DNA from: Ideonella dechloratans
GTDB lineage: Bacteria; Pseudomonadota; Gammaproteobacteria; Burkholderiales; Burkholderiaceae_C
Assembly: GCF_021049305.1 (NCBI RefSeq)
Contig: NZ_CP088081.1
Coordinates: 1,488,001-1,552,000 of the forward strand
Length of the DNA stretch: 64,000 nt
Direction: 5' to 3'
The notes beneath the pieces are model-generated. The model was given only the letters and a program-made list of their open reading frames with translations, ran no database searches and had not been told where the DNA came from. Below are positions 1 to 64,000 of this stretch, one piece after another. A program made the position numbers and the translations under genes. Position 1 is the first letter of the stretch; every line of letters starts with the position of its first letter.

Positions 1-2
1 GC

Positions 3-1364
3 GTGGTCAACACCAAGGTCATCGGACTGCTGCTGCTGCAGAAGTACCTGCGTCCCGAATCGCTGCGCTTCCTGACCGTGTTCAGCTCGGTGGCCGGCCG
101 GTACGGCAACAGCGGCCAGTCCGACTACGCCACCGCCAACGAACTGATGAACCGCCTGTGCTGCCAGCTCTACCGTCGCTGGGGTGGTCAGGTCAACGTC
201 AACGCCCTGTGCTGGGGACCGTGGGGACCGACGATGTTCGGTGCCGGCATGGTGACCGCCGAGACCGAGGCCAAGTTCGCCGAGAAGGGCGTCTACCTGG
301 TGACGGCGGCCGACGGTCGTCAGCTGCTCAAGGACGAGTTGCTGCGCACCGACGACACCTACGTCGAGATCATCTGCGGTGCCGGCCCCTGGGAGCAACG
401 CGAGGCCGATCTGGGCCGCGTGCAGCTGCAGGCGCCCGCGGCGCCCGGCAAGGTGCTTGGCGCCCTGCTCGGGGCGGCGGAGATGATGACCCTGCCGATG
501 GGCGGTCAGGTGGTGAGCTTCGCCATCGACGCCAACCATGCCTACCTGCAGGAACACCGCATCGATGCGACCCCGGTGCTGCCGGCGGCCGTGGCGCTCG
601 AGTTGCTTTCCCAGGCCGGCCACGCGTTGTGGCCGGGCTGGCGTGTGGTCGAGGTCAAGGACTTCCGTCTGATGAAGGGCGTGGAGCTCAAGGAGGCCGT
701 GCGCCGCTTCGACATCGTGATCAACCCGCCGCCTTATGGCAGCGCGGAAGGTTTCGAGGTGGTGGCCACGCTGCAGAGCGAGCAGCAGGGCGGCAAGACG
801 GTGGTGCACTACAAAGCCGTGCTGCGGCTGGAGCAGCGCCTGCCCGAAGGTTTCAGCCACCCGGTGCGCGCGCGCTTCGAGAAGAAGCTGCCGGTGGCTC
901 AGGCCTATGACCAGTTCCTGTTCCACGGGCCGCGCTTCCAGGTGATGACGGCGCTCAAGGGTCTGTCGGCCGATGCCGCCGCCGCCACCGTGGTGCCGAG
1001 CGCGCCCCATGGCTGGCTGCGCGGCGTGCCGGCCGAGCATGACCGCTGGGTCTTCGACCCGGCGATCATCGATGCCGGTCCGCAACTGGCCATCGTCTGG
1101 GCGCGCGAGTTCCGCAACGAGACCTGCCTGCCGACCCGCTTCGGCCGGGTGGTGCGCTACGTGGACCAACTGCCTGAGCAGATGACCATGTCCCTGGAGG
1201 TGGTGCCGCTGGACGATGCCGGCCTGGTGGGCGCCAACGTCTATTACACCAACGCCGCCGGCGAGGTGGTGATGATGATCGAGGACATGCAGTGCATCGC
1301 CAGCCAGGCCCTGAACCGGCTGGGCGGCACCGCCGGTCAGCAGCCCAGCAAGTCGTCGGTGTGA
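3..1364 (+). CDS. Type I polyketide-synthase-like protein, C-terminal part (KR-DH), cut by left edge
   Basis: Only the last 453 codons are in the window; the reading frame is open to the left edge and the start lies upstream. The visible part opens inside a ketoreductase domain: serines near residues 28-29 (FSSVAGRYG) and the tyrosine near residue 42 (SDYATANE) match the KR catalytic Ser/Tyr. A double-hotdog dehydratase follows at about 160-440, with a histidine near 185 (EHRIDATPVLP, an HxxxGxxxxP motif with Gly replaced by Ala) and an aspartate near 357 (IIDAGPQ). KR reduces and DH dehydrates a carrier-bound beta-ketoacyl chain. No acyl carrier domain is visible here; one probably lies upstream. 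The next gene starts a few tens of bases later and supplies KS, AT, a second DH and a phosphopantetheinyl transferase, so the two proteins probably form one synthase. The product is unknown. Confidence 0.85.
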   Translation: MVNTKVIGLLLLQKYLRPESLRFLTVFSSVAGRYGNSGQSDYATANELMNRLCCQLYRRWGGQVNVNALCWGPWGPTMFGAGMVTAETEAKFAEKGVYLVTAADGRQLLKDELLRTDDTYVEIICGAGPWEQREADLGRVQLQAPAAPGKVLGALLGAAEMMTLPMGGQVVSFAIDANHAYLQEHRIDATPVLPAAVALELLSQAGHALWPGWRVVEVKDFRLMKGVELKEAVRRFDIVINPPPYGSAEGFEVVATLQSEQQGGKTVVHYKAVLRLEQRLPEGFSHPVRARFEKKLPVAQAYDQFLFHGPRFQVMTALKGLSADAAAATVVPSAPHGWLRGVPAEHDRWVFDPAIIDAGPQLAIVWAREFRNETCLPTRFGRVVRYVDQLPEQMTMSLEVVPLDDAGLVGANVYYTNAAGEVVMMIEDMQCIASQALNRLGGTAGQQPSKSSV

Positions 1365-1401
1365 GTTTGTTGCAATGACCGATCTTTCCCAAGGAGTCCC
1401 C

Positions 1402-4400
1402 GTGAGCGGGAACGCATCCACCCCGGCGCCGGTCGCCATCATCGGCATGGCCTGCATGTACCCGCAGGCCCCCAATCTGCAGGCGTTCTGGCGCAACATC
1501 ATCGGCGGGGTGGACGCGATCTCCGAGCCAGTGGACTCCTGGGATGCCCAGCGCTATCTGGACACCGGTCGCATCAAGACGCCCTACGGCGGCTATCTGC
1601 GGGACCTGTACCGCTTCGATCCGCGCGAGTTCGGCATCATGCCGAGCTCGCTGGACGGCGGCGAGCCGGACCAGTTCCTGGCCCTGAAGGTGGCGGCCGA
1701 GGCCCTGAAGGACGCGGGCTACCTCGACCCGTCCTACGACCACCGCGACACCGGCATCGTGCTGGGCCACAGCACCTACCTGCACCGCGGTCAGGGAACG
1801 CTGATCCAGAACCACATCGTGGTGGACCAGACGGTGGAGATCCTGCAGGCGGCCTGCCCCCACCTGGGGCCGGAGCAGCTGGAATCGGTGCGGGCGCTGC
1901 TGGCCAAGAAGCTGCCGGCCGCAACGCCCGACATCGCGCCGGGCCTGGTGCCCAATGTGATGACCGGCCGCATCGCCAACCGCCTGAACCTCAAGGGCCC
2001 CAACTACCTGGTGGACGCGGCCTGCTCGTCTTCGCTGCTGGCGGTCAATGCGGCCATGGACGAACTGCGCCTGGGGCGCAGCAAGCTGATGATCGCGGGC
2101 GGTGTCAATGCCTCCCTGCCGGCCGAGGTGGCGGTGATCTTCACCCAGCTGGGCGCGCTCAGCGGCCGCGGCAAGGTGCGCCCCTTCGAGAAGGGCAGCG
2201 ACGGTACGCTGCTGGGCGAAGGCCTGGGCATCGTGGTGCTCAAGCTGTTGGATGAAGCGCTGGCCGATGGCGACCGCATCTACGCGGTGCTGCGCGGCGT
2301 GGGTCAGTCCAGTGACGGGCGAGGCACTGGTCTGCTGGCCCCCAGCATGGAGGGTGAATCGCTGGCCGTCCAGCGCGCCTACGCCGAAAGCCGCGTGGAC
2401 CCGTCCACGGTGGGCCTGGTGGAGGCCCACGGCACGGGCATCCCGCTGGGTGACAAGACCGAGATCGCGTCGCTCAAGTCGGTGTTCGGGGCCCGCACGG
2501 CCGGGCAGGGCAGCATCGCGCTTGGTTCGGTGAAGTCCATGATCAGCCACACCATCCCGGCGGCGGGCATGGCCGGTCTGATCAAGGCCTCCCTGGCACT
2601 GCACCACAAGGTGCTGCCACCGATGCTGTGCGACGAGGTCAACACCGAGCTGGGCATCGACGACACGACGCTCTACGTCAACAACGAAACCCGGCCCTGG
2701 ATCACCCCTCAGGGCGCACCGCGCCGCGCGGGGGTGAATTCCTTCGGTTTCGGCGGCATCAACACCCACGCCGTGCTGGAAGAGGCCCCGGTGGCTGCGG
2801 CCAAGCCGGCGCGCTGCATGCCCTGGCCGTCCGAGCTGTGCGTGCTCGCGGCTGACACGACCGAGGCCCTGGTCGAGCGCATCGCGCAGGTCCAGGCCTG
2901 GCTGACCGCCCGCACCGATCTGTCGATGGGCGACATCGCCGCCTCGCTGGCCGGTCAGGTGGGCGAGGGCGCCTGTCGCCTGGCCATCGTCGCCAGCGAC
3001 GCTGCCGGGCTGAACAAGCAGCTGCAGCAGGCGCTCAAGAAGCTGGGCAGCGGTGGCGCCACCTCCTGGGCCACCCGCGGCGGCATGTTCTACAGCGCGC
3101 AGCCGCTGGAGGGCAAGCTGGCCTTCATCTTCCCGGGCGAGGGCTCGCAGTACAGCGCCATGCTGTCGGACATGGCCCAGTGCTTCGATGATGTGCGCGA
3201 CTGGCTGGACTTCTGGTGCGGCCTGTACCCGGATGTGCCGGGCGAGCGCCGCACCGACATCGCCTTCCCGCCGCCCACCGGCCTGAGTGAGGCGCGTCGT
3301 GCCGAACTCGAGCGGCGCATGCACGACATGGACGTCGGCTCCGAAGCCGTGTTCGTGGGCGCGCAGGCGCTCAATGCCCTGCTGGGCACGATGGGCGTGC
3401 AGCCTGACGTGATGCTGGGCCACAGCTCGGGCGAGTCGTCGGCGCTGGCCGCCTCCGGCGCCATTCCTGCGGCGTCTTCGCAGGAGCTGGCCGAGTTCAT
3501 CCGCGAGCTCAACCGCGTCTACCGTGAGGAGTTGGCCAACGGCTCGATCCCGACCGGCGCCTTGCTGGCCGTGGGTGCCATGGACCGTCCCAGCCTGGAT
3601 CAGCACCTGGCCGAAAGCGGCCCGGGCGTGGTCGTGGCCATGGACAACTGTGCCAACCAGGTGATCCTGTACGGCGCGGCCGATGTGATGGCCACGCTGC
3701 AGCAGCGTCTGACCCAGGCCGGCGCCATCTGCATGCCGCTGCCCTTCGACCGCGGCTACCACACGCCGGCCTTCGACACCGTCACCAAGGCCTTCCTGAA
3801 GTACTACAAGGCCATCAAGCTGGGCTCGCCCCGCGTGCCGCTGTACTCCTGCGCCACCACCGGCCTGTTCCCGGACGGCGCCACCGCCATCCGGCAGACG
3901 GCCGCGTCGCAGTGGTCCACCACGGTGCGTTTCCGCGAGACGATCCAGAAGATGCACGACGACGGCGTGCGCTGGTTCATCGAGGTCGGCCCCTCGGCCA
4001 ACCTGACGGCTTTCGTGAACGACATTCTGGCCGGGCGCGACTACGTGGCCGTAGCCACCAACCAGCGCAAGCGTCCCGGCGTGGACCAGTTCCTGATGGT
4101 GCTGGGCCAGCTCTGGGTCAACCGCAAGCCGGTCGCGCTGGGCAAGCTGTTCGAGCAGCGTGCGCTCACGCAGGTGCCGCTGGGCGACCTGTCGGTGCCC
4201 AAGGCCAAGGGCATTCTGCTGGACAACACCATGCCGCAGATGCACCTGACCGAGGCGGAGCGCGCCCAGCTGGGCACGCTGGCCGCACCAGGCGTGGTGC
4301 AGGCCGTGGCCGCACCGGTCCAGGCGGCGGCTGTCGAAGCGGCCGTGCCCCTGGCGGCGGCTGCGCCGGCCGTTGCTGCCCCTGCACCCACGGCGGTGGA

Positions 4401-6228
4401 GGCCACCGAGGATGCCGAGCTGGCGCTGCGTCAGCAGGTCATGGGCGAGTACTTCGACATGATGCGTGGCTTCCTGGCCCAGCAGCAGTCGGTGATGGAT
4501 CGCCTCCAGCCCGAAGCTTTCGAGGGGGCCGAACCCCAGGATCTGGATCCGGTGACGGAGGCCACGGGCTTCCTGGACGAGATCCTCGAGCAGGATGCCG
4601 ACCATCTGGTGGCGCGCTGCACCCTGAACCTGGCCAAGGACAACTTCCTGCGCGACCATGTGCTGTCCGGGCGGGTGGATCCCCAGGACGCGGTGCTGGG
4701 CCTGTCCTGTGTCCCGATGATGGTCAGCCTGGAAATCATGGCCCAGGCTTGCGCGGCCCTGGCCGGCAATGTCAACGTCACGGTGGTCGAGCATGTGCGC
4801 GCCTTCGACTGGATCGCGCTCGACGCGGGCGAGGTCGCGTTGACCGTCGAGGCCCGGCTGGTCGATGCGGCCCAGCAGCGCTACGCCGCCGTGCTGTCCG
4901 GTCCGTCCGGCAAGCTGGTCAGCGGCGAGTTCCTGTTCCAGCCGGTCTGGCAACTCCCGGGATTGGCCTCGCTGAGCGAATGGCGCAGCTCCCTGTGGAA
5001 CGACGAGGAGCTCTACACCTGCGGCATGTTCCACGGCCCGGTGTTCCAGAGCATCACCCACATCGACGGCTGGGACGACGCCGGCATCGACTGCCAGCTC
5101 TCGCCGGTGAGCCTGCGTGACTTCTTCGTGCCGGGCCAACCGACCCGGCTGGTGCTGAACCCGGTGCTGCTGGACGCCATGGGGCAGCTCGCCGCCTACT
5201 GGATCGCCCAGTTCGCCGGCACGGACTTCAACTGCTTCCCGTCGACCATCGACCGCATCGAGCTCTACAGCCCCTGTCCGGCCGACCTGCCGAACTTGCG
5301 CCTGCTGGCCCGCCAGCATTCGCTGGATCCGTCGAGCAACGAGGTCTCGGCCCCCCGGGCCTGGCAGTTCGAGTGCCTGGACACCCAGGGCCAGCCGCTG
5401 GTGCGGGTGAGCAATCTGGTGAATGTCTTCTTCCCGGTGCCCAACCGCTTCTACCAGGTGCGGCGCGACCCGCTGCAGGGCTGGCTGGGCCAACCCATGG
5501 CCGCGGGGGCCGAGCGCGGCACCCTGGTCTGGGCACTGGAGCACCTGCCGGAGGACTTCTGCAGCCAGTCGGCCAACATCTTCCTGCGCATCCTGGCCCA
5601 CATCTACCTGAGCGCGGAAGAGCGCGAGGCCTGGGCGGCATTGACCGGCAACGCCCGGCACAAGCGGCAGTGGCTACTGGGGCGCGCCTGCATCAAGGAG
5701 GCGGTGCGCTACTGGGTGGTCCAGCAAACGGGTGAATGGCTGTACTCCTCCGAGATCGAGGTGCGCCACGACGCCCTGGGTGCCCCCTGGGTGGATGGTT
5801 GGTGGCGTGACCAGCTGATCGCAGCTCCGGAGATTTCGCTGACCCACAACGATTGGGGCAGCGTGGTGGCGGTCAATCCGCCCCAGGTGCCCGTGGGGGT
5901 GGATGCCGAGCAGTGGGGACGCATCCGCAGCCCGGAACTGTTCGCAGCCTCGCTCAGCGAGCAAGAGCGTTCGGCCCTTGGCGCGATTCCTGCTGGGCAG
6001 CAGAGTGAACATCTGCTGGCCCTGTGGTGCGCCAAGGAGGCGGCGGCGAAATGCCTGGGCACAGGACTGCAGGGGCAGCCCGAGAAGTTCGAGGTTCGCT
6101 TCCTGGATGCCGCAGGACACAGCGCCCAGGTGGTGCATGACGACATGCAGATGGAGGTTTCCTTGTACAGGGATGCCCAGACCGTGATCGCCCTGGCTGT
6201 CGAGCAGGGCGGCGCGGAGGTGTCCTGA
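1402..6228 (+). CDS. Type I polyketide synthase, KS-AT-DH with fused C-terminal phosphopantetheinyl transferase
   Basis: About 1608 residues. Domains in order: ketosynthase (about 15-450) with Cys208 in DAACSSS, His343 in EAHGTG and His383 in MISHTIPAAG; acyltransferase (about 570-890) with Ser675 in GHSSGES; an Ala/Pro-rich linker; a hotdog dehydratase with His1086 (FLRDHVL) and Asp1258 (LLDAMGQ); and a C-terminal Sfp-like domain with Asp1501/Glu1503 (VGVDAEQ) and WCAKEAAAK near 1542-1550. PPTases attach phosphopantetheine to carrier domains, so this enzyme may activate its own synthase. No ACP motif is seen in this chain. I chose GTG 1402 because AAGGAG sits 5 nt upstream; an in-frame ATG at 1375 lacks a ribosome site. 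The layout recalls PUFA and enediyne synthases but matches neither. Domain calls are firm; the product is unknown. Confidence 0.88.
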   Translation: MSGNASTPAPVAIIGMACMYPQAPNLQAFWRNIIGGVDAISEPVDSWDAQRYLDTGRIKTPYGGYLRDLYRFDPREFGIMPSSLDGGEPDQFLALKVAAEALKDAGYLDPSYDHRDTGIVLGHSTYLHRGQGTLIQNHIVVDQTVEILQAACPHLGPEQLESVRALLAKKLPAATPDIAPGLVPNVMTGRIANRLNLKGPNYLVDAACSSSLLAVNAAMDELRLGRSKLMIAGGVNASLPAEVAVIFTQLGALSGRGKVRPFEKGSDGTLLGEGLGIVVLKLLDEALADGDRIYAVLRGVGQSSDGRGTGLLAPSMEGESLAVQRAYAESRVDPSTVGLVEAHGTGIPLGDKTEIASLKSVFGARTAGQGSIALGSVKSMISHTIPAAGMAGLIKASLALHHKVLPPMLCDEVNTELGIDDTTLYVNNETRPWITPQGAPRRAGVNSFGFGGINTHAVLEEAPVAAAKPARCMPWPSELCVLAADTTEALVERIAQVQAWLTARTDLSMGDIAASLAGQVGEGACRLAIVASDAAGLNKQLQQALKKLGSGGATSWATRGGMFYSAQPLEGKLAFIFPGEGSQYSAMLSDMAQCFDDVRDWLDFWCGLYPDVPGERRTDIAFPPPTGLSEARRAELERRMHDMDVGSEAVFVGAQALNALLGTMGVQPDVMLGHSSGESSALAASGAIPAASSQELAEFIRELNRVYREELANGSIPTGALLAVGAMDRPSLDQHLAESGPGVVVAMDNCANQVILYGAADVMATLQQRLTQAGAICMPLPFDRGYHTPAFDTVTKAFLKYYKAIKLGSPRVPLYSCATTGLFPDGATAIRQTAASQWSTTVRFRETIQKMHDDGVRWFIEVGPSANLTAFVNDILAGRDYVAVATNQRKRPGVDQFLMVLGQLWVNRKPVALGKLFEQRALTQVPLGDLSVPKAKGILLDNTMPQMHLTEAERAQLGTLAAPGVVQAVAAPVQAAAVEAAVPLAAAAPAVAAPAPTAVEATEDAELALRQQVMGEYFDMMRGFLAQQQSVMDRLQPEAFEGAEPQDLDPVTEATGFLDEILEQDADHLVARCTLNLAKDNFLRDHVLSGRVDPQDAVLGLSCVPMMVSLEIMAQACAALAGNVNVTVVEHVRAFDWIALDAGEVALTVEARLVDAAQQRYAAVLSGPSGKLVSGEFLFQPVWQLPGLASLSEWRSSLWNDEELYTCGMFHGPVFQSITHIDGWDDAGIDCQLSPVSLRDFFVPGQPTRLVLNPVLLDAMGQLAAYWIAQFAGTDFNCFPSTIDRIELYSPCPADLPNLRLLARQHSLDPSSNEVSAPRAWQFECLDTQGQPLVRVSNLVNVFFPVPNRFYQVRRDPLQGWLGQPMAAGAERGTLVWALEHLPEDFCSQSANIFLRILAHIYLSAEEREAWAALTGNARHKRQWLLGRACIKEAVRYWVVQQTGEWLYSSEIEVRHDALGAPWVDGWWRDQLIAAPEISLTHNDWGSVVAVNPPQVPVGVDAEQWGRIRSPELFAASLSEQERSALGAIPAGQQSEHLLALWCAKEAAAKCLGTGLQGQPEKFEVRFLDAAGHSAQVVHDDMQMEVSLYRDAQTVIALAVEQGGAEVS

Positions 6229-6382
6229 GGTGATGCGGATGCCCGTGTGCTTCCCCAGGGTCGTGAAATACGACAAGGTGCATGCCCCTGTCCTGTGCAT
6301 GGGCGGCGCTACCATGTCCACGGATTCAGAGGATGAGATGCCTGCCCGGCTGAGGACGCCGGGCCATTTGGAGTAAGCCGTC

Positions 6383-7465
6383 ATGCCCGTCGCACAAGTC
6401 AATGGCGTCCGTCTGAACTATGTTCAGATGGAGCCGCAGAACGCCGAGGGCGAGGTCGAAGACCTCGTGATGGTGCATGGTCTGGCCACCAACCTCGCGT
6501 TCTGGTACTTCCACTACGCGCCGGTGTTCTCACAGCGCTTCCGGGTCACCCTGTATGACCTGCGCGGCCATGGGCGCTCGGAGATGACGCCGGGCGGCTA
6601 CACCCCGCCGCAACAGGCCCAGGACCTGCTGGGCCTGATGGACCACCTGGGCATTGCCCGGGCCCACTTCCTGTCCCACAGCTACGGGGGCGTGATCACG
6701 CTGAACGCGGCCTGCCTGGCCCCCGAGCGCTTCCGCAGCCTGGTGCTGGCGGACACGCACATTTCGGCGGCTCGCCACCAGCGTCAGTGGGAGGCCGGCC
6801 AGTTCGGCGAGGAGATGCAGGCCATCCTGCAGGCCCACCACATCCATCTGGACACGCGCGACCCGTACTTCGGCTACAAGCTGCTGACGGAGGTGGCGCA
6901 TCTGCAACTGCGCAGCGAAGAGGTGCCGCCCGCGCTGGCCGAGCTGGTGAGTCCCTTCATCGGCAAGTACGGCAACCGCACTGCCAGCCAGTGGATCCGC
7001 CTGATGGACCAGACCGAGGCCGGCAAGGAGTTGATGGGCAGCGACGACGGCCTGCGGCTGGAGGAATTGCGCAAGCTCGCCTTCCCGATCATGGCGATGT
7101 ACGGCGACCATTCGCAGGCACGCCTGACCGGCCGTGAGCTGCTCAATGTCTGGGGCCATGCGGTGTTCCGCCGGGTGCCCGACGGCGGGCACTTCTTCCC
7201 GTCCTCGCGCCCCAAGGAACTGATCCATGGCTGCGAGCGCTTCTGGGGAGGAGAATTCCACGCGCGGCACCGTCAGCGGGCCGGCGAGGCGAAGAAGAAC
7301 TTTTTCCGCAGCGACCGGATCATCCAGTCCGGCGATGCGTGGTACTTCATGACACGTGAACAGGCCCGGGTGGGGCCGGCCGCCAGCCGGGAGGAGGCCG
7401 AGCAACTGCTTGCTTCCTTCATGGCGGCCATGGCAACGGAAGAACAGAGTGCGGCGGCCGTCTAA
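6383..7465 (+). CDS. Alpha/beta hydrolase of the polyketide cluster
   Basis: 360 residues, no signal peptide, so probably cytoplasmic. The alpha/beta-hydrolase fold is clear: an oxyanion stretch (MVHGLATN), the nucleophile elbow SHSYGG with Ser100, an acidic residue in MYGDHSQ and the catalytic histidine in PDGGHFF. The elbow has Ser in place of the usual first Gly. Beyond residue 290 there is a charged tail (ARHRQRAGEAKKN) not typical of the family. GGAGTAA lies upstream of the ATG. It lies about 150 bp after the synthase on the same strand and overlaps the next gene by 17 bp. A role in releasing or trimming the polyketide chain is inferred from position only; a general esterase is equally compatible with the sequence. 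Confidence 0.75.
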   Translation: MPVAQVNGVRLNYVQMEPQNAEGEVEDLVMVHGLATNLAFWYFHYAPVFSQRFRVTLYDLRGHGRSEMTPGGYTPPQQAQDLLGLMDHLGIARAHFLSHSYGGVITLNAACLAPERFRSLVLADTHISAARHQRQWEAGQFGEEMQAILQAHHIHLDTRDPYFGYKLLTEVAHLQLRSEEVPPALAELVSPFIGKYGNRTASQWIRLMDQTEAGKELMGSDDGLRLEELRKLAFPIMAMYGDHSQARLTGRELLNVWGHAVFRRVPDGGHFFPSSRPKELIHGCERFWGGEFHARHRQRAGEAKKNFFRSDRIIQSGDAWYFMTREQARVGPAASREEAEQLLASFMAAMATEEQSAAAV

Positions 7466-8906
7466 CAAGCTTGGGATCTATCCGGGGTTCAGTCAGCGCG
7501 ATTTCCGCCTGATCGCGCATGGGGGGTTCGGGGATGGCCTGAATGCCTACGCGCATTCGATGGCCTACTACAAGGACCATCTCTATGTCGCCACCACCCG
7601 GGGCAACTTCCCCTTCATGAAGGCGCGCCTGCCCATCGGCATGGACGTCTGGCCGGTGGAGTGCCCGGAAAGCCCCTTCGATCTCGACATGCATGCCGAG
7701 ATCTGGCGCTACACGCCGGCCGAGAACAGCTGGGAGAAGGTCTTCAAGGCGCCGACCATCATCGGCAGCCACGGCAAGCCCATTCCCCGCGAGCTGGGTT
7801 TCCGCGGCATGGTGGTGTACCAGCCCACGCCCACCTCCGAGCCGGAGCTGTTCGTGAGCACCTGGTCTCCCGCCCGGGGGCCGGGGCCCAACATCCTGCG
7901 CTCGACCGATGGCCGAAACTTCGAGCCGACCTGCGAGCCGGGCCTGGGGGGCTTGCCCGTCACGACCATCCGCACCATGGTGCCCTTCAAGGGTCGCATG
8001 TTCACCACCCCGGCAGGCTCGCGCGGGGGCAACCCGAACGTCTCGGCCCACTCGGTGGTGTACGAGAGTTCCGATCCCGGCAGCGGCGAGTGGGAGCCGG
8101 TGTCCGATTTCGGTTTCGGTGATGCGGGCAACAAGACCATCTTCGAGATGGCCGGTTTTGGTGACCACCTCTATGTGGGCACCTTCAACCTCGAAGGCTT
8201 CCAGATCTGGCGCAGCACGGTCGAAGGCCCCAAGCCCTATGTGTGGGAGAAGGTCGTCGAAAAGGGCGCCTACCGCGGGCCGCTGAACCAGTGCGTGCTG
8301 AGCCTGTATCCGTTCAAGGGCCACCTCTATGTGGGCGGCGGCATCCAGGGCGGTGGTGTGGACACGCAGAACCGCATCGGCCCGGCGCCGCCGGAGATGA
8401 TCCGCATCGCGCCGGACGGTCACTGGGACCTGCTGGTGGGCGAGAGCCGCGACACGCCGATCGGACGCAAGGAGGCCCTGTCGGGCTGGTTGCCGGGCTT
8501 CGACAACTTCTTCAACGGCTACTTCTGGCGCATGTGCGCACACGAGGGCTGGCTCTACATGGGCACCTTCGAGTGGAGTTCCGTTCTGGGCTACGCCAAC
8601 CGTCGCCGCTGGCCGCCGGCCTTCACCAACATCGTCAACAAGCTCACGCCGGAATTCCTGCTGGAACATTCTTGCGGCTTTGACCTGTACCGCAGCTACG
8701 ACGGCGTGAACTGGGTGCCGGTGACGACCAATGGCATGGGCAACCCGTACAACATGGGGCTGCGCACCCTGGTGTCGACGCCGCATGGCATGTTCATTGG
8801 CACGGCCAACCCCTTCGGGCCGAAGATCATGCCGTTGGGCGGGGACCGCTATGTGCCCAACCCGCGGGGGGGATGCGAGGTCTTCCTGGCCTCTTCGGAT
8901 GCCTGA
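7449..8906 (+). CDS. Unrecognised protein with repeated propeller-like HLYVG blades
   Basis: About 485 residues; I do not recognise the family. A short motif recurs: DHLYVATTRG, DHLYVGTFN, GHLYVGGGI, GWLYMGTFE and HGMFIGTANP, spaced roughly one beta-propeller blade apart and followed by aromatic/charged strands such as QIWRS. This suggests a repeat beta-propeller or sialidase-like fold. No signal peptide is obvious with the chosen start. I place the start at GTG 7449, with GGAAG 6 nt upstream, overlapping the preceding hydrolase gene by 17 bp; longer in-frame starts give arginine-rich nonsense. The overlap implies translational coupling with the hydrolase and hence a role in the polyketide-like pathway. 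That role (enzyme, scaffold or binding protein) is unknown. Confidence 0.65.
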   Translation: MRRPSNKLGIYPGFSQRDFRLIAHGGFGDGLNAYAHSMAYYKDHLYVATTRGNFPFMKARLPIGMDVWPVECPESPFDLDMHAEIWRYTPAENSWEKVFKAPTIIGSHGKPIPRELGFRGMVVYQPTPTSEPELFVSTWSPARGPGPNILRSTDGRNFEPTCEPGLGGLPVTTIRTMVPFKGRMFTTPAGSRGGNPNVSAHSVVYESSDPGSGEWEPVSDFGFGDAGNKTIFEMAGFGDHLYVGTFNLEGFQIWRSTVEGPKPYVWEKVVEKGAYRGPLNQCVLSLYPFKGHLYVGGGIQGGGVDTQNRIGPAPPEMIRIAPDGHWDLLVGESRDTPIGRKEALSGWLPGFDNFFNGYFWRMCAHEGWLYMGTFEWSSVLGYANRRRWPPAFTNIVNKLTPEFLLEHSCGFDLYRSYDGVNWVPVTTNGMGNPYNMGLRTLVSTPHGMFIGTANPFGPKIMPLGGDRYVPNPRGGCEVFLASSDA

Positions 8907-8984
8907 GGTGCCCGGCGTGTCAACCGCCCTGGGCCCCCGGCGCGTTGGACGGTGCATGTGTTGCGCCGTCGCAAAGGATCATTC

Positions 8985-9935
8985 ATGCACGATCGAAGCA
9001 AGCGTTGGGCCCTGGCTGCTCTGGGGGGGCTGCTCATGACCCCGGCCTTTGGCGGACCTCTGCGGGACGCGATCGTGGACCGCGTGCTGTCCCGCCGTAT
9101 CGAGGCGGCACAGGAAAGCGGCGAATTTGGCGAAGGCAAGTCCGAGCCGCTGACCCTGCCGTCCTATGTGAAGGCCCAGTTGGACGTCAGCTATGGCGCC
9201 GATCCGGCCCAGCGCCTGGACGTCTACATGCCTTCGGTGCGCAATGGCAACGCGCCCATGCCCGTGATCTTCATGGTGCATGGCGGGGCCTGGATGATCG
9301 GTGACAAATCCACGGCCAACGTGGTGATGAACAAGATCACCCGCTGGATCCCCAAGGGCTATGTGGTGGTTTGCCCGAACTACCGCATGCTGCCCAAGAC
9401 CGACGTGCAGGGCGAGGTCGACGACGTGGGCAAGGCATTGGCCTACGCCCAATCCCATGCGGCCGACTGGGGCGGCGATGCCAGCCGCTTCGTGCTGATG
9501 GGGCACTCGGCCGGCGCCCACCTGGTGTCCCTGATTTCCGCTGCGCCGGAACTGGCGCTGAACCAGGGGGCCCGCCCCTGGCTGGGCACCGTGTCGCTGG
9601 ACAGTGCTTCGATGGACGTCGTGCGCACCATGCAGGAGAAGCATTACAGCTTCTACGACAAGGTGTTCGGCTCGGACCGGGGTTTCTGGCAGCAGGTGTC
9701 GCCCTATGGGCGACTGCGCAAGGCGCCGGCACCCATGATGCTGGTGTGCTCCACCAAGCGCGCGGACTCCTGTCCCCAGGCGCGCAGCTTCGCCGACAAG
9801 GTGAACGCGCTGGGCGGCAAGGCCACGGTCTTGCCGGTGGACCTCACCCATGCCGACGTGAACAAGAAGCTGGGTGAGTCCAGCGCTTACACCGATGCGG
9901 TCGAGGGCTTTCTGCGCAGCATCGGCCTGAACTGA
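8985..9935 (+). CDS. Exported alpha/beta hydrolase, esterase/lipase type
   Basis: 316 residues from ATG 8985, which has AAAGGA a few bases upstream; an ATG at 8952 in frame lacks this. The N-terminus has a charged start (MHDRSKR) and a hydrophobic stretch ending near PAFGG, consistent with a Sec signal peptide. The rest is a hormone-sensitive-lipase/carboxylesterase-type hydrolase: the oxyanion motif HGGAW, the nucleophile in GHSAGAH and a late histidine in LTHAD. Such enzymes cleave carboxylic esters. It follows the propeller-like gene by about 80 bp on the same strand and is probably the last gene of the cluster. Its 3' end overlaps the convergent next gene by 49 bp. The substrate is unknown; action in the periplasm is inferred from the signal. 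Confidence 0.75.
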   Translation: MHDRSKRWALAALGGLLMTPAFGGPLRDAIVDRVLSRRIEAAQESGEFGEGKSEPLTLPSYVKAQLDVSYGADPAQRLDVYMPSVRNGNAPMPVIFMVHGGAWMIGDKSTANVVMNKITRWIPKGYVVVCPNYRMLPKTDVQGEVDDVGKALAYAQSHAADWGGDASRFVLMGHSAGAHLVSLISAAPELALNQGARPWLGTVSLDSASMDVVRTMQEKHYSFYDKVFGSDRGFWQQVSPYGRLRKAPAPMMLVCSTKRADSCPQARSFADKVNALGGKATVLPVDLTHADVNKKLGESSAYTDAVEGFLRSIGLN

Positions 9936-11014
9936 ACCCGCACGCGCGAACCGGCATCTGCCCGGCCGCCCGACTCCAGGGCCCAGCCATCGGTGGCCCT
10001 GGAGTCGGCGTGTTGGTGCACCCGCCGCCCGCTGATGCCCAGGGCCAAGGCCTCGGAGAGCAGTTTCGCGGTCTGATCTGCGGTCAGTTGCAGCGCGAAA
10101 TGCTGCCAGCGGCGCAGCACCCGCTCGTCGGCCCAGGCATCCTCCAGGCCTTGCTTCAATTCCTCGGTGCTGGCAGGGCGGCCGTTCTGCCAGACACGGG
10201 GCAGGAAGCCACCCACGAAGACGCGGAACGCCAGGCGACTGGTTTCAGGAAGCCGGTCGGCCAGGCGGTTCAGGCGCTGGCTCCAGCCGTCCAGCTCGAT
10301 CTGCAGCGTGAGCCAGACCTGCAGACCCTGGATGGGGTTGAGCACCCGGACCCGGTTGGGTGGCAGGGCACGCAGCGGGCAACGGGCCGCTTCCTCGTGG
10401 GGCTGCGGCGTCGCCAGCAGGACCAGGCAGGCCAGACGCTCCCATTCCGCGGCACTCAGCTGGCGAAACAGGCCGTCGGCGGAACTGGCTGCCTCACGCG
10501 CGGCGGCCAGGGCTGACGCTCCGGTGATGCCCTGCAGGGCCTGGGCGACCCGCGCGCAGACCAGGGCCAGATTGCCCGCGGCATAGCCCGCCGCCTGGTT
10601 CAGTCGCACCACCCGGGCCTGGTCCGTCAGCGCCTCACGGCTCACCGGGCACGTGCTCGCTCCGAGTTGCTTCAGGAAGTGAGGCGTGACCAGCAGGTCC
10701 TCGAAGGCGAGGCCCTGTTCCCAGGCCTCGATGCGCAGATGCAGCCAGCTGTGCACCTCGGGGTGGGCGGGGCGGGTGCGTCCGGCAAAGGCGCCGCGGC
10801 CGGCCTGCCAGCCCTGGCGCAGGGGGTTGCCCGGCAGCAGATGGCGCTGGGGCGGAAGCAGGCCGTGACGGGCATGGTCCCAGCCGATGGCGTAGCCGGC
10901 CTGGAAGTCGGCGTCGGTCAGCGCATCGAGTGCATCCGAAACCGCGGGCGTGCCGCCTTGGGCGGCGAGCAGGGGGGCGGGCAGATCGTCGAAGGCGAAA
11001 GAGGTCTGTGCCAT
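9887..11014 (-). CDS. Unrecognised protein, possible remnant HNH-like segment
   Basis: 375 residues from ATG 11014, with GAGGAG about 9 nt upstream; longer in-frame starts lack a ribosome site. I cannot assign a family. The N-terminal third is rich in Trp, His and Arg (GYAIGWDHARHG). Near the middle, STCPVSREALT is followed by VVRLNQAAGYAAGNLALV. That spacing resembles HNH-type proteins that read CPxx...VDRxxxxxGYxxGN, but the key acidic and histidine residues are not evident, so nuclease activity is not claimed. The C-terminal part looks helical. The 3' end overlaps the esterase gene by 49 bp, and a perfect 14-bp hairpin lies inside the last codons. The gene is divergent from the WYL regulator. 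Confidence 0.6.
   Translation of the reverse strand: MAQTSFAFDDLPAPLLAAQGGTPAVSDALDALTDADFQAGYAIGWDHARHGLLPPQRHLLPGNPLRQGWQAGRGAFAGRTRPAHPEVHSWLHLRIEAWEQGLAFEDLLVTPHFLKQLGASTCPVSREALTDQARVVRLNQAAGYAAGNLALVCARVAQALQGITGASALAAAREAASSADGLFRQLSAAEWERLACLVLLATPQPHEEAARCPLRALPPNRVRVLNPIQGLQVWLTLQIELDGWSQRLNRLADRLPETSRLAFRVFVGGFLPRVWQNGRPASTEELKQGLEDAWADERVLRRWQHFALQLTADQTAKLLSEALALGISGRRVHQHADSRATDGWALESGGRADAGSRVRVQFRPMLRRKPSTASV
9970..10008. terminator. Perfect 14-bp stem-loop between convergent genes
   Basis: Arms CCGACTCCAGGGCC (9970-9983) and GGCCCTGGAGTCGG (9995-10008) pair perfectly around an 11-nt loop. It lies just after the esterase stop and inside the 3' end of the convergent gene. No T-run follows on either strand, so intrinsic termination is likely but not certain; it could work in both directions. 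Confidence 0.5.
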
Positions 11015-11208
11015 GGTGAAGCGCTCCTCGGTAACGTCGAGTCGGCGGCTGGCCCGCCGGGCAGCCAAGGAACCCTTTCCCTCAGCATGGATGTCAGTTT
11101 GGCCGGCCATGAGCTCATGGCGTGAGCCAGGAAAAATGGGTGGATCTGTTGTGTGCACGCATCTGTGACCATGCGTTAAGCTGCAGGCTCATTCCCTGAG
11201 CTGTGAAC

Positions 11209-12201
11209 ATGAACCGCACCGAACGCTTCTACCGCATCGAACTGCTGATCAAGAGCCGTGGCGGGGTCAATTTCGAGACCCTGATGGACGAACTGGAGGT
11301 CTCCCGGGCCACCCTCAAGCGTGATCTGCAGTACCTGCGCGACCGCATGGATGCCCCCATCGTCTATGACCGGTTCGACAACCTCTACAAGTTCGAAGGC
11401 GGCGCGAGCGGCACGGCGCCGGCCCATCAACTCCCCGGCGTCTGGTTCAGTGAATCCGAGATCCACGCGCTGCTGACCATGCATCAGCTGATCGACGGCT
11501 TGGATGCCGGCGGTGTGCTGGGCCGCCACCTGCAGCCGCTGCTGGACAAGCTCAACGGCATGCTGGGAACGACGAGCACGGAGTCCCGGGAGCTGATGAA
11601 GCGGGTCAAGATCGTCAACCCGGCCCGCCGGCCGGTGCCAAGCCGCTGGTTCGAGGCCATCGGCAGCGCCTTGCTCAAGCGCAAGCGGCTGGACATCGTC
11701 TACTTCACACGGGCCAAGCAGACCGAGTCCCAGCGCGAGGTGTCGCCCCAGCGCCTGATCCACTATCGCAACACCTGGTACCTGGATGCCTGGTGCCACC
11801 AGAGCGACGGGCTGCGGCGCTTTGCGCTGGATGCGGTGCGGTCGGCCAAGGCCCTGGAAGGGCGGGCCAAGGATGTCGCGCTCAAGACCGTGGAGGCGGA
11901 GCTCGACGGCGGCTACGGCATCTTCAGCGGCAAGGCCATCCAATGGGCCACGCTGGTGTTTTCGCCCGAGGCTGCCCAATGGGTGGCCTTGGAGGAGTGG
12001 CACCCCCGCCAGACGCTGAAGACGCTGGCCGACGGCAGCCTGGAGATGCGCCTGCCCTATGCGGACGCCACCGAGCTGGCCATGGACATCCTGCGCCACG
12101 GCCCGCAGGTGCGGGTGGCGTCGCCCGTGGCCTTGGCCCGCCAAGTGGCGCAGCGCCTGCGCGAGGCCGCCGCCCAGTACCCGGAGGCCAGCGGCCGATG
12201 A
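11209..12201 (+). CDS. WYL-domain transcriptional regulator (YafY/DeoR-type HTH)
   Basis: 330 residues. The N-terminal 65 residues form a winged helix typical of this family (ERFYRIELLIKSRGGV, then VSRATLKRDLQYLRD). The middle domain carries the WYL signature in NTWYLDAWCH followed by RRFALDAV, and the C-terminal part is the usual WCX extension. WYL proteins are DNA-binding regulators that sense small ligands, often nucleotides or nucleic acid. ATG 11209 sits 8 nt after a weak GAG; a GTG two codons earlier (11203) is possible. It overlaps the next gene by 4 bp (ATGA), so it is cotranscribed with the bestrophin-like channel and may regulate it. It is divergent from the unrecognised gene at 9887. 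Confidence 0.88.
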   Translation: MNRTERFYRIELLIKSRGGVNFETLMDELEVSRATLKRDLQYLRDRMDAPIVYDRFDNLYKFEGGASGTAPAHQLPGVWFSESEIHALLTMHQLIDGLDAGGVLGRHLQPLLDKLNGMLGTTSTESRELMKRVKIVNPARRPVPSRWFEAIGSALLKRKRLDIVYFTRAKQTESQREVSPQRLIHYRNTWYLDAWCHQSDGLRRFALDAVRSAKALEGRAKDVALKTVEAELDGGYGIFSGKAIQWATLVFSPEAAQWVALEEWHPRQTLKTLADGSLEMRLPYADATELAMDILRHGPQVRVASPVALARQVAQRLREAAAQYPEASGR

Positions 12202-13127
12202 TCGTCCGCGACCGTCCCCACGGGCTGGCGCTGTTCTTCGCGATGCGCGGCTCGGTGCTGCCCAGCATCTTGCCTGCCTTGGCGGTGAACGTGCTGTTCG
12301 CGGGGATCGTCACGGTGCTGCACGGCGAGTTCCTGGACCACAAGATCCAGGTCACCACCGTACCGTTCTCGCTGATCGGTCTGGCGCTGGCCATCTTCCT
12401 GGGGTTCCGCAATTCGGCGGCCTATGACCGCTACTGGGAGGGGCGCAAGCTCTGGGGCGAGATGGTGCACGCCAGCCGCAGCTGGGCGCGCGGGGTGATG
12501 TGCTACCCGACGAACCACGGGGAGGCGTCTGCGGGTCCGGGGCGCCGATCGATGGTGATGACCGTGGCGGCCATGGTCCATGCCCTGCGCCACCAGCTGC
12601 GGGGCACGGATGCCCGGGCGGATCTGGTGCGCTGCCTGGGAGACGAGGCCGCGTCGCAGGTGGTCAGGCGGCGCAACATGCCGGCCGCGCTGCTTCAGCA
12701 GGCCGGTCAGGGTCTGGGCGCCTGGTTGCACAGCGGCCAGCTGGATCCTCAGCTGGCGGCCACCATGGAGAACCGCCTGGCCGAACTCACCGCCTGCGCG
12801 GCCGGCTGCGAGCGCATCGCCAGCACGCCCATCCCGTTTGCCTACACCCTGCTGTTGCACCGCACGGCGTACATCTACTGTTTCCTGCTGCCCTTTGGTC
12901 TGGTGGACACGCTGCACGGTCTGACGCCGCTGGTGGTGGGCCTGGTGGCCTACACCTTCTTCGGCCTCGATGCCCTGGGCGACGAGATCGAGGATCCTTT
13001 CGGGACGAAGCTCAACCATCTGCCGCTGGATGCCCTTTGCGTCACCATCGAGACGAGCCTGCGCGAGGCGCTGGGTGAGGAGAATCTCCCCGCACCGCCC
13101 CAGGCCGAGCGCTACGTGCTGACCTGA
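12198..13127 (+). CDS. Bestrophin-family anion channel
   Basis: 309 residues, inner membrane. The bestrophin/UPF0187 signature is present: FLGFRNSAAYDRYWEGRKLWG near residues 75-95 (core motif RYWEGR), hydrophobic segments at about 25-45 and 55-72, and a C-terminal pair around YIYCFLLPFGLVDTL and LVVGLVAYTFFGLD, followed by the conserved EIEDPFG. Bacterial bestrophins form pentameric ion channels. The ATG overlaps the stop of the WYL regulator (ATGA), which fixes the start and implies coupling. What the regulator senses in relation to the channel is unknown. greB follows 35 bp later on the same strand. Confidence 0.9.
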   Translation: MIVRDRPHGLALFFAMRGSVLPSILPALAVNVLFAGIVTVLHGEFLDHKIQVTTVPFSLIGLALAIFLGFRNSAAYDRYWEGRKLWGEMVHASRSWARGVMCYPTNHGEASAGPGRRSMVMTVAAMVHALRHQLRGTDARADLVRCLGDEAASQVVRRRNMPAALLQQAGQGLGAWLHSGQLDPQLAATMENRLAELTACAAGCERIASTPIPFAYTLLLHRTAYIYCFLLPFGLVDTLHGLTPLVVGLVAYTFFGLDALGDEIEDPFGTKLNHLPLDALCVTIETSLREALGEENLPAPPQAERYVLT

Positions 13128-13162
13128 CGACCCCGAATACCCCCTTCCGAAGACGATCCGAG

Positions 13163-13729
13163 ATGAGCAAGGCTTTCACCAAGGAGAGCGATGGCGCCGA
13201 CGAGGACGATGACAGCGGTGGCCTGCCGCCGCTGCCTGCCGGCACCAAGAACTACATCACCCCGGCCGGCTATGCGCGGCTGCGGGCCGAACTGCTGGAA
13301 CTGATCGACGTCGAGCGGCCCAAGGTGGTGGATGTGGTGCACTGGGCCGCCTCCAACGGCGACCGTTCCGAGAACGGGGATTACCTCTATGGCAAGAAGC
13401 GGCTGCGCGAGATCGACCGCCGCATCCGCTTCCTGACCAAGCGCCTCGACATCGCCGAGGTGGCCGACCCGTCGGCCCACCATGGCAACGACCAGATCTT
13501 CTTCGGTGCCACGGTGACCTATGCCACCAGCAAGGGCGAGGAGCGCACCATCACCATCAAGGGCGTGGACGAGGTGGACCACCTGGCCGGGGAGGTGAGC
13601 TGGGTGTCGCCGATCGCCCGGGCCTTGCTCAAGGCCCGCGAGGGCGATGAGGTCACCCTGAGCACGCCGGGAGGCGTGGAGACGCTGGAGGTGCTGGAGG
13701 TGCGCTACCCGGCGCCGGCGGCCGGTTGA
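13163..13729 (+). CDS. greB: Transcription elongation factor GreB
   Basis: 188 residues. GreB stimulates RNA cleavage in backtracked RNA polymerase. The N-terminal coiled coil contains the conserved SENGDYLYGKKRLREID segment with the acidic tip, and the C-terminal FKBP-like domain runs from about residue 105 (FFGATVTY) to the end (SWVSPIARALL, DEVTL). The first 25 residues are an extra acidic tail (DGADEDDDSG) before the family core begins at KNYITPAGY. It converges with spoT across a 31-bp gap in which I see no clear terminator. Its position beside spoT and rpoZ is common in Burkholderiales. Confidence 0.95.
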   Translation: MSKAFTKESDGADEDDDSGGLPPLPAGTKNYITPAGYARLRAELLELIDVERPKVVDVVHWAASNGDRSENGDYLYGKKRLREIDRRIRFLTKRLDIAEVADPSAHHGNDQIFFGATVTYATSKGEERTITIKGVDEVDHLAGEVSWVSPIARALLKAREGDEVTLSTPGGVETLEVLEVRYPAPAAG

Positions 13730-13760
13730 GTGGCCGCGTCGGCATGCAGGTTCGAAGGCC

Positions 13761-16052
13761 TCAGCTGGGTTTGACCCGCTGAACCTTCAGCACCGCCGGG
13801 CTGCGCTTGAGGGTGCGCAGCACGTCGGCAAGATGCTGGCGATCCCGCACACTGACCAGGATGCGCATCTCGGCTGTGGTGCCCACGGCTTCGTCGCCCA
13901 TGTCGATGTGGGTGATGTCCGCCTCGGCGCTGCTGATGGCCTGGGCCACCTGGGCCAGCGCGCCCTTGCCATTGCGCATCACGATGCTGACGGCGGTCTC
14001 GAAGGCGCGGATCGGCTCCTCCGACCATTCGACCTGCATCCAGCGCTCGCGGTCGCGCTCGAACAGGCGCTTGCCCACCGAGCAATCGGCGGTGTGCACG
14101 GTCAGGCCCTCGCCCCGACCCAGGTAGCCGACGATGGCGTCGCCCGGGATGGGTCTGCAGCAGGGAGCCAGCGTGATGGAGCCGCCCTCGGAGCCATCGA
14201 TGACCACCAGGCCCTGGCTGGGGGCGTTGTCGTCATGGCTGTAGCGGCCCAGGCTGAGCGTGACGGCATCGGGCACCTGGCCCTGCTCGCGCAGCAACTG
14301 GGCGATGCGCTTGGCCACGATGGTGGCGATCTTCTTGCCGGTGCCCACATCGGTCAGCAGATCGGCCGGGGTGCGGTTGCCGCTCCAGCGCAGCAGCGCC
14401 GGCCAGATGGACGGGCGTCCCTCGGTCGCTTCCTGCGGCGGCAGGGGCAAGCCTTCGGCGCGCAGGGCCTGGGCCAGCATCTTCTGCCCCAGGGCCTGCG
14501 TCTCCTCGTTCTCCAGGGTCTTGAGGTAGTGCCGGATCTTGGAGCGGGCCCGACCGGTGCGGACAAAGTTGAGCCAGGCCGGGTTGGGCCGGGCGCCGGG
14601 GGCGGTCACCACCTCCACCACGTCGCCGGAATTGAGCGTGGCCCGCAGCGTGGCCGGCTCGCCATTGATCTTGGCCGCCACGCAGTGGTCGCCGACGTCC
14701 GAGTGGATGGCGTAGGCGAAGTCCACCGGCGTGGCGCCCTTGGGCAGCGCGAGGATCTTGCTCTTGGGCGTGAAGACGTAGACGGCGTCCGGGACCAGGT
14801 CGATCTTGACGTGCTCCAGGAACTCGCCGGCGTCGCGGGTCTCGTCCTGGATGTCCAGCAGCGACTTCAGCCACAACGCACCCAGGCGCTGGGCCACATC
14901 GCCGGGGTTGGCTTCCTGGCCGACCTTGTAGAGCCAGTGCGCGGCGATGCCGGCTTCCGCCACCGCGTGCATCTCCTCGGTGCGGATCTGGAACTCCACC
15001 GAGGTGCCCAGCGGACTCACCAGGGTGGTGTGCAGCGACTTGTAGCCGTTGGGCTTGGGGATGGCGATGTAGTCCTTGAAGCGACCCGGCACCGGCTTGT
15101 AGAGCTGGTGCAGCACACCCAGGGCCAGGTAGCACTCCGGCATCGTCTGCACGATGATGCGAAAGCCGAAGATGTCGTTGACCTGGGCGAAGCCCGCGTG
15201 CTTCTCCTCCATCTTTCGGTAGATGGAGTAGACCGTCTTCTCTCGGCCGCTGACCTCGACCTTCATCTTGGCGTCGTTGAAAGCAGCCACCACGTCGTCG
15301 TGCACGCGCGAGACGATGTCGCGCCGGTAGCCGCGCGCGCGCAGCACGGCCTTCTGCAGCGCGCCGAAACGCCAGGGGTGGATGAAGGAGAAGGAGAGTT
15401 CCTGCAGCTCACGGTAGGTCTGGTTCAGGCCCAGCCGGTGCGCGATGGGGGCGTAGATGTCCAGCGTCTCACGGGCGATACGGGCCCGCTTGTGCGGGGC
15501 CATCGCCTCCATCGTGCGCATGTTGTGCAGGCGGTCGCACAGCTTGATCAGGATGACGCGCACATCGCGCGACATGGCCAGCAGCATCTTGCGGAAGGAC
15601 TCGGCCTGGCCCTCTTCACGGGTCGAGAACTGCAGCTTGTCCAGCTTGGTGAGGCCGTCGACCAGCTCGGCAGTGGGTGCACCGAAGCGTTCGATCAATT
15701 CGACCTTGGTGACGCCGCAATCCTCCATGGCGTCGTGCATCAGCGCGGCCATGATGGCCTGGGCGTCCAGCTTCCAGTCGGCCACCAGACCGGCCACCGC
15801 GATCGGGTGGGTGATGTAGGGCTGACCGCTGGCGCGGAACTGTCCCAAGTGGGCCTCGTCGGCGAATTTGTAGGCGTCGCGCACCTTCTTCAGGTCCGCC
15901 TTGCCCAGGTAACCCAGCTTGTCCGCCAGTTCCGCGAAGGAGCTCACCTCGGTGGGCGCGGTGCCCACGGCGGGGGCCATGGCCGGCAACTGGCGGGGCC
16001 GCCCCTGCAAGGCGGCAGGCAGCAGATCGGCGGCGAAGGAACGAATACCCAT
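13761..16052 (-). CDS. spoT: Bifunctional (p)ppGpp synthetase/hydrolase SpoT/Rel
   Basis: 763 residues. It makes and degrades the stringent-response alarmone. Domains in order: HD hydrolase (about 50-200) with the intact HDAMEDC motif and CDRLHNMRT; synthetase (about 240-360) with FGFRIIV and PKPNGYKSLHT; TGS (about 415-475, VYVFTPKSKILALPKG); and C-terminal ACT (about 690-760). Retained HD residues indicate a bifunctional enzyme. The start at ATG 16052 has no clear ribosome site; ATG 15980 is an alternative. A -10-like TAAATT lies 7-12 bp before the start. rpoZ lies upstream on the same strand with a hairpin between them, the classic gmk-rpoZ-spoT order. Confidence 0.95.
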   Translation of the reverse strand: MGIRSFAADLLPAALQGRPRQLPAMAPAVGTAPTEVSSFAELADKLGYLGKADLKKVRDAYKFADEAHLGQFRASGQPYITHPIAVAGLVADWKLDAQAIMAALMHDAMEDCGVTKVELIERFGAPTAELVDGLTKLDKLQFSTREEGQAESFRKMLLAMSRDVRVILIKLCDRLHNMRTMEAMAPHKRARIARETLDIYAPIAHRLGLNQTYRELQELSFSFIHPWRFGALQKAVLRARGYRRDIVSRVHDDVVAAFNDAKMKVEVSGREKTVYSIYRKMEEKHAGFAQVNDIFGFRIIVQTMPECYLALGVLHQLYKPVPGRFKDYIAIPKPNGYKSLHTTLVSPLGTSVEFQIRTEEMHAVAEAGIAAHWLYKVGQEANPGDVAQRLGALWLKSLLDIQDETRDAGEFLEHVKIDLVPDAVYVFTPKSKILALPKGATPVDFAYAIHSDVGDHCVAAKINGEPATLRATLNSGDVVEVVTAPGARPNPAWLNFVRTGRARSKIRHYLKTLENEETQALGQKMLAQALRAEGLPLPPQEATEGRPSIWPALLRWSGNRTPADLLTDVGTGKKIATIVAKRIAQLLREQGQVPDAVTLSLGRYSHDDNAPSQGLVVIDGSEGGSITLAPCCRPIPGDAIVGYLGRGEGLTVHTADCSVGKRLFERDRERWMQVEWSEEPIRAFETAVSIVMRNGKGALAQVAQAISSAEADITHIDMGDEAVGTTAEMRILVSVRDRQHLADVLRTLKRSPAVLKVQRVKPS

Positions 16053-16122
16053 GGACTGAATTTAGCCCATAACCCGCAGCCTCGGCGGTCTGGGTCTACT
16101 CGGAAGTGGCGCCTCAAATGGA

Positions 16123-16146
16123 AACGGGCGCCCTCAGGCGCCCGTT
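16123..16146 (-). terminator. Stem-loop between rpoZ and spoT
   Basis: AACGGGCGCC and GGCGCCCGTT form a perfect 10-bp stem with a CTCA loop. Read on the minus strand it follows rpoZ by about 30 nt and is trailed only by a short TTT, so termination may be partial, which would set the amount of read-through into spoT. Confidence 0.55.
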
Positions 16147-16177
16147 GACTCCGGGTTTCCCCGATCGTGTCTGCGGA

Positions 16178-16381
16178 TCAGGTCGGCACCTTGCGCAGCA
16201 TCTCCACGCCGACCTCGCCACCGGCGATCTCGCGCAGCGCGGTCACGCCGGGCTTGTTCTTGGAATCGATCTTCGGCGCGTGGCCTTGGCTCAGCATGCG
16301 GGCCCGGTAGGTCGCCGCCAGCACCAGCTGGAAACGGTTCGGGATCTTCTTCAGGCAGTCTTCAACGGTGATGCGGGCCAT
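16178..16381 (-). CDS. rpoZ: RNA polymerase omega subunit
   Basis: 67 residues, the usual size. Starts [10 protein letters not shown] and continues with [14 protein letters not shown], the conserved omega core that contacts beta-prime; the C-terminus VEMLRKVPT is typical of the family in betaproteobacteria. AGGAA lies about 9 nt before the ATG. Omega helps assemble RNA polymerase and forms part of a ppGpp binding site, which suits its place between gmk (GTP metabolism) and spoT (ppGpp synthesis). It is preceded by gmk on the same strand with a 46-bp gap. Confidence 0.96.
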
Positions 16382-16427
16382 GGCGTGAATTCCTGACGGG
16401 TGAATTCTTCAAAAACAGATGCGGCAC

Positions 16428-17063
16428 TCAGGCCAGATCCAGGGCGGTGAACACCGTGGATTTGGCGCGCCGCTGCGTCACGTACTTGAGACGCTGCGAG
16501 TGGACGACGGTTTTCAGGTCGAAGAGCGCCGTCTCGAACAAGCCGTTGATTATAACGTAGTCGAAATGACGGGCCTGGGCCACTTCATGGCGGGCATTGA
16601 CCATGCGCTGGGCGATCACGTCCGCATGGTCCTCGCCACGGCGGCGCAGGCGCTGCTCCAGTTCCTGCCAGCTCGGCGGCAGGATGAAGATCAGCACCGC
16701 ATGCGCGAACAACTGCTTGATCTGCAGCGCGCCCTGGTAGTCGATCTCCAGCACCACGTCGTCACCGGCCATCAGCCGCTGCTCGATGCCCACGCGGGAG
16801 GTGCCGTAGCGGTTGCCATGCACCTCGGCCCATTCGAAGAATTCGCTGCGGTCCACCATGGCCTGGAATTCCTCCGGGCTGACGAACCAGTACTCGCGGC
16901 CATGCTGCTCCTGACCGCGCGGCGCGCGCGTGGTGTGCGAGACGGAGACCTGCAGGTGGGAATCGAGTTCCAGCAGGGCCTTGACCAGACTGGATTTGCC
17001 GGCGCCGCTGGGGGCGGCCACCACGAAGAGATTGCCGGGGGTTTCCATCGGGGGCGTGCTCAT
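16428..17063 (-). CDS. gmk: Guanylate kinase
   Basis: 211 residues. Phosphorylates GMP to GDP with ATP. The P-loop [10 protein letters not shown] is near residue 16, followed by the GMP-binding stretch [10 protein letters not shown]...GREYWFVS and the region [15 protein letters not shown]. The length is normal for the family. The ATG at 17063 overlaps the stop of yicC (ATGA), which fixes the start and indicates coupled translation. It leads the gmk-rpoZ-spoT string on the minus strand. Confidence 0.95.
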
Positions 17064-17974
17064 TCGATGTTCTGGACCTGTTCGCGCATCTGCTCGATCA
17101 GGACCTTCATGTCCACGGAAATGCCGGTCAGCTCCAGGGCGGCCGATTTGGAGCCCAGGGTGTTGGCTTCGCGGTGCAGTTCCTGGATCAGGAAGTCCAG
17201 GCGCTTGCCCAGTTCGCCGCCGGCCTTGAGCAGGCGTTCGATCTCGTCGAGGTGGGCACTCAGACGTGTCAGTTCCTCGGCCACGTCGATGCGGATGGCG
17301 AAGGCCGCCGCCTCGCCCAGCGCGCGGTCGCGTGCGGCCTCGGCCGACACGCCATGGCCGCTGTCGCCGGCGCTGGCCAGGGCCTCCTGCCAGCGTTCCA
17401 GGAAGCGCTGCTGCTGCTTCTGCACCACGGCCGGCACCAGGGGCGCGGCCTGGGCCGCCAGTGTGCGCAGCGTGCCGATGCGATCCAGCAGCATGGCCAC
17501 CAGACGTTTGCCCTCGCGGGCCCGGGCCTGCTTCAGGCTGTCGATGGCGGCCTTGGCGGCCTGCTGCACCAGCTCGTCCAGCGCGGCGGGCACCGCTGCG
17601 GCGCTGCCGCCGCGGCACCACTGCAGGGCTTCGTGGACAGAAAGCGGCTGCGCCTTGGGCAGCCAGCCCTGGACGCTGCTTTCCAGGCGGGACAGGCGGT
17701 TGAGCTGCTCGGGTGTGGGCTGGGGCAGGGCGTCGTCGGCCGCTCGGCCCACAGCAGCCCGCAACTCCACCTTGCCGCGGCGCAGCGCGGCCGTCAGCAG
17801 CTCGCGCAGGGCGGGCTCGGCCTGGCGCAATTCGTCGGGCAGACGGAAGGCGATGTCGAGGAAACGGCTGTTGACCGTGCGGACTTCCACGGTGACGCCA
17901 GGCGCGACCGTGTCGGACTCTGTAACCGGTGCCGCGCTGGCGCTGGCGAAGCCGGTCATGCTGTAAACTGGCAT
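17060..17974 (-). CDS. yicC: YicC/YloC-family endoribonuclease
   Basis: 304 residues. Begins [12 protein letters not shown], the invariant family start, with the characteristic [16 protein letters not shown] segment ([16 protein letters not shown]) near residue 30 and the C-terminal YicC-like domain ending in [14 protein letters not shown] and [13 protein letters not shown]. YicC proteins are endoribonucleases acting in RNA turnover. It overlaps gmk by 4 bp, a very common pairing. The divergent kinase gene starts only 30 bp away, so the promoter of each gene overlaps the 5' end of the other. Confidence 0.92.
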
Positions 17975-17979
17975 GAAGC

Positions 17980-17996
17980 TTTTGCAGGAAGCAAAA
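17980..17996 (+). promoter_or_regulatory. Small hairpin presenting the ribosome site of the kinase gene
   Basis: TTTTGC (17980-17985) and GCAAAA (17991-17996) can pair, leaving AGGAA, the likely Shine-Dalgarno, in the 5-nt loop, 14 nt before ATG 18005. A -10-like TAAACT at 17964-17969 lies just upstream, inside the start of yicC. No good -35 is visible. Confidence 0.35.
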
Positions 17997-18004
17997 CCCC
18001 AATT

Positions 18005-18973
18005 ATGTCAAAGCCGAAACCCGCCCCGCTGCCTGCGGGCACCGTGGTCGGTGGCTACCAGATCGTCAAGAAACTGGCCGCCGGCGGTTTTGGCGTGGTC
18101 TACCTCGCCGAGGACGAGAGCCGCCACCTCGTGGCGCTGAAGGAATACCTCCCGGCCTCGCTGGCCGAGCGGGCGCCTGGCGAACTGATTCCCCGCGTCA
18201 AGCCCGAGAAGCAGCCGCTGTACCGGCTGGGCCTGAAGAGCTTCTTCGAGGAAGGTCGCTCTCTGGCGCAGATCAGCCACCCCAGCGTGGTGTCGGTGCT
18301 GAATTTCTTCCGCGAGAACGAGACCGTCTACATGGTGATGAACTACCTGCAGGGTGACACCCTGCAGGACTTCATCGTCACCGCGCGCGACCTCAAGCGC
18401 GACAAGGTCTTCCGCGAGTCGACCATCCGCTCGCTGTTTGACGAGATCCTGCGCGGGCTGCGCATCGTGCACCAGCACAAGATGCTGCACCTGGACATCA
18501 AGCCGGCCAACATCTTCATCACCAACGACAACAAGGCGGTGCTGCTGGATTTCGGTGCTGCGCGCGAGGTGCTGAGCAAGGAAGGCAACTTCATCCGGCC
18601 GATGTACACGCCGGGCTTTGCCGCGCCCGAGATGTACCGCCGGGACGGCTCGCTGGGCCCTTGGACCGACATCTATGCCATCGGCGCCTGCATCTACGCC
18701 TGCATGCAGGGCTATCCGCCCAACGATGCGCCGCAGCGCATCGAGAAGGACCGCCTGCAGCTGTCGCTCTCGCGCATGCGCAACGTCTATTCCGACAACC
18801 TGATCGAGGTCACCGAGTGGTGCATGTCGCTCGATCCGCTGTCCCGCCCGCAAAGCGTGTTCGCGCTGCAGAAGGAGCTCTCGCGCGAAACCGAGCGGCG
18901 CTACACCTCGCTGGGCTTCACCGAACGGCTGAAGCTGCAGATCGAGAACCTCAAGTCCGGCAGCCGCGCCTGA
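18005..18973 (+). CDS. Serine/threonine protein kinase (Hanks type)
   Basis: 322 residues, a single kinase domain without membrane segments, so probably cytoplasmic. Visible motifs: a glycine loop (LAAGGFGVVYLAED), the ATP-lysine in VALKEYLP, the catalytic loop HLDIKPAN (HRD variant with Leu), DFGAAR and APEMY. The C-terminal 40 residues (FTERLKLQIENLKSG) look like a short helix. AGGAA precedes ATG 18005. A PP2C phosphatase gene follows 31 bp later, a typical reversible-phosphorylation pair. In this lineage the pair sits between yicC/gmk and rph. Substrates are unknown; the operon may have a housekeeping rather than secretion role since no type VI genes are near. Confidence 0.92.
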   Translation: MSKPKPAPLPAGTVVGGYQIVKKLAAGGFGVVYLAEDESRHLVALKEYLPASLAERAPGELIPRVKPEKQPLYRLGLKSFFEEGRSLAQISHPSVVSVLNFFRENETVYMVMNYLQGDTLQDFIVTARDLKRDKVFRESTIRSLFDEILRGLRIVHQHKMLHLDIKPANIFITNDNKAVLLDFGAAREVLSKEGNFIRPMYTPGFAAPEMYRRDGSLGPWTDIYAIGACIYACMQGYPPNDAPQRIEKDRLQLSLSRMRNVYSDNLIEVTEWCMSLDPLSRPQSVFALQKELSRETERRYTSLGFTERLKLQIENLKSGSRA

Positions 18974-19004
18974 GCGCTGCCATTTTCAGAGCACAGGTCC
19001 CGTG

Positions 19005-19919
19005 ATGAGGTTTTCCGTCTACCAGATCAGCCGCAAGGGCGGCCGCGAGAAGAACGAGGACCGGATGGGCTACTGCTACACGCGAGAGTCCGGTCTGTTC
19101 GCCCTGGCCGATGGCATGGGGGGGCATCCTGAAGGCGAGGTGGCCTCGCAGCTGGCGCTGCAGACCCTGGCAGCGGCCTTCCAGCGTGAGGCCAAGCCTT
19201 CGCTGAAGAACCCGATCCGCTTCCTGCAGGAGGCCATCCTGGCCGGCCACCACCAGCTGCTGCGCTACGCCACCGAGCGCGCCCTGGTGGACACGCCCCG
19301 CACCACCGTCGTGGCCTGCGTGCTGCAGGGCAAATCGGCCTACTGGGCGCATTGCGGTGATTCGCGTCTTTACCTGGTGCGCAAGGGCCAGTTGCAGGCC
19401 CGCACGCGCGACCACTCCTACATCGAACTGCAGGAGAGCCTGGCCCATGTCGTGCCCATCGATGCGCGCTTCAACCGCTCGGTGCTCTTCACCTGCCTGG
19501 GCAGCCCCGGCAAGCCGGTGGTCGACACGGTGGGCCCGGTGCCGCTGCTGCCCGGGGACCGCCTGATCGTCTGCTCCGACGGCTTGTGGAGCAGCGTGTC
19601 GGACGAGGTCATCGTCGGGATGCTGACCGACCGGCCGCTGCAGGACGCGGTGCCCGATCTGGTCGAGGAAGCCCTGCGCAACGGCGGCCCGCACTCGGAC
19701 AATGTCACCCTGCTGGGCGTCGAGTGGGAGGCGGTCGAGGATGCCGACTCCACCGTGGGCATCTCCACCCGCACCCTGGGCGAAGATGTCTTCGCCTCGA
19801 CCATCCAGGCCTCCATCAGCGACAGCGGTGCGGCCGATCTGGACGAGGCCGAGATCGAGCGGTCGATCCGCGAGATCAACGAAGCCATCCGCCGCTCCTC
19901 GCGCAAGCCGGGCAACTGA
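19005..19919 (+). CDS. PP2C-family serine/threonine phosphatase
   Basis: 304 residues. PP2C metal-binding motifs are present: REKNEDR near residue 20, ADGMGGHPEGE near 40, HCGDSRLYL near 118, CSDGLWSSV near 197 and SDNVTLLGVEW near 234. The catalytic domain ends near residue 240, and a 60-residue acidic/serine tail follows. It should dephosphorylate targets of the kinase encoded immediately upstream. I chose ATG 19005 with AGG 7 nt upstream; GTG 19002 is in frame one codon earlier. A clear terminator follows the stop. Confidence 0.92.
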   Translation: MRFSVYQISRKGGREKNEDRMGYCYTRESGLFALADGMGGHPEGEVASQLALQTLAAAFQREAKPSLKNPIRFLQEAILAGHHQLLRYATERALVDTPRTTVVACVLQGKSAYWAHCGDSRLYLVRKGQLQARTRDHSYIELQESLAHVVPIDARFNRSVLFTCLGSPGKPVVDTVGPVPLLPGDRLIVCSDGLWSSVSDEVIVGMLTDRPLQDAVPDLVEEALRNGGPHSDNVTLLGVEWEAVEDADSTVGISTRTLGEDVFASTIQASISDSGAADLDEAEIERSIREINEAIRRSSRKPGN

Positions 19920-19942
19920 CTCGGCTTGCCCCCGATTCCTTC

Positions 19943-19976
19943 ACGGCCGCCTCGCCCGCAGGCGGCCGTTGTTCTT
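19943..19976 (+). terminator. Intrinsic terminator after the kinase-phosphatase operon
   Basis: ACGGCCGCCT and AGGCGGCCGT form a perfect 10-bp stem with a 7-nt loop, followed by TGTTCTT. It ends about 18 bp before the rph start, so rph probably has its own promoter or relies on read-through. Confidence 0.75.
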
Positions 19977-19994
19977 GAAAGTGCTGCCAATCCG

Positions 19995-20738
19995 ATGAGC
20001 TACGAACGAACCCAGGGCCGTGCCGCCCATGCCCTGCGCCCGGTGCGCATCACCCGCGGCTTCACCCGCCACGCGGAGGGCTCGGTGCTGATCGAGTTCG
20101 GCCAGACCCGCGTGCTGTGCACCGCCTCGGTCGAGGAGAAGGTGCCCCCGCACAAGAAGGGCAGCGGCGAGGGCTGGGTGACGGCCGAGTACGGCATGCT
20201 GCCGCGCGCCACCCACACCCGCAGCGCCCGCGAGGCCGCCAAGGGCAAGCAGACCGGCCGCACCCAGGAGATCCAGCGCCTGATCGGTCGCTCGCTGCGG
20301 GCGGTGTTCGACCTGGCGGCGCTGGGTGAGCGCACCCTCACGCTGGACTGCGATGTGCTGCAGGCCGACGGCGGCACCCGCACGGCGGCCATCACCGGCG
20401 CCTTCGTGGCGGCGCAGGACGCGGTGCAGCGTCTGCTGGACCAGGGCCTGCTGCAGGCTTCGCCCATCCGTGACCATGTGGCGGCCATCTCGGTGGGCAT
20501 CGTCGAGGGCACGCCGCTGCTGGACCTGGAGTATGTCGAGGATTCGGCCTGCGACACCGACATGAATGTGGTGATGACGGGGGCCGGGGGCTTCGTCGAG
20601 ATCCAGGGCACGGCCGAGGGCGCGCCCTTCACCCGTGACGAGATGGACCAGCTGCTGGCCCTGGCCACCGCGGGCATCCATGAGCTGGTGGGTCTGCAGA
20701 AGGCGGCGCTGGCCCAGCCGCTGCCGCTGGCCGAGTGA
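19995..20738 (+). CDS. rph: Ribonuclease PH
   Basis: 247 residues. A phosphate-dependent 3'-5' exonuclease that trims tRNA 3' ends. The sequence starts [16 protein letters not shown] and contains the family hallmarks [17 protein letters not shown] ([13 protein letters not shown]), [30 protein letters not shown] and [15 protein letters not shown]. The length is standard. ATG 19995 is the family start. rdgB follows after 10 bp, with a GGGG ribosome site near the stop, so rph-rdgB-hemW form one transcription unit. Confidence 0.96.
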
Positions 20739-20748
20739 GGGGATCGGC

Positions 20749-21393
20749 ATGAGCGCGCCGCTGCGTCTGGTGCTGGCCTCCAACAACGCCAAGAAGCTCA
20801 AGGAGCTGGGGGCGCTGTTCGGCACCCTGCCCATCGAGCTGGTGACCCAGGGCTCGTTGGGGGTGAGCGAGGCCGAGGAGCCCCACATCACCTTCATCGA
20901 GAACGCGCTGGCCAAGGCCCGGCACGCGGCCCAGGCCACGGGCCTGCCGGCCATCGCCGACGATTCCGGCCTGTGCGTGGATGCGCTGGGCGGTGCGCCC
21001 GGCGTACAGAGCGCCGTCTTTGCGCCGGTGGACGCGGATGCCGCGCTGGACCGGGAAGCCCAGCGCCGGCAACAGGACCTCGCCAACAACACCTTGCTGC
21101 TGCAGCGCCTGCACAGCGCGACGGACCGACGCGCCGCCTTCGTCTGCACCCTGGTGGCCGTGCGTTCGGCCACCGACCCGGAACCGCTGATCGCCTTCGG
21201 CCGCTGGGGCGGCGAGATCCTGGCGGCGCCGCAGGGGCAGGGCGGCTTCGGCTACGACCCGCTGATGTTCATTCCCGCCTTCGGCTGCACGGTGGCCGAG
21301 CTGCCGGCGGAGACCAAGAACGCGCACAGCCACCGCGCCCTGGCCGCGGCGCAGATGGTCGAGCGCCTGCGTGGCGATTGGCATCTGGCCTGA
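20749..21393 (+). CDS. rdgB: XTP/dITP pyrophosphatase (RdgB/HAM1)
   Basis: 214 residues. Hydrolyses non-canonical purine triphosphates to keep them out of DNA and RNA. Motifs: LASNNAKKLKEL at the N-terminus, FIENALAKARHAA, ADDSGLCVDALGGAPG and GGFGYDPLMFIP, all conserved in HAM1 proteins. GGGG lies 6-9 nt before ATG 20749. The stop overlaps the next start (TGATG), linking it to hemW. Confidence 0.95.
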   Translation: MSAPLRLVLASNNAKKLKELGALFGTLPIELVTQGSLGVSEAEEPHITFIENALAKARHAAQATGLPAIADDSGLCVDALGGAPGVQSAVFAPVDADAALDREAQRRQQDLANNTLLLQRLHSATDRRAAFVCTLVAVRSATDPEPLIAFGRWGGEILAAPQGQGGFGYDPLMFIPAFGCTVAELPAETKNAHSHRALAAAQMVERLRGDWHLA

Positions 21394-22646
21394 TGGTGTC
21401 CGGCCGCATGACCGACGCCCCGACCCCTGGCCATCCGGCGGAGCGCAGCACGCTGGCGCTGCCCGACCGCTATCTGCGCCCGGGCACGCTGCAACTGGGC
21501 GCGCCGCCGCCGCTGTCGGTCTATGTGCACCTGCCCTGGTGCCTGCAGAAGTGCCCCTATTGCGACTTCAACTCGCATGCCGTCACGGCGGGCGAGATGC
21601 CCGAGGCGCGCTACCTGGACGCCTTGCGCGCCGACCTGGAAGCCAGCCTGCCGCTGGTCTGGGGGCGCAGCGTGCACAGCGTCTTCCTGGGCGGGGGGAC
21701 CCCCAGCCTGTTTTCGCCGGAGGGCATCGCCCGCCTGCTCAGTGAGCTGCGCACCCTGCTGCCGCTGCTGCCGGGCTGCGAGGTCACGCTGGAAGCCAAT
21801 CCCGGCACCTTCGAGGCCGCGCGTTTCAGGGCCTTCCGCGAGGCGGGCGTCACGCGCCTGTCCATCGGCGTGCAGAGCTTCGACGACACCAAGCTCAAGG
21901 CCCTGGGACGGGTGCATGACCGCCGACAGGCCCTGGCGGCGGCCGAACTGGCGGCCGAGGTGTTCGACACCTTCAACCTGGACCTGATGTACGCCCTGCC
22001 GGGGCAGGACATGGCGGGCCTGGAGGCCGACCTGCGCACCGCGCTGGCCTTCGCGCCGCCGCATCTGTCGCTCTACCACCTCACGCTGGAGCCCAACACC
22101 GCCTTCGCGCTCAAGCCGCCCGTGCTGCCCGACGAGGACGTCAGCGCGGAGATGCTGGACCGCCTGGTGGCGCTCACGGACGACGCCGGGCTGGAGCGCT
22201 ACGAAGTCTCGGCCTATGCCCGGCCGGGTCATCGCTGCACCCACAACCTGAACTACTGGCAGTTCGGCGACTACCTGGGCCTGGGCGCAGGGGCGCACGG
22301 CAAGCTGAGCTTTCCGCACCGGGTGCTGCGCCAGGTGAAGTGGCGAGAGCCGGCCGCCTACATGCGCGAGGCCCTGGCCGGGAAGGCGGTGTCCAACGAG
22401 CAGGAGGTGGCCCGCAAGGCGCTGCCCTTCGAGTTCATGCTCAACGCCCTGCGCCTGCGCGAGGGCTTCGAGCTCGCCTTGTTCACGGACCGCACCGGCC
22501 TGCCGCCTTCGGCCCTGGCCGCTCCGGTGGAGCAGGCGGTGGCACGCGGCCTGCTTGAGCGACTGGAGACGCCGCAAGGGCCTCTTCTGCGCCCCACCGA
22601 GCGCGGTTTCGATTTCCTGAGCGATCTGCAAGAGCTCTTCCTCTGA
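21393..22646 (+). CDS. hemW: Radical SAM heme chaperone HemW
   Basis: 417 residues. HemW binds heme and a 4Fe-4S cluster and delivers heme to membrane enzymes. The radical-SAM cluster motif CLQKCPYC is near residue 50; GGGTPSLF, EANPG, LSIGVQSF and DLMYALPGQ follow in the usual order; a C-terminal winged-helix HemN-C region closes the protein. The HemW-type CxxxCxxC without the extra HemN cysteine argues against an oxygen-independent coproporphyrinogen dehydrogenase. The ATG at 21393 overlaps the rdgB stop; ATG 21408 in frame is an alternative start. Confidence 0.92.
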   Translation: MVSGRMTDAPTPGHPAERSTLALPDRYLRPGTLQLGAPPPLSVYVHLPWCLQKCPYCDFNSHAVTAGEMPEARYLDALRADLEASLPLVWGRSVHSVFLGGGTPSLFSPEGIARLLSELRTLLPLLPGCEVTLEANPGTFEAARFRAFREAGVTRLSIGVQSFDDTKLKALGRVHDRRQALAAAELAAEVFDTFNLDLMYALPGQDMAGLEADLRTALAFAPPHLSLYHLTLEPNTAFALKPPVLPDEDVSAEMLDRLVALTDDAGLERYEVSAYARPGHRCTHNLNYWQFGDYLGLGAGAHGKLSFPHRVLRQVKWREPAAYMREALAGKAVSNEQEVARKALPFEFMLNALRLREGFELALFTDRTGLPPSALAAPVEQAVARGLLERLETPQGPLLRPTERGFDFLSDLQELFL

Positions 22647-22668
22647 GACCCCCGCACGGGCCACGACC

Positions 22669-24015
22669 ATGAACCGCCAACCTCCCGCCGACGACCTCCA
22701 GCAACGCTTTCTGCAGGAGGGCGTGCGGGATGTGGAGTGCCTGTTTCCCGATGTCTCGGGCTACCCGCGCGGCAAGCTGATGCCGGCGGCCGCCTTCGCG
22801 CGGGGCCAGGAGCTGCGCATCGCGCAGGCCATTCCGATGCAGTGCGTCACGGGTGAGTACTCCTACGATCCCATCTTCCCCGATGCGGATCCGGACGTGC
22901 GGCTGGTGCCCGACATGACGACGCTGCGGCGTTCGCCTTGGGCCAGTGCGCCGCGCTACCTGGCCGTGCATGACTGCGTCGAACTCAACGGCGAGCTCTG
23001 TGCCTTCGCCCCGCGCTCGGTGCTGAAGACGGTGCTGGCCGGCTATGCCGCCCTGGGCCTGTCACCGGTCGTGGCCCCCGAGATCGAGTTCTACCTCACC
23101 GAGGCCTGCACTGACCCGACCCAGGCACTGCGGCCTCCGCGCGGTCGGGCGGGGCAGGTGGAAGTGGGGCAATCGGCCTTCAGCATGAACCAGCTCAACG
23201 CCCTGGCGCCGTTCTGGGATGATTTCCAGGCTGCGCTGGACACGCTGGGCATTGCGGCCGACACCTGGATCCACGAAGTGGGCTGCAGCCAGTACGAGAT
23301 CAACCTGCTGCACGGCGATGCGCTGCAGGTGGCCGACCAGGCCTTTCTCTTCAAGTACGCGGCCAAGGAGATCGCGCTGCGCCATGGCATGAACGCGGTG
23401 TTCATGGCCAAGCCCATCGCCGGCGAGGCGGGCAGCAGCATGCACCTGCACCAGAGCGTGGTGGATGCCCAGGGGCGCAACATCTTCAGCGACGAAGCGG
23501 GCCAGGCCACGCCGGCCTTTGCGCACTACATCGGCGGCCTGCAGGCGTACCTGCCGGATCTGGTGCTGCTGTTCGCGCCTTTCGTGAACTCGTATCGGCG
23601 CTACGTCAGCGGCAGCCAGGCGCCCATCAACCTGCAGTGGGGCGAGGACAACCGCACCGCCGGCCTGCGGGTGCCCCTGAGCGCGCCAGCGGCGCGGCGG
23701 GTGGAAAACCGCCTGGCCGGGGCCGACGCCAATCCTTACCTGGCCATCGCGGCCTCGCTGGCCGCGGGGCTGGCCGGCCTGCGGACCCAGTGCAGCCCGA
23801 CCGAGCCCCTGGTGGGCGATGGCTACCAGCAGGCGCATGAGCTGCCGCAGACGTTCATGGCAGCGCACCAGCGCCTGGCGGGCAGCCGCCACGCGCAGGA
23901 ACTGCTGGGGCCGGATTTCATCCGCGCCTACCTGGCCGTCAAACAGTTGGAGCACGACCACTTCCAGGCGGAGATCACGGCCTGGGAGCGTCGCTATCTC
24001 GTGGGACAGGCTTGA
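22669..24015 (+). CDS. Glutamine-synthetase-family ligase, gamma-glutamylpolyamine type
   Basis: 448 residues. A glutamine-synthetase-fold ATP-dependent ligase: N-terminal beta-grasp (VRDVECLFPDVSGYPRGK), metal/glutamate site EIEFYL, MHLHQS and NRTAGLRVP, VENRLAGADANPYLA. The lack of GlnA regulatory features and the similarity in layout to PuuA point to gamma-glutamylation of a polyamine or other amine rather than ammonia assimilation. It follows hemW by 22 bp on the same strand. A second member of this family lies at 57660-58994, next to an aminotransferase, so this organism has at least two. The substrate is not determined from sequence. It converges with cheB. Confidence 0.85.
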   Translation: MNRQPPADDLQQRFLQEGVRDVECLFPDVSGYPRGKLMPAAAFARGQELRIAQAIPMQCVTGEYSYDPIFPDADPDVRLVPDMTTLRRSPWASAPRYLAVHDCVELNGELCAFAPRSVLKTVLAGYAALGLSPVVAPEIEFYLTEACTDPTQALRPPRGRAGQVEVGQSAFSMNQLNALAPFWDDFQAALDTLGIAADTWIHEVGCSQYEINLLHGDALQVADQAFLFKYAAKEIALRHGMNAVFMAKPIAGEAGSSMHLHQSVVDAQGRNIFSDEAGQATPAFAHYIGGLQAYLPDLVLLFAPFVNSYRRYVSGSQAPINLQWGEDNRTAGLRVPLSAPAARRVENRLAGADANPYLAIAASLAAGLAGLRTQCSPTEPLVGDGYQQAHELPQTFMAAHQRLAGSRHAQELLGPDFIRAYLAVKQLEHDHFQAEITAWERRYLVGQA

Positions 24016-24060
24016 AGCAGGACCTTCGGCTGCCGCGGCGGAAGCCGCTGGCGGCCGGCC

Positions 24061-25200
24061 TCAGACCCGATGCAGCAAGGCGCCGTGGGTCTGACGCAGC
24101 TTGTCCATCAGGTGCGGAGCGATCTGCGTGAGCGGCAGCACCTCATGGGCCGCGCCGGCTTCGATGGCTTCGCGCGGCATGCCGAACACGACGCAGCTGG
24201 CTTCATCCTGGCAGTAGTTGTAGGCGCCTGCATCGCGCATCATCCGCATGGCCTTGGCGCCATCGGCGCCCATGCCCGTCAGCATGATGCCGAAGGCGTT
24301 CGGGCCGGCCACCCGGGCGGCGGACTCGAACAACACTTCCACCGACGGCTTGTGCCGGTTCACCGGTTCCCCGTCGCGCACGCGGGCGATGTAATTGGCG
24401 CCGGAACGTTCCACGCTCAGGTGAAGACCGCCCGGGGCGATGTAGGCATGCCCGGGCAGGATCCGTTCGCCATCCACCGCTTCCTTGACCCGAATGCGAC
24501 ACAGGCCATCCAGCCGCGCGGCGTAGCTGCGGGTGAAGCCCGGGGGCATGTGCTGGGTGATGACCACGGCCGGCGCGTCGGGCGGCAGGCCCAGCAGCAC
24601 CTCCTTGGTGGCTTCGGTGCCGCCGGTGGAGGCACCGATGAAGATGATCTTCTCGGTGGAGATCCGTCCCAGTCCCGAGGTGGGCGCCGGGCGCGCGACC
24701 CCGCCGGCCACTGCGGGGGAGGCCACCGCCGCCACGGCAGCCACGGCACCGACGGCCGAGGCGGGGCGCGCAGGGGCCGGCTGCGCCAGGCGCTTGATGT
24801 GGGCCTTGGCGGCGATGCGGATCTTGTCGGTGATTTCCTCGCCGAGTTGCTTGAGCCCGTCGGCGATGCCGATCTTGGGCTTGGCCACGAAATCGATGGC
24901 CCCCAGTTCCAGGGCCTTGAGCGTCACTTCGGCGCCCCGCTCGGTCAGGGTGGAGACCATCACCACCGGCATCGGGCGCAGGCGCATCAGCTTGGACAGG
25001 AAGTCGATGCCGTCCATGCGCGGCATCTCCACGTCCAGCGTGATCACGTCCGGGTTCAGGTTGCGGATCATCTCCCGCGCGGCAAAGGGATCGGCGGCCG
25101 CGCCGATGCACTCCATGTCCGGCTGGTGGTTGATGATCTCGCTCAGCAGGCTGCGCACCAGGGCGGAATCGTCCACCACCACCACGCGTGTCTTGGCCAT
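24061..25200 (-). CDS. cheB: Chemotaxis protein-glutamate methylesterase/deamidase CheB
   Basis: 379 residues. Removes methyl groups from chemoreceptors when phosphorylated. Receiver domain (1-125) with VVVDDSA, the phospho-Asp in [13 protein letters not shown] and the lysine in DFVAKPKIG; an Ala/Pro-rich linker (about 145-185) longer than usual; methylesterase domain with the catalytic Ser in GASTGG, His in QHMPPGFT and Asp in [14 protein letters not shown] lies 9 nt before the ATG. Last gene of cheR-cheD-cheB on the minus strand. No cheA, cheW or receptor gene lies within the window. Confidence 0.95.
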
Positions 25201-25235
25201 CTTGTCGGTCCTCCGGGATCTTGTCGGTATGGGGT

Positions 25236-25922
25236 TCAGAACAGGTCGATCGAGCCGCCGCCGGTGGCGGCGGGCGCGGCGCGCTGCGCGGCCAGGCGAT
25301 CCTGGGCCACCAGGGCGTCGGCACTGGCAGGGGCCAGACGCTTGACCATGGCCTTGCCGCTGGCCGGCAGGAAGCAGACCTTGCGGGGATAGATGTCCAG
25401 CACGTCCTTGGACACGATGGGGATGCGCTCGGTGGCCAGGAAGTCGGTGACGAACTTGGTGTTGCGTTCGCCGACGTTGATGGTGTTCATGCCGCTGATC
25501 ACGGCGCCACCACCGAAGATCTTGGCTTCCATGGTCATCCGCGAGGCGCCCCGCTTCATCATCTCGTTGATCAGCAGTTCCATGGCGTAGCTGCCATAGC
25601 GGCCGGAATCGCCCGAGCCTTCCGGCAGCATGAAATGGTTCATGCCACCCACGCGGGCGTTGCGGTCCCACAGGCAGGCGGCGATGCAGGAGCCCAGCGT
25701 GGTCATGACGAGGATGTCCTCGTTGTCCACGTAGTACTCGCCGGGCAGCACCTTCACCGCCTCGTTCTTGAAGTGGGCGTCGTAGAAGAAGAAGGACGCC
25801 TCGCCCGGCTTGCGCGACTGTGCCTTCAGGCGCTCCAGGCGAGCCGTGCGGTTGGGCAGCGCCGCCGGATTGGGCATGGGAGGGGCTGCCGTGCGCAGGG
25901 ACGAGGAGGGCAGGGTGGCCAT
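25236..25922 (-). CDS. cheD: Chemoreceptor glutamine deamidase CheD
   Basis: 228 residues. Deamidates glutamines in methyl-accepting chemotaxis proteins. The catalytic Cys is in [12 protein letters not shown], the His in [10 protein letters not shown], with [10 protein letters not shown] following, all in family order. The first 50 residues (Pro/Ala-rich, ending [25 protein letters not shown]) and the last 30 ([14 protein letters not shown]) extend beyond the core. GGAG lies upstream of ATG 25922. The 3' end lies 35 bp before cheB, and the start lies 13 bp after the cheR stop. Confidence 0.93.
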
Positions 25923-25935
25923 GGACGGGCTCCGT

Positions 25936-26808
25936 TCAGACGCGCTGGTAGATGGTCTTGCCACGCAGGACAAACCAGTCCCGGGCATCGGTGAAGTTCT
26001 CGGAATGGCCGACGAAGAGCAGGCCACCCGGACGCATCACGTCATGGATGCGGCGCAGCACGGTGCGCTGGGTGTCGTGATCGAAATAGATCATGACGTT
26101 GCGACAGAACACCATGTCGAAGGGCTCGCCCATCGACCAGTTCGGGGTCATCAGGTTGAAGGGGCGGAAGTCCACCATCTTGGCCAGTTCCGGCTTGATG
26201 CGGATGAAGCCGGCATTGGCGCCGGTGCCGCGCAGGAAATGGCGCTTCAGGCGCTCCGGCGACAGGCCGCGCGCATCGGCGGCGTACACGCCGCGCCGGG
26301 CGGTGGAGAGCACCTTGGTGTCGATGTCGCTGGCCACCAGGCGGGCCCCGCAGTGCTCGCCCAGCACCTCGGCCAGCACCATCGCGATGGAGTAGGGCTC
26401 CTCCCCGGTGGAAGACGCGGCACACCAGATGCGCGGCGGCTTGCCCTTGAAGCCCTTGAGGGCCTCGGCCAGCGCGTGGAAATGGTGCTCTTCCCGGAAG
26501 AAGGAGGTCAGGTTGGTGGTCAGGCTGTTGATGAACTGCTGCCACTCCTGCTCGCCGGCCGGGCCGCTGACCCCTTCGAGCCACTGCAGGTAGTCCTTGA
26601 AGCTGCGGTGGCCGGTTTCGCGCAGGCGGCGCGACAGCCGGCTGTAGACCATGGCGCGCTTGCCATCGTGCAGGCTGATGCCGGCGCGCTGGTAGATCAG
26701 CTTGCGCACCCGTTCGAAATCGGCCGGGCCGAAGCTGAACTCGTGGTCGATCGTGTCGTCGTCGGAGACCGGGGCGAGTGCGCGCGTGGCGTCGAGGGAG
26801 GCAGTCAT
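25936..26808 (-). CDS. cheR: Chemotaxis protein methyltransferase CheR
   Basis: 290 residues. Methylates receptor glutamates using S-adenosylmethionine. The N-terminal helical domain (FERVRKLIYQRAGISL...YSRLSRRLR) is followed by the methyltransferase domain with CAASSTGEEPYS as the SAM loop, ASDIDTKVL and FCRNVMIYFD. First gene of the cheR-cheD-cheB unit. The region upstream holds a sequence resembling a flagellar sigma-28 promoter. It is divergent from the diguanylate cyclase operon. Confidence 0.95.
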   Translation of the reverse strand: MTASLDATRALAPVSDDDTIDHEFSFGPADFERVRKLIYQRAGISLHDGKRAMVYSRLSRRLRETGHRSFKDYLQWLEGVSGPAGEQEWQQFINSLTTNLTSFFREEHHFHALAEALKGFKGKPPRIWCAASSTGEEPYSIAMVLAEVLGEHCGARLVASDIDTKVLSTARRGVYAADARGLSPERLKRHFLRGTGANAGFIRIKPELAKMVDFRPFNLMTPNWSMGEPFDMVFCRNVMIYFDHDTQRTVLRRIHDVMRPGGLLFVGHSENFTDARDWFVLRGKTIYQRV

Positions 26809-26961
26809 GAAGGCTTCAGGGCTGGCGGACGGACCGACGGGTTGGACGCGGGACGGACAGGCAGGCGGCGGGTGCCCCGGTCTGACCGGATGTTCTGTGC
26901 CTGCAATGTTGCGAAGTCCACGGCGTCATGAGGGGTGAAGTTGAAGGGCGTTCACCACCCT

Positions 26962-26989
26962 ATTTCGGCATCTGTCGGCCAGTTCTTCA
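26962..26989 (-). promoter_or_regulatory. Possible sigma-28 (FliA) promoter of cheR-cheD-cheB
   Basis: On the minus strand TGAA (26986-26989), a 16-nt spacer and GCCGAAAT (26962-26969) resemble the FliA consensus TAAA-N15-GCCGATAA. It lies about 155 bp before the cheR start. Two positions in the -10 octamer and one in the -35 differ, so this is a weak call. Confidence 0.35.
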
Positions 26990-27048
26990 CTGCTAGACTG
27001 CATCGAACCCCCCACAGATGTCCGTCTTTTCACACACTCTGTGAATCT

Positions 27049-27780
27049 GTGAACACCATCACCAATCACCGCGCGCTGGCCGATCCCGGCACCCTGCGGC
27101 TGGACCATGCGATGCAGTTGCTGCAGCAGTCCGGTCACGGCGACCTGTGCGGCGCGCCGGGCAGCGTGGCCTGGCTGCAGGGGCTGATCGACGCCTTGTG
27201 CGACCTCTCCAGTCGGGACGCGCTGTCCGGGCTGGCCAATCGCCGGGCCTTCGAGGCGGCGCTGCTGCGTGAAATCGACCGGGTGGCCCGTTCAGGCGAG
27301 CCGGCCCTGCTCCTCATCCTGGACATCGACCACTTCAAGCGGGTCAACGACAGCTACGGGCACCGGGTGGGCGATCTGGTCATCACGGCGGTGGCCGAGA
27401 CGCTGCAGGAATGCGTGCGGCCGATGGACCTGCCGGCTCGCATCGGCGGCGAGGAGTTCGCCGTCATCCTGCCCAACTGTGCGCCGGCCTTCGCGTCGAC
27501 CGTGGCCGAGCGCCTGCGCACCCGCATCGAGAACCGCATCATCGAAATCAGCCCCTCCCAAGCCTTGGGTGTCACGGTCAGCATCGGTGGTGCCTTTGCG
27601 CCGCAGTGGGTGCGCTCGACCGCCTCCCTGTGGATCGAACGTGCCGACCTGCAGCTCTACCGGGCCAAGTCCGAGGGCCGCAACCGCACCTGTCTGGAAC
27701 CCACGCCCGTCTCCACGGTGAGTGCCGAGGAGAAAGGCCTGCTCTTCGGCGGCGCCGTGCCGGAGGACAACGACGCATGA
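27049..27780 (+). CDS. GGDEF diguanylate cyclase
   Basis: 243 residues from GTG 27049; ATG 27109 is an alternative and a start at 26935 seems too long. No membrane segment or known sensor domain is seen in the 65 residues before the catalytic domain. The GGDEF domain starts at DALSGLANRRAFE, has LLILDIDHFKRVND, and the signature reads RIGGEEF, an active variant. RPMD lies exactly five residues before GGEEF, matching the inhibitory I-site RxxD, so product feedback by c-di-GMP is expected. The stop overlaps the next start (ATGA), coupling it to the FlhG/MinD-like ATPase. Confidence 0.88.
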   Translation: MNTITNHRALADPGTLRLDHAMQLLQQSGHGDLCGAPGSVAWLQGLIDALCDLSSRDALSGLANRRAFEAALLREIDRVARSGEPALLLILDIDHFKRVNDSYGHRVGDLVITAVAETLQECVRPMDLPARIGGEEFAVILPNCAPAFASTVAERLRTRIENRIIEISPSQALGVTVSIGGAFAPQWVRSTASLWIERADLQLYRAKSEGRNRTCLEPTPVSTVSAEEKGLLFGGAVPEDNDA

Positions 27781-28577
27781 GCTCTTTCCCGAATCTGTCC
27801 GCGCCCGCTGCGGGCTCCACGCGGCAGGCCCGCATCACCGCCATCACCAGCGGCAAGGGCGGGGTGGGCAAGACCTTCTCCTCGGCCAACCTGGCGGCGG
27901 CCCTGGCGCGCCAGGGTCTGCGGGTCCTGGTGCTGGACGCCGACCTGGGCCTGGCCAACCTGGATGTGGTGCTGAACCTCTTTCCCAAGATCACGCTGCA
28001 CGACGTCTTCACCGGCAAGCATTCGCTGGAAGATGCGGTGATGCCGGCCCCCGGAGGCTTCTCGGTGCTGCTGGCCGGCTCGGGCATGGTCGAGTATTCG
28101 CGCCTGACCCCCGACGTGCGCGAGAAGCTGCTGGACGTCATCCGGCAGATGCGTCCCCACTTCGACCGCATCCTGCTGGACACCGGCGCGGGCATCTCCG
28201 ACGTGGTGCTTTACACCGTCTCGCTGGCCGACGAGGTGCTGATCGTCAGCACGCCGGAGCCCACCTCGCTGACCGACGCCTACGCCACCATCAAGGTGCT
28301 GGCCACCAGCCACGGCCGGCGCGACCTGCGTCTGCTGATCAACCAGGTGAACCGGCCCGGTGAGGGGCGGACCATCCGCGGCCAACTGCAGCAGGTGGTG
28401 GACCGCTACGTCACGCCTGGTCTGGACGCCCCCGTCAAACTGGAGTTCCTGGGTGAGATTCCCTCGGACCCGGCGGTGCGGGATGCGGTGGCTCGCCGAC
28501 AATTGCTGCTGGAATGCTTCCCCGGCAGCCCGGCCGCTCAAGCGATGGTGGCTGCCGCCACCCGCCTGAGCGCCTGA
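27777..28577 (+). CDS. MinD/FlhG-type ATPase
   Basis: 266 residues. A deviant Walker A motif, SGKGGVGKT, near residue 25, DADLGLANLDV as the switch region and LDTGAGISD as the Walker B-like segment place it in the MinD/ParA family. The closest layout is FlhG (YlxH), which controls flagellar number and placement, because no MinC or MinE gene is beside it and chemotaxis genes are close. The C-terminus AAATRLSA is not a clear amphipathic membrane helix as in MinD. It overlaps both neighbours by 1-4 bp, in the order cyclase-ATPase-globin. Confidence 0.82.
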   Translation: MSSFPNLSAPAAGSTRQARITAITSGKGGVGKTFSSANLAAALARQGLRVLVLDADLGLANLDVVLNLFPKITLHDVFTGKHSLEDAVMPAPGGFSVLLAGSGMVEYSRLTPDVREKLLDVIRQMRPHFDRILLDTGAGISDVVLYTVSLADEVLIVSTPEPTSLTDAYATIKVLATSHGRRDLRLLINQVNRPGEGRTIRGQLQQVVDRYVTPGLDAPVKLEFLGEIPSDPAVRDAVARRQLLLECFPGSPAAQAMVAAATRLSA

Positions 28578-28993
28578 TGAGCACCGACGACACCGAGAAC
28601 ACCCCCACCCCCGGCCCCACGCCGTTCGAGCAACTGGGGGGCGAGCCCGCCATCCGGGCCCTGGTGGACCGCTTCTACGACCTGATGGACCTGGAGCCGC
28701 GCTACGTGCTGCTGCGCTCGGTGCACGGCAGCACGCTGGACGACGCCCGCGACAAGCTGTTCTGGTTCCTGTGTGGCTGGCTGGGCGGCCCCAACCACTT
28801 CATCGACCGCTTCGGCCACCCGCGCCTGCGCGCCCGCCACCTGCCGTTCTCCATCGGCGTGGAGGAACGCAACCAGTGGCTGGCGTGCATGTTCCAGGCC
28901 ATGGAGGAGCAGGGCATCGAGCCCGGGCTGCGCACGCGGCTGGAGCGCTCGCTCTTCGAGACCGCCGACTGGATGCGCAACCGGCCGAACTGA
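28577..28993 (+). CDS. Group II truncated hemoglobin
   Basis: 138 residues. A 2-on-2 heme globin: TPFEQLGGEPAIRALVDRFYDLM at the start (core FEQLGGEPAIRALVDRFY), a CD region with LLRSVHG, the proximal heme histidine in RARHLPF and a Trp in the following helix (NQWLACM). Such globins bind oxygen or nitric oxide. The ATG overlaps the stop of the ATPase (TGATG), so it is translated together with a c-di-GMP cyclase and a flagellar-type ATPase; an oxygen-linked input is possible but unproven. Converges with the Smr gene across a 3-bp gap. Confidence 0.88.
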   Translation: MSTDDTENTPTPGPTPFEQLGGEPAIRALVDRFYDLMDLEPRYVLLRSVHGSTLDDARDKLFWFLCGWLGGPNHFIDRFGHPRLRARHLPFSIGVEERNQWLACMFQAMEEQGIEPGLRTRLERSLFETADWMRNRPN

Positions 28994-28996
28994 GCT

Positions 28997-29662
28997 TCAG
29001 GCGCCGGGGGTGTTCGCCGCGCCGTGGCGCCGGCTGCCCAGCAGCACGATCAGCGCGCCCGCCCCGCCTTGCGGGCCTGAGGCCTGCGCGAACGCGATCA
29101 CCTCCTGGCGCTGGGCCAGCCAGCGCTGCACCTTGGCCTTGAGCACCGGCTCGCGCCCTGGCGAGCCCAGGCCCTTGCCGTGCACCACCCGCAGGCAGCG
29201 GCGGCTGTGCTGGTGGGCCTGTCGGATGAAGCCGGCCAGGGCCTCGCGGGCCTCGTCGCGCCGCAGGCCGTGCAGGTCCAACTCGCCCTGGATGCTCCAG
29301 TGGCCGCGGCGCAGCTTGCTCACCACGTCGGGGCCGATGTCCGGCCGACGAAAGCTCAGGCCATCGTCGGTCAGCAGCAGGGATTCCACATCCACCTCGT
29401 CCGAGAGGGCGGCCTTCAGTGCCGCCTGCTCGTCCAGCTCACGCTGGCGGGGAATGGGCTCGGGCAGAGGGCGACTGGCCACGGCCCGGTCGGCCCGCCG
29501 CAGGGGCTGCACAGGGCCCACGGCACGGCTGAACAGGTGGCGCTCGGCTTCGGCGCGGGCCTGCTCGGCGGCCAGGCGGGCGCGTTCGGCTTGCGCTTCA
29601 GCCTCGGCACGGCGCAGCTCGGCGCGCAAGCGGCCCAGGTCCTGCAGTCCGTGTCCCTTCAT
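28997..29662 (-). CDS. Smr-domain protein
   Basis: 221 residues. The C-terminal half is an Smr domain: LDLHGLRRDEAREALAGF and LRVVHGKGLGSPG, with the two conserved His-Gly motifs, then VIAFAQASGPQGGAGALIVLL. Smr domains are nicking nucleases or ribosome-associated RNA nucleases. The N-terminal 60 residues are a highly charged helix (ELRRAEAEAQAERARLAAEQ) likely to form a coiled coil. AGAGGAAG precedes the ATG by about 8 nt. It is the small stand-alone type common in proteobacteria. Confidence 0.88.
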   Translation of the reverse strand: MKGHGLQDLGRLRAELRRAEAEAQAERARLAAEQARAEAERHLFSRAVGPVQPLRRADRAVASRPLPEPIPRQRELDEQAALKAALSDEVDVESLLLTDDGLSFRRPDIGPDVVSKLRRGHWSIQGELDLHGLRRDEAREALAGFIRQAHQHSRRCLRVVHGKGLGSPGREPVLKAKVQRWLAQRQEVIAFAQASGPQGGAGALIVLLGSRRHGAANTPGA

Positions 29663-29737
29663 CGCATGTCTTCCTCTGGCAAGGCGCTAGCCTACAACAG
29701 CCGGCAGACACGGGCCGATGACAGGGCCTCGCCGGAC

Positions 29738-30412
29738 TCAGAGCAGCCCGCGTTCCGCGAAGCTCACCACCTCGCCGGCGCCCACCACCAGGTGGTCCAG
29801 CACCCGCACGTCCACCATCTGCAGCGCCGTCTTGAGCGACTGGGTGAGGAACTCGTCGGCCTTGGACGGCTCGGCCAGGCCCGAGGGGTGGTTGTGCGCC
29901 AGGATCACCGCGCCGGCGTTCAGGTCCATGGCCTGGCGCAGCACCTCGCGCGGGTAGACGCTGGTCTGGGTGAGGGTGCCGGTGAACAGCTCGCGCCACT
30001 CGATCAGGCGGTGCTGGCTGTCCAGGAAGAGCACGCCGAAGACCTCCTTTTCGCGCCGGGCCAGGTGCAGGCTGACGTAGTCCTTCACGGTGCGGGGCGA
30101 GTCGAACACCGGGCCGCGTTCCAGCGGCTGGCGCAGGGCGCGGCGGGCCATTTCCATCACCGCGGCCAGCTCGGCCCGCTTGGCTGGGCCCAGGCCCTTG
30201 ATGCGGCGGAAGTCCTCCGCCTGGGCCTGCAGCAGGCCGCCGAAGCCGGCGAAGTGGCCCAGCAGCTCGTCGGCCAGCATCAGCACGCCCTTGCCCTTCA
30301 GGCCGGTGCGCAGCAGCAGGGCCAGCAGTTCCGCGTCCGCCAGGGCCGCCGGCCCCTGGGCCAACAGCTTCTCCCGCGGGCGCAATGCCGCGGGCAGATC
30401 CTTCAATGACAT
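29738..30412 (-). CDS. radC: RadC family JAB-domain protein
   Basis: 224 residues. An N-terminal helix-hairpin-helix-like part ([18 protein letters not shown]) is followed by a JAB/MPN metalloprotease-like domain with the motif [15 protein letters not shown]. The RadC name is historical; a direct role in DNA repair is not established. ATG 30412 gives the family start [17 protein letters not shown]. It is divergent from fkpB across about 100 bp. It is chromosomal in context (beside fkpB-ispH), not in a plasmid-type antirestriction setting. Confidence 0.92.
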
Positions 30413-30514
30413 TCCTCGCTCCCCGGGCGGGGAAAGACCGCGTTCCCGGTGTGCCCCGGGCGCCACGGCCTGCCCCGTAAAATCGGGCCAGACTATCAGC
30501 GCGAGCCACACCCT

Positions 30515-30958
30515 GTGAATACCATCCAGCCGGGATCCTTCCTCACCTTGCACTACCGCCTGGCCGGGCCCGACGGTGCGGATGTGGTCACCACCTTCAA
30601 TGACCAGCCTGCCACCCTGATGCTGGGCAGCGGCCAGCTGGCGCCCGCCTTCGAGGCCAAGCTGCTGGGGCTGGAAGAGGGCGCGCGCGCCAGCTTCACC
30701 CTCGCGCCCGGCGAGGCCTTCGGCGAGCGCAACCCCGAGATGGTCCAGCGCGTCAGCCTGGCCCTGCTGCGCGAGCATGGCGATCCGGAAGCCGAGTACA
30801 ACGTCGGTGACGTGGTGGAGTTCCCCACGCCGGACGGCCAGGGCCGTTTCGCTGGCGTGCTGCGCGAGCTGCTGGGCGACAGCGCGGTGTTCGACTTCAA
30901 CCACCCGCTGGCCGGGCAGGCCGTGACCTTCGAGGTCCAGGTCATCGGGGTGCTCTGA
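30515..30958 (+). CDS. fkpB: FKBP-type peptidyl-prolyl isomerase, FkpB/SlpA type
   Basis: 147 residues. A small FKBP with an inserted flap domain: [40 protein letters not shown] and [10 protein letters not shown], then [17 protein letters not shown], the pattern of SlyD/SlpA proteins. It lacks the His-rich tail of SlyD, favouring FkpB. The start is GTG 30515. A -10-like TAAAAT lies at 30478-30483. ispH begins 1 bp after the stop, the same order as in many proteobacteria, which supports the name. Confidence 0.88.
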
Positions 30959-30959
30959 G

Positions 30960-31937
30960 ATGACGGTGAACGCACAACCGGGCGACATCCTGCTGGCCGA
31001 GCCGCGCGGCTTCTGCGCCGGCGTGGACCGGGCCATCGAGATCGTCGAGCGCGCCCTGAAGATCCACGGCGCGCCGATCTATGTGCGCCACGAGATCGTG
31101 CACAACACCTATGTGGTCAACGACCTCAAGGCCAAGGGCGCCATCTTCATCGAGGACCTGGCCGACGTGCCCGAAGGCGCCACCCTGGTGTTCTCGGCCC
31201 ACGGCGTGCCCAAGGCCGTGGAGACCGAGGCGGCGGCGCGGGGCTTTCGCGTCTTCGACGCCACCTGTCCGCTGGTGACCAAGGTGCATGTGGAAGTGGC
31301 CAAGCTCTCCAAGGAGGGCTACCAGTTCATCATGATCGGTCACAAGGGCCACCCCGAGGTGGAAGGCACCATGGGCCAGCTGCACGAGGGCATCTTCCTG
31401 GTCGAAGATGCCGCGGATGTGGCCACCGTGCCGGTGACCCGCCCCGACAAGCTGGCCGTGGTCACCCAGACCACGCTCAGCGTGGACGACGCGGCAGAGA
31501 TCCTGGCCGCGGTGAAGACCCGCTTCCCGCAGGTGCGCGAGCCCAAGAAGCAGGACATCTGCTATGCCACCCAGAACCGGCAGGACGCCGTCAAGGTGCT
31601 GGCACCGGCGGTGGACGTGGTCATCGTGGTGGGCAGCCCCACCAGCTCCAACAGCAACCGTCTGCGTGAGCTGGCCGAGCGCCTGGGCACGCCGGCCTAC
31701 ATGGTCGATTCGGCCTCGGACCTGCAGCCTGAATGGCTGGCTGGGCGGCCGCGCGTGGGCCTGACCGCCGGCGCCTCTGCCCCCGATGTGCTGGTGCAGG
31801 CCGTGATCGCCCGGCTCAAGGAACTGGGCTCGGTGTCGGTGCGGCACATGCCCGGCGTCAAGGAGACGACCGAGTTCCCGTTGCCCAAGGGGCTGGGGGA
31901 CAAGTCCATGGCCGAGTTCGCCGCCTCGCGATCCTGA
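30960..31937 (+). CDS. ispH: 4-hydroxy-3-methylbut-2-enyl diphosphate reductase IspH
   Basis: 325 residues. Last step of the MEP pathway, giving IPP and DMAPP. The three cysteines that bind the iron-sulfur cluster are present in [18 protein letters not shown] and [10 protein letters not shown]; the catalytic Glu region GTMGQ and the phosphate-binding SSNSNRL are also seen. ATG 30960 immediately follows fkpB. With ispA and dxs at 50.8-53.6 kb, the window carries the first and last MEP enzymes and a prenyl transferase. Confidence 0.96.
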
Positions 31938-33347
<1,410 letters not shown>

Positions 33348-33375
33348 GCCTGCCGGGCCGCCCATCCTGTCCGGT

Positions 33376-37659
<4,284 letters not shown>

Positions 37660-37700
37660 GCGCGGCTGGAGGCGGTGGGCGAGATTCCCACGCGAGCCGC

Positions 37701-37730
37701 TTGCTGAACTTCAAAAGCCTGCGCTAGAAT
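37701..37730 (+). promoter_or_regulatory. Promoter of tRNA-Ser
   Basis: TTGCTG (37701-37706) and TAGAAT (37725-37730) are separated by 18 bp, a good sigma-70 pair, placing the start of transcription near 37737, about 75 bp before the tRNA. Confidence 0.55.
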
Positions 37731-37812
37731 GCACAGCTTCACTCGGTGGTGACCACCCCAGGGTGAAAGTCTTCAGGAACGCTTCTCGAAGCACCTGAAA
37801 ACGCCGCTTTCA

Positions 37813-37903
<91 letters not shown>

Positions 37904-37947
37904 AAAGCGTTTCGGCGCCGTCTGCAGAAGACCGCTGAAACGGCATG

Positions 37948-37972
37948 AAGCCCCGCCAGACGGGGCTTTTTT
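37948..37972 (+). terminator. Intrinsic terminator of tRNA-Ser
   Basis: AAGCCCCG and CGGGGCTT form an 8-bp stem with a CCAGA loop, running directly into six T residues (37967-37972): a textbook rho-independent terminator 45 bp after the tRNA. Confidence 0.9.
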
Positions 37973-38015
37973 GCGTCTGGAGGCGTCTGCCATATGTCGA
38001 CGCCGTCAGGCGGGT

Positions 38016-40556
38016 TCAATCGGCAGCGGGCGCGCGCGGCAACTCGATCCAGAACTCGCAGCCCTGGCCGGACGGCGTCTCGGACAGGCCGATCCGCCCT
38101 TCCATGGCCTCCATCAGGCGCTGGGACACGGCCAAGCCCATGCCGTGTCCTTCGACTGTCTGTCCCTCCTGGCGCAGACGCGAGAAGGGCTGGAACAAGC
38201 GGGCGCGGAATTCGGGGGGGATGCCGGGACCGGTGTCGCCCACCGTGATGCGCACCTTGGCCGTTGCGGAAACCACGGAGATCCGGACCGCGCCGGCTTC
38301 CCGGTTGTACTTGATGGCGTTGGACAGCAGGTTCAGCAGCACCTGCTTGAGCCGGGTCCGGTCCGCCCGCACTCGCACTGCGTGTTCGGGAGGCAAGGTC
38401 AGCGCGATTCTTCGGGCATCTGCCAGCGGGCGCATCAGGCTGACACACTCGCGCAGCAGTTCGCCCATGGCCAACGGCCGGCAGTCGACCGTGACCCGGC
38501 CCGCCTCGACGGCCGACAGATCCAGCACGTCGTTGATGAGCGTCAGCAGGTGGCGCCCTGCCGTGAGGATTTCGCGGACATAGCCCGCGTGCCGGGCATC
38601 GGCTGGAGGGTCCAGATCCATCAGTTGCGCAAAGCCGAGGATGGCATTCAGCGGGGTGCGCAGCTCATGACTCATCCGCGAGAGAAAGCTGGTCTTGGCT
38701 TCGTTGGCCCGCTCGGCACTCAGCTTGGCCTCCAGCAGTTCCTCGTGGTGGCGCAGGTCTTTCGCGCAGTCCTGGAAGAGGTGGTACAGGTAGCGCGCCT
38801 GACCTTGCCGGTCGGTGACCACGCCGGTGTCGTGGCGAACGCTGAGCATCGCGCCGTCGGCCAACTGAAGGCGGAGCAGGCCGCTCCAGCGACCGCCCTG
38901 CTTGGCCATCTGGCGGGCTTGGCGAAGGGCCTCCTCGCGTTCGGAGGGCAGGATCAGATCGCGCAGCCGAAGCTGTGACAGATCGCCGCCCTCCAATCGC
39001 AGCAACTGGCGTGCCGCCCGGTTCACATGCAGGATGCGGCCGTCCATCTCGGTGATGCAGGCGCATTGGTCGGTGTGGTCGAAGACCTGGGCAAACTTTT
39101 GCGCCCGCGCCTCGGCCTGTCGCAGTCGGGTGAGGTCCTGGACCGTCCCGATCCAGCGCCGGGGCTGGCCAGGCAGGAGCTCCAGCGTGCCGGTGACCAC
39201 GAGGTGGCGAGTGCCCAGGCTCGGATGCCGATACCGGAAGCTGACCTGGGTGGTGCCCTGGCGTCTGAGGGCTGCGAGACCTCGCAGCACCGCAAGGCGA
39301 TCGTCCGGCAGCACGCCGCCGTGGAGTCGGGGCAGGGACAGGGCGCCGCCGAGGCCATCCGTGCCCAGCAGTTCGTTCAGCAAGGCGCTGCCCGTCAGCT
39401 GCTGGCAGTGGGCGTCGTAGACCCAGTGCGCCATCTGGGCGCTGTGCTGGGCCTGCAGCAAGCGGGCCTGTGCCTGGACGAGATGCTGGCTCTGCCGCTC
39501 GGCCTCGGTGACATCTTCCAGCAGGATCAGCCCGTGGGTGTGAATCCCGTCGTCACTGTGGATGGGGGAGCAGCGCAGCTCGATGACCTGGTCAGGATGG
39601 GGGCGGAAGCGCACCGTGTCGTTGCCGGCGGCATGGGCTTGGATGTGCGTGCGCAACGATAGCAAGGTGGGGGCGCAGTCGGTGCTGCCGGCCGGGCAGA
39701 GGGGGCCCAGCAACTGTGCGGGGGGAACATCCGCGAGCCGGGCTGCGGCCTGGTTGGCCCACACCACCGGCATGTCGGGGTGGCAGCGGTCCACGATCAG
39801 GATGCCGGTCCGGCTGCCCTGGGTGGCACGCTCCAGCAGGCGCAGGCGCTCCTCGATCTCCTTGAGCGCGGTGATGTCGGTCCGGATGGACACGAACTCC
39901 GTGATGTGTCCTTGTTCGCCCCGAATGGGCACGATGGTGGACTGCACCCAGTAGTACCGGCCAGCCTTGCTGCGGTTGCACAGCACCCCCTGCCACACGT
40001 CGCCCCGCGTGATCGTTCCCCACATTTCCCGGTACAAGCTGTCCGGATGGCGGCCGGAACGCAGCAGGCCGTGGGTGCGGCCAATCAGCTCCTCGCGTCG
40101 GTAGCCGCTGATCTGGCAGAAGCGGTCGTTCACCTCGGTGATCACCCCTTGGCGATCGGTGACGCTGAAGATGGCGTGCTCGTCCAGCGCCATGCGCTCG
40201 GTCTGTCCCGTCGGCGTGAGGGCTGTGTCCTCCGGTTCGGCGGCGGGGGCGCTGGGTGCGCCTGCCAGCGTCTGCCGCCATTGGTGGAGCAAGTTCAGCA
40301 ACTCGAACCGGGTGCTTCGGTAGTCCTGGCCCAGCAGCCCGGGGGCCTGCGCCTGCAAGGCCTGTCCCGGCGCGCGCCAGGCCGGACCGCCATGCTCGGA
40401 CAGCCACTGTCCCAGGCTTCGAAGGTGGCTCACCAGCCCGGGCCGACGGTCCGGAGAGACCTCGCTCAAGGCCAGGAGGCTGATGGCGCTGTCCAGGGCA
40501 TCCAACAGGGGCTGGGCAGGGAAGTCTGCTTCGAAGTCCGGGGTGGCGTGGCTCAT
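38016..40556 (-). CDS. Soluble multi-PAS sensor histidine kinase
   Basis: 846 residues from ATG 40556; no transmembrane segments, so cytoplasmic. After an unassigned 120-residue N-terminus come several PAS-like domains: about 130-250 (ITEVNDRFCQISGYRREELIGRTH, core FCQISGYRREELIG), about 260-370, 400-510 and 520-640 (ACITEMDGRILHVNRAARQLL). The kinase core has the phospho-His in FLSRMSHELRTPLN, N-box LLNLLSNAIKY, GDTGPGIP and GHGMGLAVS. It lacks a receiver domain, and no response regulator is adjacent. It is divergent from a TetR regulator, with a 20-bp palindrome between them that may control it. It faces the tRNA-Ser terminator at its 3' end. The signal is unknown; one PAS could bind heme or flavin but nothing proves it. 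Confidence 0.9.
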   Translation of the reverse strand: MSHATPDFEADFPAQPLLDALDSAISLLALSEVSPDRRPGLVSHLRSLGQWLSEHGGPAWRAPGQALQAQAPGLLGQDYRSTRFELLNLLHQWRQTLAGAPSAPAAEPEDTALTPTGQTERMALDEHAIFSVTDRQGVITEVNDRFCQISGYRREELIGRTHGLLRSGRHPDSLYREMWGTITRGDVWQGVLCNRSKAGRYYWVQSTIVPIRGEQGHITEFVSIRTDITALKEIEERLRLLERATQGSRTGILIVDRCHPDMPVVWANQAAARLADVPPAQLLGPLCPAGSTDCAPTLLSLRTHIQAHAAGNDTVRFRPHPDQVIELRCSPIHSDDGIHTHGLILLEDVTEAERQSQHLVQAQARLLQAQHSAQMAHWVYDAHCQQLTGSALLNELLGTDGLGGALSLPRLHGGVLPDDRLAVLRGLAALRRQGTTQVSFRYRHPSLGTRHLVVTGTLELLPGQPRRWIGTVQDLTRLRQAEARAQKFAQVFDHTDQCACITEMDGRILHVNRAARQLLRLEGGDLSQLRLRDLILPSEREEALRQARQMAKQGGRWSGLLRLQLADGAMLSVRHDTGVVTDRQGQARYLYHLFQDCAKDLRHHEELLEAKLSAERANEAKTSFLSRMSHELRTPLNAILGFAQLMDLDPPADARHAGYVREILTAGRHLLTLINDVLDLSAVEAGRVTVDCRPLAMGELLRECVSLMRPLADARRIALTLPPEHAVRVRADRTRLKQVLLNLLSNAIKYNREAGAVRISVVSATAKVRITVGDTGPGIPPEFRARLFQPFSRLRQEGQTVEGHGMGLAVSQRLMEAMEGRIGLSETPSGQGCEFWIELPRAPAAD

Positions 40557-40624
40557 GAGGGCGGCCCTGGCCGTTCCCGTGCTCGAATGCACACCGGGAG
40601 GCCAGCGATCTGACTGCAAACCCT

Positions 40625-40644
40625 GTAGCGTACGCGTACGTTAC
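40625..40644. promoter_or_regulatory. 20-bp palindrome, candidate TetR operator
   Basis: GTAGCGTACGCGTACGTTAC is an inverted repeat with only one mismatched pair; the central 12 bp CGTACGCGTACG are perfect. It lies in the divergent region between the histidine kinase (68 bp upstream of its ATG) and the TetR gene (154 bp upstream of its ATG). TetR-family regulators usually bind such sites beside their own gene. Confidence 0.6.
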
Positions 40645-40798
40645 ATCTGGCATTCGATGGGCTTACCCCTAATTCATGGGGGATGAAAAGCCCTGCCCGG
40701 GATGGGCCCTCCCGCCAGGGGGGGCCGTGGCGAGCGCCCGCTGGGCAAGAATCTTCTGCCGCCTTCCCCTGGCGAGCCTTGTCCTGCCGATAGACCGA

Positions 40799-41449
40799 AT
40801 GCCCTGTCCTCCCGCCTCCCCTGTCCGCGTTCGCAGACGCAGCGAAGCCGCGCGGGAAGCCTTGCGAGCACGGTTGGTGGACACCGCCATGAGGCTCTTT
40901 CGAGAAGGCGGCGAGCGAGCGGTGTCGATGCGGCTCCTGGCCCGGGAAGTGGGCATCTCCACGATGGCCCTCTACACCTACTTCCCCACGAAGGCCCATC
41001 TGATGCATCACATCTGGACGGACGTGCTGCGACTGGCCTGTGTTCGTGGGGAAGAGGCGGCGGCGGCGTCTCCGTGTGACTGGAGCCGGCTCGACGCCTG
41101 CCTGCAGGGCTTTCTGACCTACTGGATGGACCACCCCGATCATCTGCGTGAGATCCTTCGGGCCTGGCAGGCCGACGGCGATGGGCAAGGGCCACCCACC
41201 TGGTTCCATGCGCAGTGTGTTCAGCTGGATCAGCTGCTGCGCCCCTTGTCGTCGCCGCGTGACGAGGAGGTGCGGATGGCGGAGTGTCGGGACCAGATCC
41301 TGACCCAGATGCTCGGTGCCCAGATGCTGCTGCTGGTCCATGCCCAGGCGCCCCGCGCGACGCGCCAGCGCCTGATCGAGAACACGACTCGCACGGCCCT
41401 GGCCTCGCTGCGAGCCCGGATGAATCCGGAAGGCGCCGCGGGGGCGTGA
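40799..41449 (+). CDS. TetR/AcrR-family transcriptional regulator
   Basis: 216 residues from ATG 40799, chosen because the conserved TetR N-terminus begins soon after (RARLVDTAMRLFREGG); a longer reading to 40676 adds unlikely sequence, and no ribosome site is obvious for either. The helix-turn-helix is VSMRLLAREVGISTMALYTYFPTKAHL (core VGISTMALYTYFPTK). The C-terminal ligand domain, about 70-205, contains several Trp and His residues (YWMDHPDHLREILRAWQ). TetR proteins are ligand-responsive repressors. A near-perfect palindrome lies in the divergent region to the kinase gene, suggesting it controls itself and/or that kinase. The effector is unknown. Confidence 0.85.
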   Translation: MPCPPASPVRVRRRSEAAREALRARLVDTAMRLFREGGERAVSMRLLAREVGISTMALYTYFPTKAHLMHHIWTDVLRLACVRGEEAAAASPCDWSRLDACLQGFLTYWMDHPDHLREILRAWQADGDGQGPPTWFHAQCVQLDQLLRPLSSPRDEEVRMAECRDQILTQMLGAQMLLLVHAQAPRATRQRLIENTTRTALASLRARMNPEGAAGA

Positions 41450-41454
41450 GCCGG

Positions 41455-41469
41455 TTTACCCATCTTTAC
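41455..41469 (-). promoter_or_regulatory. CpxR-type box GTAAA-N5-GTAAA
   Basis: Read on the minus strand, GTAAAGATGGGTAAA is an exact GTAAA-N5-GTAAA direct repeat, the consensus bound by CpxR in enterobacteria. It lies about 80 bp upstream of a small membrane protein gene and about 360 bp upstream of an OmpR/CpxR-like regulator, so autoregulation is plausible. Confidence 0.5.
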
Positions 41470-41546
41470 GGTCCGGCCAACGCGGGCTAACGCAGCTTCC
41501 TCAGCATTCCGGGGATGCCCGATCAGGGCTCGGAAAGGATGCCGAG

Positions 41547-41801
41547 ATGAAGCGTTCGACCTGGGGCGGACGGCAGGCCAGTGTGGCCCTGCTGGGGTTG
41601 GTGTTGGTGATGCTGGGTGGCTTGGGCGTGGTGGCCCTGGCTTCCGCCCGGGCCATGCCTTCCCCCGGCGCAGGCCAGCCGATGCTGGAGACGCCCCATG
41701 GTGACCGCTTGCCGTCGGAGCGCCGCCACAAAGAGACACAAGGTGACCAGCGGCCGCCCAACGCCGAAGGGCTGCGCGCACCGCTGGCGCTTGTGTCGTG
41801 A
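41547..41801 (+). CDS. Small membrane-anchored or exported protein of unknown function
   Basis: 84 residues. A short basic N-terminus (MKRSTWGGRQ) is followed by a strong hydrophobic stretch (about 12-33, rich in Val, Leu and Gly) ending in ALASARA, which could be a signal peptide or a single membrane anchor. The remaining 48 residues are polar and Pro/Arg-rich (PHGDRLPSERRHKETQ). A purine-rich GGAAAGGATG segment lies upstream of the ATG. It sits between the CpxR-like box and the two-component genes, 24 bp before the regulator, so it is probably the first gene of that operon. It does not carry the LTxxQ motifs of CpxP/Spy. No family is recognised. Confidence 0.5.
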   Translation: MKRSTWGGRQASVALLGLVLVMLGGLGVVALASARAMPSPGAGQPMLETPHGDRLPSERRHKETQGDQRPPNAEGLRAPLALVS

Positions 41802-41825
41802 TCGATCGAAGTAGAGGGAGTTACC

Positions 41826-42593
41826 ATGCTGACGTTCCAGTCTTCCCAGCGGGCGCCGCTGATGGCGTCCGACCTGAAGGTCGAGATGACGGCTGCCAAG
41901 ATCCTGCTGATTGACGACGATTCCCGTCTGACCGCGATGGTGGGCGACTACCTGCGCGGCCATGGCTACGAAGTGGAGACCGCCGGTTCGCTCGCCGAAG
42001 GGCGTTCCCGCTTGCAGGTGGGGGCCTTCGAGGCCCTGGTGCTGGACTTGATGCTGCCCGATGGCGACGGTCTGGACCTGACCCGCGAGCTCCGCAACGA
42101 TGCTCGGCTCAAGCGCCTGCCCCTGCTGATGCTGACCGCGCGCGGCGAGCCCATGGACCGCATCGTCGGCCTGGAACTGGGCGCGGACGACTACCTGCCC
42201 AAGCCCTTCGAGCCGCGCGAGCTGCTGGCACGCATCAAGGCCCTGCTGCGCCGGGCCACGCCCGAGCCCGAGGTCGAGGACGTGCTGGAGTTCGGCCGTC
42301 TGGAAGTCGATCTCGGCGCCCGGGAGGCTCGGTTGGATGGCAAGCGCTGCGAGCTGACCAGCCACCAGTTCGATCTGCTGGCCGTGCTGGCCCAGAGCCC
42401 GGGCCGGGTGCTGAGCCGGGATCAGATCATGGATGCGCTCAAGGGCCATCCGCTCGAGGCCTTCGATCGCTCCATCGACGTGCATGTCTCCCGCATCCGC
42501 GCGGTGATCGAGGATGACCCGAAGAACCCGAAGCGGGTGTTGACCGTGCGCGGCACGGGCTACGTTTTCGCGCGGCGCCAGGACGCGGATTGA
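41826..42593 (+). CDS. OmpR/CpxR-type response regulator
   Basis: 255 residues; the receiver domain begins after a 20-residue extension (ILLIDDDSR). Phospho-Asp in LVLDLMLPDGDG, Thr in MLTARG and Lys in DDYLPKPFEPREL are intact. The C-terminal winged helix (about 155-250) contains LTSHQFDLLAVLAQSPGRVLSRDQ (core DLLAVLAQSPGRVLSRDQ) and VRGTGYVF. AGGGAG lies 5 nt before ATG 41826. Its stop overlaps the TTG start of the cognate kinase. Sequence features lie between OmpR and CpxR; the CpxR-like box upstream favours an envelope-stress role, which is inference. Confidence 0.92.
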   Translation: MLTFQSSQRAPLMASDLKVEMTAAKILLIDDDSRLTAMVGDYLRGHGYEVETAGSLAEGRSRLQVGAFEALVLDLMLPDGDGLDLTRELRNDARLKRLPLLMLTARGEPMDRIVGLELGADDYLPKPFEPRELLARIKALLRRATPEPEVEDVLEFGRLEVDLGAREARLDGKRCELTSHQFDLLAVLAQSPGRVLSRDQIMDALKGHPLEAFDRSIDVHVSRIRAVIEDDPKNPKRVLTVRGTGYVFARRQDAD

Positions 42594-44113
42594 GATCCCT
42601 CTACATCCGGATCTGGCTGACCGTCATCGCGGCGCTGGCGCTGTTTGCGCTGGCCTCCGGTTGGCTGCTGGAGCGCCACCTGTCCCAGGAAAGGGCCCGG
42701 GCCGATGCCCTGCTGTCCGAGCGTCTGGCCGGCTGGGGACCCTTGATCCAGGGCTCGCTGCCGCCCCGCACCGCCTCGCTGGCCGACCAGACGACCGCGC
42801 TGGAGGACTGGTCGCACCGCATGCACACGCCGCTGGCCTTGCTGGATGCCCAGGGGCAGCGCATCGCCGCGTCCCGGCGCTACCTGGACATCGAGGCCGA
42901 AGGCCACGGGCGGCCGCTGACGGTGCCGCTGGAGGATGGGCGCAAGCTCTCCATCATGCGACCGGACCTGCGGATGCTGCCGCTGCGGCGTCTGCCGCCG
43001 GAGGTCGGGGCTTCCGGGCCACCCCGCGATGAGTTCAGGGGCTTTCCCGACGAGCGTCCGGGTGGGGCTCCCGGCGACGAGCGGGGCGGCCCGCTGGAGG
43101 CGTTGGAGAACGGGCGGCCGCCCAACCCCGTCGGGCCCGCGCCGGCAGGTGCGGAGCATGGCCCCGGAGGGGCACGGCCCCAGCTGCCGCCACCGGGCTT
43201 CCTGCTGGGGCCGGGTGGGGAATGGCCGGCCAGCCTGGGCTTGGTCGTGCTGCTGGCCATGCTGTTCATGGCGGTGGCCGCCGGTGCCTATCCGGTGGTG
43301 CGCAGCATCACCGGCCGGCTGGAACGGCTCAAGCAGGGTGTGGAAGCCTTTGGTGCCGGCGCGCTGGCGCAGCGGGTCCAGGAAGAGGGCAAGGACGAGG
43401 TGGCCGCCCTGGCGGCCAGCTTCAACCGTGCCGCGCAGCGCATCCAGTCCCTGGTGCAGTCCAACCAGAGCCTGCTGGCCAATGCCAGCCACGAGCTGCG
43501 TTCGCCCCTGGCGCGCCTGAAGATGGCCCTGTCCATGATGGACGATGCGGCCCCGGCGCAACGGGTGTCCTTGCGCAAGGAGATCGAGGTCAACATCCGC
43601 GAGCTGGATGCCCTGGTGGAAGAGGTGCTGCTGTCCAGCCGGCTGGAGGCCGGCGTGGCGGTGGATCTGGAGGACCCGGTCGATGCCCTGGCGGTCATGG
43701 CCGAGGAGGCCAGTCGGGTGGGCGCCCAGGTCGAAGGCCTGCCCCTGATGCTGCGGGGCAGCGAGCGGCTGCTGCGCCGCGCGGTGCGCAACCTGCTGGA
43801 GAACGCTCACCGCTACGGTGGCCAGGATGTCCGGGCCGAACTGCTGCAACTGGCCACCGGCGAGGTGCAGCTGAGGGTCTGTGACCGCGGCCCGGGGGTG
43901 CCCGAGGCCGAGCGCGAGCGGATCTTCGAGCCCTTCTACCGCATGCCCGGACATGCCGAGCGCGAGGGGGGCGTGGGCCTGGGGCTGGCGCTGGTCCGTC
44001 AGATCGCCCGGCGCCATGGAGGCCGCGTGCACTGCGAGCCGCGCGACGGCGGTGGCAGCTGCTTCGTGCTCACCCTGCCGGCGGCGCGCCTGCTGCAGGC
44101 CGCGGGGGTCTGA
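42590..44113 (+). CDS. Membrane sensor histidine kinase with Pro/Gly-rich periplasmic loop
   Basis: 507 residues. The start is TTG 42590, overlapping the regulator stop as TTGA. Two membrane segments (about 7-27 and 218-240) flank a periplasmic domain whose last 75 residues are strongly Pro, Gly and Arg-rich (FRGFPDERPGGAPGDERGG, then PAPAGAEHGPGGARP). HAMP follows (VVRSITGRLERLKQGVEAFGAG, core SITGRLERLKQ), then the His in LLANASHELRSPLARL, NLLENAHRYGG, RGPGVPEAERERIFEPF and GVGLGLALV. It should phosphorylate the adjacent regulator. The disordered-looking periplasmic stretch is unusual for a sensor. Converges with a MATE gene. Confidence 0.92.
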   Translation: MRSLYIRIWLTVIAALALFALASGWLLERHLSQERARADALLSERLAGWGPLIQGSLPPRTASLADQTTALEDWSHRMHTPLALLDAQGQRIAASRRYLDIEAEGHGRPLTVPLEDGRKLSIMRPDLRMLPLRRLPPEVGASGPPRDEFRGFPDERPGGAPGDERGGPLEALENGRPPNPVGPAPAGAEHGPGGARPQLPPPGFLLGPGGEWPASLGLVVLLAMLFMAVAAGAYPVVRSITGRLERLKQGVEAFGAGALAQRVQEEGKDEVAALAASFNRAAQRIQSLVQSNQSLLANASHELRSPLARLKMALSMMDDAAPAQRVSLRKEIEVNIRELDALVEEVLLSSRLEAGVAVDLEDPVDALAVMAEEASRVGAQVEGLPLMLRGSERLLRRAVRNLLENAHRYGGQDVRAELLQLATGEVQLRVCDRGPGVPEAERERIFEPFYRMPGHAEREGGVGLGLALVRQIARRHGGRVHCEPRDGGGSCFVLTLPAARLLQAAGV

Positions 44114-44123
44114 ACGACCGCCT

Positions 44124-44138
44124 GCCCGCCCCGCGGGC
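44124..44138. terminator. Weak stem-loop between convergent genes
   Basis: GCCCGC-CCC-GCGGGC, a 6-bp stem in the 31-bp gap between the histidine kinase and the MATE gene. There is no T-run on either side, so termination here is only a possibility. Confidence 0.3.
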
Positions 44139-44144
44139 CGGGCA

Positions 44145-45542
44145 TCACACGGCGGGCGAGGCCGACGTTCCGGGCGAGACGCGCCGCCGCAGCACCCAGC
44201 CCTGCAGCGCCGTCAACCCGGTGCCTGCGGCCAGCAGTCCCAGCGTGGCGGCGGTCCAGAAGCCGGGTGCGCCCTGCAGCGATGAGGGCACTGCGCCCGT
44301 CACGTTGAAAGCCAGCAGGTAGCCTCCCCCCAACCCCACGCCCCACAGCGAGAACGCATAGACCACCATCGGCGCCGTGGCGATGCGCCAGGCCCGCAGC
44401 GTGAAGGCCACCACGGTCTGCACCGCGTCGGCCACATGGAACACGGCCAGCCAGGCCAGCAGGGGCAGGGTGGCGGCCACCACCGCCGCGTCGCGGGTGT
44501 AGAGCTGCAGCACCGGGGTGCGGGCCAGGTAGACGGCGCAACCCACCAGGGCGGCCAGTCCGGCACCCAGCCAGAGTCCGTGCCAGCCCAGCCGGCGGGC
44601 GTCGCCCAGGGCCTGTGCACCGATGCGCTGGGCCACCAGTGTGCTGGTGGCGTTGCCCACCGACATCGGCAGCATGAACATCAGCGAGATCAGGTTCATC
44701 GCGATCTGGTGGCCGGCCACCGGCGTGGTCCCCAGGCGGGCGATGAACAGGGCCATGAAGCTGAAGCCGGTCACTTCGATCAGGAAGCCCGCGCCCATGG
44801 GCACGCCCAGGCGCAGCAGCTCCCACAGCGCGGGAGCGTGCGGGCGGCGCAGACCCTGTTCGAACAGCAGGAAGCGGGTGTAAAAGGAGTCGCGGCGCAG
44901 CCAGGCCCAGGCGCCGGCCGTCTGGGCCCACAGCACGATGACCGTGGCCCAGGCGCAGCCGGCCACGCCCAGCGAGGGCAGGCCAAGGGCCGGCCAGCCG
45001 TTCACCAGCGCGATGGTCAGGGGGACCTTCAGCGAGAGCCCGCCCAGCTGCAGCAGCATCACCGGCTTGGGGCGCGACACGGCGGTGGTGAAGGCGCGGA
45101 ACACCGTGAACACCAGAGCGGCCGGCAGGGCCAGGGTCAGGGCACGCAGGTAGCTGCGGGTGCGCTCGGCCACCTCCGGGCCCGCCTTGGCCATCCACAG
45201 GAAGGGCTCGGGCCACCACAGGAACAGCGCACCCAGGGCGGACAGCCCGAGGGCCAGCCACAGGCCCTGGTGGAACTGGTCCCCAGCGGCTTCATGCCGC
45301 CCCGCGCCGTGCAACTGGCCCACCACAGGCGAGAGGGCCAGCACCACCCCCATGAAGCCGATGATGATGGTGATGTAGGCTGCGGTGCCCACCGCGAAGG
45401 CCGCCAGGTCCAGGGGGGAATGACGGCCCACCACCACCGTGTCCACCGTGTTGAAGGCGAGCACCGCCAACTGGCCGATGTAGACCGGCCAGGCCAGGGG
45501 GACGATGCGCCGCACGCTGGCCAGCCAGCTGCGGTCGCTCAT
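44145..45542 (-). CDS. MATE-family multidrug/cation efflux transporter
   Basis: 465 residues with about twelve hydrophobic segments. The MATE pattern is seen at the N-terminus (WPVYIGQLAVLAFNTVDTVVVGRHS, core AFNTVDTVVVG) with ALSPVVGQLHGAG, and again in the second half (GVPMGAGFLIEVTGF...HQIAMNLISLMFMLPMSVGNATSTLVAQRIG, core AMNLISLMFMLPMSVG). MATE proteins expel drugs or metabolites in exchange for H+ or Na+. ATG 45542 overlaps the stop of the DUF1289 gene (ATGA), so the two are translationally coupled. The substrate is not predictable. Confidence 0.92.
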   Translation of the reverse strand: MSDRSWLASVRRIVPLAWPVYIGQLAVLAFNTVDTVVVGRHSPLDLAAFAVGTAAYITIIIGFMGVVLALSPVVGQLHGAGRHEAAGDQFHQGLWLALGLSALGALFLWWPEPFLWMAKAGPEVAERTRSYLRALTLALPAALVFTVFRAFTTAVSRPKPVMLLQLGGLSLKVPLTIALVNGWPALGLPSLGVAGCAWATVIVLWAQTAGAWAWLRRDSFYTRFLLFEQGLRRPHAPALWELLRLGVPMGAGFLIEVTGFSFMALFIARLGTTPVAGHQIAMNLISLMFMLPMSVGNATSTLVAQRIGAQALGDARRLGWHGLWLGAGLAALVGCAVYLARTPVLQLYTRDAAVVAATLPLLAWLAVFHVADAVQTVVAFTLRAWRIATAPMVVYAFSLWGVGLGGGYLLAFNVTGAVPSSLQGAPGFWTAATLGLLAAGTGLTALQGWVLRRRVSPGTSASPAV

Positions 45543-45964
45543 CGGGCGTCCGCCGGGTCGGCCCCTCGGGCCCGCTCGGCATAGCGGTTGAAGCGCCAGG
45601 CCGTGCCTTCCAGCGTGATGCGCTGCCAGACCTGGCGCTTCTCGGCCGGGCTCAGCACGGGCCAGTTCTGCACCTCGTCCTCGGTGCGGCCACAGCCCTT
45701 GCAGACGGCGTCGCCCTGGGCGGTGGAGCAGATGGCGATGCAGGGGGCGTCGGGCGTGCTGTCGTACCAGGCCAGCCAGGCCGCCAGGGCCGCCGGGCTG
45801 AGCGCCGCCTCGTCCACCTCGCGGGCCTGCCGGTAGACCAGCAGGGCATAGGGCTCGCCCAGGGCCAGCACCTCGGGGCAGGCGGTCACGCCATCGGGTG
45901 AGGGCGAGCGTTCGCGCCACCAGTTGATGGCGGATTCGAGGTCGGAAATGTGGATGCCGGCCAT
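45539..45964 (-). CDS. DUF3717/DUF1289 protein
   Basis: 141 residues from ATG 45964. The N-terminal part (ISDLESAINWWRERSPSPDG, continuing ACPEVLALGEPYALLVY) matches the DUF3717 type; the C-terminal part carries the DUF1289 four-cysteine pattern PCIAICSTAQGDAVCKGCGR followed by EVQNWPVLSPAEKRQVWQRI, which probably binds a metal or an Fe-S cluster. This fusion is typical of Burkholderiales. Function is unknown. It overlaps the MATE gene by 4 bp. Longer in-frame starts upstream give Pro/Arg-rich sequence unlikely to be protein. Confidence 0.8.
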   Translation of the reverse strand: MAGIHISDLESAINWWRERSPSPDGVTACPEVLALGEPYALLVYRQAREVDEAALSPAALAAWLAWYDSTPDAPCIAICSTAQGDAVCKGCGRTEDEVQNWPVLSPAEKRQVWQRITLEGTAWRFNRYAERARGADPADAR

Positions 45965-46067
45965 GGCGTCGTCGTGCGTGCAGAAGAGCCACCGTCCGGG
46001 TGGCCTCCGATGCAGAAGGGCCGGCCGACGGGGCTCAGGGAGAGTTCGGAGCGCGGGCGGTGGTCCA

Positions 46068-46091
46068 GCCGGTCGGCGGCGCCGAACCGGC
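46068..46091 (-). terminator. GC-rich stem-loop after the small membrane-peptide gene
   Basis: GCCGGT (46068-46073) pairs with ACCGGC (46086-46091), and CGG with CCG inside, with one bulged A. It lies about 25 bp past the stop of the 35-residue gene. No T-run follows. Confidence 0.3.
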
Positions 46092-46115
46092 CACGCGTGC
46101 CGCATGTTCCGCCCG

Positions 46116-46223
46116 TCACTGGCGGACCCACAGGCCGCCCGCGACACCCGCCAGGACCAGCATCAGGACGATGCAAGCCGCCCAGATCCCCATTCTTGAG
46201 CCTACTTCCAGGTCTTCGAGCAT
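46116..46223 (-). CDS. 35-residue single-span membrane peptide
   Basis: Not a previously named family to my knowledge. The ATG at 46223 is preceded by GGAGG with a 5-nt spacer, one of the best ribosome sites in the window. The peptide has an acidic N-terminus (MLEDLEVGSRMG), one hydrophobic helix of about 20 residues (IWAACIVLMLVLAGVAGGLW) and a short basic end (VRQ), giving a likely inner-membrane topology with the N-terminus inside or outside undetermined. It lies alone in a 334-bp gap between the acyl-CoA synthetase/GNAT gene and the DUF3717/DUF1289 gene, all on the minus strand. I see nothing else in that gap apart from a stem-loop downstream. Confidence 0.55.
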   Translation of the reverse strand: MLEDLEVGSRMGIWAACIVLMLVLAGVAGGLWVRQ

Positions 46224-46298
46224 GGTGACCTCCGCAATCGTGGCGGGTGAACGGCCATTGTAGGAGACCGGCGGCCGCAACCGGTCAGAAGCTCGACC

Positions 46299-49046
46299 TT
46301 ACAGGAGGTAGGTGCACAGCCGGAAGTCGGGGTCTTCCGGATAGGGTTTGACCTCGAAGTGCAGGCTGCGCATCAGGCGAAGCATGCTGTCGTTGTGGGT
46401 CAGCACCAGGCCCTGGATCTCGCTGAGCCCCTTGGCGCGGGCGACATCGATGATGGACAGCATCAGGCGCGAGCCCAGTCCCTGGCCGGACACGCTGTCG
46501 GCCACCACCAGCGAGAACTCGCAGGTGGTCTGGTCCGGGTTGGTGATGTAGCGCGAGACGCCGATGATCTCCTCGCGGTCGGTGAAACTGCCGTCCTCGT
46601 TCGCCTGACGGTGGTGGCGCACGGCCACCAGCGCCATCTCGCGGTCGTAGTCGATGAGGGTGTAGCGCGCCAGCATGCGGGCCGGCATCTCCTGCATCGC
46701 GCTGACGAAGCGGAAGTAGCGGCTTTCCGGCGACAGACCGCGCACCAGGGCCTGCAGCATGTCGGCGTCGTCAGGCTGGATGGGGCGGATGGTGCACAGC
46801 CCGCCGCCCTTGAGCGGCCACTCGCGCGCCAGCCCGGCCGGGTAGGGCAGGATGGCCAGATGCTGGTAGGGCAGGCTCGACGAGGGCGCGGCCGGTTCCA
46901 CCACGATGCGTGCATCCACCGCCACCGCCCCGGTCTCGTCCAGGATGATGGGGTTGATGTCCATCTCACGCAGCTGGGGCAGGGCGCAGACCATTTCCGA
47001 CACCCGCAGCAGCACCTGTTCCAGCGCGTCCACGTCCACGGGTGGCGCGCCGCGCCAGCTGCCCAGCGTCTCGGCCACGCGGGCCCGCTCGATCAGACGG
47101 TGGGCCAGGAACTGGTTGAGCGGCGGCAGCTCCATGGCCCGGTCGGCGATCAGCTCGATCATCGTGCCGCCGGCACCGAAGGTGATCACCGGACCGAAGG
47201 GGTCGTCGGTGGTCATGCCGATGTAGAGTTCCCGCCCGCGCGGCTTGCCACTCATGGGCTGGATGGTGACGCCGTTGATGCGGGCCTGGGGCTGCACCTT
47301 GGCCACCGCGGCCAGCATGTCGTTGTAGGTGTCGCGCACCTGGGTGGCGGTCATCAGATTGAGCGCCACGCCGCGCACATCGCTCTTGTGGCTGATGTCG
47401 GGCGAGTCGATCTTCAGTGCCACCGGGTAGCCCAGCTGGCTGGCGATCAGCATGGCCTCGCTGGCGCTGCGGGCCAGCATGGTGCGCGTGACCGGGATGT
47501 GGAAGGCCGCCAGCAGGGCCTTGGATTCCATCTCGGTCAGCACATGGCGCCGCTCGGCCAGCACGCTCTCGATCAGCAGGCGCGCGCCCTCGGCGTCCGG
47601 GCTGTCCAGCGCGCTCATCGGCGGCGGGGTCTGCTGCAGCAGCTGCTGGTTCTGGTAGAAGCTGGCGAGGTTGCCGAAGGCCTCCACGGCGGCTTCCGGG
47701 GTGCGGAAGTTGGCCACCGCATGCTGGGCCAGCAGGGTGCGTGCCCCGCGCACCGTCTCGTCACCCATCCAGCAGGCCACCACCGGCTTGCCCTGCAGGT
47801 GGGCCACCTCGGTCACGGCGGTGGCCACGGTGTCGGGTTCGGTCCCCGGCAGGCCGCCGGGTTTGGGCGAGTAGATCACCAGGGCGCCGTCCACCCCGGC
47901 ATCGCCGCTGGCGGCCTTCAGGGCCGCAGCGTACTGCGCGCCGGTGGCCTCCTCGCCCAGGTCGATCACCTGGCCCAGCGTGGCCTGGCTGCCCAGCTGC
48001 GGTGCCAGGCCGATGCGGCTGGCGTCGCCCAGCCGGGCCACTTCCAGGCCCAGGTCGTTGGCCCAGTCGGCGGCCAGCACAGCCGGCCCGCCGCCGTTGG
48101 TGATGATGGCCAGCCGGTTGCCCACCGGCCGGTAGCGCGAGGCCAGGCATTTGGCCGCGGAGAACAACTGGGTGAAGGCGCGCACGCGCACCACGCCGGC
48201 ACGCCGCAGGGCGGCCTCGAACACGTCGTCCGAGCCGACGATGGCGGCCGAGTGGGTCAGCGCGGCGTGGGAGCCGGCCGGCTTGCGCCCGGCCTTCATC
48301 ACCACCACGGGCTTGATCGAGGCAGCCGCCCGCAGCGCGCTCATGAAGCGCCGCGCGTTGCGGATGCCTTCCATGTAGATCAGGATGCTGTGGGTGGCGC
48401 TGTCATTGGCCAGGTAATCCAGCACCTCCGCCAGGCCCAGCGAGCTGTTCGCGCCCAGCGAGACCACGGTGGAGAAGCCCACGCCGTTGTGGCGCGCCCA
48501 GTCGAGGATGGAGGTGGTCAGCGCGCCCGACTGCGACACCAGGGCCAGCGGACCCTGCTGGGCCAGCGGGCCGGTGGCGCCCGCGTTCAGGTGGGCCGAG
48601 GGGCGCTGGAAGCCCAGGCTGTTGGGGCCCAGCAGCGGCATGTGGTGGCGGCGGGCCACGGCATGCAGCGCGGCACAGGTGCTTTGCGGCAGGCCCGAGG
48701 ACAGCACCATGGCCGCGCGGCAGCGGATGCGCCCGGCGATCTCCAGGGCAGCCTCGATCTGGGCATCGGGCAGGGCGATGATGGCCAGATCGGCACGCGT
48801 CTGGGCCAGTTCGGACAGTTTGGCGGTGATCTCGCCTTCGATGTCCAGCCGCGTGACAGGTCCGGAGAAGCCGCTTTCTTCCAGCGATTGCAGCAGCACC
48901 CGCCCCAGGGGCGTGGCGGAATCCGGCTGGGCCGGGTTGCCCGCGAAGACCACCAGGGACCGCGGGGTGAACAGGGAGGTCAGAAAGTGCTTGTCCACGG
49001 GAGGGCTCATCCGCGCGAGCGGCAGGTTCTGGGATGGGCGCAGCAT
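46299..49046 (-). CDS. Acyl-CoA synthetase (ADP-forming)-like/GNAT acetyltransferase fusion, Pat type
   Basis: 915 residues. The first ~700 residues resemble ADP-forming acetyl-CoA synthetase: a CoA-binding part (FTPRSLVVFAGNP, VSQSGALTTSI), the phospho-His region ALTHSAAIVGSDD and an ATP-grasp part (GYPVALKIDSPDISHKSDV; GAGGTMIELIADRA). The last ~165 residues are a GNAT domain with VSGQGLGSRLM as the acetyl-CoA loop. This is the layout of Pat lysine acetyltransferases, which acetylate and switch off acyl-CoA synthetases; the synthetase-like part is often inactive and regulatory. Start ATG 49046 has GGAAGG upstream; ATG 49010 is a weaker alternative. Monocistronic by position. Confidence 0.9.
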   Translation of the reverse strand: MLRPSQNLPLARMSPPVDKHFLTSLFTPRSLVVFAGNPAQPDSATPLGRVLLQSLEESGFSGPVTRLDIEGEITAKLSELAQTRADLAIIALPDAQIEAALEIAGRIRCRAAMVLSSGLPQSTCAALHAVARRHHMPLLGPNSLGFQRPSAHLNAGATGPLAQQGPLALVSQSGALTTSILDWARHNGVGFSTVVSLGANSSLGLAEVLDYLANDSATHSILIYMEGIRNARRFMSALRAAASIKPVVVMKAGRKPAGSHAALTHSAAIVGSDDVFEAALRRAGVVRVRAFTQLFSAAKCLASRYRPVGNRLAIITNGGGPAVLAADWANDLGLEVARLGDASRIGLAPQLGSQATLGQVIDLGEEATGAQYAAALKAASGDAGVDGALVIYSPKPGGLPGTEPDTVATAVTEVAHLQGKPVVACWMGDETVRGARTLLAQHAVANFRTPEAAVEAFGNLASFYQNQQLLQQTPPPMSALDSPDAEGARLLIESVLAERRHVLTEMESKALLAAFHIPVTRTMLARSASEAMLIASQLGYPVALKIDSPDISHKSDVRGVALNLMTATQVRDTYNDMLAAVAKVQPQARINGVTIQPMSGKPRGRELYIGMTTDDPFGPVITFGAGGTMIELIADRAMELPPLNQFLAHRLIERARVAETLGSWRGAPPVDVDALEQVLLRVSEMVCALPQLREMDINPIILDETGAVAVDARIVVEPAAPSSSLPYQHLAILPYPAGLAREWPLKGGGLCTIRPIQPDDADMLQALVRGLSPESRYFRFVSAMQEMPARMLARYTLIDYDREMALVAVRHHRQANEDGSFTDREEIIGVSRYITNPDQTTCEFSLVVADSVSGQGLGSRLMLSIIDVARAKGLSEIQGLVLTHNDSMLRLMRSLHFEVKPYPEDPDFRLCTYLL

Positions 49047-49129
49047 ACGATGCGCCTTCCGTTTGGGGGCGGAGAAAGAAGGGTGGGATTGCCCTTGATC
49101 AAGTGGGTGGGCAGGGATCACCCCAAATG

Positions 49130-49157
49130 CAACGGGCGACCCGGAGGTCGCCCGTTG
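49130..49157 (-). terminator. Intrinsic terminator-like stem-loop after the Rieske gene
   Basis: CAACGGGCGACC and GGTCGCCCGTTG form a perfect 12-bp stem with a CGGA loop, about 40 bp past the Rieske stop on the minus strand. Only a short TTT follows. Confidence 0.6.
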
Positions 49158-49197
49158 TGGAGGCCGGCGGGGCGGCCGGCGAGGGCAGGTCGCCGGC

Positions 49198-50319
49198 TTA
49201 CCAGGAGGCGCGGCCCATGCCCATGACGCGGCGGTACCACTCATGGAAGTGCTGCATGCCGTCCTCCATGGGGCTCTGGTAGGGCCCGACCTCGTCGTCG
49301 CCACGCTCGAACAGGGCCTTGCGGCCCAGGTCCATGCGCTCGCCGATCTCGTCGTCCTCGATGCAGGTCTCCATGTAGGCGGCCCGCTGGGCCTGGCAGA
49401 ACTCCGGCTCGAAGGCGGCGATCTCCTCGGGGTAGTAGAACTCCACCACGTTGAGTGTCTTCTGCGTGCTGACCGGGTACAGCGTGGAGACGGTCAGAAC
49501 CTTCGGGTACCACTCGATCATGATGTTCGGGTAGTAGGTCAGCCAGATGGCGCCCTGCTTGGGCGGTTGGCCGTCGTGGGCCTTGAGCACCTGGTCGCGC
49601 CAGTCCTTGTACACGGGCGAGCCGACCTTGCGCAGGCCGTCGAACACGCCCACCGTCTGCACCGAGTGGTGCTTCCCGAATTCCCAGCGCAGGTCGTCGC
49701 AGGTGACGAAGTTGCCCAGGCCGGGGTGGAAGGGGCCGACGTGGTAGTCCTCCAGGTAGACCTCGATGAAGGTCTTCCAGTTGTAGTTGCACTCGTGCAT
49801 CTCGACGTGGTCGAGCACGTAGCCGGAGAAGTCCAGGTCGGCGCGCGGGCCCAGGCCCGCCAGGTCGGCCGCGATGTCCCGGCCGTTGTCCTCGAACACC
49901 ATGCCGTTCCAGGTGCGCACCTTGTAGTTGTTCAGGTGCAGGCAGGGGTCGTGGTCGAAGTGCGGGGCGCCCACCAGTTGGCCGCCCAGATCGTAGGTCC
50001 AGCGGTGCAGCGGACAGACGATGTTGGACTTCGTGTTGCCACGGCCGCGCAGCATGACGGCCTGGCGATGGCGGCAGACGTTGGAGACGAGTTCGACACC
50101 CTTGTTGGTGCGGATCAGCGCGCGACCTTCGCCTTCCTGCGGGAGGGCGTAATAGTCGCCCACCTGCGGAACGGACAGTTCATGCGCCAGATAGCGCGGT
50201 CCGTGCTGAAAGATGAGTTCCTGCTCGCGGCGGAACAGGTCCTCGTCGAAATAGGTGCTGACAGAGAGTTGAGAGCGCGCGCGCTCCAGAGCTTCCAGCG
50301 TGATGCTCAGGTTCGACAT
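49198..50319 (-). CDS. Rieske-type aromatic-ring-hydroxylating oxygenase alpha subunit
   Basis: 373 residues. The Rieske 2Fe-2S motif is CRHRQAVML...CPLHRW (CxH-x15-17-CxxH) near residues 83-104. The mononuclear iron site is EVYLEDYHVGPFHPG near 190, with the two histidines, and an acidic ligand expected later. This is the alpha subunit of a non-heme iron oxygenase; the family includes choline and carnitine monooxygenases as well as ring dioxygenases. No beta subunit, ferredoxin or reductase gene is adjacent, so electron donors come from elsewhere. ATG 50319 opens the family-like sequence; a structured leader of about 95 nt with two hairpins precedes it. The substrate is unknown. Confidence 0.88.
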   Translation of the reverse strand: MSNLSITLEALERARSQLSVSTYFDEDLFRREQELIFQHGPRYLAHELSVPQVGDYYALPQEGEGRALIRTNKGVELVSNVCRHRQAVMLRGRGNTKSNIVCPLHRWTYDLGGQLVGAPHFDHDPCLHLNNYKVRTWNGMVFEDNGRDIAADLAGLGPRADLDFSGYVLDHVEMHECNYNWKTFIEVYLEDYHVGPFHPGLGNFVTCDDLRWEFGKHHSVQTVGVFDGLRKVGSPVYKDWRDQVLKAHDGQPPKQGAIWLTYYPNIMIEWYPKVLTVSTLYPVSTQKTLNVVEFYYPEEIAAFEPEFCQAQRAAYMETCIEDDEIGERMDLGRKALFERGDDEVGPYQSPMEDGMQHFHEWYRRVMGMGRASW

Positions 50320-50354
50320 GATCCCCAGGATCTCCAAAAAACATGTCTTGAAAC

Positions 50355-50413
50355 CCCCCACCCGGTGGCCCCGCGGGTGGGAATGAAAAAACCCCCACCG
50401 GCAGGGTGAGGGC
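50355..50413 (-). promoter_or_regulatory. Structured leader of the Rieske oxygenase gene, two stem-loops
   Basis: Read on the minus strand, GCCCTCACC-CTGCC-GGTGGGGG followed by six T (50386-50391) forms an 8-9 bp terminator-like hairpin. A second 8-bp stem, CCCACCCG/CGGGTGGG, spans 50357-50381. Both lie between a -10-like TACAAT and the ATG. Attenuation or mRNA protection is possible. No known riboswitch is recognised. Confidence 0.45.
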
Positions 50414-50420
50414 AACTTGA

Positions 50421-50426
50421 ATTGTA
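50421..50426 (-). promoter_or_regulatory. Likely -10 element of the Rieske oxygenase gene
   Basis: TACAAT on the minus strand, preceded by GGC, about 100 bp before the start codon. TTGATC lies only 13 bp upstream, too close for a standard -35, so the promoter call rests on the -10. Confidence 0.35.
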
Positions 50427-50537
50427 GCCGAACCCTCTGGATCAAGGGGTATTGGGGGATTGACGACAGTCAAAGAGCTTGTTTCTGATTTGTGAAGCTT
50501 TCCCCGTCGTCTGCCACGGATCGCCATGGCGGCTGAC

Positions 50538-50543
50538 TACAAT
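50538..50543 (+). promoter_or_regulatory. Likely -10 element of xseB-ispA-dxs
   Basis: TACAAT, 24 bp before the xseB ATG, preceded by TGAC. No clear -35 is seen. Confidence 0.35.
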
Positions 50544-50567
50544 GGGGGTTATTCATCTGCAGCGTCC

Positions 50568-50807
50568 ATGCCCCGTTCCCCGACCCCTCAAGCCCCCGCC
50601 GCGCCTGCCAGCTACGAAGAAGCCCTGGCCGAACTGGACCGCTTGCTGCAGGCCATGGAAGGTGGGCAACTGCCGCTGGACAAGCTGCTGGAAAGCTACC
50701 AGCGGGGCAGCCAGTTGCTGACGTTCTGCCGGGGCCGTCTCAAGGCCGTGGAGGACCAGATCCAGGTCCTCGAAGAAGGGCAGCTCAAGCCCTGGACAAG
50801 CGAATGA
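50568..50807 (+). CDS. xseB: Exodeoxyribonuclease VII small subunit
   Basis: 79 residues. The small helical subunit that binds XseA in the nuclease complex degrading single-stranded DNA. The family core is [32 protein letters not shown] (core [19 protein letters not shown]) and [20 protein letters not shown] Pro/Ala-rich start ([14 protein letters not shown]) precedes it; ATG 50526 in frame would add 14 residues. The stop overlaps ispA by 4 bp. The xseB-ispA-dxs order is common in proteobacteria. Confidence 0.94.
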
Positions 50808-51688
50808 CAGTGAACCAATGGGAGCGTTGGGTCCAAGAGAGCCTCGCGGAAGTCGAAGAGGCCCTGGACCGATTTGTGCCGGCCGATGCGCCGGCGGGGC
50901 TGGGCGAGGCCATGCGCTATGCCGTGCTGGGCGGCGGCAAGCGCCTGCGCCCGGTCCTGGTGCTGGCGGCCTGCGAGGCGGTCCAGGGACACCGCGAGGC
51001 CGCCTTGCGTGCGGCCGTGGCCGTCGAGCTGATCCACGCCTATTCGCTGGTGCATGACGACATGCCCTGCATGGACAACGACATGCTCCGGCGCGGCAAG
51101 CCCACGGTGCATGTGCAGTTCGGCGAGGCCCAGGCCATGCTGGCGGGCGACGCCATGCAGGCCCTGGCCTTCGAGGTGCTCACGCCGGAAACCGGTGTGC
51201 CTCCCGAACTGCAGGCGCGTCTGGTCCGCCTGCTGGCCCGCGCGGCCGGGCAGGAAGGCATGGCCGGTGGCCAGGCCATCGACCTGGCCAGCGTGGGCAA
51301 GCCGCTGACCGAGGCCGCGCTGCGCGACATGCACCGCCGCAAGACCGGTGCGCTGCTGCAATGCAGCGTGCTGATGGGGGCGGCCTGCGGCCAGCCCGGC
51401 GACACCGGCTGGCAGGCCCTGAGCGATTACGGCGCGGCCATCGGCCTGGCTTTCCAGGTGGTGGACGACATCCTGGACTGCACCCAGGACTCGGCCGTGC
51501 TGGGCAAGACCGCTGGCAAGGACGAGGACGCCAACAAGCCGACCTACGTCTCGGCCCTGGGTCTGGAAGCCGCCAACCAGTACGCGCAGCGCCTCTACAC
51601 CGAAGCCATGCAGGCCCTGGACCGCTCCGGGCTGTCCGTGGGCCGCCTGGCCTGGCTGGCCGGGCGCGTGGTGGACCGACAATACTGA
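50804..51688 (+). CDS. ispA: Farnesyl diphosphate synthase
   Basis: 294 residues. Condenses DMAPP/GPP with IPP to make FPP for quinones, undecaprenyl phosphate and other isoprenoids. The first aspartate-rich motif is DDMPCMDND, the second DDILD ([11 protein letters not shown]), with [11 protein letters not shown] for IPP binding and GGQAIDL between. Length and motifs match the bacterial FPP synthase group. Coupled to xseB by a 4-bp overlap; dxs follows 53 bp later. Confidence 0.95.
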
Positions 51689-51741
51689 ACTGCGGCACCA
51701 TGGATGGTCGATCCCTCGTGCCGGTTCCGGAGCAATCCCTG

Positions 51742-53637
51742 ATGAGCAAGCCTACCTTGCTGGAGAACATCCACGGTCCGGAAGATCTGCGCAAGCTGTC
51801 CCGGCCCCAGCTCAAGCAGCTGGCCGATGAGTTGCGGCAGTTCCTCCTGCAGTCGGTCAGCCGCACCGGTGGCCACCTGTCGTCCAACCTGGGCACGGTC
51901 GAGCTGACCATCGCCCTGCACGCGGTCTTCAACACCCCGCAGGACCGGCTGGTCTGGGATGTGGGTCACCAGTCCTACCCGCACAAGATCCTGACCGGCC
52001 GGCGCGAGGCCATGGCCACCCTCAAGCAGCTCGGGGGCATCAGCGGCTTCCCGCGGCGCAGCGAGAGCGAGTACGACACCTTTGGCACCGGGCATTCGTC
52101 CACCTCCATCTCGGCCGCGCTGGGCATGGCCCATGCCGCCCGCCTCAAGGGTGAAAGCCGCAAGGCCGTGGCCATCATCGGCGATGGCGCGCTGACCGGC
52201 GGCATGGCCTTCGAGGCCCTGAACCACGGTGGCTTCCAGGGTGGCGCGGGCCTGCCGGACATGCTGGTCATCCTGAACGACAACGACATGTCGATCTCGC
52301 CGCCGGTGGGGGCGCTCAACCGCTACCTGGCCCGGCTGATGAGCGGCCGCTTCTACTCGGTCGCCCGCGAGGGGGCCAAGTCGGTGCTGAAGAACACGCC
52401 GCTGTACGGCCTGGCCAAGCGCTTCGAGGAGCACACCAAGGGCATGGTGGTGCCCGACGCCACCATCTTCGAGGAGTTCGGCTTCAACTACGTCGGGCCG
52501 ATCGACGGCCACGACCTGGACGCCCTGATCCCCACGCTGGAGAACCTGCGCCAGGCCAAGGGCCCGCAGTTCCTGCACGTGGTCACCCGCAAGGGTTGCG
52601 GCTACAGCCCGGCCGAGGAAGACCCGATCAAGTACCACGGTCCTGGCAAGTTCGACCCGTCCATCGGGCTGGTCAAGTCCACCGCCCCCGCGGCCCAGAC
52701 CTTCACCCAGGTCTTCGGCCAGTGGCTGTGCGACATGGCCGCGGCCGACGAGCGTCTGGTGGGCATCACCCCGGCCATGCGCGAAGGCTCGGGCATGGTC
52801 GAGTTCGAGAGGCGCTTTCCCACCCGTTACCACGATGTGGGCATTGCCGAGCAACACGCGGTGACCTTCGCCGCCGGTCTGGCCTGCGAAGGGATCAAGC
52901 CGGTCGTGGCCATCTACAGCACCTTCCTGCAGCGGGCCTACGACCAGCTGATCCACGATGTGGCACTGCAGAACCTGCCGGTGGTCTTCGCGCTGGATCG
53001 CGCCGGCCTGGTCGGTGCCGATGGCGCCACGCACGCCGGGGCTTATGACATTGCCTTCCTGCGCTGCATCCCGAACATGAGCGTGCTGACGCCGGCCGAC
53101 GAGGCCGAGTGCCGTCGCGCCTTGACCACCGCCTATCGCCAGGAACATCCGGTGGCCGTGCGCTATCCGCGTGGCGCGGGCGTCGGCACGGTGCCGGCCG
53201 CCGAGCTGGACGAACTGCCCTGGGGCAAGGGCGAAATCCGCCGCGAAGGCCGGGGCGTGGCCATCCTGGCCTTTGGAACGCTGCTCTACCCGGCCCTGCA
53301 GGCGGGGGACAAGCTGGATGCCACCGTGGCCAACATGCGCTTTGCCAAGCCGCTGGACAAGGCCCTGGTGCTGGACCTGGCCCAGCGCCACGAGGGCCTG
53401 GTCACGATCGAGGAAGGCTGCATCGCCGGTGGTGCCGGCAGTGCGGTGATGGAGGCCTTGGCCGAAGCCGGCGTCACCGTGCCGGTGCTGCAGATGGGCC
53501 TGCCCGACGAGTTCATCGAGCATGGCGACCACGGCAAGCTGCTGGCGCTGTGTGGCTTGGACGCCGCGGGCATCGAGGCGGCCGTGCGCCGCCGTTTCGG
53601 GGCCCCGCTGGCCCTGGTGAAGCCGGCCGCCGCCTGA
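51742..53637 (+). CDS. dxs: 1-deoxy-D-xylulose-5-phosphate synthase
   Basis: 631 residues. First enzyme of the MEP pathway; thiamine-diphosphate dependent. The N-terminal TPP domain has the catalytic-region [29 protein letters not shown] and the Mg-binding [15 protein letters not shown]; the pyrimidine domain has [17 protein letters not shown] (conserved Glu) and the C-terminal transketolase domain follows. GGAG lies 10 nt before ATG 51742. A strong hairpin follows the stop. With ispH (31 kb) and ispA it shows the organism uses the MEP route. Confidence 0.96.
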
Positions 53638-53680
53638 GCGCGGCCCCGGCGTTCTCGCACTCATAGCACAATCGAGGGTG

Positions 53681-53715
53681 ACCGGCATCAACCCTGCGCC
53701 AGCGGGGTTGCCGGT
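53681..53715 (+). terminator. Stem-loop after dxs
   Basis: ACCGG..CAACCC and GGGTTG-CCGGT pair with small internal bulges around a GC loop, about 45 bp past the dxs stop. It is followed by TTCGCTGTC rather than a T-run. Confidence 0.5.
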
Positions 53716-53717
53716 TC

Positions 53718-53734
53718 GCTGTCACATTGACAGC
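53718..53734. promoter_or_regulatory. Palindrome upstream of folE2
   Basis: GCTGTCACATTGACAGC is a perfect 7-bp inverted repeat with a CAT centre, 20 bp before the folE2 ATG. It could be an operator or a leader hairpin. It does not resemble a Zur box, the usual regulator of folE2. Confidence 0.45.
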
Positions 53735-53754
53735 CTGAATCCCCTGCCGTTCCC

Positions 53755-54555
53755 ATGAATACCCTGACCGACGCCCTGCACATCCCCGACACCCAGAGCG
53801 AGCGCGACGAGCGCCACCTCGCGATCCAGCGCGTGGGGGTGAAGGATGTGCGCTATCCGCTGAATCTGCGGGTGGCGGGAGCGGTACAGTCCACCGCGGC
53901 GCTGTGGAACCTGGACGTGGCCCTGCCGGCCGAGAAGAAGGGCACCCACATGTCCCGCTTCGTGGCCTGGCTGGACGCCCAGAGCGAGCCGCTGGACGCG
54001 GCCGGCCTGGCCCGTCAACTGGACGTGATGCTGGACAAGCTCGGGGCGACGGATGGCCGCATCGAGGCCCGTTTCTCCTTCTTCATCCGCAAGAAGGCGC
54101 CGGTCTCGGGCCTGCAGAGTCTGCTGGACTACGCCGGGGCCTTCATCGCCGAACGCAAGGACGGCCGCACAGCCATCTGGGCCGAGGTGGGCGTGCCGGT
54201 CAAGAGCCTGTGCCCCTGCTCGAAGGAGATCTCCGACTACGGCGCGCACAACCAGCGCTCGCTGGTGACCATCCGCGTCGAGCTGAAAGACCCGGTGGCC
54301 GGTGCCATCGAGTGGCAGGAGCTGGTGCGCTTTGCCGAGGAGTCGGCCTCCAGCGAGATCTGGCCCATGCTCAAGCGGGCCGACGAGAAGTGGGTGACCG
54401 AGCGCGCCTACGAGAACCCCAAGTTCGTCGAGGACCTGGTGCGTGACGTGGCCCTGCGCCTGAACGCCGATGCCCGCATCGGCCACTACCGGGTGGATGT
54501 CGAGAACTTCGAGTCCATCCACAACCACTCGGCCTGGGCGCGCATCGAGCGCTGA
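53755..54555 (+). CDS. folE2: GTP cyclohydrolase FolE2
   Basis: 266 residues. Converts GTP to dihydroneopterin triphosphate, the first step of folate synthesis. The type IB signature is intact: SLCPCSKEISDYGAHNQRS with the metal-binding cysteine, VGVKDVRYPL near the N-terminus and NFESIHNHSAWA at the C-terminus. FolE2 enzymes use metals other than zinc and often replace FolE when zinc is scarce; whether a zinc-dependent FolE exists elsewhere is unknown. A palindrome lies 20 bp upstream. It converges with glsA across 19 bp. Confidence 0.95.
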   Translation: MNTLTDALHIPDTQSERDERHLAIQRVGVKDVRYPLNLRVAGAVQSTAALWNLDVALPAEKKGTHMSRFVAWLDAQSEPLDAAGLARQLDVMLDKLGATDGRIEARFSFFIRKKAPVSGLQSLLDYAGAFIAERKDGRTAIWAEVGVPVKSLCPCSKEISDYGAHNQRSLVTIRVELKDPVAGAIEWQELVRFAEESASSEIWPMLKRADEKWVTERAYENPKFVEDLVRDVALRLNADARIGHYRVDVENFESIHNHSAWARIER

Positions 54556-54574
54556 ACCCGCCTGGCCCCCGGGG

Positions 54575-55510
54575 TCAGAACAGCGACTGCCCCGTCAGGG
54601 TGGTGAAGCGCTCCAGCGCGTAGCTGCCGGCCAGCGAGTTGCCCGAAGGCTCCAGCTCGGGTGACCAGACGCACACCCCCAGCTGGCCCGGGATGTGGCC
54701 GACGATGCCGCCGCCCACGCCGCTCTTGGCCGGAATGCCCACGCGGAAGGCAAAGTCCCCCGCCGCGTCGTAGGTGCCGCAGGTCAGCATCAGGGCCGAG
54801 AGCCGCTTGGCGGTGCTGGCGCTGACCACCCGCTCACCGTTCCAGGGGTTCACCCCGCCGTGGGCCAGGAAGGCCACCGCCCGCGCCAGGTCCACCGCGT
54901 CCATGCGGATGGCGCAGTGCCGGCAGTAGGCCGCGATCACCTCGTCCACCGGGTTGTGCAGGTTGCCGAAGCTGCGCATGAAGTGGCCCATGGCGCGGTT
55001 GCGCTCGGCCGTGGCCATCTCGCTGCGGGCCACCCGGTCGTCGTACTGCAGCGTGGCGTTGCCCGACAGCCGCCGCACGAACTCCACCAGCGCCGTTTCC
55101 GGGTTGACGAAGCGGGTGCACAGCACATCCGTCACCACCAGCGCGCCGGCGTTGATGAAGGGGTTGCGCGGCTTGCCCTGCTCGGATTCGAGCTGCACCA
55201 GCGAGTTGAAGGGGTTGCCCGAAGGCTCCCGGCCCACCCGCTGCCACAGTGCATCGCCCACGCACTGGTAGGCCAGGGTCAGCGCGAACAGCTTGGAGAC
55301 CGACTGGATGGAAAAGGGCACCCGGGCGTCGCCGCAGGCGCTGACCTGACCGTTCAATGTGACCACGGCCATGCCGAACTGGTCGCCCCGCACCTTGGCC
55401 AGCTCCGGGATGTAGCTGGCCACGCGGCCCTGGCCCAGCAGGGGCTGGATCTCGGTGCGGATCTGGTCGAGGACGGTCGGGTAATCGTGGTCGGGGATGC
55501 TCTGGCTCAT
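54575..55510 (-). CDS. glsA: Glutaminase
   Basis: 311 residues. Hydrolyses glutamine to glutamate and ammonia; beta-lactamase-like serine fold. The catalytic Ser/Lys pair is in FSIQSVSKLF, with EPSGNPFNS and NPFINAGALV as substrate-binding segments, and the tyrosine/glycine region SGVGGGIVG. Length is standard for the GlsA/GlsB group. It lies next to the amine-catabolism set and the GntR gene on the same strand with a 13-bp gap, so it may share that transcript. Either E. coli-like paralog name would fit. Confidence 0.93.
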   Translation of the reverse strand: MSQSIPDHDYPTVLDQIRTEIQPLLGQGRVASYIPELAKVRGDQFGMAVVTLNGQVSACGDARVPFSIQSVSKLFALTLAYQCVGDALWQRVGREPSGNPFNSLVQLESEQGKPRNPFINAGALVVTDVLCTRFVNPETALVEFVRRLSGNATLQYDDRVARSEMATAERNRAMGHFMRSFGNLHNPVDEVIAAYCRHCAIRMDAVDLARAVAFLAHGGVNPWNGERVVSASTAKRLSALMLTCGTYDAAGDFAFRVGIPAKSGVGGGIVGHIPGQLGVCVWSPELEPSGNSLAGSYALERFTTLTGQSLF

Positions 55511-55523
55511 GGTGCGCCGCAGT

Positions 55524-56219
55524 CTAGCGTCGCGCCTTGCCGGCCGCGGCCAGGCTGCGGCGCAGGAACTGCCCGGCCACGAAGATGTCCTTCTCCACCG
55601 CGCGCCGCGCCCCGGCGCTGTCGCCGCGCGCCAGCGCCTTCACCAGGTCCTCGTGCGCGTCGTTGAGCACCGCGCTGGCCTCGGGCGTGTCGAACAGCCG
55701 GTTGGAGATGGGGCCGGCCTTGAGCCACAGCGTGTCGATCAGACCAAACAGCGTGGGCGAGCCGGCGGCCTTGTACAGCAGCACATGGAAGTCCTCGTTG
55801 GCGGCCAGGTAGTCGTCGCCGTCACCACGCGCCAGGGCCTGGGCCATGCGCTGGCTCAGGGCCTGCAGCCGGGCCTGTCCCTCGGCGTCCAGTCGCAGCG
55901 CGCCGCGCTCGGCGGCCTCGCCTTCCAGCAGCATGCGCATCTGCAGCAGGTCGTCGAATTCGGGCCCCGACAGCCGGGGCACCGCCACCCCGGCATTGGG
56001 CACATTGACCACCGCGCCCTCGGCGGCCAGGCGCTGCAGCGCCGCCCGCACCGGCATCTGGCCCACGCCCATGTCGGCCGCCACGGTGCGGATCTTCAAC
56101 CGCTCGCCGGGCAGGAAGCGGCCCACGGTCACCCACTGCCGCAGCGTGGCGTAGATCGCGTCCTGGTGGGTGGCGGCCGCCGGCGGGGCGGGGGTGTCGG
56201 TGTCGGCGGCGGTGGGCAT
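55524..56219 (-). CDS. GntR-family regulator with FCD domain
   Basis: 231 residues. The N-terminal winged helix-turn-helix (QDAIYATLRQWVTVGRFLPG, then VGQMPVRAALQRLAAEG) belongs to the GntR family; the C-terminal helical domain has the FCD metal-binding histidine pattern (DDYLAANEDFHVLLYKAAGS, LNDAHEDLVKALARGD). FCD regulators usually repress catabolic genes and release when the pathway substrate binds. It is the third gene after the ligase and aminotransferase on the minus strand, so it probably regulates them through the palindrome at 59042. The effector is probably an amine or amino acid derivative, by context only. Confidence 0.88.
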   Translation of the reverse strand: MPTAADTDTPAPPAAATHQDAIYATLRQWVTVGRFLPGERLKIRTVAADMGVGQMPVRAALQRLAAEGAVVNVPNAGVAVPRLSGPEFDDLLQMRMLLEGEAAERGALRLDAEGQARLQALSQRMAQALARGDGDDYLAANEDFHVLLYKAAGSPTLFGLIDTLWLKAGPISNRLFDTPEASAVLNDAHEDLVKALARGDSAGARRAVEKDIFVAGQFLRRSLAAAGKARR

Positions 56220-56255
56220 GTCAGCGGGGCAGGGCGGGGACGCGCAGTGTAGGCC

Positions 56256-57644
56256 TCAGCCCGGCCGGGTCTCGCCGACGAAGGCGTCGAAGCTGGCCAC
56301 CAGGCGGTCCACATCCGCCGCCGTGGTGTCGGGGCAGACCAGCATCATGTTGTGGAAGGGCGTGATCAGCAGGCCGCGGTTGAGCAGGTACAGATGCACG
56401 ATCTGCTCCAGGGCCGGGTCCAGGATGGCATCGGCCTGGCTGCCGTTGCGCGGCGGGGTGGGCGTGAACTGGAATTCGGTGCGGGCGCCCACCTGGGTCA
56501 CGCACCAGGGCAGGCCATGGCGAGCGATGACGTCGCGCAGTCCGTCGGCCAGGCGCTCGGCCAGGGTGGCCATGCGGGCGTAGGCGGCTTCGGTCATCAC
56601 CTCGGCCAGGTTGGCGCGCATCGCGGCCAGGGCCAGCAGATTGGCCGTCAGCGTGGTGCCGATGCCGCTGTGGCCCGGCGGGGCGTTGCGCTTGGCCTGC
56701 TCGGCCCGGCGGGCCGCCTCGGCCGAGAAGCCGTAGACCGCGCAGGGCACGCCGCCAGCCACCGGCTTGCCCAGCACCAGCAGGTCCGGCTGCAGGCCGT
56801 GGGCCCGGGTGTAGCCGCCAGGGCCGGTGCTGATGGTGTGGGTCTCGTCGATCAGCAGCAACGTGCCGTGGCGCCGGCACAGGGCCTGGGCCGCCTCCCA
56901 GAAGCCGGGCTCGGGCAGCACCATGCCGATGTTGGTCATGGCCGGCTCGGCCAGCAGGCAGGCCACCTGGCCGTCGGCCAGCGCGGCCTCCAGCGCGGCC
57001 AGGTCGTTGAACTCGACGCTGCGGGTGGTGCGGGTGATGTCCACCACCTGGCCCAACAGGCTGTCGCGGGTGCGGGGCTGGCCGTCTACCAGGTCGACGA
57101 ACACGTCATCCACGGTGCCGTGGTAGCAGCCGTTGAAGATCAGCACCTGGTCGCGGCCGGTCAGTGCCCGCGCCCAGCGGATGGCGAAGCGGTTGGCGTC
57201 CGAGGCGCTGAGCGCGAACTGCCAGATGGGCAGGCCGAAGCGCCGGGCCAGTTCCTCGCCCACCCACACCGCGTCCTCGCCGGGCAGCATGGCGGTGATG
57301 CCCTGGGCCGCCTGACGCGCCAGCGCTGCGGCCACCGGCGCCGGGCTGTGGCCGAACATGGCGCCGGTGTCGCCCAGGCAGAAGTCGGTGTAGGCGTGGC
57401 CGTCCACGTCCTGCAGCCGCGCGCCCCGGGCGCTGGCCACATGCAGGGGGAAGGGGGTGGACCAGTCGTTCATCCAGTGCAGCGGCACGCCGAACATCAG
57501 GTGCCGGGCGGCGCGCTGGGCCAGGGCCTGGCTGCGCGGGTGGGCGGCGGCGTAGGCGGCGCGCTCGCGCTGCTGCAGGGCGGTCAGGCGGGCCGGGTCC
57601 AGGCCGGCGCGCAGAGTGGGGGCAGTGTTCATGTCGGTGGGCAT
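56256..57644 (-). CDS. Class III (PLP-dependent) aminotransferase
   Basis: 462 residues. A fold-type I, class III aminotransferase: LQDVDGHAYTDFCLGDTGAMFGHSP (core GHAYTDFCLGDTGAMFGH), GCYHGT, ETHTISTGPGG and the PLP lysine in VLGKPVAGG. Similarity is to the aspartate-aminotransferase-family / GSA-aminomutase-like group. Placed 15 bp after a gamma-glutamyl-ligase-type gene and before a GntR regulator, it probably deaminates a polyamine, omega-amino acid or glutamylated amine. ATG 57644 is used; ATG 57632 is also possible. The true substrate is not readable from sequence. Confidence 0.82.
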   Translation of the reverse strand: MPTDMNTAPTLRAGLDPARLTALQQRERAAYAAAHPRSQALAQRAARHLMFGVPLHWMNDWSTPFPLHVASARGARLQDVDGHAYTDFCLGDTGAMFGHSPAPVAAALARQAAQGITAMLPGEDAVWVGEELARRFGLPIWQFALSASDANRFAIRWARALTGRDQVLIFNGCYHGTVDDVFVDLVDGQPRTRDSLLGQVVDITRTTRSVEFNDLAALEAALADGQVACLLAEPAMTNIGMVLPEPGFWEAAQALCRRHGTLLLIDETHTISTGPGGYTRAHGLQPDLLVLGKPVAGGVPCAVYGFSAEAARRAEQAKRNAPPGHSGIGTTLTANLLALAAMRANLAEVMTEAAYARMATLAERLADGLRDVIARHGLPWCVTQVGARTEFQFTPTPPRNGSQADAILDPALEQIVHLYLLNRGLLITPFHNMMLVCPDTTAADVDRLVASFDAFVGETRPG

Positions 57645-57659
57645 CGGGATGTCTCGGCC

Positions 57660-58994
57660 TCAGACCAGCAGCAGCAGGTGCTCGCGCTCCCAGGAGCTGA
57701 TGACCCGGTTGTAGGTGGCGTACTCCAACTCCTTCACGGCGCAGAAGGCGTCGACGAAGCTGTCGCCCAGCACCTCGCGCATGGGGGCGCAGGCGCGCAT
57801 GCGCTCGATCGCGTCTTCCAGGTGCCGGGGCAGTTCGTGGGCCACGTTCCAGGCGCTGTCGGTGGTGGGCTCCGAAGGCGTCAGACGCTGCTCCATGCCC
57901 AGGTAGCCGCAGGCCAGGGTGGCGGCCATGGCCAGGTAGGGGTTCACGTCCACGCCGGGAACGCGGTTCTCCACCCGGCGCGCGGCCGGGCCGGACTTGG
58001 GCACCCGGATGCCGCAGGTGCGGTTGTCGTAGCCCCAGCGCACATTGATGGGCGCCGACATGAAGGGCGCCAGCCGCCGGTACGAGTTCACATAGGGCGC
58101 GAACATGGGCATCAGTTGGGGGATGTAGGTCTGCAGCCCGGCGATGTAGTGGGCGAACAGCGGGCTGGCGCTGCCATCGGGCTGGCTGAAGATGTTGCGC
58201 TCCTGGTCGTCGTGGATGCTCTGGTGGATGTGCATCGCACTGCCGGGCTCGGCCTCCATCGGCTTGGCCATGAAGGTGGCGAAGATGTTGTGGCGCAGCG
58301 CCGTCTCGCGCACCGTGCGCTTGAACAGGAAGACCCGGTCGGCCAGCTCCAGCGGTTCGCCGTGGCTGAAGTTGATCTCCATCTGGCCCGGGCCGGCTTC
58401 GTGGATCAGGGTCTCGACGCCCAGCTGGTGCAGCTCGCAGAAGTTGGAGAGCTCCATGAAGAAGGGGTCGAAGTCGTTGACCGCGTCGATCGAGTAGCTC
58501 TGCCGTCCGGCCTCGGGCTTGCCGGTGCGGCCCAGCGGCGGCTGCAGCGGCTCGTGCGGGTTCTGCTGGCGGGCCACCAGGTAGAACTCCATCTCCGGCG
58601 CGACGATGGGCTTCCAGCCGCGCTCTTCATAGAGCTTCAACACCCGACGCAGCACGCCGCGCGGCGACAGCGCCACCGGCGAGCCGTCCCATTCCTGGCA
58701 GTCGTGGATGACCACCGCCACCGGCTCCGCCGCCCAGGGCACCAGGCGCACGGTGGCGGCGTCGGGCACGCAGACCATGTCCGGGTCGGTGTCGCCGACG
58801 AAGGGGCCGTTGTCCGGCTGCTGGCCGTTGACGGTGTTGAGAAGCACGCTCTTGGGCAGGCGCATCTCGCCGGCGGCCTGGAACAGGTCGCGCGGCAGGA
58901 TCTTGCCGCGGGCGATGCCGGTCATGTCGGGGATCACGCACTCCACCTCGTGGATGCGGTGCTGGGCGAGGAAGCTGTCGAGCAGGGAGGCCAT
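57660..58994 (-). CDS. Glutamine-synthetase-family ligase of the amine-catabolism operon
   Basis: 444 residues. Same family as the gene at 22669, with HEVECVIPDMTGIARGK at the N-terminus, EMEFYLV, AMHIHQS, NRTCGIRVP and VENRVPGVDVNPYLA. It joins glutamate to an amine with ATP, as PuuA does in putrescine use, rather than making glutamine. First gene of the ligase-aminotransferase-GntR unit. A palindrome, TTGTGATCACAA, lies 47 bp before its ATG and is the likely operator. No ribosome site stands out. The amine substrate is unknown. Confidence 0.85.
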   Translation of the reverse strand: MASLLDSFLAQHRIHEVECVIPDMTGIARGKILPRDLFQAAGEMRLPKSVLLNTVNGQQPDNGPFVGDTDPDMVCVPDAATVRLVPWAAEPVAVVIHDCQEWDGSPVALSPRGVLRRVLKLYEERGWKPIVAPEMEFYLVARQQNPHEPLQPPLGRTGKPEAGRQSYSIDAVNDFDPFFMELSNFCELHQLGVETLIHEAGPGQMEINFSHGEPLELADRVFLFKRTVRETALRHNIFATFMAKPMEAEPGSAMHIHQSIHDDQERNIFSQPDGSASPLFAHYIAGLQTYIPQLMPMFAPYVNSYRRLAPFMSAPINVRWGYDNRTCGIRVPKSGPAARRVENRVPGVDVNPYLAMAATLACGYLGMEQRLTPSEPTTDSAWNVAHELPRHLEDAIERMRACAPMREVLGDSFVDAFCAVKELEYATYNRVISSWEREHLLLLV

Positions 58995-59041
58995 GGGCGG
59001 GGCGGGAGTCGCGATGAGCGCATCCTAGCAGGATTGGTAAT

Positions 59042-59053
59042 TTGTGATCACAA
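59042..59053. promoter_or_regulatory. Palindrome TTGTGATCACAA, candidate GntR operator
   Basis: A perfect 12-bp inverted repeat 47 bp upstream of the ligase gene, whose operon encodes an FCD-type GntR regulator. A second, split repeat GATCA-TG-TGATC lies at 59090-59101. FCD regulators often bind short AT-containing palindromes like these. Confidence 0.5.
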
Positions 59054-59187
59054 GTGAAGACACTGAGGCCATATATGCCGGAATGGTTCGATCATGTGAT
59101 CTGAAACCGGATCGGCGGCGGGCCTGTCCCTGCTGCCCGGCGGGCAGGTGACAATCGGGTCTGTTCCCCTCACTCCGCTTCGCCGCC

Positions 59188-59643
59188 ATGTCCATCCTCG
59201 TGCTCAACGGCCCCAACCTGAACCTGCTCGGCACCCGCGAGCCCCAGATCTACGGGGCCGAGACGCTGGCCGATGTGGAGGCCCGGCTGGCGCAGGAGGC
59301 GCAGGCCCTGGGCCTGGCCCTGCAGTGCTTCCAGAGCAACCACGAGGGCGCGCTGATCGACCGCATCCACGCCGCCCGGCTGGACGGCACCCGGGCCTTC
59401 ATCGTCAACCCGGGCGGCCTGACCCACACCAGCGTGGCCCTGCGCGACGCCTTTGCCGGCGTGGCTCTGCCGGTGGTGGAGGTGCACATCAGCAACGTGC
59501 ACCGGCGCGAGGAATTCCGCCACCATTCCTTCATCTCGGGCATCGCCGAGGGGGTGATCGCCGGCCTGGGCACCGAGGGCTACAGCGCCGCCTTGCGCTT
59601 TCTGGCGCGGCGGCTGGCCCAGGCCTCGACTGCGTCACGCTGA
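59188..59643 (+). CDS. aroQ: Type II 3-dehydroquinate dehydratase
   Basis: 151 residues. Shikimate pathway enzyme, converting 3-dehydroquinate to 3-dehydroshikimate; forms a dodecamer. The family motifs are clear: [20 protein letters not shown] with the active-site Tyr, [42 protein letters not shown] with the catalytic His, and AGLGTEGY. A -10-like GACAAT lies about 33 bp before the ATG. Monocistronic by position; the ligase operon is divergent. Confidence 0.96.
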
Positions 59644-59653
59644 GTCGGGTTTA

Positions 59654-59670
59654 CCCCGATTCATTCGGGG
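59654..59670 (+). terminator. Weak stem-loop after aroQ
   Basis: CCCCGA-TTCAT-TCGGGG, a 6-bp stem just past the aroQ stop. No T-run follows. Confidence 0.35.
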
Positions 59671-59745
59671 AAGCCTGCGACGAAGTGTCAGGAAAGGTTG
59701 ACGTTCCGGCGTCATCCAGCACCGTGCTTCGACTGGCTTCCCGAG

Positions 59746-61168
59746 ATGACGAGCGACCCGACCGCTTCCACCCTGGTGTCCCGCGCCCCCTTCGAGGGCG
59801 CCACCCTGCTGCTGGTGGACGATGAATCGGGCGTGCTCAACGCCCTGCGTCGCCTCTTCCGCGGGCAGGGCTACACCGTGCTGCTGGCTTCCAGCGGCGC
59901 CGAGGGCTTGCAGGTGCTGGCCCAGCAGCCGGTCGATCTGGTGCTGTCGGACATGCGCATGCCCGAGATGGACGGGGCCCAGTTCCTGGCCGAGGTGCGC
60001 CAGCGCCATCCGCAGGCCGTGCGCCTGCTGCTCACCGGCTATGCGGACATCGGCTCCACCATCGCGGCCATCAACCAGGGCGAGATCCACCGCTACATCG
60101 CCAAGCCCTGGAACGACCCCGACCTGCTGTTGACCGTGCAGGAGGCCCTGCGTCGGCGCCAGCTGGAGCTGGAGAACCAGCAGTTGCTGGCCCAGGTACA
60201 GGCGCAGAACCAGGCGCTGGCCGAGCTCAACCAGGGCCTGGAGCAGCGGGTCAAGGCCCGCACGGCCGAGATCGAGCAGATCAACGACATGCTCGAGAAG
60301 GCCTACGAGGAGCTCAACGAGAACTTCATGGTGGCCGTCACCGTGTTCTCGGGCCTGCTGGAGATGCGCGAAGGCGCCGTGGCCGGCCACGCCCGGCGGG
60401 TGGCGGCCCTGGTCAAGCGCATGGGGCCGCACCTCGGGCTGGATGAGCGGGCCCTGCAGGAGGTGTACCTGGGCGCGCTGCTGCACGACATCGGCAGCAT
60501 CGGCTTTCCGGACCGCATGCTGGGCAAGCCGCTGTCCCTGCTGGTGCCCGAGGACCAGATCCGCTACCGCCGGCATCCCAAGGACGGCGAGGCCGCGCTG
60601 ATGCCCCTGGCCAGGCTGCACGGCGTGGGGCGCATCGTGCGTCAGCACCACGAGCGGATGGACGGCAAGGGCTTTCCGGACGGCCTGGAGGGCGAGGACA
60701 TCGTGCTGGGCGCGCGCATCGTCGCTGCGGTCAGCGATTACGACGACCTGGTCCACGGGGCCATGTCGGCGCAGGCCCATTCGCGCCAGCAGGCGCTGCA
60801 GACCATCCGCGGCGGCGTGGGCACCCATTACGACCCCCGGGTGGTCGAGGCCCTGGAGGCGGTGCTGGCCGAGCCCGATCCGCAGGAGCGCGAGGACGAG
60901 TGCATCGAGGCCATCCAGCTGCGGCCGGGCATGGTGCTGGCCCGTGACCTGCTGTCGGCCAAGGGCGCCCTGCTGCTGGCGGCCGGCTATGTGTTCGAGG
61001 AACGCGTGATCCGCCAGATCCGCGAGTTCGTGTCCAGCGAGGGCGTGCGCCTGACCCTGCATGTGCGCCGTGTGCCGGGGGATGCGGCACCCCGCCTGAC
61101 ACCGCCGAGGTCAGCCGCGGCCACCCCCGCAACCGCCACCACCGCCACCGCGTCCCCGGAGCTGCGCC

Positions 61169-61176
<8 letters not shown>
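59746..61176 (+). CDS. Response regulator with HD-GYP c-di-GMP phosphodiesterase domain
   Basis: 476 residues from ATG 59746; a TTG at 59698 follows AGGAAAGG too closely to be preferred. Receiver domain (about 18-135) with LLVDDE, the phospho-Asp in LVLSDMRMPEMDG and the Lys in YIAKPW; a coiled coil (about 140-190) that links it to an HD-GYP domain with GALLHDIGSIG and HHERMDGKGFPDGL, a GFP variant of GYP. HD-GYP proteins degrade c-di-GMP. The C-terminal 80 residues resemble an extra regulatory segment plus an Ala/Thr-rich tail. It overlaps the following kinase by 8 bp, so the pair probably forms a phosphorelay. Confidence 0.9.
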
Positions 61177-63342
<2,166 letters not shown>

Positions 63343-63346
<4 letters not shown>

Positions 63347-64000
63347 CGGCACCGCAGCAGCCCCTCGTGCCGCCGGCGACCGCGGCCGTGGACGTGAGCG
63401 CCCTGGTGGTGCCCGAAGGCGCCTCGCTCCCGTGGTTCGCCGCGGTGCTGGAGCACTCCGAGGTCGCGCTGGTGCTGGCGCAGGCCCAGGGCGTGCGCTA
63501 CGCCAATCCGGCCGCCCGCCGTCTGCTGGGCTGGGACGGCAGCCCGCTGGAGGGCCACCAGCTCTCCGACTGGGTGGCGCCCGAGGACCGGCCGCGCATC
63601 GCCGAGCAGTTGCGTCGGCGCCTGGGAGGCCAGTCGGGCCAGTTCTGGGAGGTGCAGGGCCTGCGCCGGGACGGCAGCCGATTCGATGTGCGTCTCTGTG
63701 GCCAGCCTGTCGTGGTGGACGGGCAGCCGGCCGATCTGGTGACCCTGTTCGATGTCAGCGAGACCCGCCAGGCCCTGCGCCAGGCGCAGTGGAACGCAGA
63801 GCTGCTGGACCACAGCGAGCAGCTGTCCCGCTCGGGGTCCTACGTGCTGGCCTGGCCCGAGGGCCGCCTGCGGCCCTCGGCCGGGCTGCGTCAGCTGGTG
63901 GGCACCCTGGCCGATGCCGGCGCCGCCGACCCGGACGAGGCCTGGGCCTGGGTGGCCCCGGAAGATCGCATCCGGGTGATGCAGGCCTGGCGCGAGGCCC
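63343..64000 (+). CDS. PAS-domain signalling protein, cut by right edge
   Basis: 219 codons are visible from ATG 63343, which overlaps the kinase stop (ATGA); the frame is open to the right edge. After a Pro/Ala-rich start, a PAS domain spans about 35-150 (VLEHSEVALVLAQAQGVRYANPAARRLLG, core YANPAARRLLGW; ending TLFDVSETRQALRQAQ), and a second begins near 165 (RSGSYVLAWPEGRLRPSAGL...WAWVAPEDRIRVMQAW). The output domain lies outside the window; a kinase, GGDEF or EAL domain is possible. Its place in the operon suggests a third partner of the HD-GYP system. Confidence 0.75.

Follow-up and report, generated by a model that had tools for sequence, protein, structure and literature searches.

A probable two-subunit secondary lipid synthase of the fused PfaDA/PfaBC-phosphopantetheinyl transferase layout in Ideonella dechloratans

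The closest described counterparts of the synthase considered here pair a fused pfaD-pfaA gene with a pfaBC gene that also encodes a phosphopantetheinyl transferase (PPTase). According to PMC13291983 (JACS Au 2026), this arrangement occurs in two Flavobacteriales, Aquimarina sp. TRL1 and Flavobacterium sp. N502540, and is likened there to that of Renibacterium salmoninarum, which PMC3098273 files as Type M. The products of the fused PfaDA/PfaBC-PPTase layout are called uncharacterised in the accessible literature. The Ideonella genes have the pfaD-pfaA fusion and the PPTase-bearing pfaBC in common with the Aquimarina and Flavobacterium systems, a likeness taken from the published description, and the Type M-like features are present, with the ER (PfaD) fused to PfaA and the PfaBC-type chain ending in a PPTase. 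A sequence-only reading of this DNA had found no named system with such a layout; that claim has to be given up, because fused pfaDA and pfaBC-PPTase genes have been described in other bacteria (PMC13291983 and PMC3098273), which would make the Ideonella synthase a member of a known layout.

The window (the whole stretch of 64,000 nucleotides that was analysed) opens inside the first gene of the pair and contains the following parts of it:

1..1364, + strand: 3' end of the protein 1 gene, the remainder lying left of the window (C1:1480962-1488000; L007:10963-18001)
6..227, + strand: C-terminal part of the KR of protein 1 (Pfam PF08659, 43.3 bits in the window, 109.7 bits whole)
495..1307, + strand: DH1 domain of protein 1 (Pfam PF21089 and PF14765; motifs HRIDATPVLP and IIDAGPQ)
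1375..6228, + strand: protein 2, fused PfaB/PfaC type KS-AT-DH-PPTase, 1,617 aa (Pfam, one frame)
1429..2628, + strand: KS2 (Pfam; catalytic Cys217, His352 and His392 present)
3124..4113, + strand: AT2 (Pfam PF00698, 80 bits; Ser684 and His796 present)
4555..5442, + strand: DH2 (His1095 and Asp1267 present)
5452..6225, + strand: PPTase domain (Pfam PF01648, 64.7 bits; motifs GVDAE and WCAKEAAAK)

Protein 1 is encoded by one 2,800-codon frame (L007:10963-19365, equivalent to C1:1480962-1489364), which runs on without a stop upstream of the window edge and starts left of it; judged from the starts of homologous annotated proteins, translation likely begins at codon 38, giving ~2,763 aa. Over the whole protein, Pfam gives the domain order ER-KS-AT-ACP-KR-DH, a fused PfaD+PfaA type in which the ER is of the NMO/FabK type (NMO at residues 355-637 and KS at 726-1116 share one frame) and the ACP is represented by a single motif in 2,800 residues and a single Pfam stretch. 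Only the last ~454 residues fall within the window, where positions 3-1364 contain the end of the KR and the DH (58.0 and 36.7 bits). The KR-DH protein of the sequence-only reading is therefore real in both domains but is only the tail of a longer chain, and its supposedly split KR is complete at residues 2199-2421, being cut by the window edge. The upstream sequence, in which the ACP and KS of protein 1 had been expected, contains both, together with ER and AT; it holds no five-gene pfa cluster of the standard kind, which that reading had set against its own proposal, and completes the PfaD-PfaA fusion instead. The Ala at the usual Gly position of the DH1 motif was also read correctly, but the idea that it sets this DH apart as special or inactive is rejected, since the position varies among relatives: in the 61 of 67 DH1 stretches in which the motif was found (L106 probably being a chance match), it is Gly in 36, Ala in 6, Asn in 6, Asp in 4 and another residue in 9.

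Protein 2 starts 10 bases after the protein 1 stop, and its predicted KS-AT-DH-PPTase order is confirmed in a single frame (KS 195 and 119.3 bits, AT 80, DH 35.4, ACPS/PPTase 64.7 against a cut-off of 25). Active-site motifs, examined in the KS, AT, ACP, KR, DH and PPTase domains of the pair, are kept, and the catalytic residues of KS2, as well as Ser684 and His796 of AT2, are retained in 121 of 121 aligned sequences. By sequence comparison the C-terminal domain is a genuine PPTase, because it passes the Pfam cut-off and its profile matches AcpS, Sfp and fungal-FAS PPTases in the PDB. It carries the GxDxE ... WxxKE...K motifs of the Sfp/AcpS superfamily and, as the earlier assignment demanded, aligns with Sfp (1qr0, E 9.6e-8); the NCBIfam PPTase model scores 48.7 with the domain scanned alone and 41.8 with the whole protein (cut-off 45.35).

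The pair shares several features with PUFA synthases. As in the Type A pfaABCDE systems, there is a PfaA-type KS-AT-ACP-KR core and an NMO-type ER, and protein 1 scores above the cut-off of the NCBIfam PfaA model TIGR02813 (1041.5 versus 1010.1 bits). It could thus be proposed that the pair is a PUFA synthase with rearranged genes, in which double bonds, isomerised by the second of the two DH domains, escape reduction by the ER. However, Type A synthases have tandem ACPs, a KS-CLF pair and separate PfaD and PfaE proteins (a PPTase within pfaC of Pseudoalteromonas sp. DS-12 is a published exception), whereas the Ideonella pair has one ACP in all, as is also the case in 48 of 53 scorable relatives, and has both ER and PPTase fused. 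Pfam finds no chain length factor (CLF) in protein 2, whose only KS has a full active site, and the candidacy of KS2 itself as a CLF is rejected on the same grounds. Furthermore, the PPTase contains motifs P1a and P1b' (LGAP, ISLTH) and lacks P0 and P1b, with no (F/S)NxSH, unlike the PPTases of the PUFA-making Types A, B and D; P1a and P1b' without P1b is the feature of Types M-T secondary lipid synthases, although P1b' is also a PKS/NRPS PPTase motif and hence not specific to them. PUFA synthesis is accordingly regarded as unlikely.

Two further loci share part of the architecture. A plasmid-borne pair in Streptomyces sp. NBC_00984 likewise encodes an NMO-type ER-KS-AT-ACP-KR protein, then a KS-AT-DH-PPTase protein (~34% identical to protein 2 over 78%), then an alpha/beta hydrolase, but no DH was found on its first protein, and an extra ACP gene, a glycosyltransferase and a methyltransferase adjoin it. 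On plasmid pBIND02 of Beijerinckia indica, an ER-KS-AT-ACP-KR chain is accompanied by a DH fused to a PPTase on another chain; this locus differs in having two ACP stretches, two KAS III-like annotated genes in between, and a second chain without KS-AT, and it appears to be the Type P (phenolic lipid) cluster of PMC3098273. The shared ER-KS and DH-PPTase fusions, and the P1a and P1b' motifs found in both PPTases, would fit a supplier of alkyl chains for phenolic lipids, comparable to ArsA/ArsD and Type P, that feeds a type III PKS (the accessible parts of PMC12358690 and PMC6274091 do not give the ArsA/ArsD domain order). Against this, the second protein of Type P lacks KS-AT, the Beijerinckia KS1 falls outside the clade containing the Ideonella KS1, and no type III PKS was found among the neighbouring genes scanned or, over the PF00195 cut-off, anywhere in the organism's own genome (best sub-threshold match 20.3 versus 27 bits), so that we consider a phenolic lipid role very improbable.

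The sequence-only reading was right in seeing a two-protein, probably iterative synthase with a terminal PPTase, distinct from enediyne as well as classical PUFA synthases. Enediyne PKSEs are single KS-AT-ACP-KR-DH-PPTase chains that are not known to carry an ER. Their C-terminal PPTase, and the order of the domains before it, recall the Ideonella pair and might point to an enediyne- or polyene-type iterative synthase, but here two proteins share the domains, and an ER and a second KS-AT are present; such an assignment is barely credible. Of the products earlier suggested, an unusual fatty-acid-like compound still seems likely, while a polyene is disfavoured because the complete protein 1 carries an enoyl-reductase domain.

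All seven joins of the fused layout were present in 40 of 79 retrieved loci, and fused PfaDA/PfaBC-PPTase loci come from several phyla. ER and KS1 lie in one frame in every locus where both were seen (53/53), and the joins broken by frame differences or stops elsewhere (AT1-KR, 7 by frame and 1 by a stop; KR-DH1, 4; KS2-AT2, 4; AT2-DH2, 1; DH2-PPT, 1) may be biological or assembly errors. Of the 7,993 candidates that were scored, 1,569 matched protein 2 with E<=0.001; other KS-AT proteins may be included in this count, as the matches listed are the best 120. In a KS tree with Streptomyces and Beijerinckia as the only outside references, the KS1 and KS2 sequences fall into distinct clades, which suggests that the pairing is old. 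The KS1/KS2 labels require 4 changes instead of 1, the excess being ascribed to L046, L081 and L118, in each of which the two queries hit the same place and so produced a duplicated row; these duplicates are included in the tree, and such double landings are removed from the count of joins.

Downstream of the pair, three genes follow on the same strand:

6383..7465, + strand: alpha/beta hydrolase with a C-terminal DUF6316 domain (Pfam)
7449..8906, + strand: beta-propeller protein (translation may start at 7449 or a few codons downstream)
8952..9935, + strand: esterase of the BD-FAE/Abhydrolase_3 type (Pfam)

In 47 of 59 loci a match to the alpha/beta hydrolase lies right of the synthase and in its orientation, and a beta-propeller gene adjoins the synthase in 48 of 59; the propeller protein matched no Pfam or NCBIfam family, and its propeller fold is predicted with a mean pLDDT of 92.8. 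The esterase, present in only 14/59 loci, is a doubtful cluster member. The conserved propeller and hydrolase, with a sulfotransferase and an HlyD-type exporter, are a less expected company for such a synthase. The Aquimarina, Flavobacterium and Renibacterium systems are, in the accessible descriptions, PKS-NRPS hybrid clusters or uncharacterised, whereas no NRPS gene was found among the Ideonella neighbours scanned. The cluster is flanked by hemY and a WYL regulator, which lie ~156 kb apart on one contig in genome G003 and ~51 kb apart in G004, and on separate contigs in G002, G010, G012 and G014; no WYL match at E<=1e-30 was obtained in G006 and G007, and none of these genomes showed a simple empty site between the two genes.

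Taken together, the pair is with good probability a two-subunit, probably iterative, fatty-acid-type PKS of the 'secondary lipid synthase' kind, in the published fused pfaDA and pfaBC-PPTase layout. The comparison with the Aquimarina, Flavobacterium and Renibacterium systems is one of published layout. The PPTase of protein 2 would prime the ACP of protein 1 in trans, and both chains would act as one complex that carries out malonyl loading, condensation, ketoreduction, dehydration and enoyl reduction in repeated cycles, yielding a long, largely saturated chain; iteration, chain length and saturation are inferred. A plain fatty acid synthase would have no need of the second DH, which could allow double bonds to remain. 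The adjoining alpha/beta hydrolase is the proposed release or tailoring enzyme. More tentatively, the propeller may perform some tailoring step, and the upstream sulfotransferase and HlyD/OEP genes may sulfate and export the product, an idea counted weaker because sulfotransferase and HlyD-like genes occur in only 20/59 and 22/59 loci, respectively.

The gene neighbourhood gives a hint that the lipid is exported and may carry a sulfate. A bolder proposal, possible but rather doubtful, places the synthase at the centre of a gene cassette, undescribed so far and widely transferred, for the production and export of a sulfated long-chain lipid; the propeller would then be a tailoring enzyme of a new type. 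This cassette would comprise the fused PfaDA, PfaBC-PPTase, alpha/beta hydrolase-DUF6316 and strongly conserved beta-propeller, joined in part of the loci by a phosphodiesterase/sulfatase-fold enzyme, the sulfotransferase and an exporter of the HlyD type that has a multi-spanning membrane domain, and its hosts would include Ideonella, Rubrivivax, Neptuniibacter, Nitrospira, Brocadia and others; none of the papers listed by literature searches appears, from its listing, to describe it.

The apparently unmatched layout is now placed among the fused PfaDA/PfaBC-PPTase kind already in print, to which the Ideonella synthase, judged by its sequence, adds a member. Compact and self-priming, with two genes and a genus that can be cultured, such a synthase would be well suited to the search for the product of this layout.

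In the genome of Ideonella dechloratans (4,544,016 bases in two contigs), the left edge of the window (C1:1488001-1552000) falls within the gene for the first synthase protein, which is completed by the upstream DNA. The pair of domain chains described in the sequence-only reading stands after one correction, namely that protein 1 extends to the left of the window with an ER, a KS, an AT and an ACP. Protein 1, whose likely start is codon 38, matches the NCBIfam PfaA model above its cut-off (1041.5 versus 1010.1 bits), and 10 bases separate its stop from the start of protein 2.

Features of the synthase (L007 is the locus including DNA left of the window)
L007:10963-19365, protein 1, open frame of 2,800 codons
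residues 355-637, protein 1 ER, NMO/FabK-type
residues 726-1116, protein 1 KS
residues 1283-1581, protein 1 AT
residues 1863-1907, protein 1 ACP (one)
residues 2199-2421, protein 1 KR
residues 2512-2782, protein 1 DH
window 1375-6228, + strand, protein 2, 1,617 aa, with KS, AT, DH and PPTase

The earlier view that no named system matches this layout does not hold, as the layout is already known. For Aquimarina sp. TRL1 and Flavobacterium sp. N502540, PMC13291983 (JACS Au 2026) reports a fused pfaDA together with a pfaBC that carries a PPTase domain. The paper likens this arrangement closely to an uncharacterised Renibacterium salmoninarum cluster, classed as Type M in PMC3098273, and also notes a pfaDA fusion in Ottowia thiooxydans (Burkholderiales). 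Of the PPTase motifs defined in PMC3098273, P1a and P1b' are present in the domain but P0 and P1b are absent, as in Types M-T, although PKS/NRPS PPTases share P1b'. The P0 pattern used, which matched 2 of 20 rows, is loose, since one of these is the Beijerinckia domain and Type P is without P0 according to the same paper. The Beijerinckia locus encodes ER-KS-AT-ACP-KR and DH-PPTase, and a Streptomyces plasmid pair ER-KS-AT-ACP-KR and KS-AT-DH-PPTase; a plasmid search with protein 2 gave no record spanning at least 80% of it in one place.

The DH-PPTase part is present in 5 of 16 genomes of the genus, counting this one, and in 1 of 399 drawn from the order (E<=1e-40), that one being I. dechloratans itself; the distribution is thus patchy. 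By identity across the DH-PPTase part, the closest named loci are those of Ideonella sp. B508-1 and I. oryzae (both 96%), I. benzenivorans (92%) and I. azotifigens (73%). A search through named genomes covered 194 stretches and 109 relatives and retained the best 80; it gave 79 loci, many of them MAGs, representing Ideonella, Rubrivivax, Pseudomonas, Neptuniibacter, Lysobacter, Nitrosomonas, Nitrospira, Brocadia, Desulfobulbaceae, Rhodobacteraceae and other taxa. The full layout, with all seven domain joins in a single frame per protein, is seen in 40 of these 79 loci; among the other 39, ER and KS1 were not seen together in 26. ER and KS1 share a frame in 53/53 loci where both were seen, and DH2 and PPTase in 74/75. 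The AT1-KR join is broken by a frame difference in seven loci and a stop in one, with further frame differences at KR-DH1 (4), KS2-AT2 (4) and AT2-DH2 (1). A 100/100 branch of the KS tree (54 rows) separates KS1 from KS2, save for three loci with doubly landed rows. Of 53 scorable loci, 48 carry one ACP motif, two carry two and three carry five; protein 1 of the Solimonas loci L099, L100 and L117 has five rather than one.

In protein 1, catalytic motifs are present in every domain inspected: those around Cys and His in the KS, Ser and His in the AT, Ser in the ACP, Ser-Tyr in the KR, and His and Asp in the DH. Within protein 2, KS2 Cys217, His352 and His392, AT2 Ser684 and His796, DH2 His1095 and Asp1267, and PPTase Asp1510, Lys1554, Glu1555 and Lys1559 are conserved in 121/121 sequences, and Glu1512 in 120/121; this is conservation among close kin, because the 120 sequences aligned with the query are the best of 1,569 matches. 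The Gly-to-Ala change noted earlier in DH1 is real, but the position is variable: 67 relatives were inspected, the motif was found in 61, and 36 of these have Gly.

The synthase lies among the following genes.

Neighbours of the synthase
left, beyond the sulfotransferase: hemC, hemD, hemX, hemY
L007:4969-6168, left of window and synthase: sulfotransferase (PF13469)
L007:8142-10613, left of window and synthase: HlyD-domain protein, 823 aa, several hydrophobic stretches
left, between the HlyD-domain protein and the sulfotransferase: OEP
right: alpha/beta hydrolase with DUF6316
window 7449-8906, right: unnamed protein, 477-485 aa
right: esterase, matched in 14/59 loci (tblastn)
right: WYL regulator

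The HlyD-type protein, in which an HlyD-type adaptor is joined to a domain that holds the hydrophobic stretches, has a weak metalloprotease match and lacks the HExxH motif. Of 78 loci with a PPTase match, the 59 that extend 8 kb or more to the right were searched for the neighbours by tblastn, which reaches genes within about 10 kb. The hydrolase was matched in 47 of the 59, always right of the synthase on the same strand, and the HlyD-type protein, sulfotransferase and OEP in 22, 20 and 7, respectively, low-identity hydrolase and OEP matches being possibly paralogues. A frame of 531-533 aa follows the synthase in relatives' loci L047, L048, L049, L051 and L078; of two scanned, that of L048 is a PF01663 phosphodiesterase and that of L051 gave weak matches only, to the same superfamily. 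Alkaline-phosphatase-superfamily enzymes occur in relatives' clusters at L048:11981-13579 (PF01663 phosphodiesterase) and L049:18522-19343 (PF00884 sulfatase); none was seen in the I. dechloratans cluster.

The unnamed protein, which matched no Pfam or NCBIfam family and is predicted to fold as a beta-propeller (mean pLDDT 92.8), was found by tblastn in 48 of the 59 loci, on the same strand in 43 and the opposite in 5. Aligned with the synthase-side copies of 17 loci that span several phyla, it is 62-77% identical to them, and at these loci it is more conserved than the synthase domains. The search of 11 Ideonella genomes took in three of the five that bear the synthase and eight that are synthase-free; the protein occurs in all three of the former (100, 99 and 98% identity) and in none of the eight. 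Its homologues number 1,210 of 6,117 candidates.

No type III PKS exceeded the Pfam cut-off in the I. dechloratans genome (one match, 20.3 bits versus 27), which counts against a phenolic-lipid product. We suggest that the PPTase on chain 2 would prime the ACP of chain 1, that the two-chain complex would build a long chain through reductive cycles, and that the neighbouring hydrolase may release it; the neighbouring genes hint that the product might be sulfated and exported. That a conserved cassette surrounds the synthase is the bolder of the readings.
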